A DNA stretch of 64,000 bases. Source: Auriscalpium vulgare (taxonomy: Eukaryota > Basidiomycota > Agaricomycetes > Russulales > Auriscalpiaceae). Below the pieces are notes generated by a model that was given only the letters and a program-made list of their open reading frames with translations, searched no databases and had not been told where the DNA came from. Made by a program: the position numbers and the translations under genes. Shown piece by piece: positions 1 to 64,000 of this stretch. The stretch covers positions 868,001-932,000 of the forward strand of contig JAHBBC010000009.1 in NCBI GenBank assembly GCA_019915015.1, given 5' to 3'. Each line of letters begins with the position of its first letter. The stretch's first letter is position 1.

Positions 1-1195
1 CCTTTCCCTGCAGTCTTTCTTCCTCGGGCCTTCTTTGTCGGCAGAGGTTGATACAGGCCGGCCTGTGAGCACCCTTGTTGGAAGTGAGAAGTTGATGCAG
101 GCCAACCTGTGAGCACCTTTGTTGGGAGTTCTTGCTCAGAGCTCACAGGCAGTGCAAATCAGGGCAGTGAACTGTAGGTCTCTTTCCTGACTGCAAAGTA
201 TTTACTCTCATGAGTTGACTTTCTCAGGCCCAATCACTGTGTCTTTGATAATGTCAGAGGCTTTCTGTGCTTCAGCCTCAATACAGTGCAAGCAGACCAA
301 TACAGAGTTGAGGATGGCATTGAGATGGGGGGATTGAAGTTTGTTGTGCATGCTTTGGTGTCTACGAAGTATGTGTTTGATTTTTGCCTTGTATCTGACC
401 CTGCGGCTTTTCTTCCTTGTACCTTTGTTGTCAGAGTTTGATGCGGAGCTCAGGCCGCCCTGCGGCCTTTCCCTGCAGTCTTTCTTCCTCGGGCCTTCTT
501 TGTCGGCAGAGGTTGATACAGGCCGGCCTGTGAGCACCCTTGTTGGAAGTGAGAAGTTGATGCAGGCCGACCTGTGAGCACCTTTGTTGGGAGTTCTTGC
601 TTAGAGCTCACAGGCAGTGCAAATCAGGGCAGTGAATTGTAGGTCTCTTTCCTGACTGCAAAGTATATTGTTTTTGAGCGTTAGACGCAGTAGCCTGATC
701 CTTAATTTACTCTCATGGGTTGACTTTCTCAGGCCCAATCACTGTGTCTTTGAGAATGTCAGAGGCTTTCTATGCTTCAGCCTCAATACAGTGCAAGCAG
801 ACCAATACAGAGTTGAGGATGGCATTGAGATGGGGGGATTGAAGTTTGTTGTGCATGCTTTGGTGTCTACGAAATATGTGTTTGATTTTTGCCTTGTATC
901 TGACCCTGCGGCTTTTCTTCCTTGTACCCTTGTTGTCAGAGTTTGATGCGGAGCTCAGGCCGCCCTGCGGCCCTTCCCTGCGGTCTTTCTTCCTCGGGCC
1001 TTCTTCGTCGGCAGAGGTTGATACAGGCCGGCCTGTGAGCACCCTTGTTGGAAGTGGGAAGTTGATGCAGGCCGACCTGTGAGCACCTTTGTTGGGAGTT
1101 CTTGCTCAGAGCTCACAGGAAGTGCAAATCAGGGCAGTGAACTGTAGGTCTTTTTCCTGACTGCAAAGTATATTGTTTTTGAGCGTTCGACGCAG
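1..1195. repeat. Tandem repeat, ~465-505 bp unit
   Basis: The same block recurs with its GCAGAGGTTGATACAGGCCG segment at 41, 506 and 1011, giving about 2.4 copies, the first cut by the window edge. Unit 1 is 465 bp and unit 2 is 505 bp; the difference is a ~40-bp stretch present near 665-705 and missing near 200. Otherwise the copies differ by scattered substitutions. The unit holds a minus-strand reading frame described separately. No LTR or terminal inverted repeat is visible, so this is a local tandem array. Confidence 0.9.
208..537 (-). pseudogene. Degenerate histone H2B-like frame in the tandem repeat
   Basis: The minus strand of each repeat unit encodes a basic Lys/Arg-rich stretch followed by RYKAKIKHILRR, then LNAILNSVL, IEAEAQKASDI and TVIGPEKV. 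This order recalls the H2B histone fold (the YxxYIxxVLKQ helix, then ILNSFV, IATEASKLA and the ISSREI strand). The N-terminus does not resemble a normal H2B tail, no ATG opens the frame (the first usable codon is GTG), and the frame stops where helix alphaC should continue. In the next unit (770-1042) a C-to-T change ends it earlier, after IEAEA. If the assignment is right these are tandem pseudogene copies or a very divergent variant. The relationship is judged by eye only. Confidence 0.35.
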
Positions 1196-1224
1196 TGATC
1201 TAATAAGTAACAACTAATATTGGC

Positions 1225-3100
1225 TGCGTCTTTCTGGTCTGGCATGCTCCTTCCACGCCAGGTGTTCAAAATACCCTGTTTTCATTCACATCATGCCACC
1301 GGGCAGAATATTTTATTCAAAGCACAACAAAATGCACTCAGCCATGTTGATATTCATATCAGACGACCAGGGTGGATTTTTAATTCAGATCATACCAAAA
1401 TGCACTCAACCATGTTGATATTCATATCAGACGACCAGGGTGGATTTTTGATTCAGATCACACCAAAAAGCACTCGGCCCCTGTTTTAATTCACACCATC
1501 CCACTGGGATGAATACTTAATACAAAGCGCAACAAAATGCACTCAACCCCGTTTAAATTCACATCAAAACACCTGGCTGGATTTGTAATTCAGATCACAC
1601 CAAAATGCACTCAGCCCCTGTTTTAATTCACATTATGCCACCGGGCTGGATATTTAATTCAAAGAACAACAAAATGCACTCAGCCATGTTGATATTCATA
1701 TCAGACGACCAGGGTGCATTTTTAATTCAGATCATACCAAAATGCACTCAGCCATGTTGTTTGGGCAGAATATTTAATTCAAAGCACAACAAAATGCACT
1801 CAGCGATGTTGATATTCATATCAGACGAGTAGGGTGGATTTTCAGTTCAGATCACATCAAAATGCACTCAGCCCCTTTTAAATTCACATCATGCCACCGG
1901 GCTGAATATGTAATTCGAAGCACAACCAATGCACTCAGCCCTCTTGATATTTATATCACACCAAACCAGAATGCACTCAGCCCCTGTTTTTAATTCATAT
2001 CACACCACCGGGCTGAATATTTCATTTAGATCACACTGAAATGCACTCAGCCCTGTTTAAATTCACATCAGATGACCAGGGTGGATTTTTAATTCAGCTC
2101 ACACGGAAATGCACTCAGCCCTGTTGAAATCTGCATCACACCACTTGGATGAAATTTCAATTGAGATCACAAAAAAATGCACTCAGCCTTGTATAAATAA
2201 ATTCACATCATGCCACACCAGAATGCACTCAGCCCCTGTTTTAATCTATATCACACCACCAGGCTGGTTCTTAATCCATATCACCAAAATGCACCCAGCT
2301 CCTATTTTGCGTTATATCATACCACATTGCTGGATTTTCAAGCTAGGTTATACCAAAATGCATTCAGCCTCTGTTTGAATTTATCTCAATTTATATCACA
2401 CCGCAAGGTTGAATATTTGTTTCAGATCACCCTTCAGCCCCTGTTTGGATTTATATTATACAACAAGCGTCAATGTTTGATTCATATGCCACTGAAATGT
2501 TCAGTCTCAGCGCCTTCCTAGATTTATATTGACTATCTATGCTCACTGTTCAATCAAATTTAGATCACACTGAAATGCACTCAGCCCTGTTTAAATTCAC
2601 ATCAGATGACCAGGGTGGATTTTTAATTCAGCTCACACGGAAATGCACTCAGCCCTGTTGAAATCTGCATCACACCACTTGGATGAAATTTCAATTGAGA
2701 TCACAAAAAAATGCACTCAGCCTTGTATAAATTCACATCATGCCACACCAGAATGCACTCAGCCCCTGTTTTAATCTATATCACACCACCAGGCTGGATT
2801 CTTAATCCATATCACCAAAATGCACCCAGCTCCTATTTTGCGTTATATCATACCACATTGCTGGATTTTCAAGCTAGGTTATACCAAAATGCATTCAGCC
2901 TCTGTTTGAATTTATCTCAATTTATATCACACCGCAAGGTTGAATATTTGTTTCAGATCACCCTTCAGCCCCTGTTTGGATTTATATTATACAACAAGCG
3001 TCAATGTTTGATTCATATGCCACTGAAATGTTCAGTCTCAGCGCCTTCCTAGATTTATATTGACTATCTATGCTCACTGTTCAATCAAATTCAAACCGGA
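1225..3100. repeat. AT-rich interspersed repeat built on AATGCACTCAGCC
   Basis: Dozens of imperfect copies of AATGCACTCAGCC are spaced roughly 25-70 bp apart, joined by AT-rich linkers such as TTAATTCACATCATGCCACC and GGCTGGATTTTTAATTCAG. Period and linker order vary, so it is a shuffled, diverged array rather than a clean minisatellite. Open frames across it are only the repeat read in different phases. No host gene is visible here. Confidence 0.85.
2025..3091. repeat. Two-copy tandem duplication, ~534 bp
   Basis: Positions 2025-2558 and 2559-3091 are nearly identical. Only small differences were seen: a 4-bp gain in copy 1 near 2200 and a 1-bp difference near 2273. It lies inside the older AATGCACTCAGCC array and is much less diverged, so it is a recent duplication of one array segment. 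Confidence 0.88.
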
Positions 3101-3905
3101 CTACACCTGGCCCCAGTTTCGATATATATTGCACCAGAGTCTCAATTTTTAATTTATATTGTCAGCCCCGCAAAGAGCAGAGGTGACAATACTGAATTCT
3201 TAATTCAAAAGCATAGTCTCAATTTCATAAAGCAACACCTCACAGTGTGCTCATCCAAATATCATGAAAGCAAGAGATTAAGTGACAAGGAATGCACAAT
3301 CTTGCAACTATTGTTGATATGTTCACAATGTCATCACAATAAATTCAACGATTAAAACAGCAAGCGATCTTTTTAGTATTTAAGAAACATGAAGATAACA
3401 GCCTGAACATCATAAACTAACTCCTCGCGATCTGCTCATTCAAATTTCATGAAACAACCACCATTCGAAAGCTGTTCCTCGTACCTTCCCAATGGTACAA
3501 AGCAATCGCAAATCCAACTCGTTTCCACGAAGATATAAGAGTAAAACTGTCGACCGGAAAAACTCGGGTGTGTGCCCGGGTGAAACCGTAAACTGTACTT
3601 TACTTCGGACTCCGACGGCATATTTTTCTGCTCGAAAGAACTGATTCCAAATATGGAATCAGAACATTCCGATCGCTCCCACGACCACGGCTCATCAATT
3701 CTGCCTCGGCCCCCGGCGCAAATCATGATCGCATCATCATCCCGACATGCCCGCCGCTTCGTTTCTCGCCCCCGACATCGCTTCCGACTTCGCTTCCACG
3801 TTCCGGCTTTTCCCGAGTTTCCCATCACTTGCCACATTTGCCTTCGGATCACATCTCCCCTCATCTCGGTGACCGTGGACGGTCACTATCAAAGTATGGA
3901 GGAGG
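3100..3905. other. No supported gene
   Basis: AT-rich to 3450, then GC-richer. A minus-strand frame of about 140 codons (3436-3864) is open but has no recognisable motif and is cut by the LTR starting at 3906. It may be the edge of an interrupted host gene or chance. Confidence 0.5.
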
Positions 3906-5502
3906 TGATACGCCTGATTCCCCGTCGAGCGGGGATTCCACCGCGACTTTTCGGTTTTTCATTTCGAACCAAAGTCACGTGACTTTGGTCTCCGGACCGT
4001 CGTTTCCGCCGTTTCGGCACAGCCACTTCGGAAAGTTCCGAAGTCACGTGACTTCGGCTCCGAACTTTCCAGCGCTTCGGCCTCGTTTCCAGTCATCCCG
4101 AGGCGCCCGCACGTGGTTCGGTCGAGACCTTTCGGCCCATCAGCAGCAGACACGCCACAAAGTCGCTGCCGGACCAAGATCAGTGTAGTGAAACGCCCCG
4201 TGAGCGTATCTCCGAGATAACCGGCTGTCACCCGGTACTTCCCTGTCCGATTCTCCCCCTCACTTATAGCGTTCCCGATTGATCCCTTCTATCGTCCCGA
4301 CCTTTCCGAGCCGAGGCGAACCGAGCCCGAAGCCATGGCTACCTTCCCAGCCACTTCGGAAGATCGTCCGCCACTCGCTGCGACTTCGGCTCGCGGGTAT
4401 ACGTTTGGCGCGCCTTGTACCGCTGAGGCGCGTCTCCACAATATCGTTCGTACTTCATCCTTCTGTATATCACATCGTAGCGACAGCGCTGATCGTTTGT
4501 CTGGTATCCATCGTTCTCGTTCCCCATAAGAGCTTCCTCTCGCTACATATGCTCGTTCCGACCCACCTCGACTTGCGACACATGATCTTTATCCACTTCG
4601 CTCGTGTTTCGTCTCTGTACGCACCTACCTATGTTCGTTTCCGTACGATACGGTCTCGCACTCGTTGTAGCTTAAATACGACTCGATAGCACACCGAATA
4701 ACAAGTTACTTTCCCCCCCATAGTCAGCATCTCGAAAGAGACGTTGCAAACCGCCCGCATCGACAGCTCTTACTGTCGTTGTACCCCTCGTCCTCCTTAT
4801 CGCCCGTAACCTCACTTTCGACTACGCCGCACGCCGCAATACGCTCGCCTTCGACTTCGCTTTCGACCTTCGCCTTTCGCACCACGTACCCCAACCTCGC
4901 TTTACGAACCTCGCTTTCCGAACCTCGCCTTCCGAACCTCGTCTTCCGAACCTCGTCTCCCGAACCTCGCCTCTCGAACATCGACGACCGAACCTCGCCT
5001 CTCGAACACCGCCATCGACAGACCTTCATCCACTTTGATATCACCTTCGAGGCCTCCTCAAGTTCAGGCCCACGACGAACGCGTTCCCCATTACACATAA
5101 CTTCGTCCTCAATCCGAAGTTGTCCGAAGTCACCCAACTACCCATCGCACCGATCAACGTATAAAGCCGAACTTCGTGTTACGTCGATCTCTCTCTCCCT
5201 CCCTCCATCGTCATTCCGCGTTCCTCCGCGTCCAACTTCGGAGCTCGCTCGTCGCGACTTCGTTTGTTCGTCACTTCGGTGACTCGTACGCTCACTCCTT
5301 CTCGTCTCCTGGTCCGGCGCACACGCCGAACCCTCATTCCGATCCGAATCCTCGTTACGACCACGATCCACGTATCGGTGGAGTCACTTCGCGAACCTTT
5401 GGGAACGTGACGACTCGCTCGCACAACAACGCGGTACCACTGACAGCGCTCTAGGGATAGGAAACTACCCATATCCGCCCTACTACCGTCTGGTGCCCAT
5501 CA
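3906..5502 (+). mobile_element. Long terminal repeat of family LTR1 (1597 bp)
   Basis: The segment begins TGATACGCCTG and ends TGGTGCCCATCA. Both ends match the solo copy at 30642-32018, which fixes the boundaries. It contains two 20-bp palindromes centred on CACGTG (3969-3988 and 4038-4057), a run of CCGAACCTCG-type short repeats (4905-4990) and the shared ending CTCTAGGGATAGG...CCGCCCTACTACC. The right flank starts GCGGTGACC, which is coding sequence of a Ty3/gypsy reverse transcriptase. The left flank ends GGAGG, so flanks do not match and upstream DNA does not encode the missing part of the RT. This suggests LTR-LTR recombination or deletion rather than a simple solo insertion. Confidence 0.85.
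3969..4057. promoter_or_regulatory. Twin CACGTG palindromes in LTR1
   Basis: CCAAAGTCACGTGACTTTGG (3969-3988) and CCGAAGTCACGTGACTTCGG (4038-4057) are perfect 20-bp palindromes around the E-box CACGTG. The second is kept base for base in the solo LTR (30785-30804). CACGTG is the classical site of bHLH factors such as Cbf1/Pho4 in fungi, so these may be enhancers of LTR transcription. That role is inferred. Confidence 0.5.
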
Positions 5503-8403
5503 GCGGTGACCATCGCGCACTCAGGAGTACCCCCCTTCCCAGATCATTTGGCGGAGCAGTTTGCGGGGCGGCCGTGCGGGGGAATTCTGGACCTCTACGT
5601 GGGCTATGACGAAAGGAGACTAGATGAAGCCTCAAGGGACCTCACGACTTTCCAGACGCCGTACGGCGCAAAACGGCTGGTGACCCTGCCTATGGGGTGG
5701 ACGAATTCCGTCCCGATCTTCCACGACGACGTGACCTTTATTCTCCAACCGGAAATCCCGCATATTACGGTGCCTTTTATAGACGACGTCCCCCTGAAGG
5801 GGCCGGACTCGGACTACAGGACGGAAGGCGGAGGATACGAAACGATCCCCGGCAACAACGGCATAAGGCGGTTCGTATGGGAACACTTTAACAACGTTAA
5901 CAGGGTAGTCCAACGAATGCGCTACTGTCATGGCACGTTCTCAGGATGGAAATCACAGCTGTGCGTACCAGAATTCTACGTGGTAGGGCACCGCTGCACA
6001 CCGCAAGGAAGGATGGCAGACGAAGAAAAGGTCGCGAAGATTCGCAATTGGGGGCCGTGCACGGACCTCTCAGACGTACGGGCTTTCTTGGGGACAGTCG
6101 GAGTCCTGCGCATCTTTATCCGTAACTTTGCGCACCGAGCCCATGCCTTGACACACCTGACGAGGAAGGACGTCCCGTTCGAATGGGGACCCGAACAGTC
6201 GCGAGCTATGGAGGACCTCAAGGAGGCAGTCCTCGCATCACCAGCGCTCCTACCGATTGATTACACGTCGGAGGCCCCCGTGATCCTAGCGGTAGACACC
6301 TCGTACATCGCGGTGGGTTTCCTATTGAGTCAGGCGGACCCCAACGTTCCCCAAGACAGGAAGAGACGCCGATATTCTCGATTTGGTAGCATCGCGCTAA
6401 ACGATCGCGAAGCGCGGTTCTCGCAGCCCAAGCTGGAGCTCTATGGTCTTTTTCGAGCCCTGCGGGCCCTTAAAGTCTACCTGATAGGGGTGAGGAACCT
6501 GACCATTGAGGTCGACGCCAGGTATATCAAAGGCATGCTGGAAAATCCTGACCTCGAGCCATCGGCCAGTATGAACAGGTGGATTATAGGCATCCTGATG
6601 TTCCATTTTGAGCTAGTGCACGTGCCGGGACTCTTCCACGGGCCCGACGGCCTATCCAGGAGGCGTAGGCAACCAGGAGACGCTCTGGAACAGGAAGACG
6701 ACTTCGACGACTGGGTTGATGCGGTGTATGGTTTCGCACATATCGTAAACATGGTAGTCCCGAAGACAGCGCAAGAGAGAGCCTCGCGACGGCAAGATGG
6801 ATGGACGGGGCCAGGAAGCATACCAGACGAACATGGGGCTGGTTCAAGCCAGGACGCGATACGTCGCGAGGAGGCCCGGCGCTCCCACGATGAACCGGCC
6901 GACGTCTGGGCAACTACGGTCCAAATGCAACCCGCACCAGTACAGGACGCGACGTATCGCGATGTTCCCAGATCAGACAAGGCTCATGAAGCTGACAAGC
7001 GGCTGGAACTAGTCAGGGACTGGTTAGGGACCCTGGCGCGGCCGGCGGACTTGACCGACGAACAGTTCGCTCGTTTCGCTCGATACGCGCTCCAGTTCTT
7101 CAAGGATGGGGACCGCCTTTTCAAAAGGCACCACCAAGGCAGGCACCAACTCGTGCTGGGAGGAGACCGACGTATCGCGGTCCTCAAAGCAGCTCATGAC
7201 GATGTCGGACACAAAGGCGTCTACGCGACGCGGATGATGCTGTTGGAGCGTTTCTGGTGGCCATACGTGGACGCAGACGTGGCCTGGTGGGTGAGAACGT
7301 GCCATATTTGCGAAACCCGACTAGTTCGCCACAGCCTGATACCGCCAACGGTGGCAACGCCGGCGAACCTTTTCGCAAAGATGTATGCAGACACCATGCA
7401 TATGCCAGCAAGCGGCGGATTCAAATACATCGTGCAAGGACGCTGCTCCGTAACCCACTATCCAGAGTGGAGAATGCTAAGGGCGGAGACGGCGGACGCC
7501 ATCGCGAAATGGATTTTCGAAGACGTCTTGTGCCGGTGGGGCGCCCTGCGAGAAGTGGTCACGGACAACGGCGCACCGTTCGTGTCGGCCTTGGAATCCC
7601 TGTCGCATAAGTATGGAGTCCGGCACATTCGAATATCGGGATATAATTCGCGAGCCAACGGAATAGTCGAGCGGTCTCACTTCGACGTACGTCAAGCGCT
7701 CTACAAGGCAGCCGATGGAAATGCTGCAAAATGGTCATCGGTTGCGTACTCGGTATTCTGGTCGGACAGGATAACGATCAGGCGGAGGATGGGCTGCTCG
7801 CCATACTTCGCGGTAACAGGAACGCAGCCGCTAATGCCGCTGGATATCATCGAGGCTTCATACTTGATGCCTCCGCCCGAGTCTCTACTGTCTTCCACAG
7901 ACCTCATAGCGCGCAGGGCAATGGCCCTACAAAAGAGAAAAGCCCAGTTAAGGACCATCCACGACAAAGTCTTTGAAGCGCGACGTATCGCGGCGGTAAA
8001 ATTTGAACGTGACCACGAAGCGACGATTCGCGACTACAATTTCAAGAGAGGCGACTTGGTCCTCCTACGGTTCACGCGGTACGAGAAGTCATTAGATCGA
8101 AAAATGCTTCCGCGCTACGATGGACCGTTCGTGGTAATTGGCCGACGGAAAGGAGGACCTTACGTGCTTGCGGACCTCCACGGTGCGCTCTTCGACCGAC
8201 CGGTCGCGGAGTTTCGCGTCCTTCCTTACTTCGCGCGAACGAACATTGCGCTGCCAGAGTTGCCCGAATTTCTGGACGTCCCACAGTCCAGGGTGGACGA
8301 GCTACTTCATGAAGATAGGCAGGATCACGATGCCATTCATGAAGAGGAAGCAGACGACCCCACCAGGGAAGACGATGACAAGGACGACGAGATCACCGTC
8401 TAA
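5503..8403 (+). pseudogene. pol: Ty3/gypsy Pol fragment: RT (partial), RNase H, integrase (Gy-A)
   Basis: An uninterrupted frame of about 965 codons encodes the back part of a Ty3/gypsy polyprotein. It enters in mid-RT with AVTIAHSG, the place where related fungal Pol proteins read LNAVTI. RT acidic residues are Asp29 in GILDLYVG and FIDDV (91-94, counting from the GTG at 5506). RNase H follows (Asp264 in LAVDTS, Glu311, Asp337 in VDARY, Asp381). The integrase has an HHCC zinc finger (HDDVGH...CHIC) and a DD35E core (Asp ~628 in YADTM, Asp ~687 in VTDNG, Glu ~722 in IVERS), then a GPFVVI C-terminal domain. There is no ATG; Gag, protease and the RT fingers are missing because LTR1 abuts at 5502. 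Catalytic residues are intact but the fragment cannot act alone. Confidence 0.92.
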
Positions 8404-8449
8404 AAAGTACCGCCCAGCACTACGGCGACTGAGGACAGTCGATATTTCA

Positions 8450-8462
8450 GTTGGGGGGAGGA
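8450..8462 (+). other. Polypurine tract-like copy just after pol
   Basis: GTTGGGGGGAGGA lies 47 bp after the pol stop. The block around it (8427-8460, ending TTTCAGTTGGGGGGAG) closely matches the block before the 3' LTR at 26885-26915. No TG...CA repeat begins here, so it may be an internal polypurine tract or a duplicated boundary. Confidence 0.5.
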
Positions 8463-8875
8463 TTAGACGGTGGTATTTAGGACTGAACAGCTGGAAGTAC
8501 GGATGGAGACGAGTCAGGACGATAAGTCGAGGTCGCGAGCGCTAGCGAAGCTCGGACTGGGCAGGCACCGACTAAGGCTTCAAGGGTCTGGAACAAGGCT
8601 GAGGTCGCGCCGGAAACGCGATAGGACACGCTCACACTGTGACACAAGCAATGGACTCTATTCACAACATAGCAGGATAGCGAATTCTATGTACACAGCA
8701 AAGAGGTAGCGACGGATAGCGAACAACTATGAACAGACCGATAACGAGCGGACAACACGACAGCGAGACGCCGAAACCCCCACCTAGGACACGAGGAACG
8801 CCCCCCGCATCGAAGCACCAAGGCCCTCTGCTGTTGAAGCAGGGGCGACTCCTTTTGAAGAAGGCTCGCAAGCGG
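8463..8875. other. Spacer between pol and antisense gene A
   Basis: No gene is recognised. The base use (repeated TCGCGA/GCGATA motifs) matches the rest of Gy-A. It is downstream of both the plus-strand pol and the minus-strand gene A, so it would hold convergent 3' ends. Confidence 0.5.
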
Positions 8876-10576
8876 CTAAGCGGCGGGCGCGGGGTCAGCG
8901 GGACCATCAGCCGCGGCGGAGGGCGGCGTGCCGACATCCTCGAAGGAGGGAGCGGCGGCGGTAGGCATGGTAGGGCCGGGGGCAGGGTCCGACGCGGGAG
9001 GAGCGGCAGCGGCGAGCGGCGAGAAGGGCGCGGCGGGAGCAACCGGAGGCACGGGGGAAGGAAGGCGAGAGGCGCGACCGACGAGAGGCACGACGGCGGC
9101 GCTAAGCAGCGGGAGGGAAGAGGCGATGAGAGCCGACGAGGGTGGCGCGAGGAGGAGGCGCGAGGCAGGCCTGGCCGGCGCGGGAGAAGCGGCGCGCAAC
9201 GCGGGGGGAGCAGGGAGAGGGATGCGGCGCGGCGGATCGAAGGGGCCAACCTGCGGCGAGATGAGGCCCCCAGCAGGCGCAGGGAACGCGGGGTCGCCGA
9301 GCTGCTGCAGGGTCTGCCAGACCCAGTTCCGCTCAGCGACGATGCCGCGGGCCCGGGCGTCGAGCGTCGCGTAGTTGACGCTGATGGTGTTGAGCTCCTC
9401 CGTGAGCGCGTTGTAGGTCCGGAAAAGCTGCGGCGGGGAGTCATAGCGGAGGATGGGGACGGCGCCGGCAGGGTCGGGGTGGTCGGCCCAGTCGAAGGCG
9501 GAGGACCGGGGACGGACATGGATGCCGGCAGGGTCGACATCCTGCGAGACTCCGTCGCTGCCCACCACGTAGAAATGCGTCCCGCGGACACCGTCGTCGC
9601 ACTTGTGGTGGCCCACGAAGCAGCGATGGCACTGGCGGCCGCTGACGTCCGTAAAGAAGCACGTGGGGTGGGAGTCCATCGTGGCGCAGCGGTAGCAGGG
9701 GGCGGAAGCCTGAGGGTCGGAGTGTGAGCGGCGCAACACGACGGACAAGAAAAGGGCGACGTACCTGAAGGCGGCGGCCCGGGAAGGTGTCAGCGACGGG
9801 GATCTTGGCGCCCTTGACGGAGGTGGAAGGGTCGGCGGCGGGCGCGGGGGAGCCGGCCTCGGAAGAGGGGACAGTGGCGGCGGGCGGAGGCACGAGGGAG
9901 CCGGAGGGGACGTTGGCAGGGCGCTTGGAACTGCGGACGGCTTTGCCCTTGCCCTTCGACTTGGCGGCGGCGGGGACTGATCGGGGGGCGGGGAGTTTGG
10001 TGGCGCCGCGGGTGCGCTGCGCGACGGGCTCCTGCGGGTCCCCCGCCTCATCTAGCTCGTCGACCTCGGCCTCGGCGTCAGCCTCGGAGGGGGCGGACTC
10101 GCGGTTGCGCTTGGTGGGCGGCGGGGAAGCGCGGGCGGCGGCGCGGTGAGGCGTGGAGGAGACCGGGGGGCGGACAGAAGGCGCGGGGAGGGCACTGTCG
10201 GCGCGGGCCCGCTTGCCAGCCTGACGGGAGAGGGGAGCGGCGACGGGAGTGGAGTAGGGGATGGCGGGTGAGGACGGCGTGGGGGAGGGGCCGGAGGACG
10301 GCCAGGCGTCGACAACGGCGGACACGGCCCCGATCCTGTCCAGCACCTCGGACGGCGGGGGGTCCTCCCCCAACACCTCAGCATAGGCGGACTGGACACA
10401 AGGGAGGGTCAGCAGGGCGTCGGGAGCGAGAGGCCGTGGGCACTCACCGTGGCCGACTCCCAGTTCGCGGCGAACTCGCCGTAGTGGGCGGAGTCGACTG
10501 TGGGGAGGGAGGCGACGAGCGCTTCTACGGCGGACAGCCGTTTCCTGAGGTTGATAGGGCGGGAGAACGCAGACAT
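8876..10576 (-). CDS. Gy-A antisense gene A: Pro/Ala-rich protein with Cys cluster
   Basis: Start ATG at 10576 (MSAFSRPINLRKRL). Spliced reading: exon 1 to ...NWESAT, a ~60-nt intron beginning GTGAGTGCCC, exon 2 from SAYAEVLGEDPPP through a charged, serine-rich region with a basic KSKGKGKA stretch that may be a nuclear signal, an intron near 9695-9770, and a last exon from CYRCATMDSHPTC to the stop at 8876. The last exon has a Cys/His cluster, CxxC...C...CxxCxxGHxxC, likely to bind zinc, then NALTEELNTISVNYATLDAR, probably helical, and a long Pro/Ala tail. Function is unknown. It is antisense to pol and downstream of it, in line with genes B and C on the same strand. The several plausible introns argue for a host-type nuclear-spliced gene. 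Confidence 0.6.
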
Positions 10577-10855
10577 GGCCAGGGAAGGGGGGAGATAGGG
10601 AGAGGTGAGGGGAGGAAAGAGAGAGACGGAGAGGTCGAGGCGCAACGCGTCGCGTTAAGACGGGGCGCCGCGCCAGCGTGTGGGTTTTTGCTTCCGACGT
10701 GGAAGCAGAGCGGGCCCGCCGGGCCGCGACAGGTGCGGCGCTTACCTTCACACGGCTTAGCGAGCGTTCGCGCGCGAGTCAAGAAGAAGGGATAGGGAAC
10801 GGAATGGCATTACTGGGCCCTAAGGGCGCCTTGGGCAAATTACAGGAATCGCTCG

Positions 10856-12037
10856 CTACGCGGGCGCACCGGACCCAGACGCACCATTGGGCGCGGGAGT
10901 CCGGGCGCGGTTACCCCCATTCCTACGACCAGCCCGTCGACTCAGGGCATCAGGAGGCCTCGGGCCCACGACCTCAACAAGGTTGGGGACCCCCCACGAG
11001 AACGCGATAGAGCCGCGGCGGATGACCCGGTGAGTAAGCGGCGGGAAGGGAAGGGCGGTAAGCATACGGCGCATAGGACCGGCACCGGCGAGGTGGTCGA
11101 GGACCGCGGCAACTTCGCAGGCATCGTACAGCAGCTTTCCCGCGGTGCCTTCGAGGCGAGTGACGGCGTGGCGCAGGTGGCTGGCGTTCAATTGGTCCGC
11201 CCAAACGAAGTCGCGAAGCTCCGCGACCAACTTGAGGCCGGGAACGAGATAGTCGGCGGCTTCACGGACGTTCGCACGATGGGCAGCCTGCAACGAGGGA
11301 CTCGCGGCCGCAAGGAAGTCGAGGACGCCAATGTCGCGGGGGTGGGTCATTCCGATCACGGCGCGGTTCAAGGGGAGCATGAGGGCCCCGACCAGCCCGT
11401 CGGCGTGGTCGAGGTCGTCACTCAAACGATCGAGGTCGCGAAGGAATAACTCGGCAACACGGGTGGCAAGGCCGTCGGGACGGGGGGCAAACTCGGGGCC
11501 GAACAGCGCTGCCAAGTTGACCTCGAAAGTTGCCCGGCCGTGAAGTTGGTGACGGTACAGCAACCAAACGGAGCGCTCCACCAGGTGGGCCAAGGAGTCC
11601 ACATGGACCACGTGAGGAAGCAGAGCGACGCTGGGTGGCTGCCCCGGGGCGTTGTCCCCTCCGAACGGAATATTTCCTACGATATTCGCGCGAATGGGGG
11701 CGGTTTGTTCGAACGTTTCGGGAAAGCGCTCCGCTAGGTAGGAGAGCGTCGAGACGACGGTCATGGACGCGAGGGCCGGTAGGGTAAAATGCGACGTCTC
11801 GCGATGGTCCTGCTGAAAAGGGGGGAAGAAGCGAAGACAACGTCAGTACGAGGCCGGGATGAGGGAAAAGAGGGCCGCGGGACGACGCACCAATAGGTCG
11901 GAGATCTCCTGAAGCCAGGCAACGGCGGCCGCGGGAAATGAGGAAGCGTCGGCACCAGGCAAGGGCACCTCAACCGGATGTATCAACAGCTGGTACAGCC
12001 GGAAACGCGAAAACGCGCGGAGTAGGACGGCCTGCAT
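10856..12037 (-). CDS. Gy-A antisense gene B, paralogue of gene C
   Basis: Likely start ATG 12037 (MQAVLLRAF). Exon 1 runs to about 11843 (...LVRRPAALFSLIP), an intron of ~70 nt follows, and the main exon (SHFTLPALASMTVVSTLSYL onward) ends at 10856. The protein is about 360 aa, helical and without known motifs. It aligns by eye with gene C along its length: LLIHP...WLQEISDLLV against LLTQAP...EWADKVNQLV, and VERSVWLLYRHQLHG against VEAGLWTVYYFGDGS. B and C are therefore duplicates of one family. A TATA-like CCTATATGAGGG lies upstream near 12105. A role cannot be assigned; a Gag-like or transposon accessory role is possible because of its place in Gy-A. Confidence 0.55.
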
Positions 12038-12376
12038 GGGGAGGAGGTAGTCGGACGGACTGGGGCGTTGAGGGTTTTTTTGGAAAAGGCCATCGTCGCA
12101 GCCCCCTCATATAGGCGGCGCGAGTAGGGAAAGAGGCACACCATCGCGGCGTCGCGATACAGCGCGAAGACCAAAACACGAGGGTCTCGCCGGAGTTCCG
12201 GCCAACGTGGGTTATCGCGACAGATCGCGACCCAGACGGAGTCTCCGGCATGGGCCCAGGAGCTTATCGCAAGGCATCGCGAAACGTGGCACAGGGACAG
12301 GGGGAAGCCGCACATGGCTCCTGGTTCCATTTCAATAGCTACGGAACATTCTACAGACATTGGCCCGGGAATATAC

Positions 12377-13414
12377 CTATTCCTCGCGCTCCATCAGGAG
12401 CTCGATCACCTCCCCCTCCTCGACTTCTTCCGAGCTGGCGATGGGCGGCGGTATCTCCCCGGCGTAGGTAGGAGACGCGGAGGGGGCCGTCGGCGCTGGT
12501 ACCGTGGGGTGCGCGGGGAAGGGAAGAGGGCCCGGCTGGTCCGAGGGATGGACTATGGCATCGAAGCCTAGGGGTATCTCAGCTATGGCTTGGGAGGAGG
12601 AGATGTGCGAGAGGCGCGCAGAACTGATCTGCTCGATGGCGCGAATCGAGGCCACGCTGATATCCTGGACCAGGAAGTCTGCGGGCTGGAGGTTGGCCAG
12701 GAGGCGGGACCCTAATCCCCATGCGTCCAGCATCCCGCCCATACAGGTTGCCATCGCGGCCCAGCGCATGTCGAGGCGATCCAACACCAGTGGCCAGTCC
12801 GCCCAAATATCGCGAAACGTGTCGAAGGCCTCGGAAATGGTGGTAAAGTCCCGTAACATATCCACCGAGTCCTCCGCGAGGCCCCCCAATAGGTAGTACA
12901 CCACGCCCGTGGTGAGGCGGCCCGCGTAGGCACGAGAGTGGGGGGAGCTGGAGGCACCACGGACGTGGTAGGCCAGGGCGCGGCACACGGCGTCTTCGCG
13001 GGTAATAACAAACATCCCATGGACGGCCCGGGCGTCGAAATCACGTAGGAGCCAGCTCTGCATCCCCTGAGGACGCAGGGTGGGGAAGGCGCCATGCAAC
13101 TCCGTGATTTCATGGAGGTAGGATTCGACAGAACCGTCTCCGAAGTAGTACACGGTCCAGAGCCCAGCCTCCACGATGGTGATCAAGACGTGGAGTTCCG
13201 CGTCGGTAGCGTCGGCAGGGAAAGGGGAGAACATCTGGGACCACCGCGGGCTGGCGCGCGCTGAGTCGGGGAGGGTACGCATGAGGGTGCCCTCGAAGCG
13301 CTGGGCGAGAGGGGCGGACGCTGGAACGAGCTTCACCATGAACTCGAGGATCGGCGAAGTGAAGTGGAAGGCAAGATCGCGCAGGCTGCGGGACGCGCGG
13401 ATTGAAGAAAGGGT
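12377..13414 (-). pseudogene. Gy-A antisense gene C, exon 2 (3' part, split by KDZ insertion)
   Basis: This 1038-nt exon encodes 345 residues from TLSSIRASRSLRDLAF to the acidic tail EEVEEGEVIELLMEREE. It holds the body of the gene C protein, a paralogue of gene B. Its 5' boundary coincides with the target duplication of the KDZ transposon at 13407-13415, and the matching first exon is 13 kb away at 26642-26791. With the transposon removed, exon 1, a 61-nt intron (GTGCGT...TTCCAG) and this exon join in phase 0 to give about 395 aa with no stop. As it stands the transcript would have to splice across 13.2 kb, so the gene is probably inactive. Confidence 0.8.
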
Positions 13415-13415
13415 C
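13407..13415. repeat. Target-site duplication of the KDZ element, left copy
   Basis: GAAAGGGTC, repeated exactly at 26573-26581 next to the other end. Eight or nine bp is the expected size range for KDZ/Zisupton-type elements. On the minus strand the first base completes the AG of the gene C splice acceptor. Confidence 0.85.
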
Positions 13416-13473
13416 AGGCGTCCCTGTAGCTTAATAGCAATACATACCAATGCTTGTCGGGCAATCCATTACA
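13416..13473 (+). repeat. KDZ left terminal inverted repeat
   Basis: About 58 bp match the reverse complement of 26515-26572 at roughly four of five positions. The best-kept block is AATACATACCAATGCTTGTC. The outer four bases and a few inner ones differ, so the two ends have drifted. Confidence 0.8.
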
Positions 13474-13778
13474 TATATATACCGATCACACAATATATTA
13501 TAATACACGCTTAGAACAGCCTGAAAAAATCGTGAAAAATACAAAATATATTACAGGGGGTCGGGTTGGGGGGCGGGGGAGCGGGAAAACCTCGGGAAAT
13601 CGTCAAAAAGGTGTAGAAAATGCTCAAATAAAATGTAGAAAATGCTAAATTAATACAGGGGGTAGGGGTTCGGAGTTGGCCTGGTTCTATGTAGGCGTAG
13701 AGAGCCGCGTGTCTCTGGATATCAAAACATTGATAGAATTAGTATTTGGACAAAAAAAAAGAATTGGGGTACTTACCA
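13474..13778. other. KDZ left subterminal non-coding region
   Basis: AT-rich with G-runs. Two related blocks (AAATACAAAATATATTACAGGGGGTCGGG near 13537 in shortened form, and AATTAATACAGGGGGTAGGGG near 13652) form a diverged direct repeat. It holds the 3' end of the transposase gene and possible transposase-binding repeats. Confidence 0.5.
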
Positions 13779-16700
13779 TTAGTCCACCTCCATGGGCTCG
13801 TCCTCCGGCCCTCCGATGCGAAATCCATCGTCTTCGCGACCCTCGAGGAACCGTACGGCATCCGCTCGAACATCCGCCCACTGGGTGGTGCATCGATCGG
13901 CGAGGCCATGGAACATGGCGGCTTGCTTCGACGCATATGCTAGGAGGCCGTCGGACAGCTCAGGCGACGCGTTCGAGCGTGCTGACCCGCGTACAGTCCA
14001 GGCGCTGGACAGCCAGCGGTACGTCGCCTCGACCCTGCGCATATCTTCATGGACTTGCATGACTTCTTCCAGCCAGCGTGTGGATCTTGCACGGGTTTTG
14101 AACCACTCAATTTTGAGGTCTTGGAGAACAGCAGTTAGCAGGGACCTCCTGGGCATAGCACGATAACGCACCGTTTGACAGGCCCTCCTCCTCCCCTTCC
14201 TCGCCCGACGCCTCGGTGTACCAGATCCAAGGAAGTTTATAGCGACTTTCGCCGCTCGCTTCGCCGCCTCTACGGGACCGCAAGAACTCCAACACGCTGT
14301 CTTGATCTGCTTGATCGATGGCGTCGATGAGGCGGGCACCGAGCCCAACGAGGTGGCCGTCCTCAAGCACTTGAAGCTTCTTCTCCCAATCGCCAGGCCC
14401 GACAAGACGCAGGTGCGCCGCACGATGCATGCGGTATGTTTCGGCATCGCGTTTGACCCCGACTTCAATACGGGCTTGAAGTGCACGCGCCCGCGTGTTC
14501 TTCCTCTGGCCAGTGACGTTCGTAATCTTGAATCGGTTCACGTAGGTTCGAAACCTGAGTTGATGCCGCACGCCGTCCAGGGCTTCACTTGTGGCGGCCA
14601 AACACAGTTTTGCTTCAATGTCGACGAGCGTGCGGTCGCACAGCGCGTGCCGTTCACTAGCCCCGATGTCGGATGGCAGGTATAGCTTGATATTTTCGGG
14701 TCGGACGGTGGTGTGAGACAGTGTTGATTCATCGGCATCTATAATGGAGGCGACGTGGGGCATGTGGATCTCCTGGTCGGCACGGAATCGATGGATGAGG
14801 CGTAGGAGGGCCGTGCGAGACTCCTGCACCCGCGCGAGTTGGCTTGATGTGTCCCCGTCACCAGGACGCCTATCGAGCCGGAGTCGAAGCCTGGATGCAT
14901 TGGTCATTACACGACAAGCCCATGGAAGGCGGAGGCCACGTACTGCATGCTTTGAATACGTAGACCGGCCAGAATAAACGCGTTTGCCGCGGGCTGCGAT
15001 GTTGTCAGCTCTTCGGATACAACGGCATCGTGGTCTTCTTCGGCCAGCTCCAGGCGCACATCCGCCACTGTGACGTCTGTAGAGATCAGTCAGTATGGAA
15101 AGCAGAGTGAATGAATATATCGTGAGACGTACCACTTGCGGGCCTGCGATAAGGGCTCGGCCCTTCCTCTGTAGCCTCCCAGCGCGCAATCTCCTCCTTC
15201 CATTCACCAAGTTCCTCGGGATGGTCGTCCTGCAGAGCGGTGGAGAAGTCGGTGAACACGTCGCCCTGGGCCGTCGCCTCCTGGATAGCGTTCTTGAGCC
15301 GCCGCGGCAGTGAGATCACTACAAATAGCATGAGACATGTTGAAATAAAAGGGAGGCAGAGCTACGTACGCATGCCCACGCATTTCCGCCAATTGGCATG
15401 CCCACAGTGATCGTCCAAGGTGTCGTGTCGCGCGCCCGGCCCCATCTCCTTCGTACTCGAGGCTGCGCCGTTGAGGTTGGACCAACTGCGCTCGGGGGCT
15501 TCTCCATCATTCTGCCCCGCACCAGGTTCGGACGGGAGGCTGAGCTTGCCTTGGCATTCCTCTCGATGTGCGGGGTGGTGAAACTTGGGGATGGCGTACC
15601 GCACGAAGCTCGGGAGGGACCACTGAGAGACGTCGGCCATGCGCTTGAGTATATTCTTGGACCACTGACATGCAATGTCATAGGATACAAGAAGCGATGA
15701 ATTCTTGATGGACTTGATCGTGCTGAAGAACATATAGTCCATATTGCAATATCTAGAAGGCGGAGGTGAGACGACGCATGGCTTGGTATGACTGCAACAC
15801 GCACCTTTCACCCTTCTGAAGATCTCCCAAACCCACGGGCCTCCACATATCATGGCGTGCGCAAAAAACTCCTCCCACTCCGGTGACGCGTAGGCCCTTA
15901 GTGCTTTTGAGGTTCGCGGCGGCGAGGGCGGCAAACCGGGAGCATCCGCTCATCTTGCAGGTACGTCAGCGAGTGCGTCAATTCGAAACGGTACAACACG
16001 GCGTACCTCGTCCTGGTCAACGTAGTTTGCGAGATGCTGTTCGTACTCTGTGTCACCAACGAAATACGCCTTCCCTGTATTGAGGCCGGGGTCCATGGAC
16101 TTCGAAGACCGTAAGCGATTTTTTAATCGAAAGTTTGCGTCGATGGCGAGGTTCAGACGGTATAGCCACCTGTAAAGAATGAGAACATGCAGCCTATATG
16201 TCCAGTGACTCGCATACGTTCGGTTCGGAGGCGCCGATGCCCAGTCGTAAGGGAGATTGATGTCTGGGTGGGGGCACGCCGGGCACATCACTGCACACTC
16301 GCCATCCTTCGTGCCTGCGATGCCCGACTCGTCGTGCGCGCGCCCAGCTCTCTTGACCATGGTGATATGCCTCCATTGCCGTATCATTGTCATCCAGCTT
16401 GGCAATCGTTCCTGTGACGCGCGTTAAATAACGGCGGGTATGTGAGACAAGACGGGCGTACCGGTACGTCCATTAGCCCTGAATTATCTGTCTCGAACTC
16501 CATGGCCTTGTACGCGTCGTATCCCGTAAGTTTACCGGCCAACGACAGGGTATGGAACTTGTCCAAGGCGTCAAAAGTTGCGGCGGTGCTGGGTTCAACT
16601 GTCGTCGCGGGCCACCAGGATGCACGGAGGAGCTGCTGGCGCCGTTGGATACCGGCTGCGCGACCACAACCGCAAAAGTCGAGATTGATTTTGTGGATAC

Positions 16701-17549
16701 CGTTTGTGTGGAGGATGGTGAAAACGCCACGCGCCGGCTCGCGCAGGCCACACGTCGTGCCGGGCGGGTGGTTGAGCTGCACGCGGAGACCAAGTGACGC
16801 GAGGGAGATCCGGACAAAGAACGAGCCGTTCCATTTCTGTGGAACAATCGAGTGGTCAGCGGAAGCCGAAATGCCGAGAGTTCAAGACTCACCTCGACAC
16901 GGTGCAGGGGATGCAGCGCATGGCATTTAACGGCGCATCGTGCACACGTCATGCCGCCGCCGAAGCAGTCACGACAGCGAATGGTGGCGTCTTCCTCGCC
17001 GTTGCAGCCGCCTGAGCATTTGTCCGCGCCTAGGTATGCGCCGCGTCCTTCGAGTCGTAGCACCTCGTCGAGGTACTCGTCGCGTAGAGGGATCCATGTG
17101 AGAAGAGGGAAATCCTGCGGTAAGAAGCGGTCAGCTGAGAACGGGCGTGCGCAGAGCGCATGAAGGCGACGGACCGAGTTCTGGTATCGACGCGCGCGCC
17201 CAAGCGCTACGTCTGCAGGCGTTATGTGGACAACCTCGCCAACTTCATCGACACCCAACAGCCCTCCTTCGACAGCATCGGCAAGATCGTTGGCGACCGA
17301 AATGTTGTCATAGTCCCCACCAAAGGCGGCGTCCGGGTCGAGCTGGACAGACGAAGACCTCCTGGGTGCTGGCGCCGGGGTGACAGGCTGGAGCAGGTGG
17401 CGGGTTGGAACGACATGGGTAGAGCGGCTGAGGAGACGGCGGCCGTCGGTGGAGGCCTGAAGAACTGTGGCTGATGTCTGCGAGCCAGCAGAGTCTTCAA
17501 ACCATCCAGCATTGTTCGTCTTCTTCTTCTTGGATCTTTTGCTGGGCAT
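13779..17549 (-). CDS. KDZ-family transposase with CxC2-type Cys cluster
   Basis: Multi-exon minus-strand gene, ATG at 17549 (MPSKRSKKKK, a basic N-terminus). Order: acidic N-terminal region; Cys-rich CxC2-like domain (DKCSGGC...CRDCFGGGMTCARCAVKCH...HRVE) across 17060-16890; YRWLYRLNLAIDANFRLKN (about 16165-16110); the KDZ core with CARHDMWRP, LQKGERYCNMDYMFF, SYDIACQW, PKFHHPAH, DGEAPERSWSNLN and STKEMGPGARHDTLDDH (15870-15380); a long helical region; and the typical C-terminus EWFKTRARSTRWLEEVMQ ending at 13779. SYDIACQW and DGEAPER carry the presumed catalytic Asp and Glu, both intact. Introns are 45-65 nt with GT...AG ends. No internal stop was found in the exons read. KDZ enzymes move large DNA transposons and in basidiomycetes often lie beside TET/JBP genes, as here. 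Confidence 0.9.
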
Positions 17550-17682
17550 GGTGGTGGCGTGACCGTGACTCGGACGCGTTGCGTGGGCGCTCAGTCTGAC
17601 TCAACGAACCGCGGACAAGCTCACGTGACGATGTTTCAACGCAGTTCACATTCAACAAAGTAGTACTACCGGGCGTTTGTAG

Positions 17683-19364
17683 CTAATCGTCACCACCAAA
17701 AGCGTCCTGGATGTCCTGAGCCAGCTCATCGTATTTTGAAAAAAGATTGACCGCGTCGCGCCACCTCTGTCGCCGGTTGCGGTCCATCTGCGCCTTGGCC
17801 GCGGGATCCTCGGCTTCAAACTTCGCCTCAGTGCGATGGCCGTACGCGTTGTAGCGAAATATTCCGCCGGCGGTGTACTGCGTGATGGACGCACGCGTCT
17901 CGTGCACCCCGATGGATATGTTGCCGTGAGGAAAGATGGCGGAGAGTATATTGATGACAGAGTGCGGGGGGAATTCGATGATGAGCCTCGCCTTGTGTAA
18001 GATAAGGTGCCCGCCAAATTTGGGATTGTAATCGCCGAGTGACATAATACTGCACCATCCGCAAGGGTAGTTCGCGCAGTCCACGTGGATGTTGGTGCAC
18101 ACGTTGGGGCCAAAGTTGTACGTGGTGGCGGCCCAGATAGAGTTGTCGTACGGAAGCTTCAGGGCGGGATCGTGGTCGAGAAGGTCCTGCATGTTCTTCT
18201 CGTACTCTTTGTAATGCTTGGGGGACCCGAACGCGAAGGTGCCTATGGAAGAAAATCGTCAGAGCTGATGACGAGCTGGATGGCTGACAGCGTACTATTC
18301 ATAAAGCCCGCGAACCGCCGGACGCTCGGCCTCGTCTTTATCTCATGTACCAAGTCGTCGTTGCCATGCAGCGCCAGCGGCGAAGGCTCCTGCAAGTAAT
18401 CGTCAGCGATGCGCCCCAACGTGGCAGGGTAGAAGTCACGCACGGTCTGACCGCCTCCAAATGATATGCCGGTTGCGATGGTTGGATAATTGCCTCGACG
18501 GTGCACAAGCTGGCCACTTGATAGCCGGAGTTTGACTCGCATGCGCGCCAAGGTGTCGTAGGCATCAACACCGTCGTCATCCCAGGTGGCATCGTCCGCC
18601 GGGCGTCCTGCGAGGGTGCCAAGAATGCGCCCCTTCGAATCTATAATGGCCATAAGTCGGCTTTGCAAGACCTGTCAGCGCGTCCTGTGCAAAGTTAGTC
18701 GGAGGAGTACACACCGGCCGTCCCACCCTACATAGTGAAAGCCCGCGGAGGTATACTTCTTGATTGCGAGAACCGTGCTTGACGGCAGGAGATGATCCCG
18801 CATGCCCACCCATCCGTTTCGCGTGTGCGGCATCTTCTCGGCCAGCAGACGGACTTCTATCTTCTTTGGCTTGCTGTACTTAACAACCGTGCGTGCACGG
18901 ACCTTGTACACCATCACGCGCTCCGACTTTCTTTTGTTGTCCTTCAGGCGCTGGCGTCGAAGCTTTGCGTGGTACTTGCGCTTGCTGCACTCCGCTTCTT
19001 CGTCGCCTGGTGCTGAACGGTGGGGTGGCCTGCAGACGTCCGGGTCAGCATCCCTTACGACAGCCCGAGGAGAGAGAGGTGGGACGTACGCCTGTGGGGC
19101 GGGAGGTGTGGGCGCGGTTGCAACGCCGGATGCGGCTGCTGCCGCTTCGAACGCCTCGTCGTCGCGCTCAATAGCGCCGTCAATCAGCTGCTCAACCTCA
19201 CAATCATCCGGAATACGAATCAGTGATCCTGGTAGAAGAGGCTGCGCGTTTGAAAGCTCAGCAGGAATGTCGTACGGCGAGAATATGCGCTTGGAACGCG
19301 TCTGCTGGGGGAATCAGAGCGGGGTGCGTATGCACGCAAAATTAAGACGCACCTGGCGAGACAT
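17683..19364 (-). CDS. TET/JBP-family 2-oxoglutarate/Fe(II) dioxygenase
   Basis: ATG at 19364 (MSRQ, then a ~57-nt intron from GTGCGT). The next exon runs through KRIFSPYDIPAELSN, a linker, a basic segment (KRKYHAKLRRQRLKDNKRK) and MPHTRNGWVGMRDHLLPS. Further exons carry GRILGTLAGRP, RRGNYPTIATGISFGGGQT, RRFAGFMNST and FAFGSPKHYKEY. The last exon (from about 18230) has the catalytic core: NIHVDCANYPCGW with the HxD iron motif, FGGHLIL, FPHGNISIGVHETRASITQY with the distal His and the Arg that holds 2-oxoglutarate, then GGIFRY. Order and spacing fit the TET/JBP enzymes that oxidise 5-methylcytosine in DNA. It lies about 130 bp upstream of the transposase start on the same strand and inside the same TIRs, so it travels with the transposon. 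Activity is inferred from intact motifs. Confidence 0.88.
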
Positions 19365-21067
19365 TGACGCGCTTTCGACGGACTACAGCACGCCTTTTGA
19401 AAATACCGTGATAGTCCTAGCATTTTCAGGTCAGCAAGCTGCAGCGCCACGAACGCCGGAGGCGGGGAACAGAAGGCGGCCCGCCGCTACGCGACATGAC
19501 CAACGCGCGCCCAGCGGTCCCGGTAGGGCTCTCGTCAAGGGTTGCGTTGGATTACAGTCGGCGTGAAGCACCTGCAGCCGGTTTTCGCATGCGGTCCCGG
19601 TAGGGAGCTCGACTGTACGATCCCGGAAGCACAGCACAGACGGGGAGGAGTGATGGATGTCAAGAGAAAAAGAAGCTCACAAAGATATGCAAGGTCGTAA
19701 CAATGAGCCAACAGAATTTGAGCTAGAGGGGGTTTGGGTGCGATGGTTTTATGGTGGGAGATGGTGGTCGTGGCTGAACGCCGCGACGCGGTCACGGTAC
19801 CTCACCCTACCGCCCAAGCGCAGCTAAGCGCCGCCGAAGCGCCGGCCACTTTGACCTCATCGAGCTCACAATACATGGACAATGGCTTGGATACATTTTC
19901 TGGTATTTTTCCAGGGCATACAGTGTTGGTACCTATGCACTGTACTATTTTCGTAATTACGCTTTGTTTTAAATAACTGCTATGGCTGTGAGGCATGCGG
20001 ACTCAAGTACTCACGAGTTAAGCAAGGCGATCACTTGAATCCTCCCACCCCATGCACACCGCCCGTTCTCATCGACATCCTTCGACACAGCACAGACCAG
20101 TCGGCTCGATCTGGTGCGTAGCTAGCATCTGATCTCCCTGCATGATGCTTACTGCGCCTGCGGGTTCAATAGCAGTCGCAGCTCCCAGAGCCAGACTTAG
20201 CGCGGTTCACGCAACCAGTCAGAGTCATCTGGACAAGCTGGACAACAACAGTGCGCCTCTTTATCCCTAGCATTGTGGCTTATGTTTTACTCATTGATGA
20301 GTCGCTGTTGCTAGTGGGCACGCCGGTGCCTCCGCTCCCAGTGAACCAAGCGAACCCGGCGCACATCTATAGCAAGACCTCTACATCCGGGCGCACATCT
20401 GTAGCAAGACATCTACATCATCTGCACATCGTGCACGTCTCTGGAGCAGATCTTCACATGTCCGTGAACCACTTCGCTGTGCGCACACCGCGTACATCGG
20501 CCGTGCGGTACGTTGATTTCATTACATCCCTGCGGCGCCTCCGGTCGCACCCTTCATAATTAGCTCCCTTGGTCTCTGTTTCTATCCATGTGATGGGCCA
20601 CCCGCTCCTCACATATGTTGCGCACGTATGCGCATGTCCAATCTGGTGCGCGCTGCGTTATGTTGCACCATATCCGTTCCTGTAAGTCAAATTAACATCC
20701 TACCATGTCGTCATCAGCTTGACCGGCGACGCACGCAGGTAAAGGCAACATACCGAGCTCTATTCCCACCTGCAAAGCATGGCGTAGATCAGTGTACCGT
20801 TGCTTTGGGCGCTGGGCAGGTGAGCTCCACCGACTCAGTTATTCAAGCCGCTCTTCTCACATGCCGATACCTTGCAGGCAACAAACGCTCTCGCTGCATC
20901 CCACATTCCTTATCGAAGAGCTAACAATTTGTCAAGAGGACCAGGCCCTCTTTGTACGCTTCTCTTACTCTTCTCCTCCTCTGCTCACCGCATGCATGGT
21001 GCGCGCGCTTGTCTTACACCTTAAATAGCGCAGGCAGCCGCCGCTTTACGCCCAGTTTCCAACCATC
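19365..21067. other. KDZ internal region without a recognised gene
   Basis: About 1.7 kb between the divergent TET/JBP and viroplasmin-type genes. It should hold both promoters. Several frames of 80-100 codons are open but show no motif. A short repeat, GGGCGCACATCTGTAGCAAGAC-like with CTACATC, appears twice around 20365-20420 (written here only in part). The longer frame 18802-19566 on plus is the antisense of the dioxygenase. Confidence 0.5.
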
Positions 21068-21669
21068 ATGTTGTCCTCCTCCGCCATGGAGCACGCTATG
21101 TCTTCGCTCACGGACGAAGTCGTGGATATCCTCAGCAAAGTCTCGCTCTCGCTCGAGACCTCATCCACTCCCTCGATCACGGACGGCGTGCCGTGCAAGA
21201 AAGCCCCCGATGAGCCTTGCGAGCCACCGCCGACTCCGCGCCCAGCTGGCGTGGCCCGCGGCGCTCGCGGCCATCGCAGCGCAGACAATTCGGACGCTGA
21301 TGAGTCGGACATGGATATGGACGCTGGGGATGGCTCGCAGGCGGAGCAGGCGGAATGGGGCGGGCCCGCGTGGGTGGTGTTCAAGGGAAGGCGGCCAGGC
21401 GTCTACCGCACTGCGTAAGCTCACTTTCTATCAGACTGCCACGCATCCATTAATCTTCGCTTAGCACGGCGTTCATGTCGGCACGCGGCTGGTCTTACTG
21501 CGTGAAGGTTGAGAAGTTCAGCAGCTACTGGCTCGCTCGCTCGGCGTATGAGGAGGCGCGCAAGACGAGGGGCGGACTGGTCACATTCACCCGGCAGTGG
21601 GAGCTGAGGACCATGGAGGCCATGCCGCCGCGCGGAAGGGGGAAAGGGCGGGGGAAAGGAAGGCACTAG
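21068..21669 (+). CDS. Viroplasmin / RNase H1 N-terminal-like domain protein
   Basis: Two exons: 21068-21414 and 21465-21669, joined over a 50-nt intron (GTAAGC...CTTAG). The ~183-aa protein has an acidic linker and then the split domain WVVFKGRRPGVYRTA / TAFMSARGWSYCVKVEKF...ARSAYEEARK. This is the pattern of the small fold shared by Caulimovirus viroplasmin and the hybrid-binding domain of RNase H1 (W-V-V-x-K-G-R-x-P-G-V-Y, then F.K.F and EEA). It ends in RGRGKGRGKGRH, a basic tail. No RNase H catalytic domain follows. Such domains bind RNA/DNA hybrids or double-stranded RNA. It is transcribed away from the dioxygenase and lies within the KDZ ends, so it is cargo or part of the element. Confidence 0.72.
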
Positions 21670-22146
21670 GAAGGGCGATCTGCAAGCATGACGTTTAGAA
21701 GTCACTGCCCGATCCAGCGGCACAGTTTCCGTACTCAAAATGTCCTCCCCTTGTTCGTTTAGCTATTGTTGTCTCGTTGTCTCGTGGTTGCGCCCTTCAG
21801 GCGAATATAGTGATTTCTTGCGGCACAGGAAACTATCAGAAAGCAGAAGGTGGATGGTGTGCGGTGTGCGGGCAACGGGCGCGATATTCAGCGAGTCCGC
21901 ATTCGATGTTGAGCTCCCTTGGATACGGATTTCAATTAGAGACGAAATATTATGACAGGTCGGCGCGCGTCGGCCGCAGCTCTAGAAAGCTTTTGCGAAC
22001 TGAGTCGTGTTAGCATGATCGCCGTCGCTCCAAATTTAATAGCTACAAGCCTGGGCCGTACCATCAGCCTCTGGGAACCTCGCTGTCGCCCTCTGAATCC
22101 TCCCCACATCCTCCCGCACCCTCTCCGACCTCTGACCAAAACCACC
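21670..22146. other. Intergenic, KDZ
   Basis: No gene is recognised. Pyrimidine-rich sequence (CCTCCCCACATCCTCCCGCACCC) directly precedes the ATG at 22147, as in many fungal promoters. Confidence 0.5.
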
Positions 22147-24860
22147 ATGCCGAAAACGACCGCTCAGAGCCTGAGAAAACCTCGCGGTCGCACACCCTGG
22201 GCCACCGGCTTTAAAGAAAAATTCCTGGAACGCTACGTTAGCGACTATCAGAAGGTATCGGGCAGCAAGAAAAGTGTTCACCAGTTCTACAGGCGTGTTA
22301 CGAGACTATTCTTCATAGCGTTCGGGCACAGCTTGGCCATCAACGAAAATCCCGAGACGGAGCCTGAGGCGCCTGACGAATCGAGGCTTGACGATGCGTC
22401 GGACCATGAGGATGAGGATGAGGAGGCCCGGAATAACAGGGAGAATATCTTCAAAGATGTATTGAAGGTAAGCGCACCGTCGCCTGCAACGATCGACGCT
22501 CACCTCCTTGCCACAGAAAATCAGTGATTGGTACCCCCATCGCATCCGCAAGTTGACGGCCACCGCCGCGCCATCCGCTGTCGCATCTGACGACTCGTAC
22601 ACCGCTGTCGCCCGCAAGGTAGTCGACCCTCCGCGCCGCGAGCAGGCCCAACACGTGTATTCCGACCTGTATTGGGACGACCGGATCAAGGCGCATTACG
22701 AGCAGACTGCAGCGGTAGCTATCGCGAGCAGCGCTAACAAACCCATGCCGAGGGACGTCCATTTGAAGATGAGAGCCGTCAGAGAGCAGTGGGAGGGCGA
22801 GACGAAGGAGTTCCAGGATGAAATACACGCCGAGGTCGAACGCCGGTATGAAGCCGCCCTTGCGGAGTACAAGCGAACGTACGTCGACCCGCCGCAGACG
22901 GATGAAGACAAGGAATGGTGAGAGCGGCATTGTCCTCTTATAACGATTCCACTCACCGATGGCCAGGGCGGGCGCGAACGCATACATGGCCCTCCAACCG
23001 TTCGTTGACAGTGTGGCCAAGCGCTTCAACTGTGTTGCATCCATCTTCATGGCGGGTCCGATTCCTTCGAAAAAAGGCAAAGTGGAGGTCTTCTCGTGCG
23101 TGGCTGGTCGTATTTTCTTGTGCTGTCGCGTTGCTCAGCCGTCTCTGCACAGGGTTCACGCCGGGAAAAAACGCGGCGCTATCGACCAGATTTGGGCGCT
23201 ATACGACGTCAATGCCTATAAAGAAACCTCGGCATCGATATCAGGGTTTGCGGAGGCGGTATTCGGTGAGGCTTACCTTTGTAGCCTTGGAGGACGGCGG
23301 TGCTGACTTTGACGGTTGTGTAGCAGAAGAAATAAAAGACATGGCTAAAAGAGGCAATGCGGCGCGCAACGCGGATGCCACGTGCAGCGAGGGCTCTGCC
23401 TCCAACTCAAACGTCCTCCCTGCGCCCGCCTCATCCACGGTCCCCTCCGCGATGCCTACGTCCTCCACATCACCCTCGTTGGTCCCATCCTTTCCCACTG
23501 GAGCCCCATCCGTCATCCACTCGAGCGCGAGCGCGAGCGCGGTGCTGTCCGCCTTCCAGACGACACCCATCGACGAATCCGTGGAAGCCGTGCCCGCTGC
23601 ACTCGCGCCTGGTGCTGTGGCTGTCAACATCGTCGCAAATGCAACAGTCAACCTGCCCGCGGACGGCTCCGTGGTGACAGCGACGTCCACCGCGCGGGCG
23701 ACCACACGTACTCCGCCGCCAAGCCCTGCGAACCCGCCTACTGGCACATCCACACCCCCGCCGCCGTCCATCCTCACCCCAATCCCTACCACATTGCCCG
23801 CGCATTCGCGCTCATCTGCTCCGTCACCAGCGCCCACCTCCACCACGCCCACGCTCCAGGCCCATGCGATTACGTCCACAGCCACGGTGACGGCATCCAC
23901 CGCCATCGCGCCGACTTCGAGCGCGAGCGCGAGCGCGTCAGCATCGGCAGCAGCAGCAGCAGCAGCTGATGTCTGGGTCGACACCACCGCTACTATCACC
24001 GCAGCGACGGTGTCCTCCAGCGCAACCGTGGTGGTCTCTCCGCCAACGCCACCCCCGCTGCCGGCCGCAGCAGGTATCCTCGAGCTCGCCCCATCCGTTA
24101 GCGCCCCGGGCGCTTCAGTGGCCGACTCCCTCGCAGATCGCGGCTGGCCCGACTTCTTTGAGCGCGGAGTCAAGACCATGCACAACGATGGCCTGGGTCC
24201 CGAATGGAACGAGGTCCTCAAGAATTACTGCGTGTTCGAGGAGATGATGGCCTTCGGGGTGCGTCGTCAAATCTCTTCATGTTAGCCTTTACTAACCAGT
24301 GCTTAGAACGGATCCTCCAAGAAGCTTGGGACCTACCAACGCCCGGCACTTGTCGCCGCGTGGTTCAAGGACGGAAGACCGTGGCATAAGGGCAGGCTCC
24401 AGCCAAAGGACATCGCAAAGTACGCCAACGACTTCAACGACTGGTGGGCAAGCCTTCAGCCCGCGGAGCGCCGCCTCAACGACGGCTCGCTGAAGCCGCC
24501 GTCCACCACAATGGATTGGTCAACCCTGTGCCTTGGTGGCATGGGCGGCTTCCTCGTCGTTGTCGTGGCTGCGTTCTGGTGGGGCTACGCGGTGAGGTTG
24601 TCGGAGGACGCGGTCAAGGCCAGCTGGCACGCTGCCATAGCCGACATACGCAGCACCCTCGCCGCCATGCGACCCCACGCCCTGCAAGTTAATCCCAAGA
24701 CCACAGTCGCATCCAAGGCCCCTCGTGGAGGAAAGCGGGGACGCAGCTCGACCGCGAGGTCTGAGAAGGCGAGGCCCTCTAAGCGCATAAGGTGCGTGAT
24801 CCAGTCATCCTTATCCTCTGCGGTCTTATGCTAACTTGTCTCGTTTCTCGCAGGAGATAG
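22147..24860 (+). CDS. Large unrecognised KDZ-borne protein, Ser/Thr/Ala/Pro-rich middle
   Basis: ATG 22147 (MPKTTAQSLRKPRGRTPWATGF). Exons as read: 22147-22469, then KISDWYPHRIRKL...DEDKEW to 22918, several short exons to about 23320, one long exon to about 24258, and a last part from NGSSKKLGTYQRP that ends RIRR-stop at 24860 after a final intron. The N-terminus (FKEKFLERYVSDYQ...FYRRVTRLFF) and the C-terminal block (GWPDFFERGVKTMHNDGLG, then AAWFKDGRPWHKGRL and FNDWWASLQPAERR) look like an Agaricomycete-expanded family of unknown function. Between them lie ~250 residues of Ser/Thr/Ala/Pro low complexity. One hydrophobic segment (GGMGGFLVVVVAAFWWGYAV, ~24535-24595) may be a membrane helix. 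The tail is basic. Role unknown. Confidence 0.6.
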
Positions 24861-24879
24861 CTGCGCACTCCCAGTGCAT

Positions 24880-25350
24880 GCTTTGCCCTCCTGTAGCTTG
24901 TCGCCCACCTGCCCGCCGCCCATTTGCCATTGCCCAAAGCCCCTGTGCCATAGCCCATCGAGCATCGCCTGACCATCGCTTGTCGCCCGCCGCCCATCAT
25001 CCATCGCCCACGGCTCATCGCCCACCGGACATTGCCGGTCACTCATTGCCCATTGCCTCGCTTGTCTCGCGCCCATTGTCTCGCCCTCGTTGTTGCCTGT
25101 CGCCTGTCGCCCATTCGTCAGCCCTCGCCCACTGGCCTTGCTTATTGCCCCGCGATTGTACCCTTGCGCACTCCCGCACGGCCCCCCAGATTTCTGGGGT
25201 GCGTTCAGCGCGTCGCTCATTGTCCATTCCCGGCGCCGTCGTTCGTCGTCGCCTCGCCACACTTTTTTGGCCCGCCGGTGTTCACGCGCATCGCCAGGCG
25301 CTACTCGTGGCCGATTCCCGCTCGTTCCCCGTTGCCCATTCGCTTACTGT
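24880..25350. repeat. Low-complexity CCCATTGCC/TCGCCCA-rich tract
   Basis: Short degenerate units (GCCCATTGCC, TCGCCCACCG, CATCGCCTG) recur across ~450 bp on both sides of 25000. Frames open in several phases are by-products of the repeat. It follows the stop of the preceding gene. Confidence 0.65.
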
Positions 25351-25678
25351 TTCTTGAATACATTGTCCTGGTGTCTCATTATGCCCGCGTTACTGTTGAT
25401 ACATAGCACTACTCTAGCTCATTGTAATATAAGTACTGCGTGCTCAAAGCTCAAAGTTATAGGCAGTAGTGTGAACAGCCACAATAGCATGCGTGGGAAT
25501 TCCGCCTTGGGGACCTGTTCTCGACATCGGCCTGTGCGCGGGTGACCACTCGTTTACCTCTTTACTAGTCCTGAGGTCATGTGTTTGTTTGTGGTCTCTA
25601 GTGAGCTCTTATGACAATGATAATACAAATACAATGTACCTCGAGAAATCGCAGTTCCCCCAACTTCCTCTGTCTTTG

Positions 25679-26380
25679 GTATGTGGGAATATTTCTCCGC
25701 ATTGGGTAGGAGGCAACGTGACGCGGAGAAACCACGGGCTCCCGAATATTTTCGGGTTTTTCGGGGGTTTTCTGATTTTTTTTAGTGTGTGGGAAGATCT
25801 CCCCACATTTGGTAGGCAGGCAACGTGACGCGGAGAAACCACGGGCTCCCGAATATTTTCGGGTTTTTCGGGGGTTTTCTGATTTTTTTTAGTGTGTGGG
25901 AATATTTCTCCACATTTGGTAGGAGGCAACGTGACGTGGAGAAACCACCGGGCCCCGAATATTTTCGGGTTTTTCGGGGGTTTTCTGTTTTTTTTTTTAG
26001 TGTGTGGGAAGATTTCCCCACATTTGGTAGGCAGGCAACGTGACGCGGAGAAACCACGGGCTCCCGAATATTTTCGGGTTTTTCGGGGGTTTTCTGATTT
26101 TTTTTAGTGTGTGGGAATATTTCTCCACATTTGGTGGGGGCAACGTGACGTGGAGAAACCACCGGGCCCCCGAATATTTTCGGGTTTTTCGGGGGTTTTC
26201 TGATTTTTTTTAGTGTGTGGGAAGATTTCCCCACATTTGGTAGGCAGGCAACGTGACGCGGAGAAACCACGGGCTCCCGAATATTTTCGTGTTTTTCGGG
26301 GGTTTCTGCGGGATTTTGTAGTGTGTGGGAAGTTGTTTCCACATTTGGTATGTTTTGACATTTTCTGAATATTTTCAATA
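25679..26380. repeat. 107-bp tandem array with alternating monomer types
   Basis: The landmark AGTGTGTGGG falls at 25784, 25891, 25999, 26106, 26212 and 26320, so monomers are 106-108 bp and there are about seven, the last one decayed. Each has a CCCGAA/TTCGGG hairpin, a T-run and a conserved GCAACGTGACG. Two variants alternate: GGGAATATTTCTCC...GTAGGAGGC and GGGAAGATTTCCCC...GTAGGCAGGC. The true repeat is therefore a ~214-bp dimer. It lies just inside the right KDZ terminus and is not coding. Confidence 0.9.
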
Positions 26381-26514
26381 TTCAGGGTTTTCCAGCCGTG
26401 GGAACAATATAGGGGTGACCCAAAATGATCCCCGGGGTGTGGGAAAGCACTGGCGAGACGAAGAACAGGCCATATTAGCTGATATATGCAATATATACCC
26501 CATTGGTCATTCAT

Positions 26515-26572
26515 TGTAATGAGTCCCCTGACAAGCATTGGTATGTATTACTATTAGACTACAGGGACTGGT
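26515..26572 (-). repeat. KDZ right terminal inverted repeat
   Basis: Inverted match of 13416-13473; see the left repeat. It is followed at 26573-26581 by GAAAGGGTC. Confidence 0.8.
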
Positions 26573-26641
26573 GAAAGGGTCTGGAATTGAGTTCATCATC
26601 AGCCAAGCCGGGAAAAGACGCGGTCGGGGACCAGCACGCAC

Positions 26642-26791
26642 CACGAGCTGGTTGACTTTGTCGGCCCACTCTAGACGTAGCGCAACCTCCCGTTCGGCAT
26701 CCCCAAGGTCAAAACCAGCGAAGGGGGCCTGCGTCAACAGGCGGAGGAGGTCGAGGTTGTCGGCGGTGGCAGACGCTGCGGGGAGGGACAT
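26642..26791 (-). pseudogene. Gy-A antisense gene C, exon 1 (5' part, split by KDZ insertion)
   Basis: ATG at 26791 opens a 50-codon exon (MSLPAASATADNLDLLRLL to WADKVNQLV), followed by a splice donor GTGCGT at 26641. The intron runs to TTCCAG, where the KDZ element sits (26581). The body of the gene is at 12377-13414. On the minus strand a TATA-like GCATATAAGG at about 26851-26861 precedes the ATG, so the promoter is still here. It would now give a transcript running into the transposon end. Confidence 0.8.
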
Positions 26792-26905
26792 CGCGGGACA
26801 GAAATCGGCAAAGGGATGCTACAAGCGACGTTATCGCGAAAGGTCGCGAGCCCTTATATGCCGCTTCCGCACGGTTCCTGGCAACTGGGGACAGTTGCAG
26901 TTTCA
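26792..26905 (-). promoter_or_regulatory. Promoter region of antisense gene C
   Basis: Between the gene C ATG and the polypurine tract lie ~115 bp with CATATAAGG about 60 bp upstream of the ATG on the minus strand. Gene B has a similar CCTATATGAGGG. Antisense transcription would thus start inside the element, next to its 3' LTR. Confidence 0.45.
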
Positions 26906-26919
26906 GTTGGGGGGAGAAA
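26906..26919 (+). other. Polypurine tract of Gy-A
   Basis: GTTGGGGGGAGAAA directly precedes the TG of the LTR at 26920, the position of the plus-strand primer in LTR retrotransposons. It fixes the orientation of Gy-A as plus, the same as pol. Confidence 0.8.
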
Positions 26920-27576
26920 TGATAGGTTCAGGCCGCGGGCAAGCGTGTAGCGAGACGTCGCGAGACGGGGAAGCAGCATGCGAGGCGCAGGGTCGCGGGA
27001 GCGGGGGTGATGGGAACGTGGTCCGGCGACCCAGGAGCAACCGGGACTGGCGACGGAACGGATCACCGGAACGGGCTAGATCGGGAGGGCTTAGCGACGT
27101 AGGTAGAGCCACTACTTAGGGAGCTGCGCGAGACGTAGCAACCCAATCAACCTGTGGGCGGCGCAAGCCACCCACACCCTTTACCTCACAGAAACTGTAG
27201 CCTGAGGCGCTACCAGACTTAGGAAGGAAGGACCCCACCGATGTGGGAACAGGTAGGCAGGCGGACAGGCAGGAGGGGGTGCGACGGCCCATAGGCGGAC
27301 GCTTCGCACACGGGTGCGAAGCACTCGGAGGAGGATCCCGTAGAGGGGATCCCCAGGCAGGTGAGTGTTTAGTTTGGTGTTTAGGCGGTAGGAGGTGGCC
27401 CCGCACGACCGCGGGGAGGGCACGAAGCGCAACAGCGACACGAACACCTTCCCCCCTCAGCAAGACTAGTCACCCGGACTGGATCGCGACGTATAGGAGG
27501 CAGTGTTGGTGGTTGTTGTCCTGTGAGGCACTCGCCGCACGCCCCGCTAGGGTCCGTCCCGGGTGATAGCGTATCA
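26920..27576 (+). mobile_element. 3' LTR of Gy-A (657 bp)
   Basis: It begins TGATAGGTTCAGG directly after the polypurine tract and ends GATAGCGTATCA. The right flank at once becomes transposase coding sequence of a Tc1-like element (minus strand), so Gy-A inserted into that copy. Its sequence differs from LTR1. The partner 5' LTR is not in the window, and the rest of the interrupted transposase is not found on the other side, which agrees with loss of the 5' half of Gy-A. Confidence 0.85.
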
Positions 27577-28010
27577 CCGCTGCTTGACAAGCTCGAGCAA
27601 GTACTCGAGGTCGTCACGGACAAGCTCCCGAGGGCGCCCTCTGGTGATGCTGCGGGGGGGTTCAACGCTTCCGGTGTCCTGGAGAAGACGTTTTGCTCTG
27701 TAGAAAGTGCTCTCGCTGAAGCCGACGCAGTCGAGGATGTCGTCGAGGTCCATGTGTTGCTCCAGTCGGATGGCAGCAACCTTCAGATCAGCACTGATAT
27801 GTCGGTAGACCATAATGAGATGTTATATGTATCTTTTGAATGAAGTAGAGGATGTACAGGAAGGTGCTGTGTGAGGGATAGGACAAGCAGAAGAACGGAG
27901 AGACGCGACGCGATGCGTCTGTTGCGCGCGCGAGGTCCTCGGCAACTTCCGGCGCGGGCTGCGTCATTGGCACACATCTCCGGCCCTGTCATGATTTTTG
28001 CAAACGGCTG
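27577..28010 (-). mobile_element. Tc1/mariner-like copy 2, truncated (TIR plus transposase 5' part)
   Basis: It is an almost exact inverted copy of 33386-33819: terminal CAGCCGTTTGC reads inward from 28010 and a TA lies outside at 28011-28012. It holds the promoter and the first ~79 transposase codons (MVYRHISADLK to ELVKQR, 27813-27577) and is then cut by the Gy-A LTR at the Arg codon after LVKQ. One substitution relative to copy 1 was seen near 27836. Confidence 0.92.
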
Positions 28011-28420
28011 TAACATATACTGGGGTATTGTGAGTTGGCGAGCCGGCAAAAAGCTAAATTAATACGCACGCTTTGAGGTCACGAACTCGAACAGCAGCAC
28101 GTAGAGGAGATCAGGCGCAGCCGCGTTGTAAAGGGTGTGGGGCTCTTAGATCACACGTAGTACACAATATCCCGTCTGCGATTCAGATGGAATAGGTACA
28201 GTGTGAAAAGAGCTCCACACCCTTTACACTAGCTCTTAGAGAGCCATTGCTGACCATGGCGGTACGATTCCTGCAATTCCTCATGTATACAAGGCAAGTG
28301 CAGCCAACCATGTAGCCCACATACCCCCCTCACACACTGACCGTCTTCTGCGATAAGGTCAGCCACGGATAGTAGGTTGCCCATGAGTCCCGGAAACGAC
28401 AGCTCTCTATGGGTAGGCAA
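28011..28420 (-). pseudogene. DUF6534 gene, middle part (separated from its 3' part)
   Basis: Read on the minus strand: an exon NLLSVADLIA (about 28383-28345), an intron now holding a 94-bp MITE, an exon YNAAAPDLLYVLLFEF (about 28128-28070), an intron GTGCGT...CCCCAG and the first bases of the next exon, TATATGTTA, ending at the Tc1-like TIR. The remaining half of that exon (ATTCTGTTCTCACCTGG) lies at 36593 beside the other end of the complete Tc1-like element. Joined, they read LYVNSVLTW, exactly as in the intact paralogues. Part of an integral membrane protein family of unknown function. Confidence 0.75.
28131..28224. mobile_element. 94-bp MITE with TA duplication
   Basis: Ends AAGGGTGTGGGGCTCTT and, inverted, AAGGGTGTGGAGCTCTT (16 of 17 match), flanked by TA at 28129 and 28225. 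No coding capacity. Its inner part (28161-28214) recurs at 33220-33273 with one or two changes but without matching ends. TA target and size suggest a Tc1/mariner-type non-autonomous element, though the ends differ from the Tc1-like element here. Confidence 0.75.
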
Positions 28421-29105
28421 CTTGACTGGGCATCAGCACATCAAAGACACAGCATATTGAATGGCTGGCGGGTGCGGTTGGATCCCCAGTCATGTGAGTA
28501 GGAATGTGCAGCTGCCGCCTCTGCACACTCGGACTAGGACTGAAGACCATCGGATAGATGATGGGCAGGGGCAGAAACACTAGTACAGAGCGATATATCT
28601 CAACAGCAATGTATGTTTAAAATGAGTTACACACGAGCAATGGCAAACATGACAAAGAGAAAAATCAGACCCAGATCGCGATCCCTACGCTCGTACTAAG
28701 CGCTTGTGAAATGAGCATGGCGCCAGTGTGCAGCACCGGGCAGGTGGCACGTGTGCGGCTGGAATGAATGACAGCACCGGGATTGTCATGGTGGAGGCGT
28801 GGTGGCCGGGTGTATGCGTGAACGATGGTCGTACGCTGTATGTCGTCCTGCCCATCGTGCGTTGCCATCTCGTGCTTGCATCCTGAATCTACGCCTGAAT
28901 CGTACACTGCTATGTCCCTTTGCCAGTGTACGTCGTTGACACAGAGTGTGCCGTACATGCCGCTGACTATTCTCTTTCAGACCGCTGCCTGCCGTTGGTG
29001 GTTGCAGAGCTGCGCTTTCGCTCTGCGCATCCCAAGGCTGTCGTCGCGGTCAGGGGTCAGTCCCGTGCTCACCATTGATGTGAATGTGGCTCACCTTGTA
29101 TTTGT
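28421..29105. other. No supported gene
   Basis: Should hold the 5' exons of the DUF6534 gene on the minus strand if the inversion model is right, but none could be recognised. No repeats were seen. Confidence 0.4.
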
Positions 29106-29109
29106 ATTA

Positions 29110-29960
29110 GATCCCCAACCGTCTTCGTGTCAAAGCCACTACGCACACTCCCCAACCGACAGGCGCAGTGGCGCGTTCCCGTGCGCGGGGCCGAGCGGCG
29201 CACCTTTCGCGGTCGGCGAACCGAGCCCTGCGGCAAGCTGCTCCATAGTGCCGAGCACGACAAGCGCGTGGTCCGCCGCGGTGTGCACGTAGCGCGCGCC
29301 AACAAGCGCAAGCACGAGCGCGCGCAGGTGGTTCGCCTGCGCCTGCATCGCAAGGCCCAGCGCGCACTTCAGGTGCTGCCTGCGCACGCGTGCGGTCAGC
29401 GCTGTGTTGCGGAGGGGAGGCGGTGCGATGCGTACTTGGACTTGAGGATCTCGGGCGCGAGGCACGCCGCGAGCACCGCGCCCACGGCCTCGAGCGTGCC
29501 GGTCATGCCCGTGCACACCGCCGCTGCATCGCGCGCGAGCGCCTCCACATCCGCCCACTCGCGCAGATTGCTGCCGCACAGCCCGATGCGCAGCGCCGCC
29601 TCACCCGCGGTGTGCGGGTCCTCTGCCCGAGCGCATGGGCGAGGTGCACATAGTGCAGCGTGTATGCGCGATCAGCTGCGCGAGTGTCTGGGGGCTGGAT
29701 CAGTGAGAGCGTGCGGAGACAAGAGGACAGAGCGCGCCTCTTCGGCCTTGTCAATTTGCTGCACATGATGTGTACCTGGTGGGCACTGGGTCAGGACAGG
29801 ACGGATGTCATAGCAGGTGTACTCACACCTGCAAGCTTACAGAGCAAGTCAGCCTTCATCCTGTCCAGGCGGCCCTCGACTTCCCCGAGGTCTCCGATGC
29901 TGGACCATTTCGACACTGCACAAATCGCGTAAGCAAAAGCAACCTGTTAAGAGTACAGTA
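29110..29960 (-). pseudogene. Possible Mau2/Scc4-like TPR protein fragment
   Basis: The minus strand carries AFAYAICAVSKWSSIGDLGE (about 29940-29880), RAYTLHYVHLAHALGQRT, then in another phase GLCGSNLREWADVEAL, and then HLKCALGLAMQAQANHLRAL...YVHTAADHALVVLGTMEQL with GNAPLRL at the end. The segment NHLRAL..LAL...Y.HTA..HA...L...EQLAAGLG recalls the conserved C-terminal TPR region of the cohesin-loading factor Mau2/Scc4. Phase changes without clear introns and a stop after LRLSVGECA suggest decay. Only partial; the family call is by memory of motif style. Confidence 0.35.
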
Positions 29961-29989
29961 GAAATCGGAGCTCACAGCTGAGACCCGGT

Positions 29990-30641
29990 GCGTCGCCATT
30001 GCCAGTCCCTCGAGGACAAACACCAGAGGCTACTCGCTGTACGTGGCGCTCTCGGACACTTCCTTGACGCGCTCGATGACCTTGCTCACGCGCTCCTACA
30101 CCGCGAAGACAACCGCCTGGCCGGGCGCGACGCGCAGCACCCGCGGCATGATGCCCTTGTAGAACGAGCTGACGCCCTCCTGCCGCCACATCTCGGACGC
30201 GATGGACATGATGCGCTAGAGGGCGGTGGTGTCGGAGCCGAAGGATGCTTTTTGGAGGCCTGAGAGTTAAGAGGAGGGTTAGCGGTGGGTAAGAAGAAAG
30301 AAGGCGACCTTAGATAGGGGACGTACAGGTTTTGATAGTGTCAATAGGTGCGTTGGAAAACGGGCCCATGGCACCGGATATGAGGCCAATAATCATGTGT
30401 TGGTAGGAGGGCAGGTCGGGGACGTCAGGTTGCCATCATTCTGCGAGCTGTTTGAGCTCCTGGTACGCCGTAAAGTTCATGCCTGCACTCCGCGTTGACA
30501 CCGTCTCCACAGACACAACACATACACGCACCTTGGTTCGCCGCCTGGCGCAGCTCGGTGAGGGTGACGCCGCGATACAGCGTGCCGAAGCCCGAGTCCT
30601 CGCGGACGATGGTGTAGACGGCGTCACGGCCTGCGTTGCGG
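29990..30641 (-). pseudogene. Mitochondrial succinate/fumarate carrier (Sfc1/Acr1-like), 3' part
   Basis: Exons on minus: AVYTIVREDSGFGTLYRGV...LRQAANQ (30635-30530), MNFTAYQELK (about 30480), SNAPIDTIKT with the third carrier signature PxDxxK (about 30350), and QKASFG...MWRQEGVSSFYKGIMPRVLRVAPGQAVVF (30250-30090). The family exchanges succinate and fumarate across the inner mitochondrial membrane and has six helices in three repeats. Two codons are stops here: TAG at 30218-30216 and TAG at 30098-30096, in the segment that normally reads VYERVS. The gene is cut at 30641 by a solo LTR and continues at 32019. Confidence 0.8.
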
Positions 30642-32018
30642 TGATACGCCTGGTTCTGCGGTGTGCGGAGATCTCACTTCAATTTTTGAACTTTTGTCAA
30701 GTCGAGAGTTTCGCTTCGGAGTCACCTGACTTCGGAACTTGGCCAGCAGTTTCCGAGGTTTCAACCCAGTCACTTCCGAACTTTCCGAAGTCACGTGACT
30801 TCGGATTCCGAACTCGCGCCGGTCTCGGCCCGCTAGCACAGCCTCCACGGATCTTTCCGAAGCGCCCGCACGTGATTCGGTCCAGACTTCACAAGCCCAT
30901 CATCATCAGACACGCCCCAAACGTGATCCAGAGTCAAAACACTCACAGATTGTTGGGCTATGTCGCATCTAGGCCATATCCACTCCAGAACATTGCCCCC
31001 TCGTTCCCAGTATTGTCCCCTCCATTCCGACCCTACCTCGAGCCCTCCAGATGTGGTTCGCTGCGTTTCTAGCTGCGTCGAACCGCTATGCAACGCAATA
31101 CTTCGGAACTTCGGACGATAGCCGCAGCGACTTCGGAACGCGTTCCGAAGTTAGGCGCACATTCCCACTGTGGAGTCCCTTATGTTTCATTGTCTTAGGT
31201 TTCATGACTACTCTTCTCAGGCTTCCTAGCAATGGCGTTCGACTTACCGTTTGCTTGCGACTTACTCATTTCTTGTGATCTTGACCCACTTACTTCGTGT
31301 TTCGTTCTACTTATGCTCTTGTTTGTTCGCACGGTTGTATATTACTTCGGACTCACTCGTAGTATATATAGGACTTGTCAGTACGATATTCTGCATCATA
31401 TCATATGCCCCCTTCTTCCCCCTCATAGTGAGACTCACGCTAGAGACCCTCCTCGACCTCTCGCATTGTCAAAGCGTTTCTGACTTTGCACCTTTCGACT
31501 TCGACTTCAACTTCGCCTTCGCCGCACGCCGCACGTATAGTATTTGACTTCGACTTCGGATCTCGACTCCGACTTCGACTTCGCCTTTGACGCACGTATC
31601 GTATTCGCCTTTCGTACCCTCCTTTGTCATTCAACTTCGACTTCGACTCCATCCTCGACCCAATCACTTCGGCACTTCGGCTCCATCACTTCGGCACTTC
31701 GGCTCCATCACTTCGGCACTTCGACTCCATCACCTCGGCACTTCGGAACCACGGCATTCAACTTCGACTTTGCCTACGTTGCACAACCACTCGACACCCC
31801 GCAGATCGTAACATCCCCACACTTCCTCGTCCTTCCTAGTTTGGATCACTCCCGAACTCACTGCTATCACGCTACAACCACCCCATTCCCACTTCGGAGA
31901 CGCTCCCGGAGACTTCGGGACCACTGACGACTCGCCCCTCACACAACGGTACCGTGCACTGTGCTCTAGGGATAGGTATACAAGACATTACCGCCCTACT
32001 ACCGGCTGGTACCCATCA
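30642..32018 (+). mobile_element. Solo LTR of family LTR1 inside the carrier gene (1377 bp)
   Basis: Ends TGATACGCCTGG and GGCTGGTACCCATCA match those of 3906-5502, and the inner order is shared (CACGTG palindrome at 30785-30804, CTTCGACTTCG repeats, CTCTAGGGATAGG). GCGG is duplicated at both sides (30638-30641 and 32019-32022; the next base T is ambiguous, so 4 or 5 bp). The carrier reads ETPRYR before and NAGRDAVYTIV after, so one target copy restores the codons. No internal region remains: a classic product of LTR-LTR recombination. Confidence 0.9.
31660..31750. repeat. CACTTCGG/CTCCATC short repeats in solo LTR
   Basis: Five or so units of CACTTCGGCTCCATCACTTCGG type in tandem. LTR1 at 3906 has a different short-repeat run (CCGAACCTCGCCTT, 4905-4990). 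Such internal arrays likely explain part of the 220-bp length difference between the copies. Confidence 0.6.
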
Positions 32019-32600
32019 GCGGTAGCGCGGCGTCTCGAGCGGGTCCGCGAGCGAGTGCATCTGCGCCTGGAGGCGGATCTTGACGACCTCCATGGGCGTG
32101 ACGACGACGACGGCCTCCGTGGTGCCCGCGCCGAGCCCGGCGAGGAAGACACCGCCGACGCTGGTCTTGCCTGTCTCCGCGTCTGCGAGCCAGCCCTTGT
32201 AGGTCGTAGGTCTCGAAGGACGCAAAGCGCGTCGCCATCTTGGGCACGATGCTGGAGAGCACGGCACCGAGGCCTTTGTAGAGCGCGAGCGGGGTCTCGC
32301 GCTTCACGATCATCGGGCCCGTCGCGATGAAGCCGCGCGCTCTCGTCTGCGGGGGCCAGGTCAGCGTGCGTCCGTGCGTGACGAGGAGTGGGTATACGCA
32401 CCCCGGGTGTCTGCCCTGAGCGCGACAGCTGCATGCGGACTTTGATGGTGTCGAGCGGTTGTCATGATAGCTGTGGACTCGTCAGTACGCGTTGAGCCAG
32501 GTGAGAAAGGACACGCACTGCCTCCATCGCACCGGCCAGCCCACCCGCAGCTATATGCGTGCCAAAGCCCACTGGCGGCCGATCTGAACTCGAGGGGGGC
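32019..32600 (-). pseudogene. Mitochondrial succinate/fumarate carrier, 5' part
   Basis: Minus strand: AAGGLAGAMEA (near 32550), QPLDTIKVRMQLSRSG with the first carrier signature (about 32470-32420), an intron, then RGFIATGPMIVKRETPLALYKGLG...FASFETY, and in a new frame KGWLADAETGKTSVGGVFLAGL and VVTPMEVVKIRLQAQ with the second signature, to ETPRYR. A 7-bp tandem duplication (GTAGGTC twice, 32199-32212) shifts the frame after FETY. TGA replaces the codon before QPLDT. With the LTR and two later stops the gene is dead several times over. Confidence 0.85.
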
Positions 32601-33383
32601 ATGTCGTTAGGCTAGTAGAGGCTAGTAGCAAGCAGGAATTGAAGAAACAACTGCGCAGCAAAGATGTCAATGAAAACGGAACAAAGGCGTCGGCGCGATG
32701 ACGACGGACCCGTGCAGCCTAGTCATTGCCGACGCAGAACCGCATGGGCAAATGATGCAGAACCCACGCACGGGAGCGATACAAGGGGCAGACAAGGGTG
32801 ATCAGCACGGCTTGTCTGCGACGCGGATTTCTGTGGCCGGACTTGTGTGCGCAGGCATATTCTGAGCGAAGGTGTGGCGAGGGGTGAGTGGGTGAGGACG
32901 TCGCCATGACAATGCCGGCGACGTGAACGCGACACAGTTGCGGGTTTGCTGGTTTAAGGTGGCCGAGGCCAGCACGAGGGGATGTCATGGGGAGAGTGTC
33001 GGCACAGAGTTTGAGATGCTGGCGGTGGTGGTGGGGATGGCAGATAGACTAAATTACATAAGGGGTGTCGGTGGTGGTGTGGGCTCCGAAAGGCAACGGC
33101 AATCAAACCGGGGATCAAACCGGCACCCGGCGACCATGACCGAATAGATGCAGGCACAACCCCGAAAAACCCCCTAGTAAACGATTCAACTTCGTAAACT
33201 CAGGGAATCGTAACTTTTTTACACAATATCCCGTCTGCGATTGAGATGGAATAGGTACAGTGTGAAAAGAGCTGCCCGTCCTCTCGGGCACGCTCGCGCT
33301 ATGTCCCCTCGCTGACCAATAACCCCTACTTCTCCTAACCCTATCCTCATTCTTCTGGAAGGCAGCCGCCTTACACGCGTACT
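32601..33383. other. No supported gene
   Basis: No coding motif found. It holds at 33220-33273 a 54-bp piece matching the inside of the 28161-28214 MITE. The frame on minus at 33115-33525 is only the antisense of the Tc1-like end. Confidence 0.5.
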
Positions 33384-33385
33384 TA

Positions 33386-33540
33386 CAGCCGTTTGCAAAA
33401 ATCATGACAGGGCCGGAGATGTGTGCCAATGACGCAGCCCGCGCCGGAAGTTGCCGAGGACCTCGCGCGCGCAACAGACGCATCGCGTCGCGTCTCTCCG
33501 TTCTTCTGCTTGTCCTATCCCTCACACAGCACCTTCCTGT
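33386..33540 (+). repeat. Left long terminal inverted repeat of the Tc1-like element
   Basis: Matches the inverse of about 36436-36590 with scattered differences. The first 50 bp are nearly exact (one C/A change at the fifth base), and the inner part includes the transposase promoter. Confidence 0.8.
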
Positions 33541-33582
33541 ACATCCTCTACTTCATTCGAAAGATACATATAACATCTCATT

Positions 33583-34640
33583 ATGGTCTACCGACATATC
33601 AGTGCTGATCTGAAGGTTGCTGCCATCCGACTGGAGCAACACATGGACCTCGACGACATCCTCGACTGCGTCGGCTTCAGCGAGAGCACTTTCTACAGAG
33701 CAAAACGTCTTCTCCAGGACACCGGAAGCGTTGAACCCCCCCGCAGCATCACCAGAGGGCGCCCTCGGGAGCTTGTCCGTGACGACCTCGAGTACTTGCT
33801 CGAGCTTGTCAAGCAGCGGCCTACCTGGTTCCTCGACGAACTGCAGGACCTCCTGGCAACAAACCGATTCATCAGCGTACACTTCACAACTGTCCACCGC
33901 CAGCTCGAGCGTGCCGGCATCTCCCTGAAGAAGCTTCGTGTCATTGCGGAAGAACGGAATGACGACCTCCGCGCTGACTTCATCCGTCGTGTAGCCAACT
34001 ACATCCCCGAGCAGCTCGGCTTCCTCGACGAGACATCAAAAGACGAGCGTACGATCATCAGGCGGAAGGGCCGCGCTCGGAAAGGCTGCAGGGCGGCTAT
34101 GAAGGGGGTCTTCGTGCGCGGGCGCCGCCTGACGGCGGAAGGATTTCTGACGGTCGATGGCATGGTTGCATCGTATGTGACGGAGGGTTCAATGAACAGA
34201 GAGAAGTTTCTCGAGTTCCTCGAGCTCACAGTTGTGCGTCCACTCTCATATCCGTGTCCTCTGTCTGATAATGCGGCAGCTCCCAATGTGCTCGCCGTTC
34301 CCCGGCAAGAATAGCGTCCTCATCATGGACAATGCACGCATACACCATGGCATAGAGATAAGGGAGTTGACGGAGCGTTTTGGTGAGTATATGCTACTCT
34401 TTCTTGATTTTTACTGCTTTACTGATGGTCCCTGAAGGTGTCCGCCTCGAGTTTCTACCGCCGTACTCGCCTGATCTGAATCCCATCGAGGAGGCATTCT
34501 CGAAGGTGAAGGCATTTATCCGGCGCAACGATGCTTACTTTGCAAACTCAAATAGCATTATCTATGACATGTATGAGGCGATGGCGTGTGTTACAGGGGA
34601 TGATGCGCGTGGCTACATGTTTCATTCGGGATACTTTTAG
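33583..34640 (+). CDS. Tc1/mariner-superfamily DDE transposase
   Basis: Exons 33583-34233, 34280-34382 and 34438-34640 give 318 aa with GT/AG introns of 46 and 55 nt and no stop. N-terminal helix-turn-helix (ILDCVGFSESTFYRAKRLL, residues ~28-46) with a second DNA-binding part (RPTWFLDELQDLL). The DDE_3 core shows FLDETSKDE (first Asp), SVLIMDNARIHHG (second Asp) and LPPYSPDLNPIEEAFSKVK (final Glu), all intact. It should cut and paste the element at TA sites. Length and motifs are typical for the IS630/Tc1 group. Start chosen at the only good ATG after the terminal repeat; the same ATG opens the truncated copy at 27813. Confidence 0.93.
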
Positions 34641-34770
34641 CAATAAGTAGTCTACAGAACACAGAGGCAAGTCCAATAGAAGCTAGAAGCGTGCATGACA
34701 GCAACAAGCTGCGAAAGAAATGGCGAAAGCCGAAAGACCCAAAGAGGCATGGAACAGTGAATACGTACAC

Positions 34771-36408
34771 TCAGACCTCGCTCACGGCCCCAGCCCAAGT
34801 CAGCACAGCATCCTTGAATGCGGCGATAGCTCCGAGCTTGAACCCCATGTCTTTCAAGTCAGCGATGGTGATGTGTCGGAATGTGTGTGAACCCGAGAAC
34901 TCGTTCTCGACCAGCAGCTTGCATACAGTGTCGCTCAGGTTGAACACGGAGCAAAAGTCTTCAATAGACATTTGCTGACCAGGTGTGACACCGCGAGGGA
35001 GAAGCATGATGGACTGGTCCGTCGTCGTCGCAGCAGATGGAAGAGTAGGCTGGACTTCCCCGGGTGTGGCGTGGAGCTGACGCGCAAACGTGAATGCCTC
35101 CGGCGGGAGGTTGATGTTGATTGCCGGCGCTGCATCACCCTTCTTCGCGGCCGCGTTTTGCATGCGTTGCTGGAACAACGGGGACGCCTTCCCACGTGAG
35201 CTGTTGGGGAGAACATCAAATAGCTCGTGCAACGGAGGCTTCTTGACTGTTGCCCACTCCTCTCCTTTGAGCTACAGAACACACTCAGAATAGATCAATA
35301 CACAGATGTCGTAACGACGTACCATAGCTGCAGCCCAGATCCGTTTATGCTGATTCGAGAGGGACAAATGATCGCCGTCGGCGGTGACAAAGCAAGACCC
35401 GGCTGAGGGACAGCCTTGCTTGTTACACTTCCAGGTATTCGTCAGAAGCTTGATGTTGTCATTCATAGGTATGTCGGCAGGATTGATATCCGTCGCCTTC
35501 GGGATCTATGAAGGAAAAGCGTCGAAAAGTGATTCCCTCGCACACAAGTATTCGACGCACCTTTGTACCCTTCTTCTTCCCTTTCCCTTTCCCTTTCCCT
35601 TTCGCCTTCGCCTTCGCCTTCTTGTTCTCCTTCTCCATCTCCGTTTCCGAGTCGCTCGCAGTTGCTGTTTGCTTTCGTTTCTTCTTCTTGGGGTGCGTTT
35701 CCTCGTCGCTGTCGGAACTGCTCACTGAAATGGCATCGGAATGCTTCTTTCTACCCATATTCTCTGCCTAAACAACTCAGAATGTGCATCAGTGGATGCA
35801 TGTCTAGCATATACACAGCATACACCTACCGTATGCGATGCCAGCGGCTGTGAAGATTCCACAGCGAGCATAGCAGTGAGACTCTTGCGTCCTGGACGCA
35901 TGGCAAACTCGAGGAGGAGCTTGTAGTCGTCTGCAGACTGCAGGGGAAGTGTCCCGGCAGTGATTCGAGTGACGGAAAATGCAAGCTTGCAGTTGTCGGC
36001 AGACAGCCCGGAGACGGCACGAGGAACAGCGGCCGAGAGAGAACTGAAGACCTCGGCCTTGAAGTCTTCAAAGGAAAGAGAGCTAAGGCGACGCATGAAC
36101 GCGGACGGGGCACCAGCTCGCTTCCGGTTGTTGCCTAGGTCACTAACAGCCGATAAGATGAAGATGCTGTAATCGATGTCGGACTGGGCAGTATCTACGA
36201 TAGTTTGTAAGTGCAGTGAAGATCAATGATGGGAACTTGGCGTACCTTTGTCCTGCGTGCCCTGTTTCCCATCATCCAACGCCAGCATGCCCTTCTCCGT
36301 CTCCTTCTCAGCCCGGGATTCCTCGAGGATTTCAGCAAGAGTCTCTGGAAGGACTGAGGATGTGTCGGACAGGCCGCAATCGAACTCAAGCGATGGTGGG
36401 GTAGACAT
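34771..36408 (-). CDS. Accessory protein of the Tc1-like element, SAM-like C-terminus
   Basis: Multi-exon, ATG 36408 (MSTPPSLEFDCGLSD), about 440-460 aa. Order: acidic N-terminus (ETLAEILEESRAEKETE); a central domain FMRRLSSLSFEDFKAEVFSSL...ALDDYKLLLEFAMRPGRKS-like (ends about 35830); a charged GRKKHSDAISVSSSDSDEE stretch with a Lys/Gly-rich KKAKAKAKGKGKG run, likely a nuclear signal; TNTWKCNKQGCPSAGSCFVT, a Cys pair set followed by LSNQHKRIWAAAM; and a C-terminus MSIEDFCSVFNLSDTVCKLL...ITIADLKDMGFKLGAIAAF, which resembles a SAM domain. It is convergent with the transposase and starts from the right terminal repeat. Unknown function; DNA or protein binding during transposition is a guess. Confidence 0.65.
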
Positions 36409-36590
36409 GGCTGAGATTGTGATTGTAGTATACAAGGGGAAGGTACAGCGTGAGGGATAGGATGAGCAGAAGAACAGAAACGACGCGACGCGACGTGTCT
36501 GGCGCGCGCGCGGGGTCCTCGGCAAGTTCCGGCGCGCGCTGCGTCATTGGCACACATCTCCGGCCCTGTCATGATTTTTGCAAACAGCTG

Positions 36591-36960
36591 TAATTCTGTT
36601 CTCACCTGGTGCGGGGCCGTCCTCGCATCTCCTAACCTCCAGGGCCACCATGCTAATTTTTTGCGCATAACTGAACAGCCTGAACATGCGGGAATACATC
36701 CAGAATCTCAGCGATAATAGTGTGAACTCTATCCGTCTATCGAGGATCAGACACGAAGCGTCGAAACAAGTTGTGACTCTCCCGTCCAGTCCGATGCAGA
36801 GCAACGTGAGCCCTCTGTTGTAATGGAAGAACTCGTGCTTATACGGCTCGGAAGCCTGTCGATACCAGCATCAAATTTCAAAATTCCTACAGCATTTAAC
36901 CTTAACATCGCGTTGGCTGTCTCGACTTCACGAGAATTTTGCATCTTGTCCAGTGAAGTC
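36591..36960 (+). pseudogene. DUF6534 gene, 3' part
   Basis: Starts at the TA beside the Tc1-like end: ATTCTGTTCTCACCTGG (NSVLTW), a ~60-nt intron from GTGCGG, then SLNMREYIQNLSDNSVNSIRLSRIRHEAS...QSN and a splice donor GTGAGC. The rest of the same gene is at 28011-28420 in inverse orientation. Closest in sequence to the intact paralogue ending near 45356. Confidence 0.8.
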
Positions 36961-37177
36961 TAGATTTATTGTAGTCTATGACGAGGCCTGTGCTGTATTT
37001 ATGAGGGCACCATTTCGTCTCGTCTGGTATCTGTCTCAATGTGCAGGTGTGCGCATCCTACCCTCCCCGCACCGCGTGACGTGCAGGTCATAACGCTCGA
37101 CGGCCTGACCTGAAAGACGTCCGAGACTGAAGCAATTCTCCTACATACAGGGTCTACGCACACATGGTTACACCGTA
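36961..37177. other. Short intergenic stretch
   Basis: Nothing recognised beyond likely 3' flanks of the two neighbouring degenerate genes. Confidence 0.5.
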
Positions 37178-38600
37178 CTACACCTCTATCAACGCCGTGC
37201 GCACAAACGCCAACGCCTCATCGGACAGCTCCCCGAACTTCTCCTCCGCGCCCACCTGGTAGTCGAACGAGTGCTCCTGACCAGGCACGATGCGCAACTG
37301 CGCGTCCACCTCCGCCTCCACGAGCAACGCATGCAGCACGCGCGAGTCTTGCGCATGCACTGCAGTGTCCCCCGCGCGATGCAACAACATCGTGCGCGGC
37401 CACCCGCTTTGGCCTGCTAGCAGCTGCGGAAACAGGCGCATGGCGTTCGCCGGCAGCGCGGCGCGCAGTTGCGCGTGTTTGGCGGGCCACGCCGGAACGT
37501 CGACCTAGCGCGTCCCCGGGCCGTCCGGGGGCGCGGGCAGCAGCGCGGGCAGACATGCGGAGAGCGACGCGTGCGCGTGCGCGCCGGTGCCCTGCTGGTA
37601 GTACACGCGCGGGAGCGGCATGCGCGGGCTCACCGGGCGGCCGGGTACCGCGGAATCCGACGCGTGGTAGGCGAGCGGCGAGCCGCTGAGCGAGGGCAGC
37701 TGCGCGCTCGCGGGATGCAGGGATGCGGCGAATGGCGCGAGCGGGAGGATCTCGCACCCGAGGAAGAACCGCAGGGTCTTCAGCGTCAGGAAGTACGGGG
37801 TCTACATGTCCATGTCCATGCACCCTGTCAGAGCGATGAAAGAAATATGATAGAAGGCGCACGTACGAAGAAGTCCCCGCCGAGCTCGTAGAGCGAGAGC
37901 ACGGCCTTGGGCTTAGGGGTGGCGTGCGCGGCCGCGAGGAACGCGCAAAGCCCGCCCGCGCTCGTCTCCGCGACGGCGAGCAGCACAGCATCGACGTGGT
38001 GCGCGGCGCCGTGCGCGGCGAGGAAGTCGAAGAGGTCGACGACGTCGGCGAGGATGGTGTGGCCCGTCGCCGGCGGGAGAAGGCTGTAGTCCGCGGAGAC
38101 GAGCGCGATGCCGGACGCCAGCGCGCGCGCTGCAAGACAGGTAGGTGAGTGAGATACTAGGGTTAGGAGTCGAGAGGAGAAGCGTGCTTACTTGCGAGCC
38201 AGGTGGGGAACCAGCTCGTGCGGTCGCCCACTGTCAATCCGCCCCGTGGAAGTACACGATCGCGGGTACGGGTTCCGATGGGAAATGTTCGACATCGGGG
38301 AGATGGATGTCGATGAGCAGCGAAAGGTCGTCGACTTGTATGTATGACACGGTGATGCAATGGATGAGTTTGTTGCCTTGAAGTAGCGTTGAGCGTATTG
38401 GAGATCGGTCGGTTGGATAGAAGCGAGCGATTTGGATACGCTGCCAGTCTCCGTCAACCGTTGGGTATGCGTCTTTCTTCAATGACGAAGACGTACCTCT
38501 CAGCAACATCGTACATGCGCAGAAGCTCGCCGACCTTCATGCAGTGCAGGTCGCCTGCACCCTTTTGTCCGCAACCATCGTTGAGGTCGTATGCGCCTTG
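37178..38600 (-). pseudogene. Alpha/beta-hydrolase pseudogene (CE10/lipase-esterase like)
   Basis: Minus strand: DDLSLLIDIHLPD...PAIVYFHG, then in a new frame GLTVGDRTSWFPTWLA, then ARALASGIALVSADYSLLPP, TILADVVDLFDFL, AVAETSAGGLCAFLAAAH (nucleophile Ser in SAGG) and, after an intron, YFLTLKTLRFFLG... and the end LLHRAGDTAV...VPGQEHSFDYQ (acid and His region). The oxyanion motif HGGG is broken by a 1-nt deletion near 38243 and TAG occurs at about 37507-37505 in GTR-stop-VDVPAWP. The family hydrolyses esters. Here it is inactive. Confidence 0.75.
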
Positions 38601-39170
38601 AAATTTGAATCCCCACCGGTGGGCTTGAGCTCGTCGTCAGAGTCACGGCTGATGCATAAGTACATCAAAGGCCAGGGTGGGTTTGGGGAAGGAGGTGGCA
38701 CAGTGTCGCTGCAGACGGGAAGGTCTACGGTGCCGGCTCGGACCGAAACGGCGCCGCGGGCCGCGTTGGCGCTGATGAGTCCGCTCTCTTTTAGTTGCTC
38801 CAGCCTCCTGCCAAGGGCTGGCCGCGTCCTCGAACCAACTCTAGCGCTGCACCGTGCACCGAGCTCTTGCGCTCCGGCCGACCGTCGTGCGAGCAGAAAA
38901 TCTCAAACCCATCCCTCATGTTGCCTGTAGCGTGAGGTCATTCATCTCAGAGCTCTAGGGCAATGTTGGGTGCGTCAAGTGGTATTCATCACGAGAAGCG
39001 GCGTGGCGCGGCGTCAGGATGGCACCCGGCATTGAATATTGAAGACGGAAGCACCCTCCGCATGCTTTGCGTGGGCATCGTCGTGATCGTGTCAAACTGG
39101 ATCGTTATTTGGCAGAGGTGAAGCCAGGGTGAAGCGCCCGTATCCACTTTCTCCCATGGAAGCTGATATT
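38601..39170. other. No supported gene
   Basis: A plus-strand frame (38544-38930) is open without motifs. No repeats noted. Confidence 0.45.
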
Positions 39171-39172
39171 AG

Positions 39173-39239
39173 GGGAGCTCAGAGTAGACCGTTTTCGTTT
39201 CCGTTTCGTTTTCAAACGCCTTTCGTTTTCGATTCGGCC
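39173..39239 (+). repeat. Harbinger left TIR, 67 bp
   Basis: Identical to the inverse of 42429-42495. It ends GATTCGGC; beyond it the ends differ. Confidence 0.95.
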
Positions 39240-39369
39240 CGCGGCATAAGTGACCCGATGTGTGACAATCGTGTGACTTTAGGTGACGCTCGCGTTGTGC
39301 GGCGTCTTCGTGTCTCACACACTCATTCCCTCGCGATACCTCCTTAATCTACACTCTCCTACTCTCTTA

Positions 39370-40904
39370 ATGCCCCGGAAACGCGGCCGCTCGGACTCCG
39401 ACCAGCCTGAGACAGCTCCGGGCAAGAAATCCCGTGAGGAGAACATCAGCTGGGGCACAAATAAGAAGCCAAATGAGCTGCTCCTGCAGCTCATCACGGA
39501 GCTCGAACAGCCGCAAAATCGCAAGGTTATGTTTGGTAACAAGCGTGGTGAGGTATGCAGGTGGCCCACGCATCATCTGGGCTTTGTTACTGACATCTTT
39601 CCAGAAGAAAAGCGGAGAAAGTAAGGTCGCAGCGGGTCAGCGGCTTGCTCGCATCCTCTGGAAGGATGCTCCGGACTCGGATTTCGTCAGTCTGGGAGCA
39701 AAGGTGCTCGGGAAAATAAATCAGTATGTCCATACCCTTATTGGATGCCTCATACGTGCTCACAGGCTTGTGTAGGCTACGCATCACCTATCACTCCAAG
39801 GTTCGGCGCATTAAGTGCACGGGTGGAGGTGTCCTCACTGGGAATGAGGCCATCGTCGACACAGGTGATGCCGACGATGGTCCAGATGAGTATTTGGTCT
39901 GCTACATAGGGCCAGATGGCCCATCCGAGGATACCGATGCACGCCACAAGAATATCTGGCGTAAGTTCATTTTGTGATCTCCGATGAGCACGCTGGAGGC
40001 TAACACATCCTGTGCAGAGGAGATCGAGGCCGAGTTCGCTGTCTTCCCCCGAATTCACGCGATCCTTGCCACCCGCCCAAATGAAAACCCGATCATCATC
40101 ACGACTGGGGTTGGTCCGGACGGTCACCGCACAGTGCACTATCAGCCTCCCGACGACGCGCCACCTGTGCGGCAACCGCGCGAAGAGGACATAGACCCCG
40201 TCCTACGCGTTCACGATGGCCCGGCGCCTCTCGCGCAAGACTCTTCTGCGACCGCACCCGGCCCGGGATCGCCACCGCAGACGCCACACACTCCCAAAGA
40301 GAACCGCGTGCCGCCCTCGTCGCAAGCAAGTGCGAAGAAGACTCCCGCACACCTGTCGGAAGAGAAGCTGGAGAGCTTGAAGGGTCGCTTCAAGCCCACG
40401 TCACGCACCGGCATTCAAGACATACTGAAGGAGTCCATCGAGTAAGTAATACTAGTTGTTGGTAATGCACGTGGACTAATTCATGTGGCAGGCGTAGCTT
40501 TGCGGTGTCAAAGGAAGAGAACATCCGCAAAGCTGTCGACAGGCTGCGCGATGACATGAATAGTCTTCGCCAAGACGCTCGCGATCGCCACGACCGCCTC
40601 TTTCGTGAGCTGCAGATTGGCTTGTGGACGAACGATGAGTATCGCCGCAAGTCGGAAGAATCCTCCTCTGGTTGTCGCCGCCGCTACGCCCGCTCGTTCC
40701 ATCTCACGCACGGGCTCTATGTCAACCGCTGCATCGACGCCTTCATCTCTGCCGCGCGCATCGACACCTCCGGATGATGAGCCCGAGAGCGAGATGACAA
40801 GCCAGAGAGAAAATAGTCCTCCCTGGGATGAGAGCCAGTTGGACAGAGATCTTGGACGAGGATCATCTGTGGTTCCAGACGAGTTGGAGCGAGGCTTAGT
40901 CTGA
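39370..40904 (+). CDS. Myb/SANT-like accessory protein of Harbinger
   Basis: ATG 39370 (MPRKRGRSDSD). Exons 39370-39552, 39605-39723, from 39776 to about 39962, from about 40018 to 40441, and a last part with SFAVSKEENIRKAVDRLRDD; the reading to the stop at 40904 may need one more intron. The N-terminal domain ISWGTNKKPNELLLQLITEL..PQNRKVMFGNK is the trihelix/SANT-like DNA-binding type seen in Harbinger ORF1 proteins. The middle is Pro-rich and the C-terminal RLRDDMNSLRQDARDRHDRL is probably a coiled coil. In this superfamily the protein brings the transposase into the nucleus and onto the ends. Confidence 0.72.
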
Positions 40905-41019
40905 TCATTTTGCTTTTGTCCTTTCTAACTGCAGCCTCTCATTTAATGCTACACAGTCCTTTCTTCTTTCTGATTATATCTCTCTTACTCTTTACAATCT
41001 CAGATTTAATCTTGTTCAT

Positions 41020-42343
41020 TTATACAAGTCCTGCTCGTTGAGCGGCTACTATTTCTGCCACAAGGCCACGTCTCCTAGCCTCGCAATCATCATCCTCTGT
41101 GATATCATCATCTATAGGATCATCTGGCTCCCCCCTATCGTCCTCTTCCTGAGCACGTGAGTGCCAAGTCGCAAAGCTTGTCCCACTCGCCCATCCTTCG
41201 ATGTCGAGCACTGCGTTGTGCAAGATGATGCAACATGAAATCCACCGACACGCTCGTATATGGTCCCGATTGTAACGGATATTGAGCCGTAAGCCACGAA
41301 GGGATTGCCATCGGCCCTTGAGTGCACCCATGGTGTGTTCAGAGCGAACGCGTAGGCGAGCTACGTGTTTGTCGAATAAGGCATTTGAGCGGTCTAACGA
41401 CGCTGGTTTCTTGTGAACTGGGATGGTCCGCGAGCTGACAGGGTACGCAGAGTCACCCCATGCAAACTCGTCACCTCTGAAGAACCAGTCGGTATGCTTG
41501 ACAGCTGCAGTATGCTCAAATGCAGATGCATCATGAGCAGAACCGGTCATGCCAAGCGAATAGTCAACGATTCGTAGATTCGACGGTGTATTGCCAATCT
41601 GTGTACAGATATGTCAGTCAGGAGCTATTAGAAGATATCCAGCATACCTGGACGTTGAACCCATAGTTGCACTTCCTTGTGTAGTACGCGTCACCGTCGA
41701 GGCCGGGGCGACTGTACAGGACAACAATTGTCCCGTCGTACATCACCCATCCCTCCCTCCAGGTGGATCCCGTGAAACCAAGCTGCTCATCAATCCACCT
41801 TTTCTCGACCTCTTTCTCCTCCTCTGTTAGCGGCCGTACAAACATCCCATGCAAGGACATCAGCGCCTCCTGACATCTCTCCGTGTATAGCTCCACAGCG
41901 CCCTCTGAACAGCCCGCTGCACGGCTGATATCCTCGAGAGATGCGCCATTGCCATAGCGACCCATACGGTACAGGGTCACCGCTAATTGCGTTCGGATAT
42001 CCTCCTGCGGGGTGTTCGAGTTGTTCTGGAATACGGGATGACCCTCGATGAGGCCAAGGATAGTGTCGAAGACGTGGGGAGAGACACGGAGCATGTTGAT
42101 AAAGCGGTGGTGATGGGCAGGATCCTGTGCATACTCCCATGCAAGCTGGAGATTGCCGGCTTTAACGACGGGAGGACGGGGGTTGATGTAGCGGGAGGAT
42201 AGGATGGTGTGAAGGATTGAGCTATCGCGTTGGAGCTGCTCCATCATAGCTGTGGCTGAAGATGGAGGCATGAGTGCCATCTGGATAGCCATATATGTGA
42301 TGTATGCGTCGATAATCTCATCGTGGTAGGTAGCACGGGCCAT
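41020..42343 (-). CDS. PIF/Harbinger transposase (DDE_Tnp_4)
   Basis: Two exons, 42343-41648 and 41598-41020, with a 49-nt intron (GTATGC...ACAG), giving 424 aa from ATG 42343 (MARATYHDEIID). Helix-turn-helix region near LYRMGRYGNGASLEDISRAA. Catalytic signatures: WVMYDGTIV (Asp ~204), MTGSAHDASAF, AWGDSAYP (Asp ~281) and RSEHTMGALKGRW (Glu ~319). The C-terminus is acidic. No frameshift or stop was seen. It excises and inserts the element together with the Myb-like protein coded from the other end. Confidence 0.93.
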
Positions 42344-42428
42344 GGCTGGTGGAAGAGCTCGAAAGCAATGGCGGCGGTGTCGCGCAGCGGCGTAGATTGA
42401 GTGACATTATGTAATATCACGCCGGGGC

Positions 42429-42495
42429 GCCGAATCGAAAACGAAAGGCGTTTGAAAACGAAACGGAAACGAAAACGGTCTACTCTGAGCTCCCC
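42429..42495 (-). repeat. Harbinger right TIR, 67 bp
   Basis: Perfect inverse of 39173-39239, followed by TA at 42496. Confidence 0.95.
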
Positions 42496-42497
42496 TA

Positions 42498-43251
42498 TTG
42501 TGTTGGCAGAGGTTGCGTTGCGCGCTGCGGGTCGCTTAGCAGCTGTGCATGACGATAGAGGAGGTGCGCGGCAGCCGTTTCCAGTCGGGACCAGGCTGTT
42601 GCTGTGCGACTTGCTACAGCGGGTTCTTGAATCGTGCCGAGATACCTGCCTGGAATGGCATGCTCCGCTAAGCCTGAAGCGGCTTGCATTGAGATCGTTC
42701 GGCAGACAGCCATATTTGCGTTGCCCGTGTATCCCGAGTATTGTGGCTGCTTCATGTCTCATCCCACACCGGAGGAATGGTGCGTTGTTCCCCGCTATCA
42801 TGTGCTTCGAATCTGCTGTGGTGACTGCAGGGCGTTGATTTTGGGCGACGGCATCAGCGCTTCGAATGCTCGCTGCTGTCCGCCGCCCTGTTTGGTGGCG
42901 ACATCTCATATAGAAAGCATTGAGCGCTCCGGCCATGGACGGTAGCGCAGAGGTTGTTTGTGAGTGACAATGCGCTCTGATCCATGCGTCTATTCATTCC
43001 TTGGTGCCAGGTATGTTCATGTCCCAGAGGAATTTCATGCGCCGTACGAGTACGTTTAGCAGTCGGCTCTCACCAGTCATTTTGTTGGGTGTGGTAAAGT
43101 GAACCGGTGGCGCATCGACAGAACAGCACAAGGCGTGCTACAGGCGCCTAGCTCCTACTTCCAGTGCGCGCGGCTTCAATAAAAGCGGAGGATTTCCGTA
43201 TAACAGCGCCCTGCGTACAAACTGAGCTATCTTGCTCTGTTTCCTAACTCT
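42498..43251. other. Upstream region of the DUF6534 gene, no other gene seen
   Basis: A ~100-codon plus frame (42634-42945) has no motif. The final 60 bp before 43252 contain CTCTGTTTCCTAACTC, a pyrimidine-rich leader. Confidence 0.45.
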
Positions 43252-45356
43252 ATGGCCTCTCCCATTCTTGCAGGCTTCAACCGCGGTGGTACAATCGGCG
43301 TCGAGTATTTGGGCGTCGTATTCTCGTCAATGTCGGTTCTCCCCGTTACAAACTTCTACCATCTGGACACTGACCTGTCCTTGACCTCATAGTCTATACG
43401 GAGTGTCGTGCCTTCAGACGTTTCAATATTCCCGTTCCGTGAAGGCAAGAAGCGATGTCTGGTGGATCAAGGCCATGGTATGTTTAAGGTTGAATGTTGC
43501 ACAGGCGACGGGCTGAGATGGCATGCTTCTGCTAGGTTCTTATCCTCTTGTGAGCACGGGATGGGGTCGCCACCATTCAGAATTTGACCTGCTGGACAGC
43601 ACCTTCGATACAATCCACGAGGCTTTCCTCATTCACATCCCTTATCACTATTTGATTACTCACTACGACGAACCCGAGACGCTGCTGAAGGACATCTGGT
43701 AATCTCTTACCACTAGACCGTAGCAAATGCGCTTCGCCTCACGCTTTCTGGGCTTGCAGGAGCATACCGGTGTGTTCCAACTCGACCCATACTCAGCCAC
43801 GTTAATCGATCGCATTAGTTCTCTGTCATCATTCACGTCAGTATCACAGCTCCTCGTGTCTATCTCTGTTTAACTGTGTTACTTCCAGTCATTGATTGCA
43901 TTTGTTACGAATTGGTGGGTCCGGGACATTTGTCCTGTATCCGCACAACGTTCTTGATACGCTGCGGTCAGCTTTTTCGTCTACAGAATCTGGAAATGTG
44001 CGTTGAGTATACCTCTCCGATGCCGTCCGCGAACTAACCATCGTCCCTCAGTGAGCGTGAATAAATTGGTGTCTGCCTTTTGTGTGAGTGATACGTCGGT
44101 TGTTTACCGTGTCCTTACTACGGCGCATCTCAGTCCTATTTTACAGTCTGCGAGTGCAGTTGCGGCACTAGGTAAAAGCCTATCTCGTGTACTACCGCAA
44201 GTTGTGCTGTTGACTGACTGATCCGATGCAACAGCGGGGGCACTGGGTGAGTAGGACGCCATACTAGTCACTCAGTCGGATGAACTACTAAAGAGTTATA
44301 CTATCCAGTGTACACGGTTCGATTGTCGGTGTCCCTCGCTTGATGCGTCTCACTATCGATCTGACCGAGCCAACGCGCGCAGTTCTCTGGTTCAAGATAT
44401 TGTGAAGGCAGAAATTACTCTCAAGGTCCGTCCCTTTCGCATCCTTGCGTCTGCCGTGGCTTCTAAGTTGTCTGCTTGTTTATTCCAGTCAACGGGCATT
44501 GTTGCCATCTCTTTGACTGCGGCTGCAAGCGTCGTCATTTCCGCCACCATGGCCTTCTACTTGCATGCGAACCGCACCGGTTTTCGACAGTAAGTCGTCG
44601 TTTGACTTATGTGGCCACAACGGTAACATATGTGGTGCAGCTCCGATGATGTGATTACCAAGTTGACTGTGCTGGTTGTCAGCACCGGTTCTGTGACGAC
44701 GTGAGCTTGCGTTGCCACCATCTGACAGCAGACTTCATGCATTCATTGGCCTTTAGTCTCTTCTTGATCGTGAAACTCATCTCGGTGAGCACTTTGCAGT
44801 CGCGAACGCCTCTTATAAGACTAATCCTTAATCACTTTAGTACTTGGCTGCACCTAATCTCCTCTACGTGCTGATGTTCGAGTTCATCATCGGAAAGCGT
44901 ACGTGTCAACTCTGTTTTTGCCCACTCGCTAACTCACAATTATCTAGTATATATCAATTCTGTTCTCACTTGGTGCGTCCCTCGCCTCTGCCAATCTCGG
45001 GGGTCACCATGCTGATCGTTTGCCCACGACACGACAGCCTGAACATGCGCGATCTCATCAGGAATCTCGGCGATAGTAACGGGATATCCTCTATTCATCT
45101 CTCCAGAATCAGACACGAGTCCTCGGCAGCGGCCCCGAAACACGAGAGACAACAAGTCGTCGACCTCTCGCCTTCAGTGCAGAGCAACGTGAGTCCTCTC
45201 TTGAAATGTGGAAGAACTCGTGCTTACACAGCACGGAAGCCTCAGGCCGTTGACACCAGTGTCAAGTTTCACGTCTCCTACATCGTAAGCAACTGTCAGC
45301 ATCGCGTTAGCTGTCTCAACCTCACGAGTGCCATGCATCTAGACCAATGCAAGTGA
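43252..45356 (+). CDS. DUF6534 membrane protein, copy 1
   Basis: ATG 43252 (MASPILAGFNRGGTIGVEYLG). Many short exons: LYGVSCLQTFQY...DVWWIKAM (43391-43478), STFDTIHEAFLIHIPYHYL (43601-43700), later TGIVAISLTAAASVVISATM (about 44494-44590), ITKLTVLVVSTGSVTT, YLAAPNLLYVLMFEF (44841-44897), INSVLTW (about 44955) and SLNMRDLIRNLGDSNGISSIHLSRI (45039-45110). The hydrophobic segments suggest seven helices. The C-terminal half is the DUF6534 pattern common in Agaricomycetes; function unknown. Exons around 43770-44000 (SIP, then LIAFVTN) contain a possible stop, so the copy may be damaged there or my splicing may be wrong. Confidence 0.7.
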
Positions 45357-45625
45357 CGCCTAGGTTTATCGTAGCTATACTTTACCGAGCGTGTAGAAGG
45401 CGGTCACGGATTGCGGGAGAAACGTCGAATCCGGAGCGGCCCTGTGGGAACTCTGTCGGCGCGCTCACCGCTTGCTGGCTACTGTAAGCAGCTGATCAAA
45501 CTCTGCGTCGTAGTTCACAGAAAATCTATACATGTTCATCAACCGAGTGCCCTTCTCACCCTTCTCCGCTTTCGCCCAGCGCCTCGTCTTTCTCTGCCAG
45601 TGAATCCTGCGACTAAGTAAGTATG

Positions 45626-46780
45626 TTACAGTCGCATCTCATCGTCAGTCGTCTTCAGATCCAGTCGACATCTTGCGGAGTCTGCAACACCGTCAATCAT
45701 CGCCTGGTTCGGAAGAAAAATGAGACTCACAGGAAAGTAATGACGGTCTTGATATATCACAAATTCCACGCCACGATCACGGCTTAACTCTTCGAACCTC
45801 GTCATCTGGACCGCTGACATGCAGCGCGTGACAGTGACCAGCTGCAAATTGGCCAACGCACGCAGCGCCGCAACAGCAAACCCAGTGGACAATGTCTTCT
45901 CCCAGGGACTATTCGAAGGGTGATACCCGACGTGGCGCAGACTCTGCGGGAGCGCGGTACGCCCTTGCGGCAGGCAGTCGAACACGAGGCTTTCGAGGTG
46001 TGCGAGGTACTCCAGAACGTGTGGAGGCGGAGAGCCCTGGAGGCTCAGTGTGCGTATGCCACGGAGGATGTCCAACGCATTTGACTGCTGGTCCCAAGAT
46101 ACATCGGGCCACGATGTGTATCTCAGCGCGAGATGTCGCAGCGCAGCTCGATCGTTGTTTGGCGCCAGCAGCCACGCCATGTTCCGTGTGTCGAGAGACA
46201 GTGCCTGCAAGGCGCCGGGAATAGAGATCGGCGGAGCAGATCCATCGGCAGCGCTCTCTAAGCACGACCCGGACGCGTCGGTCAAGTCGAGCACGCGAAG
46301 GCTCGGCCATATCTGCCGTAGGACGCTGACAAACGAATGCTCTCCAATGACTTGAAGGAACGTGGGTCGCAGCGGGATTGCGCGCAGGCGAGCTTCGAGC
46401 TCGGGAGGGATGGTATTGTAGTTCAGATAGTCCTGAACGTAGATGCCCTGGACGTGCGGGCAGAGCTCGAGCAGCGCGACTGCGACGGAAATATTGGAAG
46501 CACTATGGTCGGGTACGGTCGACATCAATGATATGGCGACGGAGCGCACATGCGCGGAAAGGTGAGGGCAGGCGCGAAGGGTGCGAAGGATGAGCAAGAT
46601 GTCAAAGACTAGATATGGAGAGACTAGGCGGCGGAAGAGGAGGCGTTGTGCGGTGGAAGTCCATGCCCTGCAGACGAGGGCACAGGCGCGAAGTGTTGCG
46701 TAGTCGACGTACATGGGTTGGGACAATCGGTATATCCACTCGACGATGAGGAGTTGCACATCCAGGGGCGTGTTTGCCAT
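45626..46780 (-). CDS. F-box/LRR-type protein
   Basis: Start taken at ATG 46780 (MANTPLDVQLLIVEWIYRL), because the frame continues upstream only through a TTG and an ATG at 46828. The N-terminal ~45 residues (PLDVQLLIVEWIY...LRACALVCRAWTSTAQRLLFRRL) are the F-box-like motif of basidiomycete proteins that pick substrates for SCF ubiquitin ligases. The rest shows irregular Leu-rich repeats (LRVLDLTDA, LQALSLDTRN, LRHLALRY, IRTLSLQG, LESLVFD, LRHVGY). About 384 aa in one exon; a GTGAGT...CCAG pair of 27 nt near the end is in frame and too short to be an intron. Target unknown. Confidence 0.82.
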   Translation of the reverse strand: MANTPLDVQLLIVEWIYRLSQPMYVDYATLRACALVCRAWTSTAQRLLFRRLVSPYLVFDILLILRTLRACPHLSAHVRSVAISLMSTVPDHSASNISVAVALLELCPHVQGIYVQDYLNYNTIPPELEARLRAIPLRPTFLQVIGEHSFVSVLRQIWPSLRVLDLTDASGSCLESAADGSAPPISIPGALQALSLDTRNMAWLLAPNNDRAALRHLALRYTSWPDVSWDQQSNALDILRGIRTLSLQGSPPPHVLEYLAHLESLVFDCLPQGRTALPQSLRHVGYHPSNSPWEKTLSTGFAVAALRALANLQLVTVTRCMSAVQMTRFEELSRDRGVEFVIYQDRHYFPVSLIFLPNQAMIDGVADSARCRLDLKTTDDEMRL

Positions 46781-48202
46781 GAAGCCGCACCGAACTGACG
46801 TAGGAGAGCGGGCTTGATGAGCATGCATGTAGAACGCCAATATACGGCGATTTAGGGACGCACCGAGCTTGGGGGTAGGGTGACATGCTGAAGCGATCCT
46901 ATTCCGGGGAGATGATCGATGATCTGCTGAATTGAGGCCGTCAATTAATTACGCGGTTGGAAGACAAAGAACCGACGTGTATGTCCGATGTGCGCTGCGG
47001 TACAAAGCCCTCGAGGCTCTAGTCGCTCGAATGTGGTTCCCACGTTTGGCCTACCTCAGTCAGATGATCCTGGGCCTGTGAATCGCCCAAGCGCGTACTT
47101 GAAGCTGTCCTATCTGACGCGGATGACGTGCAGTTTGAAGTGACGGGGACGACGGTGGGGTCTCAGGTGGTCCGTGGCTGGATTGACGCGCATATAGCAC
47201 ATTAGCAGTGACGTGAGGAGACAATAGAAAACCTTACATTGTAGCACCATTTCCCCGATCCCTCGTGCTCGACTAGACGCTCCTAGGCTTCCCCACCACT
47301 CCTCAAGTTCCTGGGCAAACTATACGGCGTTGCCATCGAGTCTTCCCACAACCATAGAATCCCTGCACGCAGAAACGCGTCAAAGTTTGGCCTACTCGGT
47401 ATCAAACTGCCGCGTGCTCACCATCAACACGTCCACCTCTGGAGTCCGTTGTCACGTTGCGACTGTATCCTGCAGGACGCGCGTGAGGAGAATGGCTCTT
47501 GGTCGCGCAGTTTGTGGACAGCTTCTTGGATTGCACAACAGCGCGCCTGAAGGCAAGCGTTCATGCGTCAGACCGAGTGGACGAGACGTGGAGGTTGGAC
47601 GGTCCAATGGACTTGAGTTGGGACAGGAGTTGGGCGATGGCGGCGGGGGCGGGGCGATGGGCCGGACGGCCCGCTTTCGGCCGCCGGCCGGCCGACCCTT
47701 TGCAAGCGGCGTGGCAGCCGCCGACGCTCGTTGACGAGCTCAGAACCCAGATCACTGTATTCGCCATCTCTGGTAAGTTAGGATGTACGAGTCAAAGCTT
47801 TCGCGTGCCGGAAGAATCGGCGGAATCCCGCCCACACATGTTTGAACTGTATTTGAGTCACCAATGCCTACGGTCTCGATGTTGGACTTACTGCTCATCC
47901 ACAGGTGAACGGACTGCGCTTCCTTCTCTGCACTGTAGCCCGCTGCTTTGTTGTCTGTGCTCCGAGTCGGAGCACCTCCGACTCGGAGTACGTGTGACTT
48001 TCTCTCAAGAACTGCCGGCCGCGGCGGCATGCTGTCAGATATCCGACGCGTTTTACCATGCATCATCTTAGGCGCCGCCGTCTGCGAGAAGGCCGCGTCA
48101 TGCCGGGCGGCAGGCATTGCTGACCGGTGAACGACATCAAGATAAAAGCTAGCCGCCATCAGTCCAAAGACTCACAGTGGCCCTCGAGCCCGCTACACAC
48201 CC
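46781..48202. other. No supported gene
   Basis: About 1.4 kb. Frames of 100-190 codons (for example 47499-48071) have no motif or codon bias. A perfect 13-bp inverted repeat, CTCCGAGTCGGAG/CTCCGACTCGGAG, lies at 47960-47988. Confidence 0.45.
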
Positions 48203-49279
48203 ATGGCTGGCACTTCTGATTCTCGTGTCTGGTTCGGTGAGCATATATCCCAGTCGCGATTGCTGCTTTTCTCATGGGGGCTACGTCCCAGTTACCGGCA
48301 GCTCCTCAGGCTTCGGCCTTGCACTTATCGAAGCAGTGCTCGCGATTAACGAGCGTGTCGTAGCCACCTTGCGCGATGTCACCAAGCTGGCTGACCTCCA
48401 AGCCAAGTATCCGGCCGAGCAGCTGCTCATCCTTCCGCTCGATGTCACCAACACCGCCCAGATTACGCAGGTGTTCAAGCAGATCGAGTAGCACTTCCAC
48501 CGCCTAGACGTTGTGGTGAACAATGCAGGATATGCCTTGGCAGGAGAGATAGAGGGGATTCCGGAGGATGAAGCGCGCCGTCAACTGGATACGCTCTTTT
48601 GGGGTCCTGTGGCAATCATGAAGGAGGTGCGTGTCCGAGAATCTATTATGATCACATATCGTCTCATGATTCTATCTTAGGCGGCGAGGTTCTTCAGAGA
48701 AGTGAACCCGAAAGGTCACGGTGGCCGCATCCTCAATATCTCTTCCGTCGGGGGATACGACGCGAGCCCGCTCGTTGCCTACTATGCCGCTGGGAAGTTC
48801 GGTCAGTCTAGACATCGTTACAGCCGCGGATAGCATTCTCACAACCGTCCATGACAGCCTTGGAGGGGCTCACGCAGTCGTTCAACAAGGAAATGCCACC
48901 GCAGTGGAACATCCAAGCCACGATCATCGAGCCTGGCGCATTCGCCACCAAGATCTGGACCAGTGGGCTCGTTATGACGCCGCCGCACCCCGCGTACCAC
49001 GGCGATGCCCCGACGTCGCAGTTCCGCAAAATGATCACAGAGTGGCCGGCAATTGGCGACGTGAATAAGGCCGCTCAGGCGATAATATTGGTCGCCGGGG
49101 ACAAGGATGCGCCGCTCAGGGTGCAGCTGGGCAGCGACGCCTGGTTGGGCGTGAACTTGAGGGCGAATACGACGCTGAAGGATCAGGAGAAGTGGGCGGC
49201 AGTCAGCCATGGTACAAATCAGGATTCCCACTCCGGACCCGAGACCATCGCGAAGCTGAAGGCACTCATGGGCGCCTGA
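48203..49279 (+). pseudogene. Classical short-chain dehydrogenase/reductase with in-frame TAG
   Basis: ATG 48203 (MAGTSDSRVWF), exon 1 to 48236, an intron to 48291, then VTGSSSGFGLAL (nucleotide-binding TGxxxGxG), DVTNTAQITQVFKQIE, LDVVVNNAGYA (NNAG), an intron (48627-48680), ILNISSVGG (catalytic Ser), YYAAGKF (Tyr and Lys of YxxxK; YYAAGK here), an intron, then ALEGLTQSFNKE to the stop at 49279. About 300 aa. TAG at 48489-48491 interrupts between QIE and HFHRLD with the frame otherwise open, and no intron can remove it neatly. Either a recent nonsense mutation or a sequence error. Substrate unknown. Confidence 0.8.
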
Positions 49280-50257
49280 TGTCGTTACTGCGGTCCCTCG
49301 TTATGTCTTGCGTAGATTCTAAATACAGACAGGTTTTCTAGGAAAGCATTAACGAGATACTAAGGAGAGCGGCCAACGCTGAGGGCACCTGCTCACGAGT
49401 TCAGGTTTGTGCCCACCCAAGCAGATGAAAATGACGCACCAAGCTGAGTCATAGTCGTCGAGCTCAGCGAATACACCTACGGACGACGACAGGCCTTTCC
49501 AGCGTACGTCGTTAGCTAGCTGAGCATAAAGGAGAGACCGTTAGGGGAGACGAATGGCTGCGGTCGACGTTGCGGCACCTTGCCCACGGCGCTTTCGCAA
49601 ACTCGGGCACCATGTCCTTGCGGACGTTAGATGTATATATTCAATACATTGCGGCGGAGTAATGTGGCATACCATTTGCCCACAGATTAAGCCCGCAATC
49701 CAGGATGCGAAAGCGTTTGCTTGCTTAACCCTTCGGAGACGGCCATCGCGTGCCAAATTTGCGCCCGATATCGCGGCCCATAGCCCATTCGCGACGAGTG
49801 TCTGATCCTTGCAGCTTGCAGCGAACACCGCCTGCCTCGCGAGCGCAATCGCTACTTGGTGTTCGAGTCATCCAGTAGGTGACCCGCAGAAAAATCTTGA
49901 AGATGTCGGCGCTGGCGCTGGAGCCAGGCTGAGCCAGCCAGGGTTCTTGTGCGGAGAAGGTCGTCTCGAGCTCCGTGTTATTTTGAACGGCGATGAAGAA
50001 GGCTGAAGCATGTGCGGGCCCAACCTCAGCGTGCGCTCCAGACCTGACCAACAGTTTCGGAGGTGCTCCCACGTGAGCGCGTCCAGCGCCGACGGCACTG
50101 CCATGCCGAACTTGGGTGACGAAGGTGATGTCCGACTCGGACCCAGTGCTCCCACGTCTCCTCCACCTCCGCAGTACTATGGTACTCCGATGGACGTACG
50201 CTTGACGAACACACAGCGCACAGCGGCATGCAATCGAATCTTCTTCCTGCCACCATC
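49280..50257. other. No supported gene
   Basis: Frames of about 80-115 codons on both strands (49541-50155) show no motif. The promoter of the next gene should lie at the right end. Confidence 0.45.
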
Positions 50258-50782
50258 ATGTCGCCCAACGCCCCACCCACCGCCGTGACCTCTACCCCCA
50301 GCACCCTCGAGTCCCGCGTCACCGCCGCCCTCTTCTCCGGCACGATCGTCCTTTCCTACTGCATCTTACTCTTCCTTGCGGCGCTCTCCGGGTACAGCCT
50401 CACCCTACTCGGCCTCCAGCGCTGCCGCTACCTGCCGTGGGCGCGTCCGTGCATCTCCGGCGCTACCCTCGCGGTCACGCTCGCCTGCGGGGCAGTCTCG
50501 TTCAATCTCGTCCCGATCGGCCCCCGTCAGTCCGCTCCTCGCTCTCCCGCTGTGTCCGCGCCGCTGAGTTGACTGGGATGTCGTGCAGGGAGTTTCGCGG
50601 GGGACGCGCTGTTAATGATTGTGACCCATGTCACCTGCGGCATGCATTACGCGGTCATTGTTGATGACGCTCGGGAGGTAGTGTGCCGGGTTACTCTGAT
50701 CATGCTGAGACTGACGCTGGCGACAGAGGGCTCGTTGCAAGGAAAGAGAGGTGCCAACAGAAAGCGACGTCGAGCACGATGA
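50258..50782 (+). CDS. Small multi-pass membrane protein, unknown
   Basis: ATG 50258 (MSPNAPPTAVTSTPSTLES). Exon 1 ends in ...NLVPIGP at about 50522 with donor GTCAGT, and exon 2 starts after TCGTGCAG at about 50590 (SFAGDALLMIVTHVTCGMHYAV). About 150 aa. Hydrophobic segments: VTAALFSGTIVLSYCILLFL, ISGATLAVTLACGAVSFNL and SFAGDALLMIVTHV, so three helices, with a basic tail (GKRGANRKRRRAR). The match to pheromone-receptor or DUF6533-type proteins seems weak; no family is named. Confidence 0.5.
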
Positions 50783-52089
50783 GGAGATCGACGCGGTGGA
50801 GAAGGGCGATGGGGGTGAGCCCTTCACGGCCTGGGAGTCTGTCTAGTCGGGGCCTTGTAGTCCGCATGTACTTGCTTTTGAGGCAAACCGCGAGTGAGAC
50901 ATTCAGAGATGAGAACATGCTGCGCAGTAAGCTCAGCGCCCGGGTGGTATCCTAAAGACAATGAGCTCAGACGACACGAACAGTTACTATGAATAACATA
51001 CGAGATAGAGAGGGTGGTGTTTTCGCACTGCATCATGATCTCTCGACGCGACATTGCGAGAAGTGTCCACGCGACTGGTGCATCTGTCTGGTGTATCTTC
51101 GTGTCCTCCAACTCAGAGATCGTTGTCTCGCTGAGGTCCGACCACTGGAACTTTATTGAGGGCTTCAGTAAAAATTAGCAAGGCAAGTACGCGACAGCGA
51201 GACGGAGAGAGGATACCTAACGGTGGCAGTACATGTGTGACGTGTCAAGCCATCAAAGCTCTTGTAGCAAAACTACAAACCACGCCAAGGGAGTCACCCC
51301 GCAAGAGCCGAGATCTGAGGGAGAGTCAGAGCGACAGAGTAGAGGAGTCGGCGAAGATCCAGTGCGAGGAGCATAGGGCGCGTGCATCGGTTACATGGAC
51401 TTGCTATTCACACTCAGAGCCGGAGTCTGCAGCGTGAGGAGCAGTGCGTGTCACCAGCTCAGGACCAAGGGAATGTCGAGGCATTATTGACGGGAGGGAT
51501 TGGGAGTTCGGAATCGAAAGGGCAGTGACGCGGTGGTGAGAAAAACGTGGGAAAGGCGGCGCAGCGGCAGCCGCTTTCCCGCCAGGCGGCCTTCGTCTCT
51601 TCAAACTCTTGCGACACCTTCTTCATCGACATCATCGCTATCGACTCTTTCATCCTGTAGTGGTCAAATGCAAGATGTCTTGCCCATACGACCGTGCAGT
51701 CAGCGGCCCAGCCCGACAGCCATGTCGTCCTTCTCACCGTGACGCGCCGACCATTCAATCCGCAAATACCCTCAAGGAGGTTCTCGCCCTCTTCATCGAA
51801 CGAATCAGGTTGTCTCCTGGACTTGGATGATGCTTATGGGGATTTTGTCAACTTACTTCGACTCCTCGGGCATGCCTCGGGCAGGCCGTCGACGGGGCTC
51901 GGGATCGATGAGACATCGCCGCTCTCAGCAGGTCAGCCGTGGCGTGGCCCACCGCTGTCGTGCAACGCCGTATGGGAAGTATGTGCGCTGTTCTCGGAGG
52001 GCGTATGCCCATCTGCTTCTGAGGTGAGAGCATATAAAGAGCCTGTCAAGACGCCCCCACGCATCGAGTCAACTTTCCCCATCGTCACA
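50783..52089. other. No supported gene
   Basis: Frames of up to 100 codons (51156-51437, 51694-52200) lack motifs. The right end must carry the promoter of the reductase gene; GCATATAAAGAGCC at about 52028 is a TATA-like box some 60 bp before its ATG. Confidence 0.5.
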
Positions 52090-53481
52090 ATGCCCACCGT
52101 CAACTCTGGCACTATCCTTGTCACGGGTGGCAGCGGCTACATCGGCGCGTGGGTCATCAAGTACCTAGTCGATGACGGCTATAATGTCGTCGCTGCGTAA
52201 GTACTTCTGCGATCGATCGATCTCGCCGACTCCGACCATCTCCAGCGTTCGCAACCCTGCGCAGGGCGAGTTCATCATAAATAGGTTTCCGGAGTACAAG
52301 GGAAAGGTGACTAGCATTGTTGTTCCGGACATCACCAAGGTACGCATATTGACACGAGTACCGCCTCCGATACACTCATCACAAATGTTCATGCAGGAGG
52401 GTGCGTTTGACGATGCGGTGAAGAATGCCGACGGCATTGTGCACGCCGCTTCGCCCGTGGTATTCGAATTTGAGGATCCAGAGGGTATGCCTTCCTCTCC
52501 CTTGCTCCATTTCGCGTCGCTCATGGCATCACTCGTGCAGAGGTCATCGGGCCCGCTGTGAACGGTGCCACAGGCATCTTGAAAAGTGCAACGAAATACG
52601 GGTATGACAAACAATGGATGAGTGTATGCTCGACGTACTAACTGGCCTCCACAGCACCAATGTCAAACGTGTGATCATTACGTCTGCAGTTGCATCCATA
52701 AACCGCGAGCCCGTCGACAGAGTGTACGACGAGGTCCGTCCTTTCTCCTTCGACATTATCCTGTCTCGTATTCACACCCATTAATCAGAACGACTGGAAC
52801 CTGAAAGACCTCGATGCGGTTCACACGAAGGACTCCCCTGGCTGGGCCGTGTACCACACCGCCAAAGTGCGTGCTGAGAAGGCTGCATATGCATACGTCG
52901 AGGCTGCAAAGCCCCAGTACGACCTGATTACGCTCCTGCCCGCGATGAACTGGGGACCGTATCTCCACCAGGCGAGCCCCGCACTGGCATCAGTCCTGTA
53001 AGATGCTGACAGCGTCTGAATCGTACAGCCGGGAAAGAACTTTGGCACGTCGCCGGGGTATTTGCTGGATACATGGGCGACGCCGGACACGAGCGGGCAG
53101 ATCGTGAACGACTACGTCGACGTGCGCGACGTCGCGATGCTGCACGTGCTGTCGCTGAAGAACAAGGACATCGGCGGCGAGCGGCTCATCACGGTCTACG
53201 GTACGCGCGCTTTCCTGTTCGCTCGGTCTCGCACACCGTATTGATCAGTCGGAACTCCAGGCGAGCCCTTTGCGTGGCAAGACATCTACGACATCTTGAA
53301 TGAAGCGGGCTACGACGCACCCGGCAAAGACACGCGCGGCGCTGGGAAGAACAAGCATTTGAAGGTGTACTTCAGCAGCGCCAAGACTTTCAAGTTCTTC
53401 CCGGACTTCAAGTATCGCGCACTGAAGGAAAGCGTGCTCGATATGGCAGTTGATCTGAAGAAGGGCGGCTATTTGAACTGA
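52090..53481 (+). CDS. NAD(P)-dependent epimerase/reductase (dihydroflavonol-4-reductase/GRE2-like)
   Basis: ATG 52090 (MPTVNSGTILVTGGSGYIGAW). Exons: to 52197; VRNPAQGEFIINRF to 52338; EGAFDDAVKNADGIVHAASP to 52483; VIGPAVNGATGILKSA; NVKRVIITSAVASI; NDWNLKDLDAVHTKDSPGW with YHTAK to about 52998; PGKNFGTSPGYLL...VDVRDVAMLHVLSL to about 53201; and GEPFAWQDIYDILNEAGYD to the stop at 53481. About 340 aa. TGGSGYIG binds the cofactor; Ser in TSAVAS and YxxxK in YHTAK form the active site. All introns are GT-AG, 45-60 nt, with no stop. It likely reduces an aldehyde or ketone; substrate unknown. Confidence 0.88.
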
Positions 53482-53985
53482 GTGCACGCGAGGAAAGTCA
53501 CTGTGGGCAAGGTAGACGGAAATCATGCACAATCAATTCAAATAGCGCACGCGACCGAATTCTATGGTCAACCGAGGCCGCGTTAGGTTTTCTTGCCCAA
53601 ATCAATTGAGAATGCTACTTGCTCGAGGAGAGCGAGTTCAAATTTGTCGAAACTATGTTACCCGAACGTGGGAAACAAGTGAACTTGCCAGCAAAGCAAA
53701 TGTCTTTCTCAGTCACTCTGACTTCTCGCCTGCATCACGACACCGACTCTGTTCCTGCTCCCCGCCGACATGGGTCAGTATTGGATGATGTGCGTGGTCA
53801 GACCGGGGTCATAATCCGTTGGGGCTGACCATTTCTCTAGCATCAATCTCGACACCAAGGAGGCACATGGTCTTCACAAGATCGGCCCAGAGACCTTCTA
53901 CGGCCGGTACGACTGGTTATTAAGGACGGTCACCCAGCCCCTTCGTCCATCAGCAGTAACCACGTACGCCCTTGCGATAAGCACT
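53482..53985. other. Spacer with a copied MYND-gene fragment
   Basis: 53562-53636 resembles 56429-56490, inside an exon of the MYND gene (shared GAGGCCGCG, TAGGTTTTCTTGCCCA, GCTCGAGGAG). The rest has no motif. 5' exons of the following F-box gene could lie here, for example ATG 53619 (MLEESEFKFV). Confidence 0.45.
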
Positions 53986-53989
53986 TGTC

Positions 53990-54804
53990 ACACGACACTG
54001 ATTGCCTGCCACAGAGCGACCTTTCCTAATACTAGCCTGGGAGCCCTCGCTCTGCCTACAGACATCATTTTGATGATCTTCCACGAGCTCGAGGACTGGG
54101 TAGATGCGATGTGCTTGTGTGTCGCGCATCCGATCCTTGAAGTCATCGGCTCGCCACACGCCGATGCTCTTGGCCTCGCCTGGCAAGCCCCGTGGATAGG
54201 TCACCGGCTCGTGTGTGTTGGAGATTATGCGCGTACCGACGACCTCCCAGATGGCATGCTTACGGAAGAAGAGACACAAGAGCTCCGAACAGGTGACGCG
54301 GACTCGGACTATCGACCCACCCTCTATGGCGCCGACTACAAGAGCGTATACCTGTATGAAGTGCACAGAGTTATAGGTTATTGGGATATGAACAGCCGAG
54401 ACAGGGCCAAACTTCGAGAACTATTCGACCCATCATATGACAACGACGAGTGGGTTCTTTGCAACCTGTCGAAGCAGGAATTCGTGCTGTCCCGGACGAT
54501 CAAGGACTTCACGGGTGACAATACGAAGGGGCTTTTTGGCACGACCCAGATCGGATTGGGCACCGTGCTTCTATCCCGCATATGCTGGTCCAGCGATGAC
54601 GGGGGTACGACGTACTACGATGACGAAGACCTCCACATTCACAGGGGAGAATGGGCGGGGGATCGCTTCCGTGTGACATCAGTGGAGAAGTTCGAGGAAA
54701 CAGAGAACAGGGCAGATTGGGCGGACGTTGGTGCACAGGTCGTTGCCGTGATTGCAGCGATATGCCGATATAATATAGGGAAGGATTGGCGAAATACCAT
54801 CTAA
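53990..54804 (+). CDS. F-box-like protein, 5' end uncertain
   Basis: A single clear exon reads ...SLGALALPTDIILMIFHEL, then DWVDAMCLCVAHPILEVIG, which is an F-box-like motif, and continues to the stop at 54804 (...YNIGKDWRNTI). The region after it holds no Leu-rich repeats: DYRPTLYGADYKSVYLYEVH, ELFDPSYDNDEWVLCNLSK, GLFGTTQIGLGTVLLSRICW. About 260 aa are seen. The start lies upstream past a probable acceptor (AATACTAG at about 54033), and the first exon is not identified. Likely an SCF adaptor; target unknown. Confidence 0.65.
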
Positions 54805-54991
54805 CAGCCTACCGTAGTGGAAATTTGCATTGAGATTTTGATGTGCAAGTCAGAATTGATATGCGCAGGCGGTCCCGTTCTTTGGAAAGGGCAACGTCGC
54901 AGGCTTCGAAGCGTCGTTAGGCTAGACACGAATATCGAAGCAAATAGTATAATTTGTTGTCTTTACCAGTGTGCGCAGACAGAACAAGGCA
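54805..54991. other. Short convergent intergenic region
   Basis: Between the 3' ends of the F-box gene and the MYND gene. Nothing else seen. Confidence 0.5.
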
Positions 54992-57059
54992 TCACTCCGT
55001 CACGGTGCTCCAGCCTGAGTCCGTATCTGCATCCGAGTCATCATCCCGACAGCCAGTGGGCCTGTCTACCCATGCTGCATCAACCACCCTAAAAACCCAA
55101 TCTTCGTCGTCCACATATTTGGGGTTCCAGATAGACGGGCTGACTAGCAGAGTATCCGTCATCACAGACATACCCAGAGCAGTGTGGCACTCTGTGAGTG
55201 TCCCGTGTTGCGTCGACATTGTGAGCGCGCGCGCCTCCTGGGCGACTCCATGCGTAAGCTGTAACCCTGCGCTCTCATCGTGACTGCCTGAGCGAATGTC
55301 ATTCTCGCCAATGTGAAATAGCGAGAATGACGGAGGTCCCTTGTTGTACGCCACAATGACACCAACTTTGGAGAGAGGGTATTTGTAGAGCTCTGAGTCT
55401 TCTCTTGTACGGGACATAAGTTCTTCTCGGGCTTTGCGAACATCGTGTAGCGCTAGGCGGCGAATAAAAACACGGTCGGCTTTGCTAGTTCGACCATCTC
55501 GTGCCAGTGAGGCTGCTGTGCATAACCGTCAGCGAAGAGCGAAGAGCTCTTTAACGGGATGGCATACCCATTTGTCGGCGTAGTGAACAGGTTTTCTTGT
55601 GCTCTGGCCAGGCTCTAGTTTGGCATGCTTTCGAGCAATACCGAGGGCTATGACACCGCGCGCAAGTATTCAGTGTCACTCTGTCGACGTGTGTAGTGCA
55701 CTACCTCGCTCAATGTCAGGATTCCCAAGCGGAAATACGATGGTGAAAGCTCACGGAGTCACAGAACGCCATATGTTTCGCGGCATCCCAGTTATTCTTG
55801 AATTGCGCGCGTTCTTGTAAAAGCCTCCCAGCGGCGGGTAGCAACGCGTTCGTAAGAAGACCATTCGTATCGGTGGGCCGCCCGAGGCTCGGATCGAGTG
55901 TATGCATAGAGTTCGCCATCTGCGTGATCACCGAGCGATAGACGAGAGTCGGTGGCAACGTGGTCTTCAGCAAAGACAGAATGTCGGCCTGAAGTTCTTC
56001 ATCGTAGGTTTTCATCGCATGGGAGAGCGCCGTGTACGCCTGGAGGAGCCCATTGCGGAGGGCAGAGCTCATTGCGTTCGGCGTGGTGAGATATAATCGT
56101 AGAGCATCGACATTGATTTCAATGATTGAAAAGAAGTCTTCATTGCAAATGTCCGGCCTCTTTGCAAAGGCGAGGAGCGACTTTGTGAGCGCAGCAGCAC
56201 CATGTTGCCGTAACACCGCCTGGCGCAAAATCCCCACCTCCCCGTGCGCCATCCAGGCCAGCATATGCACGTGCGGCGACCCCTCTCCAGGCCCGCTTGA
56301 AGTTGAAGCGCGGAGACGGGACAGCGCAAGCCGCGCAATCGATCCGGGGGTCATTCCTGCTGCCTGCATGAAGCGTGCCATAGCCCCGTCGTCTGGTTCT
56401 CCAATGAGCAAGCGGGCAACTGAGCAATGGTCGACTGAGGCCGCGCTAGGTTTTCTTGCCCATATTGAGGCAACGAGCTCGAGGAGGCCATTGGTGTTTT
56501 GTATCCGTTCGTCGATACGCTCGTACAAATCTAACGCAAGCATGGCGTCTGCAATTATTTTGTACAATGGAATGTTCTCTTCTTCTGCCAGGACCGGGTA
56601 GAGGCCATCGATGAATGCCGTCCACTGGAATATGCCATCCCAGATATCGGCGAGTAGCGACAGCAATGGTGACTCCGTCGAAGGAAACAGGACGTCCAGT
56701 CTGCTGATCGCGACGAGGCCCGAAACTGCACGGCTGAGCGCAGACAGCGCGGACAAATTGGGCTCTTCTTGCTCCAGGAGAAAGTGCGGGATGTTGGATA
56801 CGTCGAGGCCCGCGCAAAACATGTCGATGGCCGATCGCGTTTGAAGAGCAGGTATATCCTCACACGACAGGGCAAGCGCACGCAACGCAGAAGTAGACCC
56901 GTCACGCGCACGTTTGATAACCTGACTACTGTCAGTACAGTAGCTGGTCCGCAGTCCTAAAGAGGTGCGTACCTGACCCAGGTTCCTCCGGAGTTGACGG
57001 TCAGCCGCGAAGATTTGTGGGTCATCGTATGGATTGTACATGGACAGCGTGATGATCAT
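54992..57059 (-). CDS. MYND-type zinc-finger protein
   Basis: ATG 57059 (MIITLSMYNPYDDPQIFAAD), an intron near 56972-56925, then one long helical exon (RARDGSTSALRALALSCEDI to KHMAFCDSVS, ~56920-55740). Introns with uncertain borders lead to NTCARCHSPRYCSKACQTRAWPEHK (about 55665-55590), whose CxxC...YCSxxCQxxxWxxHKxxC spacing is a MYND finger. The C-terminal exons carry RREELMSRTREDSEL-like sequence and YPLSKVGVIVAYNKGPPSF to the stop at 54992 (acidic DDDSDADTDSGW tail). About 600 aa. Large helical proteins with a MYND finger are expanded in Agaricomycetes. Function unknown; MYND usually binds proline-rich partners. Confidence 0.75.
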
Positions 57060-59163
57060 CTTGCTTTGATCTTTGCCAAATGTTGTCTGGGAAAGCAGCA
57101 ACGGTCAGCTCTGCAGAAAAATAACGCAGGACAAGCGCACCGATGAAATGTGAAATATTCGGCCCAGTGTGACTCCTGCCTGGCTCAATCATACACTGAA
57201 GCGACTCAGAGGAAGACAATGAGTACTCACCTAGTGCTGGGCTTGCAATGGTGGTCAGTGGTCATCGGTGTCGGACTCTCTGTCGACGTGTTGTGCAGGT
57301 GCGTCGCCAAGGCCACAGCGATCGCGGCGCCGTCTCCCTTCACGATGCCCCTCATGTCCTCACGACGAGCGAAATGCTCTCCGCCCTCCTCCCCCATATC
57401 CATCTCCCTGAGCATCAATGCGCGCACGGGCCAACCACCGCCAACCAAGTTGTGCGACAAATTCCGGTCATCTCGATGTTTCGACATGGTGCGCGTTCAT
57501 CTCGCCCTGCTGGCCCAGCTCAGGCGTGATTGTCCAGCTTGCGGGGAATATTTCCGTATCGTGGCTGGATGCGGAGGGCCTGGAGGGGGCGTGGTTCAAG
57601 TTGTTTTTGGGTTGGGGGCGTGGGTGGCCGTACTGTAGGCTACGTCCGTCTCTGGTCATCACTCCCAGCTGCTTTGGACCCGATTCCCTCCCTGCGCCAC
57701 TTGAGCTGCCTCCGCTTCTTCGCAGGTACACGTCGGTGTCCTCTCGTTGACTCATTATCGGCTGCGCTCACTGCCAGTACGTATCCGCGGCTATGTCGAG
57801 CGCGAATTTATTCACAGACCACTCTTTTCCAGTTGCATGTAGCACTCGACTGCTTGAATCTTAGATCGGTCAACCGACTCCCCACTACATGGCACTAGTA
57901 CGTGCAGAACATGCGTAGCTCTGGTCCCTTCTCTCCTTGGCGCGAAGTTGGATGTTGCGACGCGACTGCCATGCGCGCGCAGGGGTGATATCGATAATCG
58001 GACATCGTAGGAGGCGATGCGAAACGGCGCGACGTGGTTCAAGTGATGGAGCGCCTGTGGGCGATACAAGGCGATACAAGGTTGATGAGGGTTGATCCGG
58101 GACCCTTGTGTGCGTGTCTTAGATCTTCTCTGCCGTGTGCTAATAACCTCCGAGTCAATTGCCCGGCACGTATTTTCTTCATTGTAGCACACCCGTCCCT
58201 ACCCCCGCTGTCCTTTATAATGCTACGTGCTTCGACTCAACCTCGGAGCCAGGAAGTACGCCTAGTGCGGAAGCGCACCTGTTGTCCTGCCCACCGACAC
58301 TGGAGCTAGAAGCAATGGCACTAAACGGGGTGTGCTGTATGTCACGTTCGTGATGTCCTTGAGCTCCACGGCATCAACGCATGGCTGCCTCCTGATCTGC
58401 TCACCCGCCAAACCCAGTCCTCCTGCGAAATCACAGCATCGCCCACGGGCCTCGAGCTTCCAACAAGTCTTCTTCATCCCACGCCGAAACTGTTCTTTCC
58501 CTCTGGTCTCCTCTTTCGCCCTGCCCTAGCCCTGCCCCACGCTCATCTCGTCAACCCCTGCGAAACTTCTGAGCCGTTCCGGCGAGCACTCGCTGGTCAA
58601 ACTCACACGAGGCCACAGCGCGGTCTGCACATCGGGCAAGAAAGGCACCTAGCTCAAACACCTTGGTGTGGCACCTAATACACAGGCGTTTCAGTCAGGA
58701 AGCTATCTTATCATTGACGACCAGCGCTTGTGTATGCATCGCAAGAGACCAGGGCACTATAGCACGCATATGCCCAACTCGCACCTGAAAAACTCCGCCG
58801 AATGCTAAGTCACTGCCTTCCGCATTTTGCGTCATTGCTGTGCCACGGGCGACGCCTCAAAGGTCCCGTTTGATGTCGGCACTCTGCGACTTCCATGACC
58901 TCTGATGCATCAAGCGCTCTTGCTATCGCTGGCAGTGTATTACTGAGTCTGTAAGCAACGATCCCACTCCTCACCCCGTCGTCTGTTCATCAGTTCGACA
59001 AGAATTATGTCAGATGTCAATATGCCACAAAAGAATCGATATCGGACAGCGTAAGCCAGGCTACCGGCGCCATTGTGCTTGCAATAAATGGCGGGAAGAC
59101 TGCTGACGTTCTCTGCGCCCCGCATTCCACCACCTTCTTCGCTCGCTCCGCTCCACCGATATC
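57060..59163. other. No firmly supported gene
   Basis: Frames on both strands at 57150-57640 (plus 162 codons, minus 86) have no recognisable domain. 57900-59163 has short frames only. The final ~100 bp hold the promoter of the next gene (TTGCAATAAATGG near 59080). Confidence 0.45.
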
Positions 59164-61177
59164 ATGTCGTTTGTCCCAAGCTTCAATCGCGGAGGCACAA
59201 TCGGCGTCGAGTACCTAGGCGTCATATTCTCGTCGATGTCAGTTCTCTCCATGTGCGTCTACGAGCAGAGGACTTACATTTCCTTCTTCATAGTCTGTAC
59301 GGCGTAACGTGCATCCAGACCTTCCAGTATTTCCGTTCCGTGAAGGGGGGGAGCGATGTTTGGTGGGTCAGGGCCATGGTATGTGCAAAGTGTTTGTGGC
59401 CCATGCAACTTACTTAGATGTGCCGGTTCTACTAGGTCATCGCCCTCTTGTGAGTACATCATGGGATCGTCACGATTCAAATACCCACCCTTTGGATAGT
59501 ACGCTCGATACCACCCACGAGGCTTTCCTTATACACGTTCCTTACGAGCAACTGATAACCCACTATGCCGACCCCTTGGCGCTGCTGAAGACCATTTGGT
59601 ATGTCATATTGCGAGCATATACCTCCCACACTGACTCTGCAATCGCAGGAGCATACCGGTATGTCTCACTTGCTCGGGCTCATCCCACTGTCACTCATAA
59701 ATCGATCACCCGTCGCAGTTCGCTATTGTCATCTCCGTCAGTTCGACAAGCTCCACTCGCTTTTCTCGTCTAACAGCTTCGCTCCCAGGCCATCATCGCC
59801 TTCATTGCGAATTCGTGCGTCCCGTAATCGTCTTGTTCGCACGACGTCGCTCACATTGCCTTCTGTCAGCTTCTTCGTATACAGGATCTACAAATGTGTG
59901 TACAATGCAGCCTCTGTTGGCGTCATCCGAGTCGAGCTAATCGTGTCTCAGTGAGCTCTAGCAAATTGGTCACCCTCTTTTCGGTGGGTGTTATCCTACC
60001 AGGCACATGACTACAGCGCACCTCATTGCTTGTGTGACAGTTCGTGTGTGCAGTTGCGGAGTTCGGTAGGAATATTTCCACATCGTGTCTCGCCGTCGCG
60101 CTTCACTGACGCATCTGATGCAACGACAGCGGGGGCCACGGGTAAGACACCAAACAGGTTAAATGACGATCTTACTGACCTAATATGATGCTATCTAGCG
60201 TATGCTATTCGACTGTCGGTGCTTCCCTACCTGATGCGTGTCGCAACGGTCTGACCGAACGTAGTTATTTGAATAAGAATTTCGTCGAGGCAGAAGTCAC
60301 TCTCAAGGTCTGTCCTGTCGCCCAACATCTGTTTTATTTGGTCTCAATTATTTTTTCAGTCGACAGGCATGGCCGCCGCCGCTATCGCCGTTGGTGCGAA
60401 CGTCGTCATCTCCGGTGCAATGGCGTTCTACCTGTATGCAAGCCGCACCGGTGTTGAGCGGTAAGCTTTAGGTTGGTGTTGTAATTGTACCTTCGCGCTG
60501 ACATCCATGGCAGCTCGGACAGTGTGATCACGAAGTTGATCGTGCTGGTTGTCAGCACTGGCACTGCGACGACGTAAGCTCGTGTCCCAGCATCTCATGT
60601 CATATTCCGGAATTCATGCCTCCACAGCGTTGCCTTGACCGCGGATCTTATCGCGGTGAGCATTTTGCAGCTGCGGACTCGCCGCATACCGGACTAACGA
60701 CGTTGTCGTATTAGTACATAATTGCGCCGGACCTCCTCTATGTGCTGATGTTCGAGTTCATGGTCGGGAAACGTAGTTATCACCTACTCTCACCTATTCA
60801 CTCGCGCGCTGACTTCTTTTTATTGTCTAGTATTCGTTAACTCTGTCCTGACGTGGTGCGTCCCTCGTCTAAGTCCGAGTCAAATTGCCGTGCTCACCGT
60901 CGATGCGAACGTTAAAAGCCTTAACCTGCGCGATCACATCAACAACACGCTCAGCGAGAAGAGCGCGAACACCATCCATCTCTCTAGGATCGGCCACGAG
61001 TCCTCGGCGCCGACTTCCGAGAGGGCACAGATCGTGAACCTCTCGCCTTCAATGCAGACAGACGTGAGTCCTCCACTGGGTGATGAAGGTATCTGTGCTT
61101 ACACAGCTCGACAGCCTACTGTTGAGTCCAGGTACAAATTCCAGAATCACTCCGTAAGCATTGATCAACCTCGTTGA
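59164..61177 (+). CDS. DUF6534 membrane protein, copy 2
   Basis: ATG 59164 (MSFVPSFNRGGTIGVEYLG), donor GTCAGT, then LYGVTCIQTFQYFRSVKGG...VWWVRAM, TTHEAFLIHVPYEQL, SIP, FAIVISVSST, AIIAFIANS, SFFVYRIYKC (59868-59898), SYLNKNFVEAEVTLK, TGMAAAAIAVGANVVISGAM (60364-60425), SVITKLIVLVVSTGTATT (60522-60575), APDLLYVLMFEFMVGK (60726-60773), VNSVLTW and SLNLRDHINNTLSEKSANTIHLSRIG (60909-60990). About seven hydrophobic segments. Same exon plan as copy 1 and better preserved. Likely an integral membrane protein; no function known. Confidence 0.78.
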
Positions 61178-62020
61178 CTGTCAAGCGGCGCTCACAAGTC
61201 GCATCTGAATGACAGTTCAGCGATGTCTAGGACTAGGAGTACGCGGTGTTGACGAGGTATATGTATCATATTGTATCTATGCGCCAGAGCACGGCGGTTA
61301 TGACACTGGACGGACGAAGCGCAGGCAGCGCGGTCATTTCCATGACGAGAACCCAGAAAGTCCGACATGGGCTGAGGTGGAAGGAGACACATGCCGCCTC
61401 CGTCGGTCCGTACGACCGATGCTATGATTGTATCGTGACTATCGTCACCGCGATGGTATGGCAACTGATCAACGAATGGAACGATGTTGCAGTTTCACTG
61501 AGACATGTGCCCTGAAAACAACGCCCGCTCGGCGCCGCCTAGTAGCGCAGTGCATGCACGTTGCCCGTCTCCCAGCACGCTAATGACAGCTGAAGGAACA
61601 TTCATTGTGGGTTCCGGATGCGGACGCGCTGGCACCAGAGGTCTCTAGCTTTAACGAGTCGAGGCCTGTGACTCCGCGTTCTGCTCGTACCCTCTTTCAT
61701 CGATATCCCTCTCGCCGACCATGTCCAAGCCTAAGAGGAATCAAGTCCACCGCCACGCGTGTGGAACACAGCAGCCTTGTCCAAAATGCCCTCTGTTCTT
61801 CGCAGACATCTAGAACTTCGATGCGCGCGCGTGTCCCACCGGCGCTCGTCCGCGTCCCAACCGTAGTCTGGCTCATAGATAAAATACAAAACAATGCATA
61901 CCCTCGTCACCACCATGAACTCCGAGTCCTAGACATCACTTCCATTGAACCAAGATTCAGATGTGACTCGTGAGCGCGAGGCCGCGAACAAAGCTAATAA
62001 ATGCTTACGGAGTAAGAAAC
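61178..62020. other. Convergent intergenic region between DUF6534 copies 2 and 3
   Basis: Short frames without motifs. Both neighbours end toward it. Confidence 0.45.
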
Positions 62021-63976
62021 CTGTAGCTTATCCCTGAATTCCATAGGCTGCTGTTGTAAGCATGACTTCTCTTTCACAAGACAGTGGACGACTCACGCCA
62101 GTCTTCATTGAAGGAGAGAGATTCAGGACCTGGGCCCTCTCGGAGATCGGCGCCGAAGACGAGTCATCGCCGATCTTGGAGAGATGGATGGAGTTCGCGC
62201 TGTTGTCCATGAGCATGTTATTGATGTGTTCACGCAGGTTCAATCTGTTCGTCGTTCAGTGAGCCTACCGACTAGTGGGATCGACAAAGATGAGATGTCG
62301 GACGCACGATGTAAGAGTCGAGTTGACGGACACTACACAATGCACAGTCAGCAAGTCAGAAAAGAAGAGAGCTGAGTGCGACAGCTACGTTTAGCAATCA
62401 TGAACTTGAACAGCAGGACGTAGAGGAGGTCGGGTGCAGCAATGTACTAATGCGACGACATTGTTAGTATAATGTGGGGGGTACCGGCAGAACGCTCACC
62501 GCTATGAGGTCCGCGATATAGGCAACACTACGGGCAATGCATGAGTTGCGGATGTATAGTAGCACTGGGTAAACGAGCTTACGTCGTCGAAGTTCCGGTG
62601 CTGATCACCAGTACGATCAACTTCGTGATCACACTGTCCGATCTGTATGGATACCGCCGTCAGTGCGCACGCTTTTAGCAACAATCACCAACCCAAGACT
62701 TACCGTCGAAGACCGGTGCGACTCGCATTCAAGTAGAAGATCATCGTTGCGGAAATGAGGAGGTTCGCAGCCACGGCAACAGAGATGACAATAAGGCCCG
62801 TTGTCTGCAAGAAACATTGAGACGCGATGAAAGCGGCATTGGGTGAAATCAGACTAACCTTCAAAGACTCTTCTGCGTCGAGAAGATCTTTCTTCAAGTA
62901 ACTGCGTGGTGTTAGACCAGTTGCGCCGCGCATTAGGCCAAGCATACCAACAATTTGAAACAGTACGCTTGGAAACACTATGTTAGTATGATTTATTTAC
63001 TCGATTTAGCGGCTCACTCAATATCCCCGCTGTCATTGCAGCAGATGCGTCAGCGGCGGCGGTGGGCAGCGAAGGGAATCGTACCAGATTCAGAGACTGC
63101 ACCCACGAACTGTGATACAGAGTTGAGGTGCGCCGAAACCATGTAACAGAGAGGATAGCGCTCACGCAAAATAGAGAAACGGACGCGTTACTGCCCACTG
63201 AGGTACGGTTAGCCTGATGATCTTATGACTAGTGTCGCACGAACATTTCCAGATTCTGTAGACGAAAAAGCTGCAGGCGACATGAGAAAGTCGTGGAAAT
63301 GACGAGGTACGTTCGGGTCGCACCTGTTTGTAATGAAGGTAATTGCGGCCTGAAAGCACCGCTGTTAGATCGGAGAAGGGGAAGGAGCTGTCGAACTGAC
63401 CGTAACGCCTATAGTGAACTGCAATCGATCAAATGGTTAGACGCATTGCGATGGGTGCAGATGGGAGCATATATACCGGCATACTCCTGCAATTAAAGAA
63501 TCAATGAGATGAAGCGCGTAGTCTTGGATAGGCAATTACCAGACATTCTCCAGCAGTACCTCCGGTTCGCCGTAATGAGTGATGAGATAGTGATAAGGGA
63601 CGTGGATGACGAAAGCCTCGTGAATTGTATCGAATGTCCTATTCAGCTTGTGAGAATCCTGTCGCGACGTCCTTGCGATGTGCTCACAATAGGGCGAGGA
63701 CCTAGTAGAAACGCGGCGCCTTAGTTGGTTGCATGGGTTAGAAACGTTGGGCACATACCATGGGCTTGATCCACCAGACATCGCTTCGTGCTCTCGCGGA
63801 ACGGAAATAATGAAAAGTCTGGATGCAAGTTACGCCGTATAGGCTGCGAAGTAAAGGGAAACTCAGCGTTGTGTTCGTAGACGCACAAGGAGTACAACTC
63901 ACATCGATGAGAGCACGACGCTCAGATATTCGACGCCAATCGTGCCTCCGCGGTTGAAGCTTGGGACAGCGGCCAT
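62021..63976 (-). CDS. DUF6534 membrane protein, copy 3 (inverted)
   Basis: ATG 63976 (MAAVPSFNRGGTIGVEYLSVV). Further exons on minus: FDTIHEAFVIHVPYHYL (63640-63580), SFFVYRIWKC (about 63270), SYLKKDLLDAEESLK (62900-62860), TGLIVISVAVAANLLISATM (62805-62745), SVITKLIVLVISTGTSTT (62640-62585), IAAPDLLYVLLFKFMIAK (62445-62393) and MNLREHINNMLMDNSANSIHLSKIG (62243-62170). It faces copy 2 tail to tail, so the pair is an inverted duplication with about 840 bp between. Only 24 bp of upstream DNA are in the window. Confidence 0.75.
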
Positions 63977-64000
63977 GATATCAGTGAGGAGGCACAGGAG

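Follow-up and report, generated by a model that had tools for sequence, protein, structure and literature searches.

TET-bearing Kyakuja elements with 7-bp target site duplications and CA..TG ends were published in 2025 (Kojima, PMC12730594), and the kind of element that we describe here is therefore already known. In the parts of that paper drawn on here, Kyakuja has target duplications of 7 bp, against 8 bp in Zisupton and in the one Dileera family described. The AG-type enzyme is recognised by Gly or Ser at the position of CcTet residue 331 and Asp at 337; no transfer of it between superfamilies is reported in those parts, and its Russulales carriers are Kyakuja only. The PE-type enzyme is defined by an HxE motif, and its carriers are Plavaka, Zisupton, IS3EU, EnSpm and Helitron. 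According to the same pages, the function of TET-bearing transposons is still without validation. For KDZ and Plavaka elements of Marasmius oreades the inverted-repeat ends have been characterised, with no TET gene mentioned in the portion of that report used here (PMC8290104).

The locus described below shares with AG-type Kyakuja elements, as far as these are set out in PMC12730594, a KDZ transposase, the 7-bp duplication, the CA..TG termini, an internal TET/JBP gene and an Agaricomycete host. It differs from them in the dioxygenase, which has Asn and Cys in place of Gly or Ser and Asp, scores under the Tet_JBP cut-off and belongs to a type that also occurs on Plavaka. The first-pass annotation had read the locus as a complete KDZ element with a genuine TET component, which holds.

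Results

The window, meaning the whole 64,000-nucleotide stretch of Auriscalpium vulgare DNA that was analysed, contains a cut-and-paste DNA transposon of the KDZ class that is intact and recently inserted and resembles Kyakuja in its 7-bp duplication and CA..TG termini (Table 1). It spans 13415-26573 (13,159 bp), and its imperfect inverted repeats are identical at 48 of 59 positions, in contrast to two Laccaria Kyakuja families that are described, in the account available to us, without inverted repeats. Four near-identical full copies in the genome, the window copy included, have the same borders, each with the termini CAGGCG..CTGGTG and a 7-bp duplication. The insertion site is a high-copy repeat of the host genome, and AAAGGGT is single in all three target-repeat copies examined, which thus represent the empty site. 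The inverted ends had earlier been placed at 13416 and 26572 with a 9-bp duplication outside them; the ends themselves stand, their exact borders are corrected as above, and copies and empty sites reduce the duplication to AAAGGGT. The complete element with defined ends that had been proposed is real by these shared borders and the empty site, and the search with the element ends that had been suggested for other copies and empty sites returned four full copies, two relatives and three empty sites. Those two relatives are about 75% identical and have the same start point, bringing the left-end search to six elements; the ends do not merely flank shorter, unrelated DNA, nor are TET and KDZ genes always found apart from them. 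A further relative (C1) has the right end (81%) and the third gene, G3B, without the left end, TET and KDZ being absent there among the matches listed. Nested insertions are many in this genome (for example C17, C48 and C25b), and the transposase is broken in the sister copies C17 and C48. In the diverged C25 family, a dyad occupies the same place as in the window element.

Table 1. Positions of the element's features within the window.
Feature	Positions	Strand	Basis
Left target site duplication AAAGGGT	13408..13414	.	direct repeat of 26574-26580; empty sites
Left terminal inverted repeat, start CAGGCGTCCCTGTAG	13415..13473	+	48/59 match; 4 copies and 2 relatives
KDZ transposase gene, 10 exons, 1099 aa (predicted model)	13779..17549	-	Pfam KDZ and CxC2
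KDZ domain coding part of transposase gene	~15392-16162	-	
CxC2 domain coding part of transposase gene	~16477-16803	-	
TET/JBP-fold dioxygenase gene, 5 exons, ~467 aa (predicted model), 5' end undefined	17683..19307	-	
Catalytic core of dioxygenase (last exon)	17683-18242	-	
Weak candidate gene G3A, 2 exons, 177 aa	21086..21669	+	spliced open frame
Third gene G3B, 6 exons, 808 aa (predicted model)	22147..24834	+	open spliced model
Subterminal array of ~107-bp repeats, dyad GTGGGAANATTTCYCCAC in each	25656..26351	.	7 matches, 25683-26345
Right terminal inverted repeat, end CTACAGGGACTGGTG	26515..26573	-	comparison with left end and copies
Right target site duplication AAAGGGT	26574..26580	.	copies and empty sites

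The KDZ transposase that had been read inside the element is borne out by Pfam (KDZ, PF18758, 216.3 bits against a cut-off of 26.6; CxC2, 128.1 bits); the name KDZ reportedly goes back to Iyer 2014. In a tree of own-genome KDZ loci only (19 rows including C25a, duplicates dropped), two deep groups appear; three of the 30 loci, among them L048 (-6.4 kb layout), yielded no exon that could be used and are not in this tree. For the genome-wide comparison, the CxC2 list comprised 75 of 84 matches, nine fragments below 80 bits being left out, and the 52 strong-CxC2 loci were checked against all 104 TET matches. At 42 of these 52 loci G3B lies upstream of the transposase in divergent orientation, and it is thus a commoner partner than the window-type TET, which sits just upstream at 13, always with the same offset and orientation, and is absent there at 39; TET is therefore dispensable to the class.

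Between the window element and the C25 family, dS is 1.2-1.6 for KDZ, TET and G3B, and since this is near saturation the dN/dS ratios of 0.070 (transposase), 0.11 (TET) and 0.231 (G3B) are approximate. The first introns of the G3B model recur in the C25 family. No Pfam family was assigned to G3B, and homologues outside this genome were not found at E <= 0.001, in a search impaired by low-complexity stretches and limits on length; folding residues 1-321 from the single sequence gave a mean pLDDT of 41, too poor for use. The small frame G3A, for which a resemblance to the RNase H1 N-terminal domain had been considered, is supported neither as that domain nor as a gene: it has no Pfam match and a dN/dS of 0.83.

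The window dioxygenase folds as a TET/JBP-type double-stranded beta-helix: in the fold comparison CcTet, NgTET1 and TET2 rank at the top, above CMD1 and prolyl hydroxylases. Its predicted iron triad and 2-oxoglutarate Arg are H334, D336, H387 and R398; in an alignment of 12 sequences both His and the Arg are invariant and the Asp is present in 11, and HxD is found in all 41 own-genome rows read (HVD in the window, plus 40 loci). The HxD, His and Arg core noticed at first reading is thus upheld by residues and fold alike. The protein is unmatched by Pfam Tet_JBP (PF12851) up to E 1, and the best of the window-type loci reaches 26.8 bits, under the cut-off of 34.9; no TET, CcTet included, was retrieved from PDB by sequence with the protein, its alignment or one relative as query, and identity to CcTet of Coprinopsis cinerea (PMC11040006) is about 13-17% in fold alignments. 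At CcTet positions 331 and 337, Asn and Cys occur in the window protein and in the 40 loci read of 101 (ungapped positions), the spacing having been checked with an AG-like gene of this genome aligned to CcTet (HRDTSGPIEGMD). The CcTet pair Gly331/Asp337 has been tied to dual 5mC/6mA activity in what we have of PMC11040006, and the window enzyme is without it. One Tet_JBP-type gene, AG-like and located elsewhere in the genome, matches CcTet at E 2.8e-14 and has Gly and Asp at these positions. Judged by these residues, the window enzyme has neither the AG-type signature (Gly/Ser 331, Asp 337) nor the PE-type HxE. It shares with the PE-type, as characterised in the published text at hand, a highly diverged TET/JBP sequence and linkage to Plavaka and KDZ relatives, and it differs in having HxD. 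Its Lys-rich N-terminal part scores 18.2 bits against GINT1_N, under the cut-off of 27, which would more likely reflect composition than kinship with this glycosyltransferase N-terminal family.

Window-type TET genes occur at about 100 loci of this genome (101 loci; 104 matches), in clades that track two KDZ lineages and Plavaka; one row, L080, adjoins a KDZ gene yet falls inside the Plavaka clade. One Plavaka-linked element with such a gene was delimited (the C22/C51 family); the C9/C10 family, also Plavaka-linked, was passed over in its favour because its left end is ragged and it contains nested insertions.

CpG transitions account for 23 of 31 C>T/G>A changes between copies (P 1.2e-6), which suggests that the element has been methylated despite its open TET gene. 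The eight stretches measured show no CpG depletion that would point to methylation or protection; observed/expected ratios of 1.02-1.17 are alike in TET-bearing elements and TET-less repeats, and no relative protection is therefore visible.

Discussion

The dioxygenase is a true component of the element, as had first been proposed: it is present in all four full copies and in both relatives with the same left end, it is under purifying selection by its low dN/dS, and its clades follow transposase type. That it is instead passenger cargo, hitchhiking and useless to the element, strikes us as quite improbable. The 39 strong-CxC2 loci that have no such gene just upstream favour that idea, but it sits badly with a ratio of 0.11 between families whose dS nears saturation, with a frame free of stops in the window and three sister copies even beside a broken transposase, and with TET clades that track three transposase groups. 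Still less, indeed hardly any, weight goes to a chance neighbourhood produced by nested insertion of unrelated repeats. However rich the genome is in such insertions, and although 44 of the 101 TET loci have no KDZ or Plavaka within 12 kb among the matches listed, the fixed layout at 13 KDZ loci, the equal borders of four copies and the empty site refute that origin of the pairing for the window element. We also think it unlikely that this is an ordinary AG-type Kyakuja element of the kind published in 2025. Duplication length, termini, transposase and host would all suit one, going by the relevant parts of PMC12730594; the Asn/Cys pair of the window protein and of the 40 loci read would not, nor would the failure of searches from the window family to find CcTet, when one Tet_JBP-type gene of the same genome both reaches it and has Gly/Asp.

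What the enzyme does to DNA allows a further reading, possible though in our view doubtful, in which it does not demethylate transposon DNA but leaves a durable modified base on it (5hmC or a hypermodified one), marking ends for the transposase or changing silencing at other elements too. Oxidised methylcytosines lie at transposons, including retrotransposons, in Laccaria and Coprinopsis (PMC8889193, PMC12730594, as far as the passages available go), and the CpG transitions hint that cytosine modification is not simply erased; the GINT1_N match would add to this if it were not more likely compositional. Yet within the element Pfam recognises no glycosyltransferase or other partner gene above cut-off, and the present data are alike for oxidation as a mark and as a repair intermediate.

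We regard as probable, taken as a whole, an account in which a KDZ element carries a TET that oxidises 5-methylcytosine within that element itself. The transposase would cut at the inverted repeats, and G3B, possibly with the transposase, would read the subterminal dyad repeats on the right-hand side. The dioxygenase, a standing component of this sublineage, would recognise 5mC as human TET2 does, with Asn, and not in the Gly/Asp way of CcTet, and its activity may keep the element expressed or transposable despite host methylation; within this genome its sequence group is also carried by Plavaka and by another KDZ lineage. It is plausible that TET would let the element evade methylation in this way. 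Among transposon-borne anti-silencing proteins, TnpA of En/Spm and VANC of the Vandal elements of plants bind DNA. The window element resembles these systems in carrying a possible anti-silencing function and an array of short sites just inside its end; it differs in that its TET is a dioxygenase, with G3B only a putative binder. Vandal elements are touched on in PMC12730594, and the idea of escape from silencing is common to the pages of that paper used here and the first-pass annotation.

We lean, with somewhat less assurance, towards a fourth transposon-borne TET/JBP type, set apart from AG and PE by their published description (HxD, a TET2-like Asn, Cys, scores below the Tet_JBP cut-off), which at about 100 loci in one Russulales genome would have passed between two deep KDZ lineages and Plavaka, beside a CcTet-like AG-type TET on other KDZ elements, as a mobile module against methylation that unrelated transposons share. 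The genome also suggests that TET lists built with CcTet or the Tet_JBP profile overlook a large group. Within a single nucleus, what the enzyme does could be compared across near-identical copies whose genes are open, an empty site, TET-bearing and TET-less relatives of one transposase group, and three transposase groups that share one TET type. Transposons that carry TET are unusual among selfish elements in that they may alter the DNA methylation of their host.

Element borders, copies and target sites

The genome searched comprises 51.6 Mb in 96 contigs, with the window lying within contig C9 (868001-932000). Queried with the left end of the KDZ element, it gave ten places. Four match at 100% (rounded) and two, on C25, at 76%; the other four are opposite arms. 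The four full copies, on C9 (the window), C22, C48 and C17, align with one another at 98.6-99.9%, and when lined up all start CAGGCGTCCC and finish GGGACTGGTG. The terminal inverted repeat matches at 46 of 54 positions, against at best 31 of 54 among 200,000 random pairs, and is thus beyond chance; the two C25 relatives match only partially at their right ends. The flanking duplications read off the line-up are AAAGGGT, GAGGGTC, CCTCTAC and CTCCTCC, each present twice. The direct repeat extends by chance to 9 bp at C9 and 8 bp at C22, and since C48 and C17 permit exactly 7, we take the target duplication to be 7 bp; the 9-bp duplication reported in the first-pass annotation is these 7 bp plus two chance matches. 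Its complete element with both ends stands, with corrected borders (see the table).

The left flank is part of a repeat for which 40 of 62 candidates were scored, giving at least 40 genome copies at 98-100%; Pfam assigns no family to the longest open frame of this repeat in the window. Three repeat copies fetched across the insertion point each carry a single AAAGGGT without the element, and differ from the joined window flanks by 2, 3 and 0 of 385 bases. These empty target sites are direct proof of insertion, and the search for other copies and empty sites that had been proposed from the sequence has thus yielded both. Elsewhere in the window, an LTR retrotransposon is represented by an open frame of 980 aa with RNase H and integrase domains.

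Leaving aside the tandem array, the window and C22 copies are separated by 2 substitutions, and the predicted frames of KDZ, TET and G3B (the third predicted gene) are open in both. In the C48 copy, one stop interrupts the transposase and ~469 bp are inserted directly ahead of the G3B start; the C17 copy has a 3.3-kb insert within the transposase gene, and no internal stop in TET was found in any of the four. The C17 insert (stretches L013/L014) has inverted ends of its own, GGGGAGCTCAGAGTAGACCG. By eye, apparently the same sequence of ~467-469 bp is inserted in two different elements, the C48 copy (L011/L012) and the C25b copy (L017/L018), and it is probably a small non-autonomous transposon.

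Lying 0.2-0.9 kb inward of the right end, GTGGGAANATTTCYCCACATT has seven matches at ~107-bp spacing (mean in shuffles, 0.02). The C25 family retains a dyad, as GTGGGAAGTGATTCCCAC, within a repeat that has otherwise diverged; such dyads may be bound by G3B or by the transposase.

Coordinates of the element and related features in the same genome
Feature	Location	Strand	Stretches
KDZ element	window 13415-26573
Left flank, part of target repeat	window 12700-13414
Longest open frame of target repeat	window 12377-13414	minus
LTR retrotransposon open frame	window 5461-8403	plus
Plavaka-linked element with window-type TET	C22:729432-745310		L059, L093, L095
Plavaka match in this element	C22:734201-735235
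TET in this element	C22:744335-744874
Second copy of Plavaka-linked element	C51		L094, L096
Tet_JBP-type TET at fixed offset from weak-CxC2 KDZ	C8:1578966
Same	C9:154498
Same	C9:492869		L100
Same	C13:416026
Same	C13:539088
Same	C14:947177

Partners of the KDZ transposases

The TET core exon has 104 matches in the genome, or 101 loci once merged, eight of them at 27-30% identity; KDZ has at least 168 matches, CxC2 has 84 and Plavaka 127. Among the matches listed, 28 of the 101 loci have KDZ or CxC2 inside 12 kb, 32 have Plavaka (three of these also KDZ/CxC2), and 44 have neither. Under uniform placement Plavaka would lie near ~3.6 loci and, over 500 trials, near 9 at most; as repeats cluster, this null is weak. 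With all 104 TET matches tested, TET lies directly upstream on the same strand at 13 of 52 strong-CxC2 loci; G3B lies upstream on the opposite strand at 42 of 52 (null 0.4), and neither was found upstream at any of 23 weak-CxC2 loci. G3B is therefore the steadier partner, with TET added in one sublineage. On C1, a related right end (81%) retains G3B, without TET or KDZ among the matches listed. That the dioxygenase is a true component of the element, as the first-pass annotation had it, is borne out; the effect on cytosine methylation that it attached to the enzyme is a proposal, leaving that interpretation partly supported.

One TET type on different carriers

We built a TET tree of 47 rows: the window, 40 of the 101 core exons, hand-picked to cover the classes, and 6 of 11 database proteins, the nearest of which to the window TET is from Auriscalpium vulgare itself (88% over 61% of the query). 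All 16 Plavaka-linked rows, from 32 such loci, fall in one 19-row clade (support 99/97), together with two unlinked loci and locus L080, which adjoins a KDZ gene. A single 12-row clade (100/99) takes in all eight rows whose KDZ lies at about -6.4 to -9.6 kb, plus four unlinked rows. The window TET belongs to a 10-row clade with four further rows having KDZ at +1.82 to +1.89 kb. When 19 KDZ exons were placed in a tree (five with the +1.85 kb layout, three with the -6.4 kb layout and a further 11), these two layouts separated into two deep groups.

For one Plavaka-linked family, two copies were read over their outermost 5 kb at either side, with repeat and duplications found by eye. The ends are perfect 26-bp inverted repeats, CATCTGGAAACCTACTCTATACTAAT, with one changed base at the right end of the C51 copy; the duplications are 2 bp, GT at C22 and TA at C51, and the C22 TET lies ~0.4 kb from the right end.

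According to PMC11040006, Gly331 and Asp337 of CcTet lie 3 and 9 residues past Asp328 of HxD, Gly331 occupies the place of the residue that contacts 5mC in other TETs (e.g. Asp234 in NgTet1), and human TET2 N1387G acquires 6mA activity. Unlike CcTet, the window TET and all 40 further loci read have Asn and Cys at these places. The genome also has Tet_JBP-type genes at 11 places above cut-off, none a window-type locus. Six of these are placed at a constant offset from a KDZ with weak CxC2, on the strand opposite to it and 3.75 kb from the CxC2; another two share a strand with such a KDZ ~13 kb away, and three are near none. Of the six, the one that was read matches CcTet (E 2.8e-14) and carries the AG-type residues, Gly and Asp, at the expected places, which checks the residue spacing. 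Its match to the window TET, a single comparison, is faint (27% over 78 residues, E 9e-5; profile comparison probability 33%). The six are probably a second TET-bearing KDZ family in the same genome.

Methylation signals

DNA methyltransferase (PF00145) has five matches at three places in the genome. Of the C>T/G>A changes seen in only one of the four copies (tandem array excluded), 23 of 31 fall at CpG against 31% expected (P 1.2e-6), which, in a comparison made without a TET-lacking control, suggests that the element was CpG-methylated in the past; the same substitutions suggest that, in C48 and C17 at least, TET failed to prevent methylation. There is no reduction in CpG content. Among CpG changes with context readable in the window (copies C9, C48 and C17), 11 of 21 are TCG against 22% expected (P 0.002), a preference seen here despite the statement in PMC12730594 that hypermutation is undetected in Agaricomycotina.

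Relation to published elements

Within the literature searched, PMC12730594 was the sole paper found on TET, Plavaka, Basidiomycota and methylcytosine together. By its text, AG-type Kyakuja TETs retain Asp337 and have either Gly or Ser at position 331, with no transfer between superfamilies, HxE is the PE-type hallmark, and Russulales have TET-bearing Kyakuja only; the window type agrees with none of these descriptions. According to that text, a TET-bearing transposon of such a kind is already published, while the type of enzyme, its sharing between KDZ and Plavaka elements, and the third gene appear to be new.
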